A stretch of DNA of 33,339 nucleotides from a virus. Both the position numbers and the translations under genes were made by a program. Positions 1-33,339 of this stretch are shown here, in pieces (within the stretch, counting starts at the first letter, position 1; every line of letters begins with the position of its first letter). The notes under the pieces were generated by a model, which was not told where the DNA came from, did no database searches, and saw nothing but the letters and a program-made list of their open reading frames with translations. The stretch spans positions 1-33,339 of IMG/VR virus record IMGVR_UViG_3300028146_000027; one strand, written 5' to 3'.

Positions 1-40
1 GTCCCCCTTTTTTCTCTCCCCGCTCAAATCTGGGAGGGCC
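1..40 (+). other. Leader of the packaging operon with a pyrimidine run
   Basis: The first 40 bases hold no gene. Positions 3-21 are an unbroken pyrimidine run (five C, six T, then mixed C/T). A Shine-Dalgarno sequence GGGAGGG at about 31-37 precedes the ATG at 41. In many cos phages the left genome end lies just before the small terminase gene, so this could be close to the physical end, but the sequence alone cannot show that. Confidence 0.4.
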
Positions 41-547
41 ATGGCCACCTCGGCTACGGAGCGTCAGCGCAGGTCGAGGGCCCATAAGCGCGGCGACCAC
101 TCCCTATGCAGCCCAGGGCGTTGTGACGGTCACGATGTCACACCTGTCACGCGTCACATGCCCTCGGATTCGGTGACGTTCGGTGCCCGCGGACAGCGGC
201 TCTGGGACGACCTCACCAAGACCAGACCTGAGCCTGCGGCGCGCGTCCTCATCGAGGAGGCGTGCCGTATCGCCGACCGGCTCGACAAGCTCGACCGGCT
301 CCTAACCGGCGAGGCGGACGACTGGCTCGGCATCGTCGAGGCCAAAGGCGACCCCGACCGCCAGGAGCTCGTCATCACCGCTCCGCTCGCCGAAGCACGT
401 CAGCAGGCGACCGCCCTGAAGCAGCTCCTCGCCGAGCTCCGGCAGGCGACCGCAGCCGCGGGCAGCAGCCCGGCCGAGGAGGGCGACGTCCTTGACCAGC
501 TCGCCGCCCAGCGTGCGCGTCGGCGCGCAGACGCCACGGGTAGCTAA
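41..547 (+). CDS. Terminase small subunit
   Basis: Probable DNA-recognition subunit of the packaging motor, 168 residues. The basic N-terminus has an RQRRSRAHKRGDHSLC-type stretch with a Cys/His cluster (CSPGRCDGH, residues about 23-31), which I recognise from small terminases of actinophages. The rest is helical and charged, with a long Glu/Arg/Ala coiled-coil-like C-terminus (about 110-168) that would suit oligomerisation. It starts at an ATG with GGGAGGG upstream. Its 3' end overlaps the proposed start of the large terminase by 56 bases, which suggests translational coupling. The call rests on the N-terminal pattern and the position directly before the large subunit. Confidence 0.8.
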   Translation: MATSATERQRRSRAHKRGDHSLCSPGRCDGHDVTPVTRHMPSDSVTFGARGQRLWDDLTKTRPEPAARVLIEEACRIADRLDKLDRLLTGEADDWLGIVEAKGDPDRQELVITAPLAEARQQATALKQLLAELRQATAAAGSSPAEEGDVLDQLAAQRARRRADATGS

Positions 548-1970
548 CTACCCGCCGTACGCGATCAGCGCCGCGCCCGAGGTCATCGCCCTCGCCGAGA
601 GCGCCAAGTTGTTCCTCGACCCGTGGCAGAAGTACCTCCTCACCCACGGGCTCGGCCAGCGCCTCGACGAGGCGTGGACCGCCCGGAAGGTGTCCGTCTG
701 GGTACCGCGGCAGAACGGCAAGGGCGGCGTCATCGAGGCGCTCGAACTGGCGTGGCTCTTCCTGTTCGGCGAAGACCTCGTCGTGCACTCGGCACACCAG
801 CACCGCACGTCGCAGAAGGCGTACGAGCGGCTGGAGCGGATCATCCGCCGCACGCCGCACCTGCACCGCAAGGTATCGAACTACCGGCAGGCCAACGGTG
901 AGCAGCAGATCGAACTCCGCGACGGCCGGATGCTGCAGTACACCACCCGGTCCCGGACCGCGGTCCGTGGCTTCTCGGCACCGAAGATCGTCCTCGACGA
1001 GGCGCAGGAGCTCAACTCCGAGCAGATCGCCGCGATCCTGCCGACCGTGAGTGCGATGCCGAACTGGCAGGTCTGGTTCTTCGGCACGCCGCCGGCCGAC
1101 CCGACCGCCTGGGTGTATTCGCTGAAGGAGGACGGCGAGGCCAACACGGCGCGGCTCGCCCACTTCGACTGGGGCATCGACCTCAACCTCGATGACCCCG
1201 CCGACCTCGCGAAGACCCACGACCGCGACATCTGGTACGCCACCAACCCGGCCCTCGGCATCCGGATCGACGAGGAGACCGTCGAGGACGAGGACAAGCC
1301 GTCCGGGCTCGGCGCCGAGTTCCCGCAGGAGCGCCTCGGCCACTGGAAGCCCCGCGCGGCCGCCGGCGCCGGCGTCATCCCGGCGGACCTGTGGCGTCGG
1401 CTCGCCGACCCCGGGGTTGAGCGCCCGGAGGACGTCGCGTTCGCCCTGCACGTCAACCTCCTGCGTACCCACGCCGCCATCGCCTACGCCGGGCGCCGGC
1501 CGGACGGCCTGACCCAGGTCGGGATCGTCGACTACCGGCCCGGCGTGTCCTGGGTGCTCGACCGGATCGTCACCCTCAAGTCGAGGTGGAACCCAGTCGC
1601 GATCGGCATCGACACGCGGTCGGAGAACCTGCTGCTCGACCTCGACAAGGCCGGCATCAAGCCGCCGGTCGACGACGACCATCCGGTCCGCGGCGACCTG
1701 GCCCTCCCCGGGCCCGCCGAGGTGGCCGCCGGGTTCGGGCTGTTCGTCGACGACGCCCGACGCGAGCAGATCCGCCACCTCGACGAGGTGCCGCTGAACG
1801 TCGCTCTCGGCGGCGCCAATACCCGACCGCTGTCCGGCGGCCTGGCCTGGGACCACAAGAGCTCCGTCGAGATCTCCCCGCTCGTCGCTGTAACCCTCGC
1901 CGTCTGGGCCTATGAGACCCGCGCTCACCTAGTCGTCCACGAGTACGACCCGCTGAACAACATCTGGTAG
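492..1970 (+). CDS. terL: Terminase large subunit
   Basis: ATPase-nuclease that cuts and pumps DNA into the prohead, 492 residues. The Walker A-like motif PRQNGKGG is at about 72-79 and Walker B KIVLDEAQE at about 165-173. A C-terminal RNase H-like nuclease half follows (about 310-480, with AIGID at 370-374 and SPLVAVTLAVW near the end). A TTG start at 492 is preferred because GAGGAGGG lies 8 bases upstream; a GTG at 513 lacks such a site. Oddity: where relatives, as I recall them, read FALDVS for the first nuclease aspartate, this protein reads FALHVN (His320), and a later expected Asp appears as Glu (SVEISPL). The family call is firm; the nuclease comment is from memory of the family. Confidence 0.95.
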   Translation: MTSSPPSVRVGAQTPRVANYPPYAISAAPEVIALAESAKLFLDPWQKYLLTHGLGQRLDEAWTARKVSVWVPRQNGKGGVIEALELAWLFLFGEDLVVHSAHQHRTSQKAYERLERIIRRTPHLHRKVSNYRQANGEQQIELRDGRMLQYTTRSRTAVRGFSAPKIVLDEAQELNSEQIAAILPTVSAMPNWQVWFFGTPPADPTAWVYSLKEDGEANTARLAHFDWGIDLNLDDPADLAKTHDRDIWYATNPALGIRIDEETVEDEDKPSGLGAEFPQERLGHWKPRAAAGAGVIPADLWRRLADPGVERPEDVAFALHVNLLRTHAAIAYAGRRPDGLTQVGIVDYRPGVSWVLDRIVTLKSRWNPVAIGIDTRSENLLLDLDKAGIKPPVDDDHPVRGDLALPGPAEVAAGFGLFVDDARREQIRHLDEVPLNVALGGANTRPLSGGLAWDHKSSVEISPLVAVTLAVWAYETRAHLVVHEYDPLNNIW

Positions 1971-1980
1971 GGGGCCTGCC

Positions 1981-2187
1981 GTGCACCGTGCCGCCTCCCC
2001 GCGCCTCGGCAAGCTGGCCGAGCGCGCCGGCCGGCTCGTCGGCTGGCTACGCCGGTCCGTGACCGTCCGCTCGGTCCCGGGCGCCGGCGGCGCGGTCGCC
2101 GTCTCGGTCGGCCTCGGCGAGATCTACCACCCGCTGCTGTGGGTCGGCGCTGGCGTCTTCCTGCTGCTGCTGGACAGGCGCGTCTGA
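1981..2187 (+). CDS. Small membrane protein between terminase and portal
   Basis: A 68-residue protein starting at GTG, 10 bases after the terminase stop. The N-terminal half is basic (many Arg). The C-terminal half is hydrophobic (LLWVGAGVFLLLLDRR), giving one clear membrane segment at about 50-66 that ends in positive charges. The stop overlaps the portal ATG by one base (TGATG), so translation is probably coupled. Function is unknown. Its position in the packaging operon and short length make it a conserved-type filler gene, not a holin, since the lysis genes lie elsewhere. Confidence 0.6.
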   Translation: MHRAASPRLGKLAERAGRLVGWLRRSVTVRSVPGAGGAVAVSVGLGEIYHPLLWVGAGVFLLLLDRRV

Positions 2188-3395
2188 TGGGCCTGTTCTC
2201 CGGCCCGCGCGAGCGCCGGTATAACGGGTTCACTGCCCAGTTCTCCAACCCGCCGATCCTGCCCAACTCGGCCAGCGCGGCGTACACGGCGATGAACCTC
2301 AGCCGGGCCGAGACCGCCCTGCAGAAGGTCGCCATCTGGGCCAGCGTGACGCTGCTGGCGAGCATGGCGTCCGAGCTGCCGATGGGTGTGTACACCGGCA
2401 ACCCCGATGAGTTCCTGTGGGCCAAGCCCGTCCCGGTGCCGGGTTACCTCCAGGACGTTGGCGGCGACGGGTACGGCACGCCCGACTGGATCTACCAGGC
2501 GATGGTGTCGTACCTGCTGCGCGGCAACATGTACGGCCGCATCGTCGAGCGGGACAGCCGCGGCGCATTCCCGACCCAGATCACCCTCTACCACCCGGAC
2601 TCGGTGCGCGGCTGGCGGGACATGAACTCCGGCCGGCCGACGTGGCGGGTCAACGGCATCGAGGTCGACGCGGCCAGCATGTGGCACCGGCGGGCCTTCG
2701 CGCTCACCGGCGCGCTGCTCGGCCTGTCCCCGATCACCTACCAGGCCCAGACGATCGGCCTCGGCCTGGCCGCTGAGCAGTTCGGCACTCAGTTCTTCGA
2801 ATCCGGCGGCAACCCGACCGGCCTGCTCACCAACAGCGAGTCGGACCTCAACGGACCGAACCAGGCGACGACGGCCAGAGAGCGGTTTATGGCGGCGATG
2901 AACGGCCGCCGTGAGCCGGTCGTCCTCGGCAAGGGCTGGGACTGGAAGCAGATCTCGATCGCCCCCGAGGAGTCGCAGTTCCTGCAGACGCAGGGCTACA
3001 CCTCGACGGAGTGCGCCCGGATCTACGGGCCCGGCATGCCGGAGATCCTCGGCTACGAGGTCGGCGGTTCCATGACCTACGCCAACGTCGAGCAGCGCAA
3101 CATCCACCTCCTGACATACACGCTCGACCCCTGGCTGTCCCGCATGGAGCGGGCGCTCACGTCGATGCTGCCCCGGCCGCGGTTCGTCCGGTTCTCCCGA
3201 AACGCGCTTCTGCGCACCGATGTGCTTACCCGCTACAAGTCGCACGCCCTCGCGATCGCCTCGAGGTTCATGGCGCCGTCCGAGGTCCGGGCGACCGAGA
3301 ACATGCCGCCAATGACACCGGAGCAGCTCGACGAGCTCGTGCCGATCCCCATGCCCCTGCTGAACCCGGAAACGGTCACGCCGCCCACGAAGTGA
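2187..3395 (+). CDS. Portal protein (HK97 type)
   Basis: Forms the dodecameric channel at the capsid vertex through which DNA passes, 402 residues. Family features are SRAETALQKVAIWASVTLLASMASELPMGVY near the N-terminus, a YLLRGNMYGRIV segment (about 110-120), WHRRAFALTGALLGLSPI (about 170-187) and a C-terminal region with tyrosine/leucine helices (LLTYTLDPWLSRME). The ATG at 2187 overlaps the preceding stop; a longer in-frame reading to 2139 would run through the upstream gene and is not preferred. It is followed after 8 bases by the prohead protease, the usual HK97 order of portal, protease and capsid. Confidence 0.93.
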   Translation: MGLFSGPRERRYNGFTAQFSNPPILPNSASAAYTAMNLSRAETALQKVAIWASVTLLASMASELPMGVYTGNPDEFLWAKPVPVPGYLQDVGGDGYGTPDWIYQAMVSYLLRGNMYGRIVERDSRGAFPTQITLYHPDSVRGWRDMNSGRPTWRVNGIEVDAASMWHRRAFALTGALLGLSPITYQAQTIGLGLAAEQFGTQFFESGGNPTGLLTNSESDLNGPNQATTARERFMAAMNGRREPVVLGKGWDWKQISIAPEESQFLQTQGYTSTECARIYGPGMPEILGYEVGGSMTYANVEQRNIHLLTYTLDPWLSRMERALTSMLPRPRFVRFSRNALLRTDVLTRYKSHALAIASRFMAPSEVRATENMPPMTPEQLDELVPIPMPLLNPETVTPPTK

Positions 3396-3403
3396 GGTCC
3401 ACA

Positions 3404-4081
3404 GTGGACAAGTCCGAGCGGGCGAACGCCCGGGGCATCGAGCGGCGCGCCTACCCGGTCAAGCTCGAGGTCCGCGCCGCGACCGGCGACGGCCCAGCCA
3501 CGGTCGAGGGCTACGCCTCCGTCGTCGACCAGGGCTACGAGATGTACGACTGGGCCGGCCCTTACACCGAGGTGGTGCGGTCCGGTGCGTTCGCCCGCAC
3601 CCTCAACGCCAACCCCCAGGTGCAGCTGCTGCTGAACCACGGCGGCCTGGCCATGGCCTACACCCAGGCCGGCACGCTGCGCCTGTCGGAAGACTCCACC
3701 GGCCTGCACATGGCCGCCGACATCAACCCGGCCCGGTCCGACGTCAAGGACATGCTCATCGCCCTCGCCGACGGCGACGTCGACGAGATGAGCTTCGCGT
3801 TCCGGGTCACCCGCCAGCAGTGGTCCCCGGACTACGACCAGCGCGACATCCAAGAGGTCGACATCCACCGCGGCGACGTGTCCGTCGTCAACTTCGGCGC
3901 GAACCCGCTCACCTCGGTGTCCGCGCGGGCGCTGGACTTCGACCGCCTCGACGACGCAGCCGCCCGCGAGCTCTACGAGCGGCTCGGCCGCCGGCTTGCC
4001 CCCAAGACGTCGCACCTCGACGAGGTGCGCGCCCTATGCGAAATCGGGGACCGCAAGGTCCTGATTGCCGCACAGGGCTGA
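3404..4081 (+). CDS. Prohead protease (HK97 family)
   Basis: Serine protease that trims the capsid protein's delta domain during head maturation, 225 residues. Family signatures are VEGYASVVDQ (34-43), the catalytic-type His79 in LLLNHGG, and the nucleophile Ser130 in DEMSFAFRV, followed by VSVVNFGANPLTSVSAR. I chose the GTG at 3404, 8 bases after the portal stop, because the protein then begins with a short charged leader before the conserved core. It lies directly ahead of its substrate, the capsid gene. The C-terminal tail after about 190 is helical and variable. Confidence 0.93.
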   Translation: MDKSERANARGIERRAYPVKLEVRAATGDGPATVEGYASVVDQGYEMYDWAGPYTEVVRSGAFARTLNANPQVQLLLNHGGLAMAYTQAGTLRLSEDSTGLHMAADINPARSDVKDMLIALADGDVDEMSFAFRVTRQQWSPDYDQRDIQEVDIHRGDVSVVNFGANPLTSVSARALDFDRLDDAAARELYERLGRRLAPKTSHLDEVRALCEIGDRKVLIAAQG

Positions 4082-4205
4082 TCTACCGCCTGCACCTGAC
4101 GCCCCGGAGCCCGCCCCGGAGCGCGCCGACGCGCGCCACCACCCGGGCCACCACTCGGACAGACCCAGGCACGAAACCGACTCCATCAAGTAGAAGGAGA
4201 GCTTC

Positions 4206-5723
4206 GTGCTCAAGTTCCTGCGCGAACAGCTGCAGAAGCTGCTCGAACAGCGCAAGACCCTCGCCGCCGAGCGTGACGCCGTCATGGCGGACATCGAGAA
4301 GCGCGGCACCGCACTCACCGCCGACGACAAGACCAAGCTGGACGAGAAGCTCGCCGCGGTCGCAGCCCTCGACGCCGACATCGCCGACCACCGCAGCCGC
4401 ATCACGGACGCCGAGGCCGCCGAGAAGCGCGAGCAGGCCGCCGCCGACGCGTACAAGGAGGTCGGGCAGACCGGCGAGCGCCGCGAAGGCGGAGCCCGGG
4501 TCACGTCCGAACCCACCACGTACGGCAAGGGCAGCCGCCAGTCGTACTTCCTCGACCTCGCGCGCGATCAGCTCGGCCGCGGCGACGGCGCCGGCGGCGT
4601 CCAGGCCGCCCGTGCCCGGCTCAACCGGCACGCCCAGGAGCTCGACGTCGAGCTGCCGCGCCGCGAGCAGCGCCGGGCGGCCGCCGCCGAACGCGCCCTA
4701 GACAGCGTCGAGGGACTCCGGCCGGAGCAGCGGGCCAGCGTCTTCGAGCGCGGCGGCATGGAGCAGCGCGTCAACCCCAACCGGGTCGACGGGCAGGGCG
4801 GCTACTTCGTCCCGCCGCTGTGGCTGATCGACGAGTACATCAACCTGCCCCGGTTCGGTCGGAACACCGCGAACCTGTGCCACAACATGCCGCTCCCGGC
4901 CGGCACCGACTCGATCAACCTGCCGAAGATCGTCACCGGTAGCGCGGTCGCCGTGCAGACGGCGGACGGCGGCGCGGTCAACTCGCAGGACATGACCGAC
5001 ACGTTCATCAACGCCCCGGTCCGCACGCTCGCCGGCCAGGAAGACGTGGCGATGCAGCTGCTCGACCAGTCGCCGATCAGCTTCGACGAGGTCGTGTACG
5101 CCGACCTGCAGGCCGACTACAACGCCAAACTCGACATCCAGGTCATCAACGGGTCCGGCATCAACGGCCAGCACCTCGGCATCCTCAACGTGGCCAGCAT
5201 CAACAGCGTCACGTTCACGTCCGGCTCGCCGACGTTCCCGACGATGTACCCGGCGTTCGCGCAGGGCGCCTCGCTGATCTACAAGAACCGGAAGCTCCCG
5301 GCGACCGCGGCGATGGTCTACCCGTCGACGTGGTACTGGGCGACCGCCCAGCTGGACTCGACCTCCCGTCCGCTGATCGTGCCGCCCCAGGTGGCGTTCA
5401 ACTCCGCGGCCACCCAGTCGGACCTCGCGGACGGCACCGGCCCAGTCGGCATGCTCTCGATGGGCCTGCCCGCCTACCTCGACGGCAACCTGCCGACGAA
5501 CCTCGGTGCGGGCACCAACGAGACCAGGGTCATCATCGCCCGCTGGTCGGACCTGTACCTGTGGGAAGGCGCCCTCCAGACCCGCGTGCTCACCGAGGTG
5601 CTCAGCGGGACCCTGCAGGTCCGCTTCCAGGTCTACGCCTACTCGGCGTTCATGGCAGGCCGTCGCCCAGAGGCCATCTCCGTCGCGTCCGGCACCGGCT
5701 TCGTGCCGCAGGCCGGCTACTGA
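4206..5723 (+). CDS. Major capsid protein with N-terminal scaffold (delta) domain, HK97 fold
   Basis: Builds the icosahedral shell, 505 residues. Residues 1 to about 95 form a strongly charged coiled coil (REQLQKLLEQRKTLAAERDAV...), the usual built-in scaffold removed by the protease encoded upstream. The shell domain starts near 190 (GGYFVPPLWLIDEY) and has the typical NLPKI, EDVAMQLLDQSP, YNAKLDIQVINGSG and IIARWSDLYLWEG patterns, ending in a beta-rich tail. The GTG start has AAGGAGA 5 bases upstream. The preceding 124 bases (4082-4205) hold no gene. The scaffold cleavage site cannot be placed from sequence alone. Confidence 0.94.
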   Translation: MLKFLREQLQKLLEQRKTLAAERDAVMADIEKRGTALTADDKTKLDEKLAAVAALDADIADHRSRITDAEAAEKREQAAADAYKEVGQTGERREGGARVTSEPTTYGKGSRQSYFLDLARDQLGRGDGAGGVQAARARLNRHAQELDVELPRREQRRAAAAERALDSVEGLRPEQRASVFERGGMEQRVNPNRVDGQGGYFVPPLWLIDEYINLPRFGRNTANLCHNMPLPAGTDSINLPKIVTGSAVAVQTADGGAVNSQDMTDTFINAPVRTLAGQEDVAMQLLDQSPISFDEVVYADLQADYNAKLDIQVINGSGINGQHLGILNVASINSVTFTSGSPTFPTMYPAFAQGASLIYKNRKLPATAAMVYPSTWYWATAQLDSTSRPLIVPPQVAFNSAATQSDLADGTGPVGMLSMGLPAYLDGNLPTNLGAGTNETRVIIARWSDLYLWEGALQTRVLTEVLSGTLQVRFQVYAYSAFMAGRRPEAISVASGTGFVPQAGY

Positions 5724-5782
5724 TCGGGATGACCGGCCGTCCATTCGGCCGGTCTCCCTCCCTTGTGGACGGAGACCAAACC

Positions 5783-6142
5783 ATGCATCACGACTTCGCC
5801 GCGGAACTCCGTGGCTACCACGCCGAACTGGCGGCCGCCGAGCAGGCCGAGGACACCGAGAGGGCGGACGCCGTGCGCGCCGAGATCGACCGCGTCCACG
5901 CCGCCCTGGCCCGCTCTGCCGAAATCGAACTCGCCCGCGCGGCCGGCTTCGACGACAGCAACCAGGGCGTCGTTGCCGCCCAGCACCGCCAGCGCGCCGC
6001 CGAACTCGCCGGGCACGTGCCGGCCTCGGCCCTGCCCGAGTCGCTGCGCCACCACGGCATCTCCGACCAGGAGACCGCCGAGGACACGACACCTCGCGAG
6101 ACCGCCGTCACCCGACGCGGCAAGACCACCAAGGAGTCCTGA
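5783..6142 (+). CDS. Hypothetical charged helical protein after the capsid gene
   Basis: A 119-residue protein starting at ATG 5783, with GGAGA 7 bases upstream; an in-frame GTG at 5765 has no such site. Residues 1-50 are an Ala/Glu/Arg helix likely to coil. The C-terminal third is polar and ends in basic residues (RRGKTTKES). No family was recognised. It is the first of six genes between the major capsid and the connector gene, and the next gene starts 1 base after its stop, so it is co-translated with them. A head-associated role is possible but is inference from position. Confidence 0.65.
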   Translation: MHHDFAAELRGYHAELAAAEQAEDTERADAVRAEIDRVHAALARSAEIELARAAGFDDSNQGVVAAQHRQRAAELAGHVPASALPESLRHHGISDQETAEDTTPRETAVTRRGKTTKES

Positions 6143-6143
6143 G

Positions 6144-6713
6144 ATGCCGCTCGTGAACGGCCGGTACGCGCCGAAGAACCCGAACTGGCTGCTCGCCGGC
6201 CAGCCCACCGGTGTGTACCGCGAGAACTTCCCGCGCAACCAGATCAACACCGACCTCGCGGCCCTGACCACGCAGATCATGTCCGCCGTGGCGATCCCGC
6301 TGCAGGCCGGCGACGTCGTCACCAACCTGACGTTCAAGAGCGGTGCGACGGCCGCGGGTACGCCGACGAACTGGTGGTTCGCCCTGTACGACACCAGCGC
6401 GACGCCGGTGCTGCTGGGGCAGACCGCCGACCAGCTGACGGCAGCGTGGGCGGCCAACACCCGCATCACGCTGGTACTGGCGACCGCGGTCAACATCTCG
6501 ACGTCCGGCGTCTACTACGCGGCCGTCATGGTCAAGGCCACCACGGTCCCGACCCTCATCGGCTTCACGAGCTTCGCGGGCGCGTCCGGCGGCGTGTTCA
6601 CCGCGGACAAGGTGCTGTCCAACACGTCCGGCTCGTCGCTCACGACGACCGCCCCTGCGACCATCGCCACCCCGACGACGGTCGCGACCGTCCCGTACGT
6701 GGCGGTGAGCTGA
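6144..6713 (+). CDS. Putative structural protein, beta-rich
   Basis: A 189-residue protein with alternating hydrophobic and Thr/Ser/Val residues, as in a beta sandwich (VAIPLQAGDVVTNLTFKSG, WWFALYDTSATPVLLG, SGVYYAAVMVKATTVPTL). It has no signal peptide or membrane segment. The C-terminus is Thr/Ala/Val rich. This looks like a virion surface or decoration domain, but I recognise no named family. The ATG lies 1 base after the previous stop, and its own stop overlaps the next ATG (TGATG). Production along with the capsid supports a structural role. Confidence 0.65.
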   Translation: MPLVNGRYAPKNPNWLLAGQPTGVYRENFPRNQINTDLAALTTQIMSAVAIPLQAGDVVTNLTFKSGATAAGTPTNWWFALYDTSATPVLLGQTADQLTAAWAANTRITLVLATAVNISTSGVYYAAVMVKATTVPTLIGFTSFAGASGGVFTADKVLSNTSGSSLTTTAPATIATPTTVATVPYVAVS

Positions 6714-6997
6714 TGTCCCAGGTCACCACACACGAGGAGGCCCTGGCTGCGCTCGGCGCGGTCAAGGGCTTCGCCGAGGAGGCGTACGGCGCACACCACG
6801 CCGGCCGCCTCGGCCAGCTCGACACGGCGCTGTCCACCGCACGGATGGCGATCGAGCATCTGGCCGACGAGGATGCGCGCGAGCTCGACCTGGCGCGACG
6901 GATCGTGCGCCGCGACCGCGTCCACGGCGACAACGAGGTCGTCTCGCCGGTCGGCCGCTCCTACGACGAGACGCTTCGGATCGCGGGGGTCGGCTGA
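6713..6997 (+). CDS. Hypothetical small helical protein
   Basis: A 94-residue acidic, mostly helical protein (EEALAALGAVKGFAEEAYGAHHAGRLGQLDTALSTARMAI...). The C-terminal part is basic and then polar. The start overlaps the preceding stop by one base, and the next gene begins 1 base after its stop. No family was recognised. It may be a partner of the beta-rich proteins on either side, an inference from tight coupling only. Confidence 0.6.
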   Translation: MSQVTTHEEALAALGAVKGFAEEAYGAHHAGRLGQLDTALSTARMAIEHLADEDARELDLARRIVRRDRVHGDNEVVSPVGRSYDETLRIAGVG

Positions 6998-6998
6998 G

Positions 6999-7511
6999 AT
7001 GGGACGCTTCTCCGCTGCGGTCGAGTCGCAGGCCGCCCAGGCCGCCGGCACGCCCGTCACCACCACGTTCAACGGCTACTTCGCTGCGGTCGTCGCAGGC
7101 GCCTCGGCGAACTTCAAGCTTCGCCGCGTCATCATCGGCGTGCGCGCCGGCGCTTCGGTGCCGACGAGCCAGCAGATGACGGTCGCCATCTACCGCCAGA
7201 CCGTCAGGGTCGTGGGTACCGGCTTCTCCACGGTCACCGGGCAGAACCTCGACAACCGCGGCGCCGCCACTGCCGTCACGGGCGTCGACATCACCACGGC
7301 GACCACCGCAGGCACAACCGGCCCGACGATCGGCGCCAACGCCATGCGGAAGATCTCCTTCAACACGCAGTCGGCGTTCGACGTGCCGTTCGAGCTCCTC
7401 GAGGAGTTCTTCTGCGATCAAGGCACCGCGAACGGCATCGCATTCGTCAACATCGGCAACGCGCTGCCCGCCTCGCACCTCTTCACACTCGATCTGGAGT
7501 GGGAGGAGTAG
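6999..7511 (+). CDS. Putative structural protein, beta-rich
   Basis: A 170-residue protein rich in Thr, Val, Ala and Gly, with beta-strand patterning (FNGYFAAVVAGASANFKLRRVIIGVRAG, QMTVAIYRQTVRVVGTG, ASHLFTLDLEWEE). It has the look of a single jelly-roll or sandwich domain that assembles on virions, similar in style to the 169-residue protein encoded at 15667-16176. A family could not be named. It starts 1 base after the preceding stop and abuts the next gene directly. Confidence 0.65.
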   Translation: MGRFSAAVESQAAQAAGTPVTTTFNGYFAAVVAGASANFKLRRVIIGVRAGASVPTSQQMTVAIYRQTVRVVGTGFSTVTGQNLDNRGAATAVTGVDITTATTAGTTGPTIGANAMRKISFNTQSAFDVPFELLEEFFCDQGTANGIAFVNIGNALPASHLFTLDLEWEE

Positions 7512-7811
7512 ATGGGCTTCGGCCCGCCGCCGACCTCGCCGTACATCTACGAGGCCCGCGACTACCAGGGCAACACGATCATCGCGACGTTCCCGTACGA
7601 CGACACCACCAAGGCCATCAACGGAAACCTCACGGTCCACCGTGATGCGGCCTGCGTCTACGTCAAGGTAATCATCGGCGACCCGCTCTCGCCGATCGCG
7701 ATCCTGCCCGTGCCAGCGGGCGATCACACAATCACCGTGGCGCAACTCGCTGGGGTCGGTGTGACATCGATCGACACGGTCATCAACACGCAGATCACCG
7801 CCAGCCCGTAG
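7512..7811 (+). CDS. Hypothetical small beta-rich protein
   Basis: A 99-residue protein whose ATG follows the previous stop with no gap. It begins with a Gly/Pro-rich stretch (MGFGPPPTSPYIYEARDYQG), then strands (NTIIATFPYDD, CVYVKVIIGDPL, IAILPVPAGDHTITVAQLAG). No family was recognised and there are no membrane segments. Its place between two probable virion proteins suggests a structural role, but that is only context. Confidence 0.6.
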   Translation: MGFGPPPTSPYIYEARDYQGNTIIATFPYDDTTKAINGNLTVHRDAACVYVKVIIGDPLSPIAILPVPAGDHTITVAQLAGVGVTSIDTVINTQITASP

Positions 7812-7830
7812 CACCCGGAGGGCGGCGGCC

Positions 7831-9798
7831 GTGGCTATTGCCGTTGACGGGAGTAGCCCGGCCGTCGCCGCCGGATCCGGCGCCACCCTCAGCACCGCTG
7901 CTTTCACGCCACCGAACAGCTCGGTCATCTGGGCCTTCGCTCAGGCCGACGCCAACAACGGATCCGCCGACGAGGCGCTGTCCTTCTCGGACAGTTCCTC
8001 CGGCACCTGGTCGACGCCGATCCAGGACAACGCACGCGGCGGCGCCGTCGTGGCCGCCGCCTACCGGCTGTGCCCGACGTCGATCGCGAACCTGACCGTC
8101 ACCCTCACCGACAACAAGGGGTCGGTGGCCAAGCGGCTGTTCGTCCGCGTGTTCACCGGCACCGACCAGGCCAACCCGCAAGGTGCCACGGCGACCGCCG
8201 GAACGGCCGCCATCTCCTACACATCGACGGTCCCCAACTCGTGGGGCTGGTCGGTCTACCTCGGCTCGAACGCCACCGTGACCGCAGGCACGGCGACGAC
8301 ATTGCAGGACGAGACCGGTGGCTTCGACTCCGGTGACGCCGTCGCGACCTTCAGCGCCACTTCGACGACCGCGACCCCAGGCACCACGGTCACGCTCACC
8401 GAGGTCGGCGGCACCGCCGTTCACCACGTGGCAGTCGAGATCGTCCCTCCGTCCAGCGCGCCGGCTCTTCCGCCTGCGTTGCAGCGGCGGCGGACCGGCT
8501 ATCCACGGGCCAGCCGCGGCCGCACAGCCGTGCCGGTCCGGGCGCAGGTTAATCCACCGCTTCCGACGATCGAGGCCGTTCAGCCGCGGCGGGTCCGGGG
8601 GATGCTCGGACGCCGTGGTCATCAGCCTCAGGTCGTACTGCCGCAGGTCAACCCGCCGCTGCCGATCACCGTCGCCGTCCAGCCGCGGCGGCTGCGCGGG
8701 CTGCTGCTGCGCCGGGGTCGCGCCGTCGTCCCGACCACCACCCAGGCCGCAGCGGCGGCACCCGCCTTCCCGGCGCCGGTCCTCGCCGTGCGACGGATCC
8801 GCGGCCTACTGGCGCGCCGCGGGCGGGCGCTTCTCTTCCCGGCTCCTGACGTGTCCCTGCCGGGCGTGACCGCAGTCCGGCGGCTCCGTGGTGCGACAGT
8901 CCGCCGTGGACGTCCCACGCTCGTCGTGGGCCCGCAGCTGAACCCGCCGTACCCGACCGCCGAGATCGCGGCACCCCGACGTCTGCGCGGCCTGCTGCTG
9001 CGCCGCGGCCGGAACCCCGTACCGACCATCACGCAGGTGTCGACGACACCGCCCGCTTTCCCATTCGGGGTGCTCGCCCAGGCGCGCCGTCTCCGCGGCG
9101 CCCCCGCACGCCGGGGCCGCCTGACTGTCGTCGTGCAGCCCCAGGTGAACCCGCCGATCCCGATCGCCGAGGCGGTCCAGCCTCGACGTGTCCGTGGGCT
9201 CCTCGCCCGCAGGGGCCGATTCGCTCTCCCGGTGCAGCTGCAGCAGACGTTCGCGAACCCCGCCTGGGTACCGCCGTGGCGGCGGAACTGGACGATCCCA
9301 CAGCCGCTGCGCCGGCCCGGCAAGGTGTGGCAGCCGCCATGGGTCGGTGCGGCTCCGGCACCCGCCAGGCCAGTCGGTCCGGCTCGCCGGTCGGTCCGGC
9401 TCGCCGCCGTTCGACGTGGGCGGACAGCCCAACCGATCGGCCAGGTGCCATTCGTTCCCCCGGCGCCGCGCCGGGGCCGACTCGTCCTGCCGGGCCGCCG
9501 CACTCGGCAACTCGTGCCGCTCGCGGCTGCTGCACTGCCAGTCGTATCGCCGAAGCCCGTCCGGGTCCGGCCGCTCGCCGTCCGGCGGGCCCGGGCCGCG
9601 CAGCTGCGCCTCATCGGTGCTGCTGCGGCGCCGCGCACCGGACGGCTCGCCAGCACGGTCGTCACAGCCGGCAGCTCCTCCGGAGCCCGGCTGCCCGGCA
9701 TGTCCTCGACGTCGAGGGCCTCCGGCAACTCATCCATCACCAGCACGCCCGGCATGTCCTCGGGCACGATCACAGCGGGGATGGTGAGCGGCACGTGA
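7831..9798 (+). CDS. Large putative virion protein with Arg-rich tandem repeats
   Basis: A 655-residue protein of three parts. Residues 1 to about 208 are a Thr/Ser/Ala-rich beta domain ending HHVAVEIVPP. Residues about 210-600 are extremely arginine- and proline-rich, with seven clear copies of RR-[LVI]-RG-xxx-RRG-[RH] near residues 253, 286, 321, 350, 383, 419 and 452, often preceded by NPPxP, and weaker copies to about 600. Residues about 615-655 are Ser/Gly/Met-rich with no charge clusters. GTG 7831 has a GGAGGG site upstream, and the stop overlaps the next GTG by 4 bases. I know of no named function. Binding to DNA, capsid lumen or anionic cell wall polymers are all possible; none is shown. 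Confidence 0.7.
   Translation: MAIAVDGSSPAVAAGSGATLSTAAFTPPNSSVIWAFAQADANNGSADEALSFSDSSSGTWSTPIQDNARGGAVVAAAYRLCPTSIANLTVTLTDNKGSVAKRLFVRVFTGTDQANPQGATATAGTAAISYTSTVPNSWGWSVYLGSNATVTAGTATTLQDETGGFDSGDAVATFSATSTTATPGTTVTLTEVGGTAVHHVAVEIVPPSSAPALPPALQRRRTGYPRASRGRTAVPVRAQVNPPLPTIEAVQPRRVRGMLGRRGHQPQVVLPQVNPPLPITVAVQPRRLRGLLLRRGRAVVPTTTQAAAAAPAFPAPVLAVRRIRGLLARRGRALLFPAPDVSLPGVTAVRRLRGATVRRGRPTLVVGPQLNPPYPTAEIAAPRRLRGLLLRRGRNPVPTITQVSTTPPAFPFGVLAQARRLRGAPARRGRLTVVVQPQVNPPIPIAEAVQPRRVRGLLARRGRFALPVQLQQTFANPAWVPPWRRNWTIPQPLRRPGKVWQPPWVGAAPAPARPVGPARRSVRLAAVRRGRTAQPIGQVPFVPPAPRRGRLVLPGRRTRQLVPLAAAALPVVSPKPVRVRPLAVRRARAAQLRLIGAAAAPRTGRLASTVVTAGSSSGARLPGMSSTSRASGNSSITSTPGMSSGTITAGMVSGT
8578..9228 (+). 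repeat. Arg-rich protein repeat, seven units
   Basis: In-frame repeat inside the 7831-9798 gene. The core reads VQPRRVRGMLGRRG in unit 1, VQPRRLRGLLLRRGR in unit 2 and AAPRRLRGLLLRRGR in unit 5. Successive core arginines are 33, 35, 29, 33, 36 and 33 residues apart. The linkers often contain QVNPPLP or a variant. The units differ at the codon level, so this looks like an old, selected repeat and not a recent slippage product. Confidence 0.85.
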
Positions 9799-10661
9799 CG
9801 GTCTACAATGTCGGCTCGCTGCCCACCATCTTCACGTACCTCACCGACCAGTCAACCGGCCTGCCGGTCAACACCACGACGATGACGCTGGTCGTCACCA
9901 AGCCCGACCTGACGACCAGCACGCCGACCGTCACCAACCCGGCGACCGGGACGTACGCCGCGACCGTGTCGGTTGACCAGGCCGGCACCTGGACGTACGT
10001 GTGGACCGGCTCCGGCACGTACGTGGCCGTCGACGAGGGCCAGTTCACGACGAGCAGCCCGGCCCCGTTGTGGTACGCGACCGCGGTCGAACTAAAGAAC
10101 CGGCTGAACGTCCAGGACACCGCCCGCGACGGCGAGGTGCGCGACGCACTGGAGACCGCCAGCCGGGACGTCGAGCGGGACACCGGCCGCCGGTTCTACC
10201 TCGACCCGGGTGCGAGCCAGCGGGTGTTCAACCCGCGCAACCGGCAGGTCAACACCGCCGAGGGCATGCGGTTCCTCGTCGATGACATCGGCTCGACGCA
10301 GGGCCTCATCGTCGAGGTGGGCACGACGCTCACCGGCTGGTCGGTCGTCACGACCGGCTACGAGTACGGGCCCGACAATGCGCTCGCCCGCGGTGAGCCC
10401 ATCACCTGGTTGTTGCGGGCCTACATCCCATGGGTGTACTACCCGCTGCAGCGGGTTCGTGTGACCGCCCAGTGGGGCTGGCCTTCTGTACCGCCGCAGA
10501 TCAAGACGGCGACCCTGATCCGGGCGGCCCGGCTGTTCAAGCGGCGGGAGAGCCCGGACGGGACGCTCGGCGCCGGCGACTTCGGCGTGATCCGGGTCGG
10601 CCGGTTCGATCCCGACTACGACAGTCTGATCCAGCCGTTCATCCTGCCCGGGTTCGGCTGA
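9795..10661 (+). CDS. Head-tail connector protein fused to an Ig-like N-terminal domain
   Basis: A 288-residue protein. Residues about 1-90 read as an Ig-like beta domain (FTYLTDQSTGLPVNTTTMTLVV..., GTYAATVSVDQAGTWTYVWTG). Residues about 95-288 are the connector part: helical YATAVELKNRLNV... EVRDALETASRDVERDTGRRFY, then strands and VTAQWGWPSVPPQIKTATLIRAARLFKRRESP, which is typical of the gp6-like connectors below the portal. The GTG start overlaps the preceding stop (GTGA), and the next ATG overlaps its own stop. The connector call is fairly firm; the Ig-like call is by strand pattern. Fusion to a surface domain is unusual for this small neck protein. Confidence 0.78.
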   Translation: MTVYNVGSLPTIFTYLTDQSTGLPVNTTTMTLVVTKPDLTTSTPTVTNPATGTYAATVSVDQAGTWTYVWTGSGTYVAVDEGQFTTSSPAPLWYATAVELKNRLNVQDTARDGEVRDALETASRDVERDTGRRFYLDPGASQRVFNPRNRQVNTAEGMRFLVDDIGSTQGLIVEVGTTLTGWSVVTTGYEYGPDNALARGEPITWLLRAYIPWVYYPLQRVRVTAQWGWPSVPPQIKTATLIRAARLFKRRESPDGTLGAGDFGVIRVGRFDPDYDSLIQPFILPGFG

Positions 10662-11077
10662 TGGACGTCGCAGCGATCCGGGCCGCGCTCGGCGCGGCGT
10701 GCAGCGGCATCACGGGGCTCCAGACGTGGCCGGACATCCCGGGCCAGATCGTCGCGCCCGCCTGGGTGCCCGGCGAGGTGACGATCGACTACGACCGCAC
10801 GTTCCGGGGCGGCCAGGCGGCCGGCCTGACCGAGATGGTCGTCAAGGGCCGGCTCTATGCCAGCCGGGCGGACACTCCGGGCGGTCAGTCCACGCTGGAC
10901 GGCTTCCTGACGCCGTCCGGGGCGAAATCTGTCAAGGCGGCCATCGAAGCGGACCTCACCCTAGCCGGCACTGTGCGGACGCTCCGCGTCGAACGGGTCC
11001 ATTCCTATGCGGTCTACACCGTCGCCGGAACCGACTACTACGGCGCCCAATACGACGTGAGGGTGTGGGCTCTGTGA
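10661..11077 (+). CDS. Putative neck / tail-terminator protein
   Basis: A 138-residue protein starting on the connector stop (TGATGG). It opens with the helix MDVAAIRAALGAACSGI, continues with GLQTWPDIPGQIVAPAWVPGEVTIDYDRTFRGG, and has a later helix (SGAKSVKAAIEADLTLAGTV) with closing strands ending VYTVAGTDYYGAQYDVRVWAL. Proteins of this size, order and helix-strand pattern sit between connector and tail tube in actinophages and cap the tail tube. The family is named by position and style, not by a diagnostic motif. Confidence 0.65.
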   Translation: MDVAAIRAALGAACSGITGLQTWPDIPGQIVAPAWVPGEVTIDYDRTFRGGQAAGLTEMVVKGRLYASRADTPGGQSTLDGFLTPSGAKSVKAAIEADLTLAGTVRTLRVERVHSYAVYTVAGTDYYGAQYDVRVWAL

Positions 11078-11820
11078 CGTTGACCCCGCAGGTCCTGACC
11101 GATGCCCGGATCTATCTCGAATCCGCCGACATGACCGGCTTCTCCAACAAGGTCGAGGTCACGTCATCCGCCGTGGATCTGGACAAGACCACCTTCGCGT
11201 CAGGCGGGTGGAACGAACGTACCGCCGGCCTCTTCGACTCTCAGGTGGCCATCGACGGCTTCTGGGACGTCGGCGACCTCACAAAACCTGACGACACGCT
11301 GTGGGCGAACCTCGGCGCCGCCGGCACCGCGATTACGGTCGTGCCCACCGCCGGAACCGTGGGCTCGCTGTGCTATCTCGGGAAGACCCTGGAGACGGAC
11401 TATAAGCCGGGCGCGCAGGTCGGCCAACTCCTCGCCTGGTCGGCGACGCTGAAGGGCAACACGGCGATCGCCCGGGGGCAGATCCTCCATCCACAGGGGA
11501 CCGCCCGGACCACGACCGGTAACGGCACCGCGGTCCAGCTCGGCGCCGTGCTGGCCACCCAGCGGCTGTACGCCAACCTGCACGTCCTGTCGGTCAGCGG
11601 GACCACCCCGAGCATCACGGTGGCCATCCAGTCCAACGTGGACAACACGTTCGGCAGCCCGACGACGAGGCTCACGTTCAATGCCGACACGGCGCTCGAC
11701 GGCCAGGCGCTCTCGGTGCTCGGCCCGGTCACCGACACGTGGTGGCGGGCCACCTGGACCATCTCCGGCACGACGCCCAGCTTCCTGTTCGCGGTCTCCG
11801 CGGGCATCGCACCCAAGTAA
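11074..11820 (+). CDS. Tail tube protein, long paralogue with C-terminal extra domain
   Basis: A 248-residue protein. Residues 1 to about 138 match the next gene product, with 19 of the first 41 residues identical without gaps (both begin M-x-LTP-x-VLTDA and carry NKVE). The remaining 110 residues are a Thr/Ser/Val-rich beta domain (LYANLHVLSVSGTTPSITVAIQSNV, DTWWRATWTISGTTPSFLFAVSAG) that the partner lacks. In other phages an added C-terminal beta domain on a tail tube subunit projects from the tail. Which of the two copies builds the tube cannot be told from sequence. The start overlaps the previous stop (GTGA). Confidence 0.75.
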   Translation: MTLTPQVLTDARIYLESADMTGFSNKVEVTSSAVDLDKTTFASGGWNERTAGLFDSQVAIDGFWDVGDLTKPDDTLWANLGAAGTAITVVPTAGTVGSLCYLGKTLETDYKPGAQVGQLLAWSATLKGNTAIARGQILHPQGTARTTTGNGTAVQLGAVLATQRLYANLHVLSVSGTTPSITVAIQSNVDNTFGSPTTRLTFNADTALDGQALSVLGPVTDTWWRATWTISGTTPSFLFAVSAGIAPK

Positions 11821-11832
11821 GGAGACCGCGCC

Positions 11833-12246
11833 GTGGCGCTCACACCCACCGTCCTCACCGACGCATTCATTTTGATCAACGCCGGGAACGTCAGCGACCA
11901 CGGCAACAAGGTGGAGATCCCGGTCACCGTCCAGGACAAGGACTCGACCACTTTCGGCCAGACCTGGGTCAACCGGGTCGGCGGCCTGAAGGATGCGCAA
12001 CTCAGCATCGACTTCCTCAACGACTTCGTCGCCGCCCAGCTGGACTCGATCTTCTGGCCGCTGCTCGGCACCGTCGTGACGTTCGAGATACGCCCAACCT
12101 CGGCCGCTCGAGGTACCGGTAACCCGGCCTACACCGGCTCCATTCTCATCAAGGAGTGGAAGCCGGTCATGGGCAAGGTCGGCGACCTCGTCACCGTCAG
12201 CGTGTCGTTCCCGACGAGCGGCGCGGTGCTGCGGCAGACGTCCTGA
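11833..12246 (+). CDS. Tail tube protein, short paralogue
   Basis: A 137-residue single-domain protein. It shares the N-terminal pattern with the 248-residue protein just upstream and ends with SILIKEWKPVMGKVGDLVTVSVSFPTSG, a tail-tube-like closing pair of strands. GTG 11833 has AAGGAGA upstream, a strong site consistent with abundant synthesis. The next gene starts on its stop (TGATGG). The family call rests on the position before the gp10-like protein, chaperones and tape measure, and on similarity to the neighbour. Confidence 0.78.
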   Translation: MALTPTVLTDAFILINAGNVSDHGNKVEIPVTVQDKDSTTFGQTWVNRVGGLKDAQLSIDFLNDFVAAQLDSIFWPLLGTVVTFEIRPTSAARGTGNPAYTGSILIKEWKPVMGKVGDLVTVSVSFPTSGAVLRQTS

Positions 12247-12776
12247 TGGGCGGCCCGGCGATCGAGCTATCGATCGAACAGGCCGACCTGGCGAAACTGT
12301 CAGTCGGTCTCAAGCAGGCGGCGAACGGCGCCGAGCTCCGCAAGGACCTCATCGCCGAGCTGCGCGCCGTCATCGCGCCGGCGGTCGACGAAGCGAAGAA
12401 CAACATCCGCGGCATGGGCCCGTCACCGCGGGCGAAGCACACCAAGAAGAACATCGCCGGCGGCGACGCAACCTCGATCGGCGACGCGATCGCCCGCGGC
12501 GTCGGCACCTCCGTGCGGCTCACCGCCGGCGCCGGGAAAGCGGTCGGCGTCAGCGTGAAGGCGAAGAAGGCCGGCATGCCACGCGATTTCGTGAATGCGC
12601 CGAAGCGATTCAATGCCGCGAAATTCCGGCACCGCGTCTACGGCCGCAGCGTGTGGGTCGACCAGGTCGGCCGACCGGAATGGTTCGACGGACCGATGCA
12701 GTCGCATAAGGCCGAATACCGCGCCGCGTGCATCGCCGCGATGCAGCGCATGGCCCAACGGATAGGGAAACTCTGA
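12246..12776 (+). CDS. HK97 gp10-like neck / tail-completion protein
   Basis: A 176-residue basic protein. The N-terminal half is helical (LAKLSVGLKQAANGAELRKDLIAELRAVIAPAVDEAKNNIRGM), followed by a Lys/Gly/Ala region and an aromatic C-terminal part (FRHRVYGRSVWVDQVGRPEWF). The pattern of paired helices, then VxxxxGRP-x-WF near the end, is that of gp10-family neck proteins. These usually come before the tail tube gene; here it lies after, next to the chaperones. Stops and starts overlap on both sides, so it is part of the same translational unit. Confidence 0.75.
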   Translation: MGGPAIELSIEQADLAKLSVGLKQAANGAELRKDLIAELRAVIAPAVDEAKNNIRGMGPSPRAKHTKKNIAGGDATSIGDAIARGVGTSVRLTAGAGKAVGVSVKAKKAGMPRDFVNAPKRFNAAKFRHRVYGRSVWVDQVGRPEWFDGPMQSHKAEYRAACIAAMQRMAQRIGKL

Positions 12777-13195
12777 TGCACATCACCTATGCGCCCGAGG
12801 ACGGCGACCGGCAGGAGTGGGATTTCGACCCGGACCGCGTCCGATCGTCGCTGGCGGAAATGATCGAACGGAAGTACGGCGAGACCTGGGATCAGTTCTG
12901 TGTCGGCGTCCAATCTGGGAACATGCGCGCCCGCCGGGTGCTGCTATGGCACTTGTTGCGCCTGGAACATCCGGCGTTGCGCTACGAGGATGTGCCGGAC
13001 TTCTACGCCTCCGAGGTCAAGGTCCAGTACTCGGTGGCCGAGCTGAATGAGTTCCGCGACCGGCTCCAGAAGATGCACCTGCCCGAAAACCAGCGGGATA
13101 TGGCAATGGCAGCGCTCGACGTCGAAATGACCTCGGCAATGGAGCGTGAAGAGGGAAAAGCGCCCTCGGCGACCTCCGATCCTACTGGTGGATGA
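12776..13195 (+). CDS. Tail assembly chaperone, short (G-type) product
   Basis: A 139-residue acidic protein that should coat the tape measure protein during tail assembly. It includes WDFDPDRVRSSLAEMIERKYGETWDQF, a central basic helix RARRVLLWHLLRLEHPALRYEDVPDFY, and a C-terminal acidic coil (VEMTSAMEREEGK). The size, acidity and position immediately before the tape measure gene are those of G-type chaperones. Its last codons carry a G GGA AAA slip sequence that extends it in the -1 frame, described separately. Confidence 0.85.
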   Translation: MHITYAPEDGDRQEWDFDPDRVRSSLAEMIERKYGETWDQFCVGVQSGNMRARRVLLWHLLRLEHPALRYEDVPDFYASEVKVQYSVAELNEFRDRLQKMHLPENQRDMAMAALDVEMTSAMEREEGKAPSATSDPTGG

Positions 13196-13314
13196 CGTTC
13201 GCCGCTGAACTGCACATCGCCCCGTGGGACATCGGTCGCCTGTCTGTCGCTGAATTCCGGCAGGCCATCCACCAATTCCAGGAAATGGAAAAAGAGCGCG
13301 CGAAAGGACACTGA
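12776..13314 (+). CDS. Tail assembly chaperone, -1 frameshift (GT-type) product
   Basis: Joining the G-type reading frame (128 codons, to 13159) to the -1 frame gives a 179-residue product. The added part reads SALGDLRSYWWMTFAAELHI and goes on to ...PWDIGRLSVAEFRQAI...KGH, ending at the TGA 13312-13314. The WWMTFAAELHIAP-x-DI pattern is typical of T-domain extensions in actinophages. The -1 frame is closed upstream by TGA at 13147-13149, so the shift must lie between there and the zero-frame stop at 13195. The heptamer at 13153-13159 is the only good candidate. The extension has its own ATG at 13192, but a 40-residue free protein is less likely. Confidence 0.8.
13153..13159 (+). promoter_or_regulatory. 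Programmed -1 ribosomal slip site G GGA AAA
   Basis: In the zero frame the codons are GAG GGA AAA GCG. The heptamer fits X XXY YYZ with X=G, Y=A, Z=A, so both tRNAs can re-pair on GGG AAA. It sits 36 bases before the zero-frame stop and 4 bases after the stop that closes the -1 frame. This placement is what programmed shifting in tail chaperone genes needs. Confidence 0.85.
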
Positions 13315-15656
13315 TGTCCGACACGTCGCTCATCTTCAACCTGCTCGCCGTCGACCGGATCACCGGAGTTCTCGGCGGCGTCGGGGGCGCGTTCAACAAG
13401 TTCGCGCTGGGCGCCGGGCTGGCGGTCGCTGCGATTGGCGACAAGACGATCAAAATGGCGGCCGACTTCCAGCAGGGCATGGTCCGGCTGCAGACCGGCG
13501 CGGGTGAGTCGGCGAAGAACATCAAGATGGTCGGCGACGGCATCCTGGCCATGGCCGGCCAGGTCGGCGAGTCCACCAAGGACCTGTCGGCGGGCATGTA
13601 CCTAATCGAGTCCGCCGGCTTCCACGGCGCCGACGGTCTCAACGTCCTGCGGGTCGCCGCCGAGGGCGCGAAGGTCGGCAACGCCGACATGGCCACCGTC
13701 GCCGACGCGGTCACTACCGCGCTGAACGCCTACCACATGGGCGCCGACAAGGCTGCGGCGGCGACGAACGCGCTGATCGCCGCCGAGGGCCAGGGCAAGA
13801 CGAACCTTGAGGCGCTGTCCGCGAGCCTGAGCACGGTCGCGCCGATCGCCTCGGTCGCGCATGTCAGCCTTAACGAGGTGCTGGCCGCGATGGCGACCAT
13901 GACCGGGCAGGGCACGGAGGCGGCGAACGCCGCAACGTACCTGAGGCAGACGATCGGGGCGCTGTCGAACCCGTCCGGCAAGGCCGCCCAGGAGATGAAG
14001 TCGCTCGGCCTCGACGCGACCCAGGTCTCACTCAACCTGGGCAAGAACGGGCTCGCGTCGACGCTGACCATGCTGACCGACGCCATCCAGAACAAGATGG
14101 GCCCGGCCGGCACGGTCCTCGTCGAGCACCTCCGCAAGGCGGCTGCCTCGTCGACCGACTTCCAGAAGGTCCTCGCCCAGCTGCCGCCATCGCAGCAGAC
14201 CTACATCGGCGCCCTGGCCACCATGGTGGGCGGCACGAAGTCGATGCAGGCCGCGCTCGAGTTGACCGGCGACAACATGAAGACGTTCATCGCGAACACG
14301 GACGTCATCAATGAGAAGGTCAAGAACGGCGGCCAGACCATCGAGGGCTGGTCCTTGGTGCAGAAGAACTTCAACCAGCGCATGGCCGAGGCCAAGGGCA
14401 CCGTCGAGGCCCTCGGGATCCGGATCGGCAATGCCCTGCTACCGCCGGCCCAGCAGGTCCTCAACGTCACCATGGACACCGTCCAGTGGTTCACCAAACA
14501 CAAGACTGTGGCGCGCGACCTGGCCGTCGCGATCGGTCTCATCGCGACAGGGTTCCTGCTCTACAAGACCTATCTGCTCGCGTCGACCGTCGCCACGAAC
14601 GTAGCGACGGCAGCCCAGTGGCTTTTCAACGTCGCGATGGACGCCAACCCGATCGGCCTCGTTATCATCGCCGTCGTAGCGCTAGTAGCGGCATTCGTCT
14701 ACCTCTGGACCCACTCCGCAGCCTTCAGGAACTTCTGGATCGGCCTGTGGAACGACATCTGGATCCCGCTCAAGCAGATCGGCGCATGGTTCGCCGGCCC
14801 GTTCGCCCGCTTCTTCGTCGACACTTGGCACGTCATCGCCAGCGGCGCGCTGTGGCTATGGCATAACGTCATGGACCCAACATGGCAGGCCATCGTCAAG
14901 GGCATCGCGTTCGTCCAGAACATCGTGAGTTCGTTCGCGCATCTGTGGCTGTTCATCTGGCGCAACACCATCGGCGCGGCGATCGAGTGGATGTGGCACA
15001 ACATCTGGGACCCCATGATCCAGGCCGTGTCGGCGTCCGCCATGTGGCTGTGGCACAACGTGATCTCGCCGGTCGGTGACGGGATAGCTGTGGCGTTCAA
15101 GGCCGTCGGCGACGCGGCGACGTGGCTGTGGAAGAACGCGATTATGCCTGCCGTGCACGGCATCGCCGACGCCGCTCTGTGGCTGTGGCACAACGTCATC
15201 AGCCCCGTGTTCGGCTGGATTGGCAGCGCGGCATCCACGGTGGCTGGGGCGGTCCGGACAGCGTTCGGCGCCATCGCCGGCTTCATATCCTCGGCGTTCA
15301 GTGGCGCGGTCGGAGTCGTCCGAGGTGCCCTGAACGGGGTCATCGGCGTCATCAACTCGGCGATCGGCGGCGCCAACTCCGTCATCGGGGCGTTGAACAA
15401 GGTCCCCGGGGTGAACTTCCCGCACCTGCCGTCGCTGCCACGCCTCGACGTCGGCGGCTACGTCGACCAGTCCGGCGTCGCCGTCATCCACCGCGGCGAA
15501 GAGGTCGTGCCCGCCGCTGAGGTGTCCCGCCGGCAGTCGGGGGGCGGCCAGCAGCGGTCCGCGACCGTCACGTTCAAGGGCGGGACCGACTCAGCCATGG
15601 CCACCGCGTTTATGCGGCTGATCCGCGACGGATACATCCAGATCCAGACCACATAG
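13314..15656 (+). CDS. Tape measure protein
   Basis: Sets tail length and passes through the tube during infection, 780 residues. It starts on the stop of the chaperone extension (TGATG). Residues about 20-330 are the Ala/Gly-rich core of phage tail minor proteins of the TP901 type (GAGESAKNIKMVGDGILAMAGQVG, SMQAALELTGDNMK). One or two membrane-like segments lie at about 400-460 (LAVAIGLIATGFLLYKTYLLAS, IGLVIIAVVALVAAFVYLW). A Trp-rich repeat (W-[HRK]-N at 516, 549, 561, 580, 606, 625) follows, and the tail ends in a Gly/Ala region and VAVIHRGEEVVPAAE. The usual 0.15 nm per residue gives a tail near 117 nm. Confidence 0.93.
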   Translation: MSDTSLIFNLLAVDRITGVLGGVGGAFNKFALGAGLAVAAIGDKTIKMAADFQQGMVRLQTGAGESAKNIKMVGDGILAMAGQVGESTKDLSAGMYLIESAGFHGADGLNVLRVAAEGAKVGNADMATVADAVTTALNAYHMGADKAAAATNALIAAEGQGKTNLEALSASLSTVAPIASVAHVSLNEVLAAMATMTGQGTEAANAATYLRQTIGALSNPSGKAAQEMKSLGLDATQVSLNLGKNGLASTLTMLTDAIQNKMGPAGTVLVEHLRKAAASSTDFQKVLAQLPPSQQTYIGALATMVGGTKSMQAALELTGDNMKTFIANTDVINEKVKNGGQTIEGWSLVQKNFNQRMAEAKGTVEALGIRIGNALLPPAQQVLNVTMDTVQWFTKHKTVARDLAVAIGLIATGFLLYKTYLLASTVATNVATAAQWLFNVAMDANPIGLVIIAVVALVAAFVYLWTHSAAFRNFWIGLWNDIWIPLKQIGAWFAGPFARFFVDTWHVIASGALWLWHNVMDPTWQAIVKGIAFVQNIVSSFAHLWLFIWRNTIGAAIEWMWHNIWDPMIQAVSASAMWLWHNVISPVGDGIAVAFKAVGDAATWLWKNAIMPAVHGIADAALWLWHNVISPVFGWIGSAASTVAGAVRTAFGAIAGFISSAFSGAVGVVRGALNGVIGVINSAIGGANSVIGALNKVPGVNFPHLPSLPRLDVGGYVDQSGVAVIHRGEEVVPAAEVSRRQSGGGQQRSATVTFKGGTDSAMATAFMRLIRDGYIQIQTT

Positions 15657-15666
15657 GACGGTCACC

Positions 15667-16176
15667 GTGCACAGGTACAAGTGCTGGAATGGGCCGATGC
15701 CGACGACTGCCGCGCAGGCGTCGGCGGCGACCGGTACCACCATCAAGACGATGCTGCAGATCTCCACCCCCTCGACGAGGATGATGCAGCTCATCTCCTG
15801 GGGCTACACCATCGACACGGCCCAGGCCGCCGCCGGCACCGTCGAGCTCCTCCAGACGGACGTCGCCGCCACGGTCACCGCGCACATCGCATCCGGGTTG
15901 CCGTCGCTGGACCCGAACGCACCGCCGTCGCTGATGGCGCTCGGCGTGTCTGCCACCGGATACACCGCCTCCGCCGAAGGAACCCCAGCAGCTACCCGGG
16001 TGTTCGACGCCGTCAAACACAACGGCGGCGGCACCGGCGCATCGCCGGTGATGGAGTACGCCTACCAGTTCGCGCCCGACGAGCGGCCATTCGTCGCGGT
16101 ATCCAAGTTCCTGCGGGTCCGGGCCACGATGGGCACCACCACCGGGATGCTCTGCTGGGTCGTCTGGGACGAGTAG
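15667..16176 (+). CDS. Putative tail-associated beta-rich protein
   Basis: A 169-residue protein starting at GTG 15667, 10 bases after the tape measure stop; an in-frame ATG at about 15697 is an alternative. The body is Thr/Ala-rich with strands (TTIKTMLQISTPSTRMMQLISWGYTID, PFVAVSKFLRVRATMGTTTGMLCWVVWDE) and a Pro-rich middle (SLDPNAPPSLM). It fits the slot where actinophages keep a small tail or baseplate protein, and resembles in style the 6999-7511 product. No family could be named. Confidence 0.65.
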   Translation: MHRYKCWNGPMPTTAAQASAATGTTIKTMLQISTPSTRMMQLISWGYTIDTAQAAAGTVELLQTDVAATVTAHIASGLPSLDPNAPPSLMALGVSATGYTASAEGTPAATRVFDAVKHNGGGTGASPVMEYAYQFAPDERPFVAVSKFLRVRATMGTTTGMLCWVVWDE

Positions 16177-16185
16177 GGGACGACC

Positions 16186-18579
16186 ATGGCCCGCGGCGCG
16201 TCACCGTTCCTGTTCACCGCCCGCCGTGGGGTCGCCTCCGGCGCCACGCCACCGCTCGGCGTGCCTTTCCAGGTGCAAACCCTGGGCACGCTGTGGCCGA
16301 ACGCGCGGCTCATCATCGAGGCCGCATTCGGCGCCGACATCACCACCGACAGCGCCGGCTGGAACTGGTACGACATCACCACCTACGTGCGGTTCGCCGC
16401 CGCACTGACCATCACCCGCGGCCGGGGCGACGAGTCGTCCCAAGCTCAGCCGGCCAGCGCCACGATCGAGCTCGACAACACGTCGGGGAACTTCACCGCC
16501 TGGTCCGTCAACAGCATCTACTGGCCGAACATCGGCCCGAACACGCCGCTGCGGGTCCGGATCGACCTGTCCGGCGACGGCGATGTTTCCTCGGTGCGGA
16601 TGTTCGGCTACGCGCTCGGCTGGGTGCCGACGTGGGACGTGTCCGGCAACCTGCCCGTCGTCACGGTCACGTTCAAGGGGATCTTGCAGCGGCTGGGCCA
16701 GGGCAAGTCGAAGGCACGCTCGGCGATCCGCCGGTTCATCGACGTCTGGCCCCTCGCCCCGGTCGCCTACTGGTCGTGCGAGGACCCGTCGACGTCGCCG
16801 GCGCCGTCCAGTGCCCTGCCCAGCGGGTCGCCGATGCAGGTCACGGTCGGCGCAACCTCCAACGCGTTCCCGAAGTTCGCCGCCGCGACGTCCAGGATCC
16901 AGCCGGCGTCGACCGGGTTCGAGATCCTGCAGATCGCCACCGACCCGCTGATATCCCTCGGCGACGGTGGTGGGCTCGTCGGGCAGATACCGGCCCAGAC
17001 GGGCGCCACCGCCATCTGGAACGCGACATTCGTGGGTTTCGCCTGGGCACCTGACGGCGGCTCCGACATCACCCTCGTGCGCATCGACACGCCCGGCGGC
17101 AGCTTCATCCGCTTCGAGGTGATCCTGCTCGCCGCCGGCGGTGTGCCGGCACTCTACGGCTGGACCAACGACACGGTCCCCGTCAAAACCTTGCTCATCA
17201 CCGGATCGTTGGCGTTCCCCGACGTCGTCAACTACCGGCTGAGGTTCATCGACAACGGCGACGGCACCATGACCGTCGGCATGCGCGTCGGCCGGGCGAC
17301 CAGCACCAGCGAGTTCGGCTTCAACATCAACACGACCGTCTCCGGGCTGAACGCGTGGCCGACGACGATCTACGCCAACCCGTACAACCAGACGGTCAAC
17401 AAAACCGGCGTGATCGGCAGCACCAACCAGACCAACGACATCATCATCGGCCACCTCGCCGTCTACAAGTCGACCCTCTCGCTAGGCGCGCCGACGCTGC
17501 AGAACTCCGGCTTCTACCCCGACGGTGTCACGCTGCGCTCCGCGTGGGGTGGCTGGGTCGGCGAGCCCGCCGACGACCGGCTGCGCCGACTATGCGCCGA
17601 GGACAACATTCCGCTGGATGTCACTGGCGTGTCCACCGCACGCATGGGTATCCAGCTCACCAACACGATACTCACGCTGCTGCGCGAGATCGAGACGACC
17701 GACCTCGGGGTGCTGCTCGACGGCTACACCCGCGGCCTGTCCTACATCTGCGGCAACGCCCGCTACAACGAGGCGACGTCGCTGACCGCCGACCTCGGCG
17801 TCGACCCACCGCAGCTCGCCCCGCCACTCCTCCCCGTCGACAACGATCAGCGTCGCCGCAACTCGTGGAAAGTCACCCGCACCGCCGGCGGCGAAGCGCT
17901 CGCCGAGCAGGACACCGGCATCCTGGGCGTCAACGCCATCGGTGAATACGCCGACAGCAAAACGGTCAACACCTGGGATACGACCACCCTCGCGGATATC
18001 GCATGGTGGCTCGTGCATCTCGGGGTCGTCGAGGGATACCGGTACCCGCAGCTGAACCTCGACCTGGTCGCGCAGCCGGTCCTCGCGCAGGCGTGGATCG
18101 CGATGGCGATCCTCGGCCGGATCGACGTCACCAACATCACGGCCCGGGCGCCGCAGCACCCACCCGGAACCGTGTCGCAGATCCTCGAGGGCTACACGGA
18201 GACGATCGACCCGGTCGCCACCTGGGACGTCGCCGGGAACTGCTCCCCGTATCACCCGTACCGGGTCATCCAGCTCGCCGCGGACACCGGCGACACCTCG
18301 GAATATCTGGGCCGGCTCGACACCGACGACACCACGCTGACCGTCGACGTCCCCGCCGGCGCCAGCAGCTTCAGCGTCACGGTCAACTCTGGTCCGCTGT
18401 GGACGACCACCGCCGATGACTTCCCGCTCAGCGTGAACGTCGCCGGTTATCAGATCACCGTCACCTCAATCACGGGGACCGGCCCGCAGACATTCACGGT
18501 CGACCCGTCCACCGTGACCCGCGGCTTCGGTGCGCACACCCCGGTGAACGTCTGGGATCCCGTCGTCCTGGCCCTGTAG
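16186..18579 (+). CDS. Large minor tail protein with lectin-like insert
   Basis: Probable tail-tip protein that contacts the cell, 797 residues. The N-terminal part has the repeated actinophage pattern DITTYVRFAAALTITRGRGDESSQAQPASATIELDNT (about 60-100) followed by GNFTAWSVNSIYWPNIGPNTPLRVRI. Residues about 188-425 read like a LamG / concanavalin-type insert (PVAYWSCEDPSTSPAP...; YRLRFIDNGDGTMTVGMRVGRA; HLAVYKSTLS). The rest returns to tail-hub-like sequence (TLLREIETTDLGVLLDGYTRGLSYI; ITARAPQHPPGTVSQILEGYTETI) and ends in a small beta domain. It starts at ATG 16186 after a 9-base gap. The tail role is firm; the exact hub or fibre role is not. Confidence 0.82.
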   Translation: MARGASPFLFTARRGVASGATPPLGVPFQVQTLGTLWPNARLIIEAAFGADITTDSAGWNWYDITTYVRFAAALTITRGRGDESSQAQPASATIELDNTSGNFTAWSVNSIYWPNIGPNTPLRVRIDLSGDGDVSSVRMFGYALGWVPTWDVSGNLPVVTVTFKGILQRLGQGKSKARSAIRRFIDVWPLAPVAYWSCEDPSTSPAPSSALPSGSPMQVTVGATSNAFPKFAAATSRIQPASTGFEILQIATDPLISLGDGGGLVGQIPAQTGATAIWNATFVGFAWAPDGGSDITLVRIDTPGGSFIRFEVILLAAGGVPALYGWTNDTVPVKTLLITGSLAFPDVVNYRLRFIDNGDGTMTVGMRVGRATSTSEFGFNINTTVSGLNAWPTTIYANPYNQTVNKTGVIGSTNQTNDIIIGHLAVYKSTLSLGAPTLQNSGFYPDGVTLRSAWGGWVGEPADDRLRRLCAEDNIPLDVTGVSTARMGIQLTNTILTLLREIETTDLGVLLDGYTRGLSYICGNARYNEATSLTADLGVDPPQLAPPLLPVDNDQRRRNSWKVTRTAGGEALAEQDTGILGVNAIGEYADSKTVNTWDTTTLADIAWWLVHLGVVEGYRYPQLNLDLVAQPVLAQAWIAMAILGRIDVTNITARAPQHPPGTVSQILEGYTETIDPVATWDVAGNCSPYHPYRVIQLAADTGDTSEYLGRLDTDDTTLTVDVPAGASSFSVTVNSGPLWTTTADDFPLSVNVAGYQITVTSITGTGPQTFTVDPSTVTRGFGAHTPVNVWDPVVLAL

Positions 18580-18588
18580 GAGGGGATC

Positions 18589-19041
18589 GTGCCGTTCACC
18601 GCCGGGCAGAAGCTCCGCGCCAGCGACCTGAACAAGATCCAGCCCACCATCTACACCGCCCAGCAGTCCGGCAACGCCGGCGCGCAGCAGGCCATCACCA
18701 CCAGCGAGGCGGACTGCCTCAATTGCAGTGTCACATTCACCACGTTGACCGCGGCGACGTGCGAGATCGTGGCGACGTGGGACGTCGACGTGGCCACCGG
18801 CGGGGCGGCCATCGCCCTCGGCCGGGTACGCGTCGACGGCGTCACCATCGCCAACGAAGCCCACTTCTCGATCGTCACGACCAGCTCGCGCACCACGATG
18901 ACCAAGTCGTGGAAATTCTCGGTCGCCGGCGCAGGCAGCCACACGGTTATCCAGCGGGTGCTCAAGAACGCTGCAGCCGGTACCGCGAACTGCGACGACC
19001 AGCACACCGGATTCACCCTAAGCGTCCTGGAGGTGCTGTGA
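18589..19041 (+). CDS. Minor tail / tip protein
   Basis: A 150-residue protein. It opens with MPFTAGQKLRASDLNKIQPTIY, a phrase common at the N-terminus of actinophage tail-fibre and tip proteins, and then forms a single beta-sandwich-like domain (CSVTFTTLTAATCEIVATWDVDVATGGAA; HTVIQRVLKNAAAGTANC). GTG 18589 has AGGAGGGG upstream, a strong site. The endolysin GTG overlaps its stop (GTGA). It may bind host surface sugars, inferred from fold style and position. Confidence 0.72.
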   Translation: MPFTAGQKLRASDLNKIQPTIYTAQQSGNAGAQQAITTSEADCLNCSVTFTTLTAATCEIVATWDVDVATGGAAIALGRVRVDGVTIANEAHFSIVTTSSRTTMTKSWKFSVAGAGSHTVIQRVLKNAAAGTANCDDQHTGFTLSVLEVL

Positions 19042-20042
19042 CCGTCTTCGGCTGGGACGCGAGCGATTTCGACTGGAGCCGCGGCCCCATGAACCTCGCC
19101 GCCGCGCACAGCGATGGCATCGCCTGGTTCACGCATAAGGCCACCGAGGGCGCCACGATAAGGCATATCCACTACGGGGCTGCGCTCACCCGCGCGCGCG
19201 ACGCCGGCATCCCGGTCCTCGGCGCCTACCACGTGGTGCGCTCTGCCGGCGCGCTGTCGGCTCAGGTCAAAGCATTCCTGGCCTACCTGGACGAGGCCAC
19301 GCCGTGGTGGAGGGCGCACCCCAACTTCTTCCTGCAGGTCGACCTCGAGCTGTGGTCCTACGACGCGGTGGCCGCCTCGACCGGGACCGCGTTCGCCGAA
19401 CAGCTCGCCGCGGCGACCGGGCACGCGGTCATCATCTACGCCAGCAAGGGCCAGTACGGAAACGCGCTCGGCGGCTCGAGGCCACTGTGGAACGCCAACT
19501 ACCCGTCCAGCCGAAGCGGCGGATACGCGTCGCTGTACGCGGCTGCCGGCGGCGACCACGGCCCTGGCTGGGCCAGCTACAGCGGCCGTGTCCCGGTCTT
19601 CTGGCAGTACACCTCGAGCGCCACGATCGGCACGCAGCCAGGCTGTGACGCCAACGCCTTCCGCGGCTCCCTCGACGAGTTGCTCACGCTCACCTCAGGA
19701 GGATCCGTGCACACCATCGACGACGTCTACAACGCGGTCGTGTCGATCGCCAACGGAGGACAGCCGCCCACCGGACACTCGGCGGTACCGGACTGGGTCA
19801 AGACGATGCAGACCGCGGCCGGGCAGACGGCCACGGTAGCCGCCTCGGTGCAGGCGCTGCAGGCCGACGTCGCCGAACTCAAGGCCGAGGGCTCGACAGT
19901 GACGCTGGTGCCGGAGCAGATGACCCAACTCCTCGCCGCCTTGCAGGGTCTCGTGCCGACGCTCGAGGAGCTCCGCGGGATCGTCGACGCCGCAGTCAAG
20001 GCGAGGCTCGACGGCTCGACGATCCACACCGTCGGCTCCTAG
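19038..20042 (+). CDS. Endolysin: GH25 muramidase with C-terminal helical domain
   Basis: Cuts the peptidoglycan glycan strand at lysis, 334 residues. GH25 signatures are FGWDASDFDW (4-13), WFTHKATEG (30-38), GAYHVV (62-67), the acid pair Asp102-x-Glu104 in FLQVDLELW, and PVFWQYTSSATIG with CDANAF near 200-215. There is no signal peptide, so release should depend on a holin. Residues about 224-334 form a separate helical, coiled-coil-like domain (VAASVQALQADVAELKAEG; MTQLLAALQGLVPTLEEL). A strong internal ribosome site precedes that domain (see 19697-19709). The start overlaps the tip protein stop. Confidence 0.92.
   Translation: MTVFGWDASDFDWSRGPMNLAAAHSDGIAWFTHKATEGATIRHIHYGAALTRARDAGIPVLGAYHVVRSAGALSAQVKAFLAYLDEATPWWRAHPNFFLQVDLELWSYDAVAASTGTAFAEQLAAATGHAVIIYASKGQYGNALGGSRPLWNANYPSSRSGGYASLYAAAGGDHGPGWASYSGRVPVFWQYTSSATIGTQPGCDANAFRGSLDELLTLTSGGSVHTIDDVYNAVVSIANGGQPPTGHSAVPDWVKTMQTAAGQTATVAASVQALQADVAELKAEGSTVTLVPEQMTQLLAALQGLVPTLEELRGIVDAAVKARLDGSTIHTVGS
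19697..19709 (+). promoter_or_regulatory. Internal ribosome site in the endolysin gene (AGGAGG, then GTG 19707)
   Basis: A perfect AGGAGG at 19697-19702 lies 4 bases before an in-frame GTG at 19707. Starting there would give the 111-residue C-terminal domain alone (residues 224-334 of the endolysin). The site falls exactly at the boundary between the catalytic part and the helical part. Confidence 0.5.
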
Positions 20043-20088
20043 CATCACCAGCTCCGTCCGCCCAGACCCTGCAGACGGTAGGTCCCCC

Positions 20089-20337
20089 ATGCTCGATTCC
20101 CTTGTCCCCTGGGTAACCCAAGGGGGTGCTGTCGGCCTGCTGGCCGGTGCCACGTGGATGTTGTTCACCGGCCGCCTCGTGACGCGCCGTATCCACGAGC
20201 AGGCGGTCGGCCGCGAACGCGAACGCGGCGACGACTGGCGCGACGCCTACCGGGCCGCCGACGCCCGCGCCGACGTACTCGATAAGCAAATGACGGAAAT
20301 CCTTACCTTCGTCCGCACCGCCCGGGAGGCGGCATGA
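20089..20337 (+). CDS. Small membrane protein of the lysis region
   Basis: An 82-residue protein. The N-terminal 30 residues are hydrophobic (LVPWVTQGGAVGLLAGATWMLFTGRLV), giving one membrane segment. The rest is a highly charged helix (RRIHEQAVGRERERGDDWRDAYRAADARADVLDKQMTEIL). This architecture, right after the endolysin, matches small lysis-associated membrane proteins of actinophages, possibly a holin partner. ATG 20089 is preceded by a 46-base spacer. The stop overlaps the next ATG (ATGA). Confidence 0.68.
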   Translation: MLDSLVPWVTQGGAVGLLAGATWMLFTGRLVTRRIHEQAVGRERERGDDWRDAYRAADARADVLDKQMTEILTFVRTAREAA

Positions 20338-20513
20338 CATGGCGCTGGCCGTGGCGGCACCGGAAAGAGCACGCCGAGAACGGAAGTGCGGCGGCAGCGA
20401 AGGAGCGGGCGGAGCAGGCCCGGGCGGATCAGGTCCGCCGCTGGCCCGAGGTGCTCCGCGCCCGTGACGATCTGGCGAGACTGGCTGAGCAGGCGATGCG
20501 GAGGCCGACGTGA
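20334..20513 (+). CDS. Small basic protein MTWRWPWRH..., lysis region
   Basis: A 59-residue protein: Trp/Arg-rich at the start (MTWRWPWRHRKEHAENG), then an Ala/Glu/Arg helix (AAAAKERAEQARADQVRRWPEVLRARDDLARLAEQAM). The ATG overlaps the preceding stop and the next GTG overlaps its own stop. Comparable small W/R-start proteins occur beside holin genes in actinophages. Function is unknown. Despite the small size, tight overlaps on both sides and a charged helical design support a real gene. Confidence 0.6.
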   Translation: MTWRWPWRHRKEHAENGSAAAAKERAEQARADQVRRWPEVLRARDDLARLAEQAMRRPT

Positions 20514-20788
20514 CCGCTGCGATCACCATCGCGATCGCCGCCGGGTTCCTCGCTATGTGCGCGTTCGTCGGTCTCTACTGGCGGTCCGACTGGCGGCACA
20601 CCAGCGTCGGCCGGAACCTGATGGCCCTCCCGGCTGTCCTCGGTGCGCTCTTGGGCCTCTGGCTCATTGCGAGGATCGCCGGACCGCTCCCCGTCTGGCT
20701 GTGGCTCGCCCTGATCCTCGCCCTGGACGCCGTCATGTGGTGGCGGGTCGCCATCCTGTGGCGTCTCCAGCGGGGTCAGTCCCGCTGA
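20510..20788 (+). CDS. Membrane protein, lysis region (possible holin)
   Basis: A 92-residue protein with three probable membrane segments: about 3-22 (AAITIAIAAGFLAMCAFVGLY), 37-58 (NLMALPAVLGALLGLWLIARIAG) and 60-80 (PVWLWLALILALDAVMWWRVAIL). It has a short basic loop YWRSDWRHTSVGRN between the first two and a basic end (RLQRGQSR). The YxSDWRxTxxGRxLMAL pattern is one I associate with actinophage membrane proteins near the lysin. It could act as a holin. Its 3' end overlaps the opposite-strand gene ending at 20776 by 13 bases. Confidence 0.7.
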   Translation: MTAAITIAIAAGFLAMCAFVGLYWRSDWRHTSVGRNLMALPAVLGALLGLWLIARIAGPLPVWLWLALILALDAVMWWRVAILWRLQRGQSR

Positions 20789-21039
20789 CGCTGCTGTCCG
20801 AAGTTCGGGTCGACGCAGTCCATCCGATCGACGATCGCCCCGTCGTCGCGCCTCAGGTACAACCTCGCGCCGCAGTGGCAGCGCCATGACGGATGACCGC
20901 CGTGCTCGTAGCAGGGCGAAAAGGTCCGCTGCCAGCCGCCACTGCCCCACGGATGCCCGGCCGGGCACTCCTCGGGGTCGACCAGCCTCATTCCCTGCTC
21001 GCCCCACGGCACATAGCCGGGCGGGATCTCGTGCTCCAT
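20776..21039 (-). CDS. Small Cys/His-rich, zinc-binding-type protein
   Basis: An 87-residue minus-strand protein starting at ATG 21039 (MEHEIPPGYVPWGEQGMRL). Cysteines and histidines are grouped as CPAGHPW, CYEHGGHPSWRCHCGARLY and a final CVDP. The C-GH-(x)n-C-(x)n-HGGH-x-W-C-x-CGA order is common in small actinophage proteins and suggests a structural zinc site. It runs against the rightward lysis genes: tail-to-tail with the 92-residue membrane protein, head-to-head with the 21061 gene. An upstream extension in the same frame is not preferred. Its role is unknown. Confidence 0.68.
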   Translation of the reverse strand: MEHEIPPGYVPWGEQGMRLVDPEECPAGHPWGSGGWQRTFSPCYEHGGHPSWRCHCGARLYLRRDDGAIVDRMDCVDPNFGQQRQRD

Positions 21040-21060
21040 CAGCCCACCGTAGGAGAAGCC

Positions 21061-21324
21061 GTGACCAGTCCGCAGCAGCCGTCCGTCGGACGGGTCGTCC
21101 ACTACGTCAGCCACGGCAGCCCCGTGCAGTCCGACGGCACGCAGGTATTCGCCTCGAAGTGCCGCGCGGCCATGGTCACCGAGATCACCGACTGCGATGC
21201 GCACACCGAATGCGTCGGCCTGTTCGTGGCCAACCCGACCGGGATCTTCCTCGACCAGCACGTGCCGCACAACGAGACCACCGAGCAGCGCGGCGGCACC
21301 TGGCACTGGCCCGAAAGAGTCTGA
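21061..21324 (+). CDS. Hypothetical conserved-type actinophage protein
   Basis: An 87-residue protein from GTG 21061, with AGGAG 5 bases upstream (21051-21055). The sequence VGRVVHYVSHGSPVQSDGTQVFASKCRAAMVTEI... NPTGIFLDQHVPHNETTEQRGGTWHWPE has the look of a small phage protein seen near actinophage lysis genes; no activity is known to me. It has two cysteines about 11 residues apart and no membrane segment. Only 21 bases separate it from the divergent minus-strand gene, so promoters there would have to overlap. Confidence 0.68.
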   Translation: MTSPQQPSVGRVVHYVSHGSPVQSDGTQVFASKCRAAMVTEITDCDAHTECVGLFVANPTGIFLDQHVPHNETTEQRGGTWHWPERV

Positions 21325-21335
21325 GGAGGCTCACC

Positions 21336-21524
21336 ATGAAGACAGCGAAGTTCTGGGTGGCGCTGGCCACGTCCGTGCTGGTCGCGGTCAGCCAGCTGAC
21401 GCTCCCGGCCAACGTTCAGCAGTGGGTGGCCGTAGCCCTGTCGGTGCTCGGCGCCATTGCGGTGTTCGCGGTACCGAACGCGCCGGCCGTGACCCCGCCT
21501 GCGGACGGCTCCGTCAGCCGCTGA
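21336..21524 (+). CDS. Holin candidate (two membrane segments)
   Basis: A 62-residue protein, likely the pore former that releases the endolysin. Two hydrophobic segments lie at about 6-21 (FWVALATSVLVAVSQL) and 29-46 (WVAVALSVLGAIAVFAVP), joined by a short polar turn (TLPANVQQ), with a Lys-bearing N-terminus (MKTAKF) and a polar C-terminus. Its length and two-span shape fit small actinophage holins. ATG 21336 has GAGGAGG 8 bases before it. It is the last rightward gene before a strong hairpin. Confidence 0.78.
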   Translation: MKTAKFWVALATSVLVAVSQLTLPANVQQWVAVALSVLGAIAVFAVPNAPAVTPPADGSVSR

Positions 21525-21540
21525 CCCGCACACGACAGCA

Positions 21541-21572
21541 CCCCCAGTCTCGCCTCGCGGCGGGGCTGGGGG
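21541..21572. terminator. Hairpin terminator after the lysis genes
   Basis: Arms 21541-21554 and 21559-21572 pair over 14 positions (CCCCCAG... with ...CTGGGGG), with two G-T wobbles and a 4-base loop. It is followed by CGCTTCTC rather than a clear U tract, as is common in GC-rich phages. It lies between the rightward late genes (last stop 21524) and the leftward genes (first stop 21624), so it may stop transcription from both sides. Confidence 0.8.
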
Positions 21573-21623
21573 CGCTTCTCTGCGTCCAGGTGGGTAAACG
21601 TTTCCCGGGTGCTGGCCTGCCGA

Positions 21624-21800
21624 TCAGCCCTCGAGCTCCTCACAGCGGGCCAGGATCGCCAGGGCGAACCGGCGGGCCGTCCGCACGTCCAGCAGCAAAT
21701 CGAACGCCTGGTCGCCGCGGCCGTAGAGCTCGACCCGGTCCTGGGCGGTCTCTACGTCGATGACCAGATCGGTGTCGGTCTCGAAGTCCTGCATCTGCAT
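21624..21800 (-). CDS. Small hypothetical protein
   Basis: A 58-residue minus-strand protein (MQMQDFETDTDLVIDVETAQ..., ending AILARCEELEG). A Shine-Dalgarno GGGAGG lies just upstream of ATG 21800. It is acidic at the N-terminus, then a mixed strand-helix pattern (DRVELYGRGDQAFDLLLDVRTARRFALAIL). It looks like a compact regulator-sized domain, but no family was recognised. It precedes the late terminator on this strand and is separated by a hairpin from the next minus-strand gene. Confidence 0.65.
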   Translation of the reverse strand: MQMQDFETDTDLVIDVETAQDRVELYGRGDQAFDLLLDVRTARRFALAILARCEELEG

Positions 21801-21825
21801 GTCTCTGTCCCTCCCTATCCTGGGA

Positions 21826-21860
21826 GGGCGCTGGAGGTGTTTCCGGCATCTCCAGCGCCC
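21826..21860 (-). terminator. Hairpin between two minus-strand genes
   Basis: Arms 21826-21839 and 21847-21860 pair over 14 positions (GGGCGCTGGAG... with ...CTCCAGCGCCC), with one G-T wobble and a 7-base loop. It sits 9 bases past the stop of the gene at 21869-22039 and before the start of the 58-residue gene. No U tract follows on the minus strand, so it may be a partial terminator or an RNA-stabilising hairpin. Confidence 0.6.
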
Positions 21861-21868
21861 CGCTGTCC

Positions 21869-22039
21869 TCAGTGGTTGTTCTTGATGATCTCGATCGCCT
21901 TCAGCATCCCGGCCCGCTCGGCGGCGCTGGTGTCGTCCTTCAGGAACTCCTTCAGCGTGTCGAGGATGTCGGCGACCGTCTGCTTGGTGGCCTCGTCAGC
22001 GGCTTCGATCATCGCGTCTTCGAACTCGTTCTGCGTCAT
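21869..22039 (-). CDS. Small acidic helical protein
   Basis: A 56-residue protein: MTQNEFEDAMIEAADEATKQ, continuing ADILDTLKEFLKDDTSAAERAGMLKAIEIIKNNH. It is an amphipathic, acidic helical bundle without membrane segments. Two further in-frame ATGs lie upstream (22045, and 22054 giving 61 residues). I prefer 22039 because AGGGAG sits 6 bases before it, while that same sequence lies too close to, or inside, the longer forms. Function is unknown. It is the first gene left of a long non-coding segment. Confidence 0.65.
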   Translation of the reverse strand: MTQNEFEDAMIEAADEATKQTVADILDTLKEFLKDDTSAAERAGMLKAIEIIKNNH

Positions 22040-22242
22040 GTCCATCTCCCTCATCGCTGCTTGTTCCTTAAGTATGCAGCGTTCAAGCTGCTTTATCCAG
22101 GCCCTCTGACCTGGGAAAACACGACAGCCTGCCGCCTGCCGGCGCAGGAGCGGAGATCTGGTGGCGCGGGTGACCCGCTATGTCCGCTTTGATATAGACC
22201 CATGGGTAACTTGTTCGGAGAGTAAGCGATCTTCAATGCCCA

Positions 22243-22389
22243 CGAAACGGACAGGAGGATGCAGCGCTAGCGCTTCGTCATTAGGAACTGGCCAAAAGGA
22301 TGAGTAGTAAACCGGATCGAAACGGACACGTGTTGGAAAATGGTGGCTAGATGATCTCTGCCATGTTGGATTCAGGAACGAAACGGACA
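22243..22389 (+). repeat. Three 11-base direct repeats CGAAACGGACA
   Basis: Exact copies at 22243-22253, 22318-22328 and 22379-22389, spaced 75 and 61 bases. A fourth, inverted relative (TGTCCGCTTTG, 22181-22191) matches 9 of 11. All lie in the non-coding segment left of the small HTH gene at 22431. The same orientation and exact identity suggest protein-binding sites. Confidence 0.75.
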
Positions 22390-22418
22390 GCACGAAGCGT
22401 GAACGCTGCCTTCTTTGC

Positions 22419-22424
22419 TACGCT
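22419..22424 (+). promoter_or_regulatory. Possible -10 box (TACGCT) for a leaderless transcript
   Basis: TACGCT lies 6 bases before GTG 22431, so transcription would start at or next to the start codon. No Shine-Dalgarno sequence precedes that codon, which agrees with leaderless translation, common in actinobacteria. No good -35 box is visible. Confidence 0.35.
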
Positions 22425-22430
22425 GACCGG

Positions 22431-22685
22431 GTGCCCACCATCCACATCACCGTCGACGGGCGCGAGGCGCTCACCGTCGAGCAGGCCGCCGCGCGCTACG
22501 GCCTGGCACCCTCATCCGTCCGGGCCGCACTGACGCGTCTCGGCACCGCGATCACCCCGGCCGCCATGCTCGACGGCCGCAAGCCCCTCTACGACGCGGA
22601 GGCCCTGGACGCCGCCATGGAGGCGCGGCCAGGAAAAGGCGCGCCGGGCAAGCCCAAGCGCGCCACCGGGAAACGTTTACCCTAG
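22431..22685 (+). CDS. Small HTH protein, excisionase- or MerR-like
   Basis: An 84-residue protein with a helix-turn-helix at about 15-35 (LTVEQAAARYGLAPSSVRAALTRL), then LDGRKPLYDAEALDAAME, like the wing and closing helix of excisionase/MerR-type domains, and a basic Lys/Pro tail (KGAPGKPKRATGKRLP). It starts at GTG 22431, probably leaderless. Its stop TAG and the stop of the convergent minus-strand gene share the palindrome CCTAGG. It could be the recombination directionality factor for the integrase at 24399; that is inference from fold and distance. Confidence 0.65.
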   Translation: MPTIHITVDGREALTVEQAAARYGLAPSSVRAALTRLGTAITPAAMLDGRKPLYDAEALDAAMEARPGKGAPGKPKRATGKRLP

Positions 22686-22918
22686 GTCCAGGTCGCCGAA
22701 GGCCCCTCATGCGCCAGCATCTCCGCACGCGCCAACAAGGTGGCGGCCACCCGCCGAAGCGCGGCCGCCGCGAGCATTCCCGATCCGACCTCGTCGGAGA
22801 TCTCCACTTCGGTCGCCTCGTCGTCCAGCACGACCACGGTCACGCCGTCGCGCTCTTCCAGCCGGGCAGTCAGATATTGAGCGGACAGCGTTACGACCGC
22901 CTCGTCGACCTCCGCCAT
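22682..22918 (-). CDS. Small hypothetical acidic protein
   Basis: A 78-residue minus-strand protein: MAEVDEAVVTLSAQYLTARLEERDGVTVVVLDDEATEVEISDEVGSGMLAAAALRRVAATLLARAEMLAHEG... A strand-rich first half and helical second half give it a compact alpha/beta look. ATG 22918 is preferred over the adjacent GTG 22921; GGGAG lies upstream. It is the last gene of a three-gene leftward set (33, 66 and 78 residues). No family was recognised. Confidence 0.65.
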   Translation of the reverse strand: MAEVDEAVVTLSAQYLTARLEERDGVTVVVLDDEATEVEISDEVGSGMLAAAALRRVAATLLARAEMLAHEGPSATWT

Positions 22919-22961
22919 CACCGGCTCCCGACGCTCTGCCAGATGGCATCACCTGGCCGGC

Positions 22962-23162
22962 TTACCATGTCAGGCTCGCCAGGTCGTCCTCGTCCCTGCG
23001 TCGACAGTCCAGGCATGCGCACGGATCCGCCTCTGCGGCCTTCCGATCCCGCCGTGAGGCGCGCCGGGCGATGGCCACGAAGCACGGCCATTGCTGGCCG
23101 CAGCCGCTGCATGCCTGCTGCCACCACTTCCGTCGGTGCCTCACTCCGCTGTCGATGATCAT
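22962..23162 (-). CDS. Small Cys-rich, zinc-binding-type protein
   Basis: A 66-residue protein from ATG 23162: RHRRKWWQQACSGCGQQWPCFVAIARRASRRDRKAAEADPCACLDCRRRDEDD. Two Cys clusters (CSGCGxxWPC and CACLDC) could bind one zinc ion; the rest is strongly basic. Its ATG overlaps the stop of the upstream 33-residue gene (ATGA), so the two are coupled. A nucleic-acid-binding role is plausible; no family was named. Confidence 0.68.
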   Translation of the reverse strand: MIIDSGVRHRRKWWQQACSGCGQQWPCFVAIARRASRRDRKAAEADPCACLDCRRRDEDDLASLTW

Positions 23163-23260
23163 TTCGCACCTGCCAGCAGGAGATCCTCGACGAGGATCCC
23201 GACCACGATGATCGTCCCGAGTACACACCGGATGATCCGGTCGAGCCACATCGGGATCAC
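23159..23260 (-). CDS. 33-residue single-span membrane protein
   Basis: A very short gene: MIPMWLDRIIRCVLGTIIVV, then GILVEDLLLAGAK. One membrane segment spans about 10-30. GTG 23260 has a strong GGAGGT site 4-5 bases upstream (23265-23270), and the stop overlaps the next ATG (ATGA). An in-frame ATG three codons later is an alternative. The ribosome site and coupling support a real product. Its role is unknown. Confidence 0.55.
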   Translation of the reverse strand: MIPMWLDRIIRCVLGTIIVVGILVEDLLLAGAK

Positions 23261-23281
23261 GTGCACCTCCAGGTCTGGGGC

Positions 23282-23362
23282 GCCGGGCGGGGTGGCGGTG
23301 CGACCACCCTCGAAGGAGGCTCGCAGCACACGCCAGCGCAGAACGCGAGCACCCCGCCCGGC
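23282..23362. repeat. Nested inverted repeats in a gene leader
   Basis: Outer arms GCCGGGCGGGGTG (23282-23294) and CACCCCGCCCGGC (23350-23362) are perfect 13-base complements, 55 bases apart. Inside are GGTGG...CCACC and GCTCGC...GCGAGC. RNA from either strand could fold into a branched structure. On the minus strand it would lie in the leader of the 33-residue gene, beginning 22 bases before its GTG. Confidence 0.6.
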
Positions 23363-23384
23363 TTCTTGGGGAACCGGATCCCTG

Positions 23385-23414
23385 GTGCTATCCGAGGGGC
23401 GGTCCTAGACTCAA
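23385..23414 (-). promoter_or_regulatory. Candidate leftward promoter
   Basis: On the minus strand TTGAGT (23414-23409) and TAGCAC (23390-23385) are 18 bases apart. Transcription would begin near 23378 and give a leader of about 118 bases containing the nested inverted repeat. The boxes are imperfect, so this is a weak call. Confidence 0.3.
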
Positions 23415-23425
23415 GCTAGACGACT

Positions 23426-23487
23426 TAGTCGACTAGGTCGAGAGGGGACGCGAGATCAAGATGAGCGACCTGGTCGACATGGTCGAC
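23426..23487. promoter_or_regulatory. Cluster of three GTCGAC boxes, probable GntR operators
   Basis: GTCGAC occurs at 23428-23433 inside the palindrome TAGTCGACTA (23426-23435), and again at 23473-23478 and 23482-23487. Spacings are 45 and 9 bases. GntR proteins typically bind short palindromes with a GT-xx-AC core. The cluster lies just upstream of the preferred start of a GntR-type gene, which suggests self-control. Confidence 0.5.
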
Positions 23488-23529
23488 TTGCGGGTGATTG
23501 ACTCGGAGGGCTATCCGAGGAGTCCCCAC

Positions 23530-23751
23530 ATGTCCATACCGCTGTACACCCAGCTCGCGGAGCAGCTCCGCGAGGAAATCCGTGCCGGCCGACTCAAGCC
23601 CGGCGACCGGCTGCCGTCGCAGTCCGCCCTCAAGGAGCAGGGCTGGACTCACGGCGTGATCATCGCTGCCATGCGCGAGTTGAAGAACGGCGGCTGGACG
23701 CGCGGCCAGCCGGGGCAGGCCGTCTACGTGCATGATCACCCTCCGGTGTAG
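23530..23751 (+). CDS. GntR-family HTH regulator, DNA-binding domain only
   Basis: A 73-residue protein: MSIPLYTQLAEQLREEIRAG, then RLKPGDRLPSQSALKEQG and a strand pair (GGWTRGQPGQAVYVHDHP). This is the winged-helix GntR pattern (IPLYxQLxxxLRxxIxxGxLxPGDRLPS) without any effector domain. ATG 23530 has GAGGAG 7 bases upstream. A longer form from ATG 23461 would add 23 residues that merely read through the GTCGAC boxes (DLVDMVDL), so I think it less likely. Small GntR proteins of this kind regulate transfer or lysogeny in actinobacterial elements (KorSA type). Confidence 0.78.
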   Translation: MSIPLYTQLAEQLREEIRAGRLKPGDRLPSQSALKEQGWTHGVIIAAMRELKNGGWTRGQPGQAVYVHDHPPV

Positions 23752-23773
23752 CCGGACAGACGGTGCGTGATCA

Positions 23774-23826
23774 CCCATATGGGGGATAGGTCAGACTGTT
23801 AACAACCGATTACGTTGCGACATTAT
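23774..23826 (+). promoter_or_regulatory. Candidate promoter with palindrome upstream of the 23888 gene
   Basis: The palindrome CCCATATGGG (23774-23783) is followed by TTAACA (23799-23804) and CATTAT (23821-23826), 16 bases apart, in an AT-richer patch. It could drive the gene starting at 23888. Nothing else is seen in 23752-23887. Confidence 0.35.
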
Positions 23827-23887
23827 CTTCGCGCCAGACCCAGGACCCCGGCCTCCCGCGAACTCGTGACGAGTGAAGGGAGCGATC

Positions 23888-24304
23888 ATGGGCGTGCGGG
23901 CCCTGATTATGATCAACAACAGTGGGGCGGTCGACACCACCAGGCAGCTCGAGGTCTGCTCGACGTACATCGAGACGGTGCCCCATCTCGAGCTGGCCGG
24001 GCTGCTGCGACCCGGCAGTGACCGGGCCGACGCTGCGGCTGCGGTCCGCAACGGCGAGGCGGACGTCATCGTCACCGCCTACCGGGATCCGAAGCTCGAA
24101 CTCTCCCAGGAGATCGAGGCGGCCGGCGGCCACGTCGAATACGTGCAACTCACCGAAGTGTCCCGACTCACCGTGCGGAGCATCATCGCCAACCTGGCCC
24201 GCCGGCTCGACTGGTCGGCGGCCACCATCGCCCGGGCGATCGGCGCCACCACCGCGGACGTCACCGACCACCTGCGCCGCTCGACCCTCCCCCGGAAGAG
24301 GTAA
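23888..24304 (+). CDS. Resolvase-like domain with HTH, probably not catalytic
   Basis: A 138-residue protein. The first 95 residues follow the plan of a serine recombinase N-terminal domain: RALIMINNSGAVDTTRQLEVCSTYI, then AAAVRNGEADVIVTAYRD and EIEAAGGHVEYVQLTEVS. The usual YxRVS start reads MINNS (Ser12 present, Arg replaced by Asn), and the DRLSR helix reads YRDPKLELS, so key arginines are missing. The C-terminal part reads as an HTH (WSAATIARAIGATTADVTDHLRRS). A DNA-binding regulator derived from a resolvase is my reading. ATG 23888 has GAAGGGAG upstream. A perfect terminator follows. Confidence 0.55.
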   Translation: MGVRALIMINNSGAVDTTRQLEVCSTYIETVPHLELAGLLRPGSDRADAAAAVRNGEADVIVTAYRDPKLELSQEIEAAGGHVEYVQLTEVSRLTVRSIIANLARRLDWSAATIARAIGATTADVTDHLRRSTLPRKR

Positions 24305-24338
24305 GTAACCGCCAGCAACCAGATAGGTATCCGAACGC

Positions 24339-24374
24339 TCGACGCCCGCTCGCGATCACGCGAGCGGGCGTCGA
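24339..24374. terminator. Perfect bidirectional hairpin terminator
   Basis: CGACGCCCGCTCGCG (24340-24354), a 4-base loop, and its exact complement (24359-24373) form a 15-base perfect stem, 16 with the flanking T-A pair. It lies between the convergent stops at 24304 (+) and 24399 (-) and should end both transcripts. It is also close enough to the integrase gene that an attachment site nearby is possible. Confidence 0.85.
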
Positions 24375-24398
24375 TACTTGCCGCAGTGCTCGGTTCTG

Positions 24399-25232
24399 CT
24401 AGCTGGCGATCTGAGACAGGTAGGAGGGTGTCGCCAGGCCCCGCACGGCCTGGCGACACTCATCCTCGGTAGCGCCGGCGTAGATCTCGGTACTGGTCAG
24501 GCTGGAGTGACGCAGCTGCCGCTTGAGGACGAACGCATCGTTTCCGCCATCACGGAGCCGCTTGGCGTAGGAATGCCGCAGCCTGTGCAGGCTCACCCCG
24601 GGCAGGTCCAGTTTCCGACGGAAGTGCACGGCGGACCGGATCGAGATCCACCGGGCATCCGCCACCCCGCCCACGGACTCGACGAGCAGCCCGTCCGGAA
24701 GGTCGCGAATGGCCTCGAGCAGTCCCTCCGGCCGGCCCGGGACGGTCGCCGAGCCGCCACCCTTCGCCTTGCGGATGTAGACGTCCTCCTCGCCGACGTC
24801 GGCCTTGCGCAACCCGGCGATCTCGCAGCAGCGCAGCCCGGTCTCGTAGGCGATGACGGCGCACAGCCGGTACGGCTCGGCGGCGCGGGTGAATACGATC
24901 TCCAACTCCCGCGGGGACAGCGGCCGTGGGAGGCCCTTGCGGGCGTGCGGCCGCTTCATGCGTGCCATCGGATTGTGGTCGAGGAGGTCCACGTCCTCTT
25001 CGGTGGCCCAGGCGTAGAAGCGGGCAGCGTGGCCGTGGTACGTCTCGCGGGTGGCGTCCGACCACGCCTCGTTGCCGAGGAACTTCTCGATCTCGGCCCG
25101 GCTGGTGACCGCCAGTCCGAGTTGCAGGGCCGCGTCGAGCCGGACGAGCAGGTCGGCGGCGTCGCCGACGGTGCGCTTGCTGAGCCCCCGGGACCGCAGC
25201 GCTGCGACATGCAGCTGAATCAATTCATTCAT
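24399..25232 (-). CDS. int: Tyrosine recombinase integrase
   Basis: Integrates the phage DNA into the host chromosome, 277 residues. The N-terminal SAM-like core-binding domain covers about 1-95 and the catalytic domain about 105-277. The active-site set is complete: Arg134 (TGLRCCEIAGL), Lys157 or 155 (RKAKGGG), His216 and Arg219 (LHRLRHSYAKR), His242 (LRHSS) and the nucleophile Tyr251 (TEIYAG). The AT-rich-binding N-terminal domain of lambda-type integrases is absent. ATG 25232 lies inside the end of the repressor gene (8-base overlap), so both are read from one leftward message. A longer in-frame reading to 25382 is only the repressor gene in another frame. Confidence 0.94.
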   Translation of the reverse strand: MNELIQLHVAALRSRGLSKRTVGDAADLLVRLDAALQLGLAVTSRAEIEKFLGNEAWSDATRETYHGHAARFYAWATEEDVDLLDHNPMARMKRPHARKGLPRPLSPRELEIVFTRAAEPYRLCAVIAYETGLRCCEIAGLRKADVGEEDVYIRKAKGGGSATVPGRPEGLLEAIRDLPDGLLVESVGGVADARWISIRSAVHFRRKLDLPGVSLHRLRHSYAKRLRDGGNDAFVLKRQLRHSSLTSTEIYAGATEDECRQAVRGLATPSYLSQIAS

Positions 25233-25647
25233 GGAACGATCCTGCGCCGACGAGGATCGACCGCTCCTCGGCTGTGAGGGCCCGCTTCTGCCGCGACCGG
25301 CGATATCCGGAGACGCCGCCGGGTCGTCCCTTCGGCCCATGGTCGACCGTCTTCGTCGGTGGCCGATCGGGTCGTTCAACATTCGGAAGCGTAGGTTGCC
25401 CAGGCCGTCTGTCGCCGACCGGCAGCAACTCGACCGGTGCCACCCCCAGCGCCGCAGCGATAGCTTCGAGGTCGTGAAGGTCGATCGTCTGCTTGCCCGA
25501 CAGCCGGTAGGAGATCCAGGCCTCCGACCGTCCTAGTGACCGGGCGAGCGCCGCACCGCTCACCCGCCTTCGCCCCATCAATGCCCTGATTTCTTCGGCC
25601 ACGCGCTCCGTAAGAGTCGTCGCGCGCTCCGTTGGTGTGGTCGTCAT
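25225..25647 (-). CDS. XRE-family repressor
   Basis: Probable lysogeny repressor, 140 residues. The HTH is at about 30-58 (SGAALARSLGRSEAWISYRLSGKQTIDLHDLEAIAAALGV). The C-terminal 65 residues are Pro/Arg-rich and probably flexible (RPDRPPTKTVDHGPKGRPGG...), with a final helix ALTAEERSILVGAG. No S24 peptidase domain is present, so RecA-driven self-cleavage is not expected. ATG 25647 fits a leaderless message (promoter 25683-25655). It shares 35 of 61 aligned residues with the divergent Cro-like protein, and its end overlaps the integrase start, as in phages with integration-dependent immunity. Confidence 0.85.
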   Translation of the reverse strand: MTTTPTERATTLTERVAEEIRALMGRRRVSGAALARSLGRSEAWISYRLSGKQTIDLHDLEAIAAALGVAPVELLPVGDRRPGQPTLPNVERPDRPPTKTVDHGPKGRPGGVSGYRRSRQKRALTAEERSILVGAGSFHE

Positions 25648-25654
25648 GCCCTCA

Positions 25655-25683
25655 ATAGTCCGGCTTAACTGCGCAAGGGTCAA
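25655..25683 (-). promoter_or_regulatory. Leftward repressor/integrase promoter
   Basis: On the minus strand TTGACC (25683-25678) and GACTAT (25660-25655) are separated by 17 bases. The start point would fall at about 25648, directly at the repressor ATG 25647, so the message would be leaderless. One of the GCGCAAG boxes (25671-25677) lies within the spacer, so a bound protein would block polymerase. Confidence 0.6.
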
Positions 25684-25728
25684 TCTCCTAGCGCAAGCCG
25701 ATCTACCTAAGTATTGACACCCTTACGC
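25671..25728. promoter_or_regulatory. Operator-like repeats between repressor and Cro-like genes
   Basis: GCGCAAG at 25671-25677 and 25691-25697, and its inverted relative CTTACGC at 25722-25728. The first and third extend into a longer match: GCGCAAGGGTCAAT, against GCGTAAGGGTGTCAAT on the other strand. A TTGACA box lies at 25714-25719 on the plus strand without a clear -10 partner. The set is placed to control both divergent promoters. Confidence 0.6.
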
Positions 25729-25749
25729 TATTCGTAGGAGACTTCACCC

Positions 25750-25983
25750 ATGGCCGAGAACCTTCAAGCACACGTAGCCCAGGAAATCCGGGCGGAGATG
25801 GGCCGGCAGCGCACGACCGGCGCCGAGCTCGCCCGCCGCCTCGGCGTGTCGGAGGCCTACATCTCGCGCCGCCTCGCCAACGACGGCACCTGCTCCCTCG
25901 GCGATTTGGAGCGCATCGCCGACGTCCTCGGCGTCCGCGCGGCCCGGTTCTTTCCGCAGCTCACCGAGGACGTGGCGGCGTGA
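25750..25983 (+). CDS. Cro-like XRE regulator
   Basis: A 77-residue protein made almost only of an HTH domain: VAQEIRAEMGRQRTTGAELA, then RRLGVSEAYISRRLAND and DLERIADVLGVRAARFFP. It is divergent from, and clearly paralogous to, the repressor (35 of 61 identical). Small size and position at the head of the rightward operon are those of Cro. ATG 25750 has TAGGAG 9 bases upstream. The next gene begins on its stop (GTGA), so it is co-translated with the early operon. Confidence 0.85.
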   Translation: MAENLQAHVAQEIRAEMGRQRTTGAELARRLGVSEAYISRRLANDGTCSLGDLERIADVLGVRAARFFPQLTEDVAA

Positions 25984-27467
25984 AGAGCGAGAGCGTCAAG
26001 TCGAAGACAGGCCTGGAGCTGAAGGCTCAGGCCGCTGCGCTTCGCCGGCCGCCCGCCGCTCAGCCGAAGACTCGTGCCGAGCAGCTCGCCGACTACCGCC
26101 AGATCGTGGTCGAGGGGCAGCGCAACTTCGTCACGGTCGGCACGGCGCTCGGCCTGATTGCGAAGGAGCGGCTGTTCAAGGACGCCGGTTTCAAGTCGTT
26201 CGAGGACATGGTGGCCGCGGAGTTCGACATGGCCACGTCGACCGCGTATCGCCTGGTAGACGCTGCGCGGGTCGTAACGATCTTGTCCCAAGTTGGGACG
26301 ATTGAATCGAAGATTAAGAATCAGTCGCAGGCGCTAGCGCTGGCCCCGCTGGTCAAGGACCGCGAAGCCATGGTCCTCGTGATCGCCGCGGCCGAAGCGC
26401 GCGCTGCCAGGCTGACCGCCGACCTGCTCACCGAGGTCCGTGTCGAGCTGTACCCGCACACCGAGGTGATCGACGGCGAGGTGGTCCCCGAGAAGTCGGC
26501 GCTCGTGCGCGGCGTACGGAAGGCGATCGAGCAGGCCGCCGAGAAGACCGCGGAGCCCGGACCTGAGCCGATGCCGGTCGAGGTCTACCGCTGCGAGAAG
26601 TGCAACCTGGGCCTGCCCGGCGGGATCGTCAAGGCTGCGCAGCGCCGCTGCCTCGGCTGCGACCCGAACCGCGAGCACTTCGCCCGCGAGGTCGGCGGAC
26701 CGTGCGTCGAATGCAACCCCGAGACCCCCGCGGCCGTTCCCGCGGGAAGCACCGAGGACGCTTCCCCAGCTCTCGGTGAGCCGGACGTCGACGACGAGGT
26801 GGCGTTGACGTCCGGCACCCAAACGGCTGCCGCTGAGGGTGGACTGCTTTCACCTGCGGCAGATGGAGTCGAGGCGGTTACTGCCTTTCTCGCCGATGAC
26901 GCTCCAGCCCCGGACGGTGGTGGCGCGGGACCAGCCCGGTTGCTGCCGTCCGGGGTAACCCCCGAAGAGCGCACCGAGGAAGAGGCCGTCGAGCCTCCCG
27001 TAGACACCCCGGCTGCTGACCACGAGCCCCACTCCCCGCAGCAGCCGGGGCAAGACTCTCCGATCGGTCGGGACCATCTGGCAGAAGAGCCGTCACCTGA
27101 CGGGCCAGCCGTCGCTACAGCCGACCGGTCGGAGACCGACCACCACCAGGTTGCAGGGGTGTCATCTGGTGGTGAGACGGCTCCCGCGCCGGGGGACGCG
27201 GTAGAGCCGGTACTGGAGGACGGCGGCAGTTTGCCCCCCGAGCTGCCGTCCTCCAGCGACCCCACCTGGATGCCCGACACCTGGTCCGGTGCCAACGGTG
27301 ACGACGTCCTCTACCTGTTCAACCTCATCGAAGAGGCGATGGACCGCGTGGAACCGGATGTGGTCGGGCCGGTCCTGACCGTCGAGGAGATCGCCTCACT
27401 GCACAAGGTCGCTGACCGGGTGGCGCAGATCGCGTCGCTGGTCGAGCACTGGCAGCGCACCCCGTAG
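25980..27467 (+). CDS. Large HTH / Cys-rich protein with acidic linker
   Basis: A 495-residue protein of unknown role, first in the early operon after the Cro-like gene. Residues about 35-100 are a DNA-binding-type helical domain (NFVTVGTALGLIAKERLF... FEDMVAAEFDMATSTAYRLVDAARVV), a pattern I recall from phage and plasmid proteins of actinobacteria. Residues 203-247 hold three CxxC pairs (Cys205/208, 224/227, 242/245), likely zinc-binding. About 250-430 is a Pro/Ser/Glu/Asp-rich disordered stretch. The last 60 residues are helical (DDVLYLFNLIEEAMDRVEPDVVG). It may be a regulator or a replication/partition accessory. The GTG start overlaps the Cro stop. The next 158 bases hold no gene. Confidence 0.7.
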   Translation: MKSESVKSKTGLELKAQAAALRRPPAAQPKTRAEQLADYRQIVVEGQRNFVTVGTALGLIAKERLFKDAGFKSFEDMVAAEFDMATSTAYRLVDAARVVTILSQVGTIESKIKNQSQALALAPLVKDREAMVLVIAAAEARAARLTADLLTEVRVELYPHTEVIDGEVVPEKSALVRGVRKAIEQAAEKTAEPGPEPMPVEVYRCEKCNLGLPGGIVKAAQRRCLGCDPNREHFAREVGGPCVECNPETPAAVPAGSTEDASPALGEPDVDDEVALTSGTQTAAAEGGLLSPAADGVEAVTAFLADDAPAPDGGGAGPARLLPSGVTPEERTEEEAVEPPVDTPAADHEPHSPQQPGQDSPIGRDHLAEEPSPDGPAVATADRSETDHHQVAGVSSGGETAPAPGDAVEPVLEDGGSLPPELPSSSDPTWMPDTWSGANGDDVLYLFNLIEEAMDRVEPDVVGPVLTVEEIASLHKVADRVAQIASLVEHWQRTP

Positions 27468-27625
27468 AGCTCCGGGTCGGCCGGTGTGCCCTTTCCGGCG
27501 ACTGGCGTCTCCGCTGAGACAGCCGCTGGCCGTCCCGGTCACCAAGACACAGACACAGCAAAGCGGCCCCGCAGTCACCCCTAGCCCGGGATCGCAGAGC
27601 CGCCCTAACGGAAGGAAATGTAGCA

Positions 27626-27877
27626 GTGAAGACCGTCAGGCGCGATGAGAGCCCGGCTGCGATCGCCGCCGCCGAGTTGGCCGAGGCCGAGCACCAGTTG
27701 CGCGACCTCGGCATCCCGATCCACGGACCCGAAGACGATGACCCGCTCGATCAGTCTGGCCGTGCTGTGCGAGGGCTGCCGGTCGAGATGCCGGCCAACT
27801 CCTGCCCCGGCGGCCTGTGGTGCCGCTGCCCGCAGTCGACGCCGTGCCCGGTGTCCACCCTGGATGGTGGACAGTGA
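27626..27877 (+). CDS. Small hypothetical protein with C-terminal Cys cluster
   Basis: An 83-residue protein. The N-terminal helix is charged (MKTVRRDESPAAIAAAELAEAEHQLRDLG), the middle is acidic (GPEDDDPLD), and the end has a Cys cluster (NSCPGGLWCRCPQSTPCPV). It starts at GTG 27626 with GGAAGG 10 bases upstream. It is the first gene after the 158-base spacer, and its stop overlaps the next GTG. No family was recognised. Confidence 0.6.
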   Translation: MKTVRRDESPAAIAAAELAEAEHQLRDLGIPIHGPEDDDPLDQSGRAVRGLPVEMPANSCPGGLWCRCPQSTPCPVSTLDGGQ

Positions 27878-28218
27878 CCGGCCACCGCAAGCTCACGCAG
27901 GCAGAGTTGATCGCCGAGGCCAAGAAGCTCTTCGGCGACGACCCGAAGACGTACGCGTTCAAGTGCCCGAACTGCGGCGACATCGCCAGCATCCAGGGCT
28001 TCATCGACGCTGGCGCCGACCCCGCCCGGGCTGGGCAAGAGTGCATCGGACGCAGCCTCGGCGCTCTCACCAAGCCCAATCTGACGAACACGCGCGGCTG
28101 CGACTGGGTTGCGTACGGGCTGTTCCGTGGACCATGGGAGATCGTCCTGCCGGCCGAGGGTGAGCAGCCGGAGCACTCCGCTTGGTCGTTCGCTCTCGCC
28201 GGGGCGGTGTCCGAGTGA
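27874..28218 (+). CDS. VVA0879-family protein
   Basis: A 114-residue protein with the marks of this phage-associated family: LTQAELIAEAKKLFGDDPKTYAFKCPNCGD (about 7-36), GQECIGRSLGAL (about 54-65), and GCDWVAYGLFRGPWEIVLP (about 75-93). A CPxCG pair suggests a zinc site with the later Cys residues. Molecular function is not known to me. GTG 27874 overlaps the preceding stop, and the following GTG overlaps its own stop. I recognise the family by pattern only. Confidence 0.78.
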   Translation: MTGHRKLTQAELIAEAKKLFGDDPKTYAFKCPNCGDIASIQGFIDAGADPARAGQECIGRSLGALTKPNLTNTRGCDWVAYGLFRGPWEIVLPAEGEQPEHSAWSFALAGAVSE

Positions 28219-28394
28219 ACACCCTCTACCGCGTGGTCGGGGTCGGACCCGACGGTGAGCGTGAGATCGGGATGGCCCGACCGCGCGACGAGGCCATGCG
28301 CATCTTCGATGCCGTCCTGGCCAACCGCACGGCGGACTTCCACCCGTACGCCGATGTCCGTCTCCTCGTCGAGCCTGTGGCGGCGACGCGATGA
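28215..28394 (+). CDS. Small hypothetical protein
   Basis: A 59-residue protein: MNTLYRVVGVGPDGEREIGM, continuing ARPRDEAMRIFDAVLANRTADFHPYADVRLLVEPVAATR. It has the strand-helix-strand look of a small alpha/beta domain. Starts and stops overlap with both neighbours (GTGA and GATGA). Function is unknown; coupling in the operon is the main support. Confidence 0.6.
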   Translation: MNTLYRVVGVGPDGEREIGMARPRDEAMRIFDAVLANRTADFHPYADVRLLVEPVAATR

Positions 28395-28687
28395 CCGACA
28401 TGGACCTGTACGTCAACGGGCTCGCGGCCACGCCGGTGCGGGTGAAGCTCCTCGAGGCCATCCGGGACACCCGGGGTCGGATCTCCTACGACCCGATCTC
28501 CCGGGCGGCCTACGACAACTCCAGCGGCCGGAAGATCACCGCGCAGCTGAAGGAGTTCATCGACCACGACTGGATCCGCCCGCGCCGGCCGGACGAGCCG
28601 TTGACCGGCGGGGAGTGGTCGGAGCAGCGGACCTACTACCGGGTCACGGAGTCCGGCGAGGCGGCTATCGAGAGGGGAAAGCGGTGA
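28391..28687 (+). CDS. Winged-helix DNA-binding-type protein
   Basis: A 98-residue protein. The middle resembles a winged helix: VRVKLLEAIRDTRGRISYDP, then KITAQLKEFIDHDWIRPRRPDEP as the recognition helix, and the wing SEQRTYYRVTESGEAAIERG. That ending is typical of MarR/ArsR-like or phage helper domains. ATG 28391 overlaps the preceding stop, and the next start overlaps its stop. It could be an early gene regulator; the target is unknown. Confidence 0.65.
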   Translation: MTDMDLYVNGLAATPVRVKLLEAIRDTRGRISYDPISRAAYDNSSGRKITAQLKEFIDHDWIRPRRPDEPLTGGEWSEQRTYYRVTESGEAAIERGKR

Positions 28688-28920
28688 GAGTGCCGATCAG
28701 CGACGAGGTGCTCACGGCGATGATCGTCGAGCACGAGAAGCACCTGGACCGGCTCGTCGACTTGTACGGCGAGATGAAGGCCAGGGACGCGGCCGACGGC
28801 ACGGACGCCGACGAGCCGTCGCTGGGCGGTATCACGATGGCCGCCCAAATGATGCCCGACGAGATGCTGCACCTGCTCTTCTCGCTCGCCGTGCGCAGGC
28901 TCGCCCAGGCGTCCCGGTGA
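28684..28920 (+). CDS. Small hypothetical helical protein
   Basis: A 78-residue acidic protein (MRVPISDEVLTAMIVEHEKHLDRLVDLYGEMKARDAADG... LGGITMAAQMMPDEMLHLLFSLAVRRLAQ). Two helices are joined by a Gly/Asp-rich loop. GTG 28684 overlaps the stop of the winged-helix gene; GTG 28690 is an alternative. No family was recognised. Confidence 0.6.
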   Translation: MRVPISDEVLTAMIVEHEKHLDRLVDLYGEMKARDAADGTDADEPSLGGITMAAQMMPDEMLHLLFSLAVRRLAQASR

Positions 28921-29021
28921 ACGGCCTCGTCATCGCGGCGCTCGTCTTCCTGCTGCCGCTCGTAGGGCTGGCGCTCGCGGGTAGCCCAGCTCCCGTCGAG
29001 GAGGAGCGAGATGACGGCTGA
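28917..29021 (+). CDS. 34-residue membrane protein
   Basis: A tiny gene overlapped at both ends: GTG 28917 on the previous stop, and the next ATG 29011 lies within its last codons. The sequence MNGLVIAALVFLLPLVGLAL forms one membrane segment, then a short acidic tail (AGSPAPVEEERDDG). The tail codons also carry the GAGGAGGAG site of the next gene. It may be a true micropeptide or a translation bridge. Confidence 0.5.
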   Translation: MNGLVIAALVFLLPLVGLALAGSPAPVEEERDDG

Positions 29022-29346
29022 GCCGTACCCGTTCACCGACGGGGGCTTGCGCGCCGCCCTCGACGCCCTCGGCAGCACGACGGACGAGATCGCCGCCACG
29101 CTGCTACGTCTCGGCCACCGGGGCGTCCAGATGGTCGCCTGCCGCTGCCCGATCGCCTCCTACCTGACGGCCGTCATGGACGCCAGCGAGGTCGAGGCGA
29201 GCCCGGCCAGCGTCAGGGTCCATCACCTCGACTTCCCGTTCCCCGTGCGCGGCATGGTGCCGACGCCTGTCGCCGCGTTCATGTCCCGGTTTGACGTCGG
29301 TGACTACCCGGACCTCATCGAAAAGGAGCCCAGCGATGGGTCTTGA
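29011..29346 (+). CDS. Hypothetical actinophage-type protein
   Basis: A 111-residue protein: GLRAALDALGSTTDEIAATLLRLGHRGVQMVACRCPIASYL... ASVRVHHLDFPFPVRGMVPTPVAAFMSRFD. The LGHRG...CRCPIA-x-YL phrase recurs, as I recall, in small actinophage proteins of unknown function. GAGGAGGAG is just upstream of ATG 29011. It overlaps the next gene by 11 bases. Confidence 0.65.
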   Translation: MTAEPYPFTDGGLRAALDALGSTTDEIAATLLRLGHRGVQMVACRCPIASYLTAVMDASEVEASPASVRVHHLDFPFPVRGMVPTPVAAFMSRFDVGDYPDLIEKEPSDGS

Positions 29347-29767
29347 TACCTCTCACGGCTGCTGGCACGGCGCGTACGGCGCGTTCTCACGCTGGCGCGA
29401 CAAGCTCGCCGAGGTCGCCGGATATGCGCTCTGGCCGGTCATCCACGAGCCCGACCAGTTCGGGCGCGGCTACGGGCGGGACACCGTGATGATCGACTGG
29501 GGGCACGTCACCGAGGCGAACCTTCAGGGCGAATGGGAGACCACGCCCGCCGATCCGCTGCTCGTCCTTATCGCCCACTCGGACTGCGACGGCGTCCTCC
29601 GCCCGGCCCAAGCCGGTCCACTCGCCGACCGCCTTGCCGAGCTTCTGCCGCTGCTGCCCGACGAGGTGGCGGCCGGGCACATCGGCCACTGGCACACCAG
29701 TACGCAGCGGTTCATCGACGGACTCCGCGCAGCCGTCGCGGCCGACGAAGAGGTGGTGTTCGCGTGA
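29336..29767 (+). CDS. Hypothetical protein, MGLDTSHGCWHGAY family style
   Basis: A 143-residue protein opening MGLDTSHGCWHGAYGAFSRWRDKLAEVAG, a highly characteristic start seen in many actinophages, but with no known activity. The body contains LLVLIAHSDCDGVLRPAQAGPLADRLAELLPLLP and GHIGHWHTSTQRFIDGLR; several His and Asp residues (HSDCDG, HWH) could bind a metal. ATG 29336 has AAAAGGAG upstream. The next GTG overlaps its stop. Confidence 0.7.
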   Translation: MGLDTSHGCWHGAYGAFSRWRDKLAEVAGYALWPVIHEPDQFGRGYGRDTVMIDWGHVTEANLQGEWETTPADPLLVLIAHSDCDGVLRPAQAGPLADRLAELLPLLPDEVAAGHIGHWHTSTQRFIDGLRAAVAADEEVVFA

Positions 29768-30231
29768 CCATGTACCTGATCGGTGCCCTGGTAAGAGCGT
29801 GGCACCGCATGTCCCGGGGCGGGCTCCGGCCGTCCGAGCGGCGCCGGCAGCGGTCGATCGCCGCGCTGGCCGCCCGGCACGCCGACGCGATCCCCGCCGC
29901 CGACGTCGCGCTCGTCGAGGCCCATCACGAACTGATCACCAAATGGCGGACCGACGAGCAGCCGGTCATCGAGCCGGTGCGGCGTCGCACGGTGATGCGG
30001 CGGCCGGCACGCTGGCAGCGGGTCGCCGCCGCCCGGGTAGCGGTCGCCCTGGACCGTGCCGCCGACCCGCTCCGTGGGCCGCTGCGTGGGCCGCTGGCCG
30101 CGCCCGTCGTCCTGTCCTCGGTGCGCTTTTCAGAGCCCGCACCGTGGCACCTGGAGTCGTTCACGACCGGCTGGACCCGGGCCGAGATGGACGCGCTCGT
30201 CGCCGAGGCGAAGGCGATGGCAGGTCGATGA
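29764..30231 (+). CDS. Hypothetical basic protein
   Basis: A 155-residue, Arg-rich protein. The N-terminal 60 residues are helical (MTMYLIGALVRAWHRMSRGGLRPSERRRQRSIAALAARHAD), the middle is PVRRRTVMRRPARWQRVAAARVAVALDRAADPLRGPLRG, and the end TGWTRAEMDALVAEAKAMAG. GTG 29764 overlaps the previous stop; ATG 29770 is an alternative. No family was seen. The basic charge could mean nucleic acid binding. Confidence 0.6.
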   Translation: MTMYLIGALVRAWHRMSRGGLRPSERRRQRSIAALAARHADAIPAADVALVEAHHELITKWRTDEQPVIEPVRRRTVMRRPARWQRVAAARVAVALDRAADPLRGPLRGPLAAPVVLSSVRFSEPAPWHLESFTTGWTRAEMDALVAEAKAMAGR

Positions 30232-30650
30232 GCATCTACGAGGGCCGGATCGCCTACTTCCCCAACCACGCGGCGGCCAGCCGGAGAGACCTCGACTTCT
30301 GGGTCGGCCTGTACCGCGAAGCCACGGCCGACGTGCCGCGCGACTACGGGCGCGAGCGCGCGACCGCCGTGCTCACCTTCGCCGACGAGCTGCTGAGCAC
30401 CACGACGAAACAGACCCTCGCCGGAATGGTGACCGCTGCGGTCGAGCGGGTCGACGACGCGGAGGCCATGGCGGCGAAGACCGTCAGCAACTGGGAAGAG
30501 ATGACTGAGGCTGCGGTGGAGCGGTACCGGCTCGCATGGGTGTCCGCCCGCACCCGCGCACAGTGCCTACATGACGCGCTCATCGAAGCCGACGACGAGC
30601 GGGATGCCCTCCGTGCCGAGCTACGCGCCCGTGACGAGGCAGCCCGATGA
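30228..30650 (+). CDS. Hypothetical helical protein
   Basis: A 140-residue, mostly helical, charged protein (MSIYEGRIAYFPNHAAASRRDLDFWVGLYREATADVPRDYG... AECLHD-type ending ALIEADDERDALRAELRARDEAAR). The last 40 residues are likely a coiled coil. ATG 30228 overlaps the preceding stop (ATGA), as does the next gene's ATG with its own. No family was recognised. Confidence 0.6.
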   Translation: MSIYEGRIAYFPNHAAASRRDLDFWVGLYREATADVPRDYGRERATAVLTFADELLSTTTKQTLAGMVTAAVERVDDAEAMAAKTVSNWEEMTEAAVERYRLAWVSARTRAQCLHDALIEADDERDALRAELRARDEAAR

Positions 30651-30862
30651 GCCCGCTGCGCTGGTACCGCAACCGCCGCTCGCTGTCCATGCCGGCCCGG
30701 ATCGGTACGGCTATCGCGGGTCACGTCGAGTTCGGCTACGTCCCTGATGCCATCGGCGCGGATCTGGACGAGCCGGTCCTTCGACCGCTGGAGTTCCCGA
30801 CCGCACTCGACCCGGCACTTCGACCGGACACCGTCCACATTCGACGAAAGGAAGCGGCATGA
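30647..30862 (+). CDS. Small hypothetical protein
   Basis: A 71-residue protein: basic at the start (MSPLRWYRNRRSLSMPARIG), then a Pro/Asp-rich half (VPDAIGADLDEPVLRPLEFPTALDPALRPDTVHI). The composition suggests a short or flexible fold. Overlap with both neighbours (ATGA) is the main support. Confidence 0.55.
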   Translation: MSPLRWYRNRRSLSMPARIGTAIAGHVEFGYVPDAIGADLDEPVLRPLEFPTALDPALRPDTVHIRRKEAA

Positions 30863-31137
30863 CCGACCCGAAGAGCTTCGACGACTCGGCGCTGCTGGCC
30901 GACGGCCGCCCCGTTATCCGCTGTGGCTGCGGCTTCCTGGCCGTGTCCGACGACCAGCAGGACAACCAGTGGGCGTACACGGATCACGTCGCGCGCTCCT
31001 GCCCGCTCGCGCCGGTGCGCCCCGTCGTGCACACCCGCCAGCCCTGGTACGGGCCGCTGTTCTCGATCTGGGGGCTGCTGATCGTCTTCACCATCTGCTA
31101 CGCGATCCTCGCCGGTACGGGGCACGCGAAATGGTGA
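30859..31137 (+). CDS. Small membrane protein with Cys/His N-terminus
   Basis: A 92-residue protein. The N-terminal half has a possible metal site (RCGCGFLAVSDD ... HVARSCPL). The C-terminal half has one membrane segment (about 68-86, LFSIWGLLIVFTICYAILAG) and a basic end (HAKW). The topology suggests a small cytoplasmic zinc-binding head tethered to the membrane. Overlaps with both neighbours support it. No family is known to me. Confidence 0.62.
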   Translation: MTDPKSFDDSALLADGRPVIRCGCGFLAVSDDQQDNQWAYTDHVARSCPLAPVRPVVHTRQPWYGPLFSIWGLLIVFTICYAILAGTGHAKW

Positions 31138-31538
31138 GCACGCCCGTCGAGGAACTGCGCTCTGCTGCAGTACTCCTACGCCAACGTGCTACGGACGCAA
31201 CCCCGGGACCGTGGTGGTTCGACGAGGACGACATGTGCTGGCGGCTGCACGGCGTCGCCGGCCGTATCCCTGGCGACGACCTCATTCCGGAGCAGGTCAT
31301 CAACTCGCAGATCCTGAAGGCACCGAAACGCGGCACGTCGATGGCCGAGTACTGGCCGAACGCAGCCGACGGCGCCTGGATCGTCACCATGAACCCGCTC
31401 GTCGGGCTGGCCCTGGCGGACCTGCTCGACCAGCACGCCGGAATCTGGACGGTGCTCGCTGGCCCAGACCTGCCGGATCCTCCCGACGACGACCCGCTTC
31501 ACCGGCTGGCCCGGCTGATCCTCGGTGGTGGCTCGTGA
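31131..31538 (+). CDS. Hypothetical actinophage-type protein
   Basis: A 135-residue protein with a pattern frequent in actinophages: ELRSAAVLLRQRATDATPGPWW (about 7-28), then GAWIVTMNPLVGLALADLLDQHAGIW (about 84-109). It is alpha/beta with acidic loops; no activity is assigned. The ATG 31131 / GTG 31134 pair overlaps the preceding stop. The next GTG overlaps its own stop. Confidence 0.65.
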   Translation: MVSTPVEELRSAAVLLRQRATDATPGPWWFDEDDMCWRLHGVAGRIPGDDLIPEQVINSQILKAPKRGTSMAEYWPNAADGAWIVTMNPLVGLALADLLDQHAGIWTVLAGPDLPDPPDDDPLHRLARLILGGGS

Positions 31539-31918
31539 CCGAGGACGAGATGCGCATCGAGGTCCAGCGCGCCCACGCCCGCGCGAACGAGGCGGCCCGG
31601 CTGTCAGCCGCCGCGCGGGACGAGGCCGACGACCTCCGCAAGACCATCGAGGACCTGCGCGAGCAGATCGGCATCGTCCAGGACGCCCGCACCGAACGCG
31701 ACCTGTGGGCCGTCAACCTGATCGCCGAGCACGGGATCGACTGCGAGTTGCCGGGCGACCCGTTCGCGGCGATCGCCTGGTACATCGGGGAGCTCAAAGA
31801 CACGGTGGCCACCTACCGGCACCTCGCCGACTCGTCGATCGCCACCCGCGAGCAGGCGTGGCGTCGGCTCGAAGAGGTCGCCGAGCTCATCCGCAAGCCC
31901 GTCGGTGGTGACTCGTGA
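31535..31918 (+). CDS. Hypothetical coiled-coil protein
   Basis: A 127-residue protein. A coiled coil covers about 1-50 (RIEVQRAHARANEAARLSAAARDEADDLRKTIEDLREQIGI), followed by a mixed region (LWAVNLIAEHGIDCELPGDPFAAIAWYIGELKD) and another helix. GTG 31535 overlaps the preceding stop, and the next GTG overlaps its own. Function is unknown. Confidence 0.6.
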   Translation: MTEDEMRIEVQRAHARANEAARLSAAARDEADDLRKTIEDLREQIGIVQDARTERDLWAVNLIAEHGIDCELPGDPFAAIAWYIGELKDTVATYRHLADSSIATREQAWRRLEEVAELIRKPVGGDS

Positions 31919-32178
31919 GCACCTTCGTGAGCCCGAGCCGCTGCACGTCCTGCAACGCAAACATCATCTGGGCGACGACGGCCGCCGGCGGCAAGGCGAT
32001 GCCGGTGGACGTCGAGCCGCACCCCGACGGCAACGTGCTTTTGACGGAGCGGGTCGGCCGGTCGCCGCTGGCCGAGGTCGTAGCACCGGGGCAGGACAGC
32101 CTCATCGCCGGTGAGCCTTTGCGCCGCTCGCACTTCGTGACCTGTCCGCAGGCCGATCAGCACCGGAGGTCACGGTGA
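31915..32178 (+). CDS. Zinc-ribbon-like actinophage protein
   Basis: An 87-residue protein. The start PSRCTSCNANIIWATTAAGGKAMPVDVEPHPDGNVLL is the common pattern CxxCxxxIxWAxTxxGKxxPVD, and the end HFVTCPQADQHRR supplies further Cys/His ligands, so a zinc-ribbon fold is likely. Similar small proteins are frequent in actinophage early regions. No activity is known. It overlaps both neighbours (GTGA). Confidence 0.7.
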   Translation: MSTFVSPSRCTSCNANIIWATTAAGGKAMPVDVEPHPDGNVLLTERVGRSPLAEVVAPGQDSLIAGEPLRRSHFVTCPQADQHRRSR

Positions 32179-32417
32179 CCGGCGACCGCCTATCGGTACA
32201 GCTGACCCCACGCTCCCGGGCTGCCCTGGGTGCACTGGAGCAGCGGACCGGGGATTCGACGACGGACACGGTCAACCGGGCGATCCAGGTGTACGCAGCG
32301 CTGACGGAGCAGGCGGACCGGGCCGGCGTGACGACGATCGAGATCCCGTGGGACGAGGCCGGCGCGCTGCACCTGAAGATCTCGCGGCGGCCGTTCGGGC
32401 GGTGGCTGCCATGGTGA
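32175..32417 (+). CDS. Ribbon-helix-helix-like small protein
   Basis: An 80-residue protein. RLSVQLTPRSRAALGALEQRTGDSTTDTVNRAIQVYAALTEQ has the strand-helix-turn-helix rhythm of ribbon-helix-helix DNA-binding proteins (strand about 5-9, helices about 11-23 and 28-43). The C-terminal half adds a small strand pair and a Trp end. It could be a local repressor; no operator was identified. The start overlaps the previous stop, and the stop overlaps the next gene. Confidence 0.62.
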   Translation: MTGDRLSVQLTPRSRAALGALEQRTGDSTTDTVNRAIQVYAALTEQADRAGVTTIEIPWDEAGALHLKISRRPFGRWLPW

Positions 32418-32782
32418 CCATCTCGGACGGCCAGCTGCCGTGGGTCATCGGCCTAAGCTGTGCGATCGCTGTCATGGCCGGCTCGCTGCTGGTGTTGGCG
32501 TGGGACAGCATCCTCAAGCGCCGGGAGCGGATGCGGCGGGGTCGGGCGATCGTGGCCAAGACGATGGCCCCTGACCACGACGCGGAGATTCTCGCTGTCG
32601 CCGAGCAGGCCCTCGAGGAACGGCCGGAGCTGTTCGACGACGACGCCGCCACCGTCCTGCGCGCACTCTCGATCGCCGACGGAGCAGAAGCCGCCTTCGT
32701 CAGCCCTGGGCATCCCGACGCTGATGCGCTCCTCGCTGCGCTTTTTCCCAGGTCCAAGAACGCACCGAAGGAGGGACCGTGA
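32411..32782 (+). CDS. Single-span membrane protein
   Basis: A 123-residue protein. A membrane segment lies at about 11-33 (WVIGLSCAIAVMAGSLLVLAWDSI), then a strongly basic stretch (LKRRERMRRGRAIVAK) that should stay in the cytoplasm, then an acidic helical domain (EILAVAEQALEERPELFDDDAATVLRALSIAD...). ATG 32411 or GTG 32414 overlaps the previous stop. The last bases overlap the methylase GTG. Function is unknown. Confidence 0.62.
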   Translation: MVTISDGQLPWVIGLSCAIAVMAGSLLVLAWDSILKRRERMRRGRAIVAKTMAPDHDAEILAVAEQALEERPELFDDDAATVLRALSIADGAEAAFVSPGHPDADALLAALFPRSKNAPKEGP

Positions 32783-33339
32783 AGCCGCCGTTCGCGTACT
32801 TCGGCGGCAAGACCATGCTGGCCGATCGGATCGCCGCGCTGCTGCCCGAGCATGGCCACTACGTGGAGCCGTACTGCGGCTCGCTCGCGGTACTGCTGGC
32901 CAAGCAGCAGGTGAAGATCGAGACGGTCAACGACCTCGACGAGGAGTTGGTCACGTTCTGGCGGGTGCTGCGCGACCGGCCAGAGGACCTCGCGCGGGTG
33001 TGCGCGCTGACCCCGCACTCTCGCGCCGAGTATCTCAGCTCGACGCAGCGGTCCGGCCTGGATGAGTTGGAGGTCGCGCGCCGGGCGTGGACCCGACTGT
33101 CGCAAGGCCGTGGGCGGACGCTACGCGACGACAAGGTGGGCTGGAAGCACTACGTCTACCCGTCCGGGACGTCGTCGAGCCTGCCCGACTACCTCGACGC
33201 CTATGTGGAGCGGATGGCCGCGGCCGCGGCGCGGCTGCACGCGGTCTCCCTGGAGTACATGCCGGCGCTCGATCTCATCGCCAAGTACGGCGCCGAGCCG
33301 GATGCGCTGCTCTATGTCGACCCACATAGGCGTCGAGGT
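32779..33339 (+). CDS. DNA N6-adenine methyltransferase (D12 class), partial at window edge
   Basis: The first 187 codons are present and no stop is reached. N-terminal signatures are FAYFGGK (5-11), the AdoMet-binding YVEPYCGSLAV (28-38), and NDLDEELVTFWRVLRDRP (51-68), followed by a helical target-recognition stretch. The last codons read LLYVDPHRRRG where the family has the catalytic DPPY, so the frame seems disturbed right at the edge. GTG 32779 has GGAGGGA upstream. It could protect phage DNA from restriction or regulate it. Confidence 0.85.
   Translation, partial: MKPPFAYFGGKTMLADRIAALLPEHGHYVEPYCGSLAVLLAKQQVKIETVNDLDEELVTFWRVLRDRPEDLARVCALTPHSRAEYLSSTQRSGLDELEVARRAWTRLSQGRGRTLRDDKVGWKHYVYPSGTSSSLPDYLDAYVERMAAAAARLHAVSLEYMPALDLIAKYGAEPDALLYVDPHRRRG

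Follow-up and report, generated by a model that had tools for sequence, protein, structure and literature searches.

On sequence grounds, the Arg/Pro tandem repeat described here is a real family that occurs in ~20 other uncultured phages, beside one partner gene, and that is apparently undescribed. It was followed up in a virus whose 33-kb IMG/VR record, referred to here as the window, is the whole stretch of DNA analyzed. The chances seem to us about even that its product is an exterior virion decoration protein or adhesin with a polycationic arm that binds anionic surface polymers; its incorporation into the virion, exterior location, ligand, and benefit are what we infer.

RESULTS

An earlier note on this DNA had reported seven copies of RR[LVI]RGxxxRRG[RH], spaced 29 to 36 residues apart and following a beta domain, in a 655-residue protein. 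All of this was confirmed (Table 1): the exact units start at amino acids (aa) 253, 286, 321, 350, 383, 419, and 452, with spacings of 33, 35, 29, 33, 36, and 33 residues. When the residues of the tract were shuffled 20,000 times, no exact copy arose (versus 7 observed), and at the DNA level the pattern matched 7 times versus 0.04 expected from dinucleotide shuffles. The extent given in that note, 8578 to 9228, held for the exact copies and left out two degenerate ones; directly upstream of these, aa 479 to 508 (PPWRRNW...RRPGKVWQPPWVG) resemble the RRGRxxEPPWPQ units of two other contigs, L409 and L410. The reading frame is backed by the in-frame GC pattern, by purifying selection in L409/L410 (see below), and by in-frame homologous arrays in other contigs.

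Table 1. Positions of the repeat gene, its parts, and its neighbors in the window
Feature	Position	Strand	Remarks
Beta-rich accessory protein, upstream	6144..6713	+	Conserved in L002, L003, L020, L021, L407
Linked jelly-roll gene, cassette marker	6999..7511	+	Homologues in 33 viral contigs
99-aa protein between jelly-roll gene and repeat gene	7512..7811	+	No family match
Arg/Pro tandem-repeat protein	7831..9798	+	655 aa; GTG start; GGAGG ~10 nt upstream
Beta-sandwich/jelly-roll-like N-terminal domain	7831..8451	+	aa 1-207; family common to L438, L437, L415, L416
Seven exact RR[LVI]RGxxxRRG[RH] units with Pro-rich linkers	8587..9219	+	Full form RRG[RKH]-x7-Q-[VLF]-N-P-P
Degenerate units	9385..9600	+	aa 519 and 578
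C-terminal tail, Ser/Gly/Thr-rich	9601..9795	+	Short repeats LPGMSSTS...TPGMSSG; relatives' ends comparable
Head-tail adaptor with extra N-terminal Ig-like segment	9795..10661	+	Downstream edge of slot

The tract from aa 208 to 590 is 18% Arg and 16% Pro, has almost no acidic residues, and carries a net charge of +68; the beta domain before it (aa 1 to 207) is Ser/Thr/Ala-rich, with a net charge of -8. In charge and hydropathy, the array falls on the Uversky boundary for intrinsic disorder (0.474, versus 0.477). Its Arg:Lys ratio is 75:2, versus 278:104 in the other genes. DNA identity between units is about 60 to 81%; because the units are so far from identical and their synonymous sites are heavily diverged, the copies are old. 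The model of the beta domain (pLDDT 64, pTM 0.66) matched a mixture of jelly-roll, channel, and carbohydrate-binding-module folds (best Z, 7.4), and no recognized glycan-binding domain was found in the protein.

Profiles from Pfam, PHROGs, and NCBIfam gave nothing above threshold over the window protein, a PDB sequence search gave no match, and we found no description of such an array in the literature searched. The 50,697 phage records searched contained no match to the array. Searches of those records by tblastn with the whole protein, the beta domain, a synthetic repeat, and the arrays of L407 and L441 returned nothing, although the BLAST low-complexity filter blinds such searches to repeats; the nonrepetitive jelly-roll gene was also without a match there. 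A scan for close relatives among viral contigs, for which the complete protein was the query, was likewise empty, as were samples of genomes of the phylum (0/198 and 0/296), which are weak evidence since they included no positive control. As a measure of chance, the motif mis-spaced by one base gave 76 single matches. Among the matches listed, scans with the correctly spaced motif and with triple RRGR yielded mostly out-of-frame chance hits, the exception being L402, and a scan for RRG-x7-QxNPP returned 9 stretches, with real arrays only in the contigs of L428, L441, and L438.

The earlier note had placed the gene in a head gene region, and PHROGs matches agree: genes for terminase, portal, protease, and major capsid protein (MCP) lie upstream, and downstream there are a head-tail adaptor gene, immediately next, and a tail terminator gene. 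Portal homologues occur in Streptomyces, Micromonospora, and Pseudonocardiales assemblies, so the host of the window virus is probably an actinobacterium. The slot carries an optional, exchangeable gene, because the nearest portal relative (L002, 73%) lacks the repeat gene and its two predecessors and because other beta-domain/tandem-repeat proteins occupy the slot in L003/L153 and L021. In L409 and L410 the repeat gene has the same slot as in the window, between the MCP and head-tail adaptor genes.

Repeat proteins of other types (AGTVTAAGSLAKLAG-type, LGIASETDTALPIGRAKAR-type, and SAALSAPSTMTA-type) were seen in L003 (16569-17154, with L153), L021 (12862-13755), L426, and L440 (6570-8432), either in the slot or after a jelly-roll homologue; the one in L440 follows an Arg/Pro array within one protein. 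The Ig-like segment of the window adaptor is absent in L002, and similar fusions are present in L021 and L003/L153. Downstream of the adaptor in an array-bearing phage (L407, 10791-11204, reverse complement; L409, 10577-10990) is encoded an extremely basic, Arg/Lys/His-rich protein of 137 aa with RRKG repeats, which may be a separate factor that binds DNA or surfaces.

The triple-RRGR scan led, among the matches listed, to L402, and a scan with RRGRxxEPPWPQ led to the same contig and to L405/L406. Between their MCP and adaptor genes, these contigs encode a homologue of the jelly-roll gene and then an Arg/Pro repeat protein of 641 to 732 residues. When that jelly-roll gene was used as the query, an Arg/Pro array protein was found downstream of its homologue in 21 of the 25 informative contigs, a set that omits duplicates of one virus and contigs with short downstream sequence (L424, which ends early, was not counted); L426, L430, L433, and L434 have the homologue and no downstream array. 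The five contigs obtained from the repeat pattern alone (L402, L405/L406, L428, L438, and L441) were all recovered in the jelly-roll gene search as well.

A profile search of the repeat had been proposed in the earlier note, and a profile built from the window units only did match other viral contigs among 26,608 ORFs, with E = 4e-40 for L441 and E = 9e-14 for L428; among the next matches were cassette genes of L415, L437, L431, L438, and L405 (E 0.004 to 0.024), interspersed with one or two chance ORFs. The L441 array, with about eleven units of the form QPRR[LV]RG[ML]RVRRG[RK]xxEVVPPQLNPPYPF, is strikingly close to that of the window. Across 83 units from 13 proteins, the consensus is R-R-[VLR]-R-x4-R-R-G-[RK]-x3-P-[VP]-[PW]-[PA]-Q. 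The window has both defining traits of the Arg/Pro-array cassette family, namely, R[RP]-x6-RRG[RKH] units with Pro-rich linkers and an upstream jelly-roll homologue. The earlier statement that no described family has this design thus stands within the scope of Pfam, PHROGs, NCBIfam, the PDB, and the literature searched; even so, the window is not alone in having the design, which recurs in ~20 uncultured phage contigs.

The number of units per array varies widely, with about 2 to 17 counted. The position of the cassette also shifts: in L428 it lies between the portal and MCP genes, in L415 and L412 it precedes terminase, and in L440 (a 160-kb contig) it is downstream of a helicase gene. Cassette sites mostly adjoin head or packaging genes, and given the terminase, portal-MCP, and helicase neighbors, the "head" context is not universal. 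In L428 (1615-3435 and 1898-2998), the beta domain and the array are in different reading frames, so this gene may be frameshifted, broken, or read through a programmed shift.

The L409/L410 orthologues have a dN of 0.24 and a dS of 0.70 (dN/dS, about 0.34), indicating purifying selection, and their alignment keeps 85/95 Arg columns, 114/131 Pro columns, and 242/403 columns of other residues. As far as it could be tested, therefore, the Arg motif is conserved and its codons are constrained, the opposite of the unconserved motif and neutral codons that the earlier note would have counted against itself. Among the window units, the cores have a dN of 0.22 and a dS of 1.16 and the linkers a dN of 0.67 and a dS of 0.79, a contrast that is supportive only, since the cores were picked by their motif and the comparison is biased. 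The idea of a repeated functional unit is supported by these results, with an Arg core that is conserved in relatives and more constrained in amino acid sequence than the linkers.

The same data bear on the possibility that the array is a passive spacer, an extended GC-rich linker of Arg and Pro that serves through its length and owes most of its Arg to base composition. The repeats found in the slot in other phages are less basic, so the chemistry of Arg may be dispensable; the linkers are under weak constraint; and the array is missing from the two lowest-GC contigs (L430 and L433), so its makeup may owe something to GC bias. We nevertheless consider a passive role quite unlikely, because the Arg core is conserved above the rest, because the Arg:Lys ratio far exceeds that of other genes in L441 (a 63% GC contig) as well as in the window, and because the window, L441, L428, and L438 all keep to one register, RRG[RKH]-x7-Q-[VLF]-N-P-P.

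The beta domain of the window belongs to one profile family whose members are fused to arrays in L438, L437, and L415; in L416 the member has a gene to itself, just ahead of the array gene. The array protein of L413 contains a LamG domain (Laminin_G_3, E 7e-9), and that of L415 (7424-10954, 1,176 aa) has an embedded Spherulin4 domain (PF12138, E 2e-30). To judge from their sequences, these fusions suggest work outside the particle, on glycans. Among the roles raised in the earlier note, they favor adhesion to anionic surface polymers over compaction of packaged DNA. An array that neutralizes or organizes packaged DNA, or that is ejected with it, would suit the charge of the tract and the location of the gene among head genes. 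We find such an internal role very unlikely, given the lectin-like and Spherulin4 domains fused to relatives' arrays, the absence of R-arms from motor-packaging phages as a group (PMC7096446), and the optional nature of the cassette.

The product of the linked gene was modeled as a single jelly roll (AlphaFold2; pLDDT 89, pTM 0.86), with middling PDB matches that include KHP40 (7dou, Z 7.4), the GP4 capsid (8h89, Z 7.0), the HFTV1 turret (8qpg, Z 6.9), and the Pam1 capsid (7eel, Z 6.4). Phage cement and turret proteins are thus among the matches, although every Z is below 8 and the likeness may be one of common arrangement only. A cement-like partner would suit a protein that laces the capsid, its arm running along the exterior so that spaced Arg clusters dock at repeated acidic sites of the shell and the beta domain is displayed. 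The regular spacing of the units, the cassettes beside MCP genes, the MCP net charge of -8, and the precedent of PRD1 P30, which is Pro-rich and mostly disordered (PMC7602432), are consistent with lacing. It is still an unlikely explanation in our judgment, as the number of units ranges so widely, their spacing differs even inside a single protein, and the morphogenesis modules among which the cassette moves are unrelated.

The C termini of many array proteins consist of short repeats in which either Gly, Ser, or Thr is abundant or Trp is; Trp-containing repeats (for example, WETGEPISRW, DTWTARTEQPGWDARP, and DSWLFGYTADNWQL) form a tail type common to the array proteins of L412, L414, L415, L418, L429, and L441. 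The C-terminal short repeats may be trimerizing or anchoring elements.

DISCUSSION

The reading that we prefer is that the product would be a modular accessory protein of the virion surface, either a head decoration or a fiber-like adhesin. Its two ends, a beta-sandwich at the N terminus and a tail of short repeats at the C terminus, would be folded or would serve as anchors, and the middle would form a long, extended, Pro-rich arm on which the Arg clusters (RR-x6-RRGR, about every 33 residues, on the order of 10 nm if extended) would provide repeated cationic contacts. The most likely ligands of the arm would be anionic host-surface polymers (teichoic or teichuronic acids or an acidic capsule, for example). 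This binding would be weak and multivalent, and it would help to keep the particle on the cell until the tail engages its receptor.

We also considered a role outside the virion, in which a cationic Pro/Arg-rich agent would be secreted, or would work at the lysis stage, and affect the host, as the composition of the array has a general resemblance to that of cationic peptides. The tight linkage to the jelly-roll and morphogenesis genes and the long multidomain architecture argue against it, no signal peptide was evident by inspection, and we regard it as highly improbable.

More speculatively, and with less confidence than we place in surface adhesion as such, the arrays may be phage surface modules of a new class. 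Each would be a polycationic "ladder" of Arg clusters, stiffened by Pro, whose adhesion to anionic wall polymers is multivalent and needs no lectin; phages would exchange it as a cassette in which a jelly roll is the base and the glycan-active heads can be swapped. If the preferred reading is right, some uncultured phages would hold cells with arms that are built of repeats and act through charge, as well as with folded lectins; phages of high-GC Gram-positive hosts are apparently among them. The jelly-roll gene is a marker that finds the cassette in metagenomes, and virion proteomics and binding assays would have a clear target in the cassette.

The array shares with the R-arms of capsid proteins an Arg-rich, positively charged, flexible character. 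R-arms, however, are usually terminal arms of coat proteins and are untypical of motor-packaging phages, whereas the array is long, tandem, and internal to a separate, optional accessory protein, and we do not class it as an R-arm. PRD1 P30, mostly disordered and capsid associated, is like the array in being Pro-rich and extended and unlike it in being a tape-measure and stability protein of the capsid. We know of no Arg-core repeat or appended beta domain in P30. The Ig-like, LamG, and other glycan-binding domains of tailed phages (as in the Douge MCP and tail-tube Ig-like domains) are likewise displayed beta-sandwich modules with presumed weak carbohydrate affinity, and L413 couples its array to such a domain, LamG; in the window, by contrast, the main element is a polycationic repeat arm and not a folded lectin. 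Surface Ig-like domains of Douge label the mycobacterial surface (PMC13033339).

The window protein showed no sequence similarity to the decoration proteins T4 Hoc, T5 pb10, SPP1 gp12, and phi29 gp8.5 or to PRD1 P30. To our knowledge, none of these four decoration proteins is built on a long Arg/Pro tandem array. They do resemble the window gene in being accessory genes of a structural cluster with beta-sandwich or fibrous modules, and for them, too, weak surface binding has been proposed, with binding enhanced through carbohydrates (PMC7602432). Two traits of decoration proteins, location in the structural cluster and absence from a close relative (L002), are found in the window gene.
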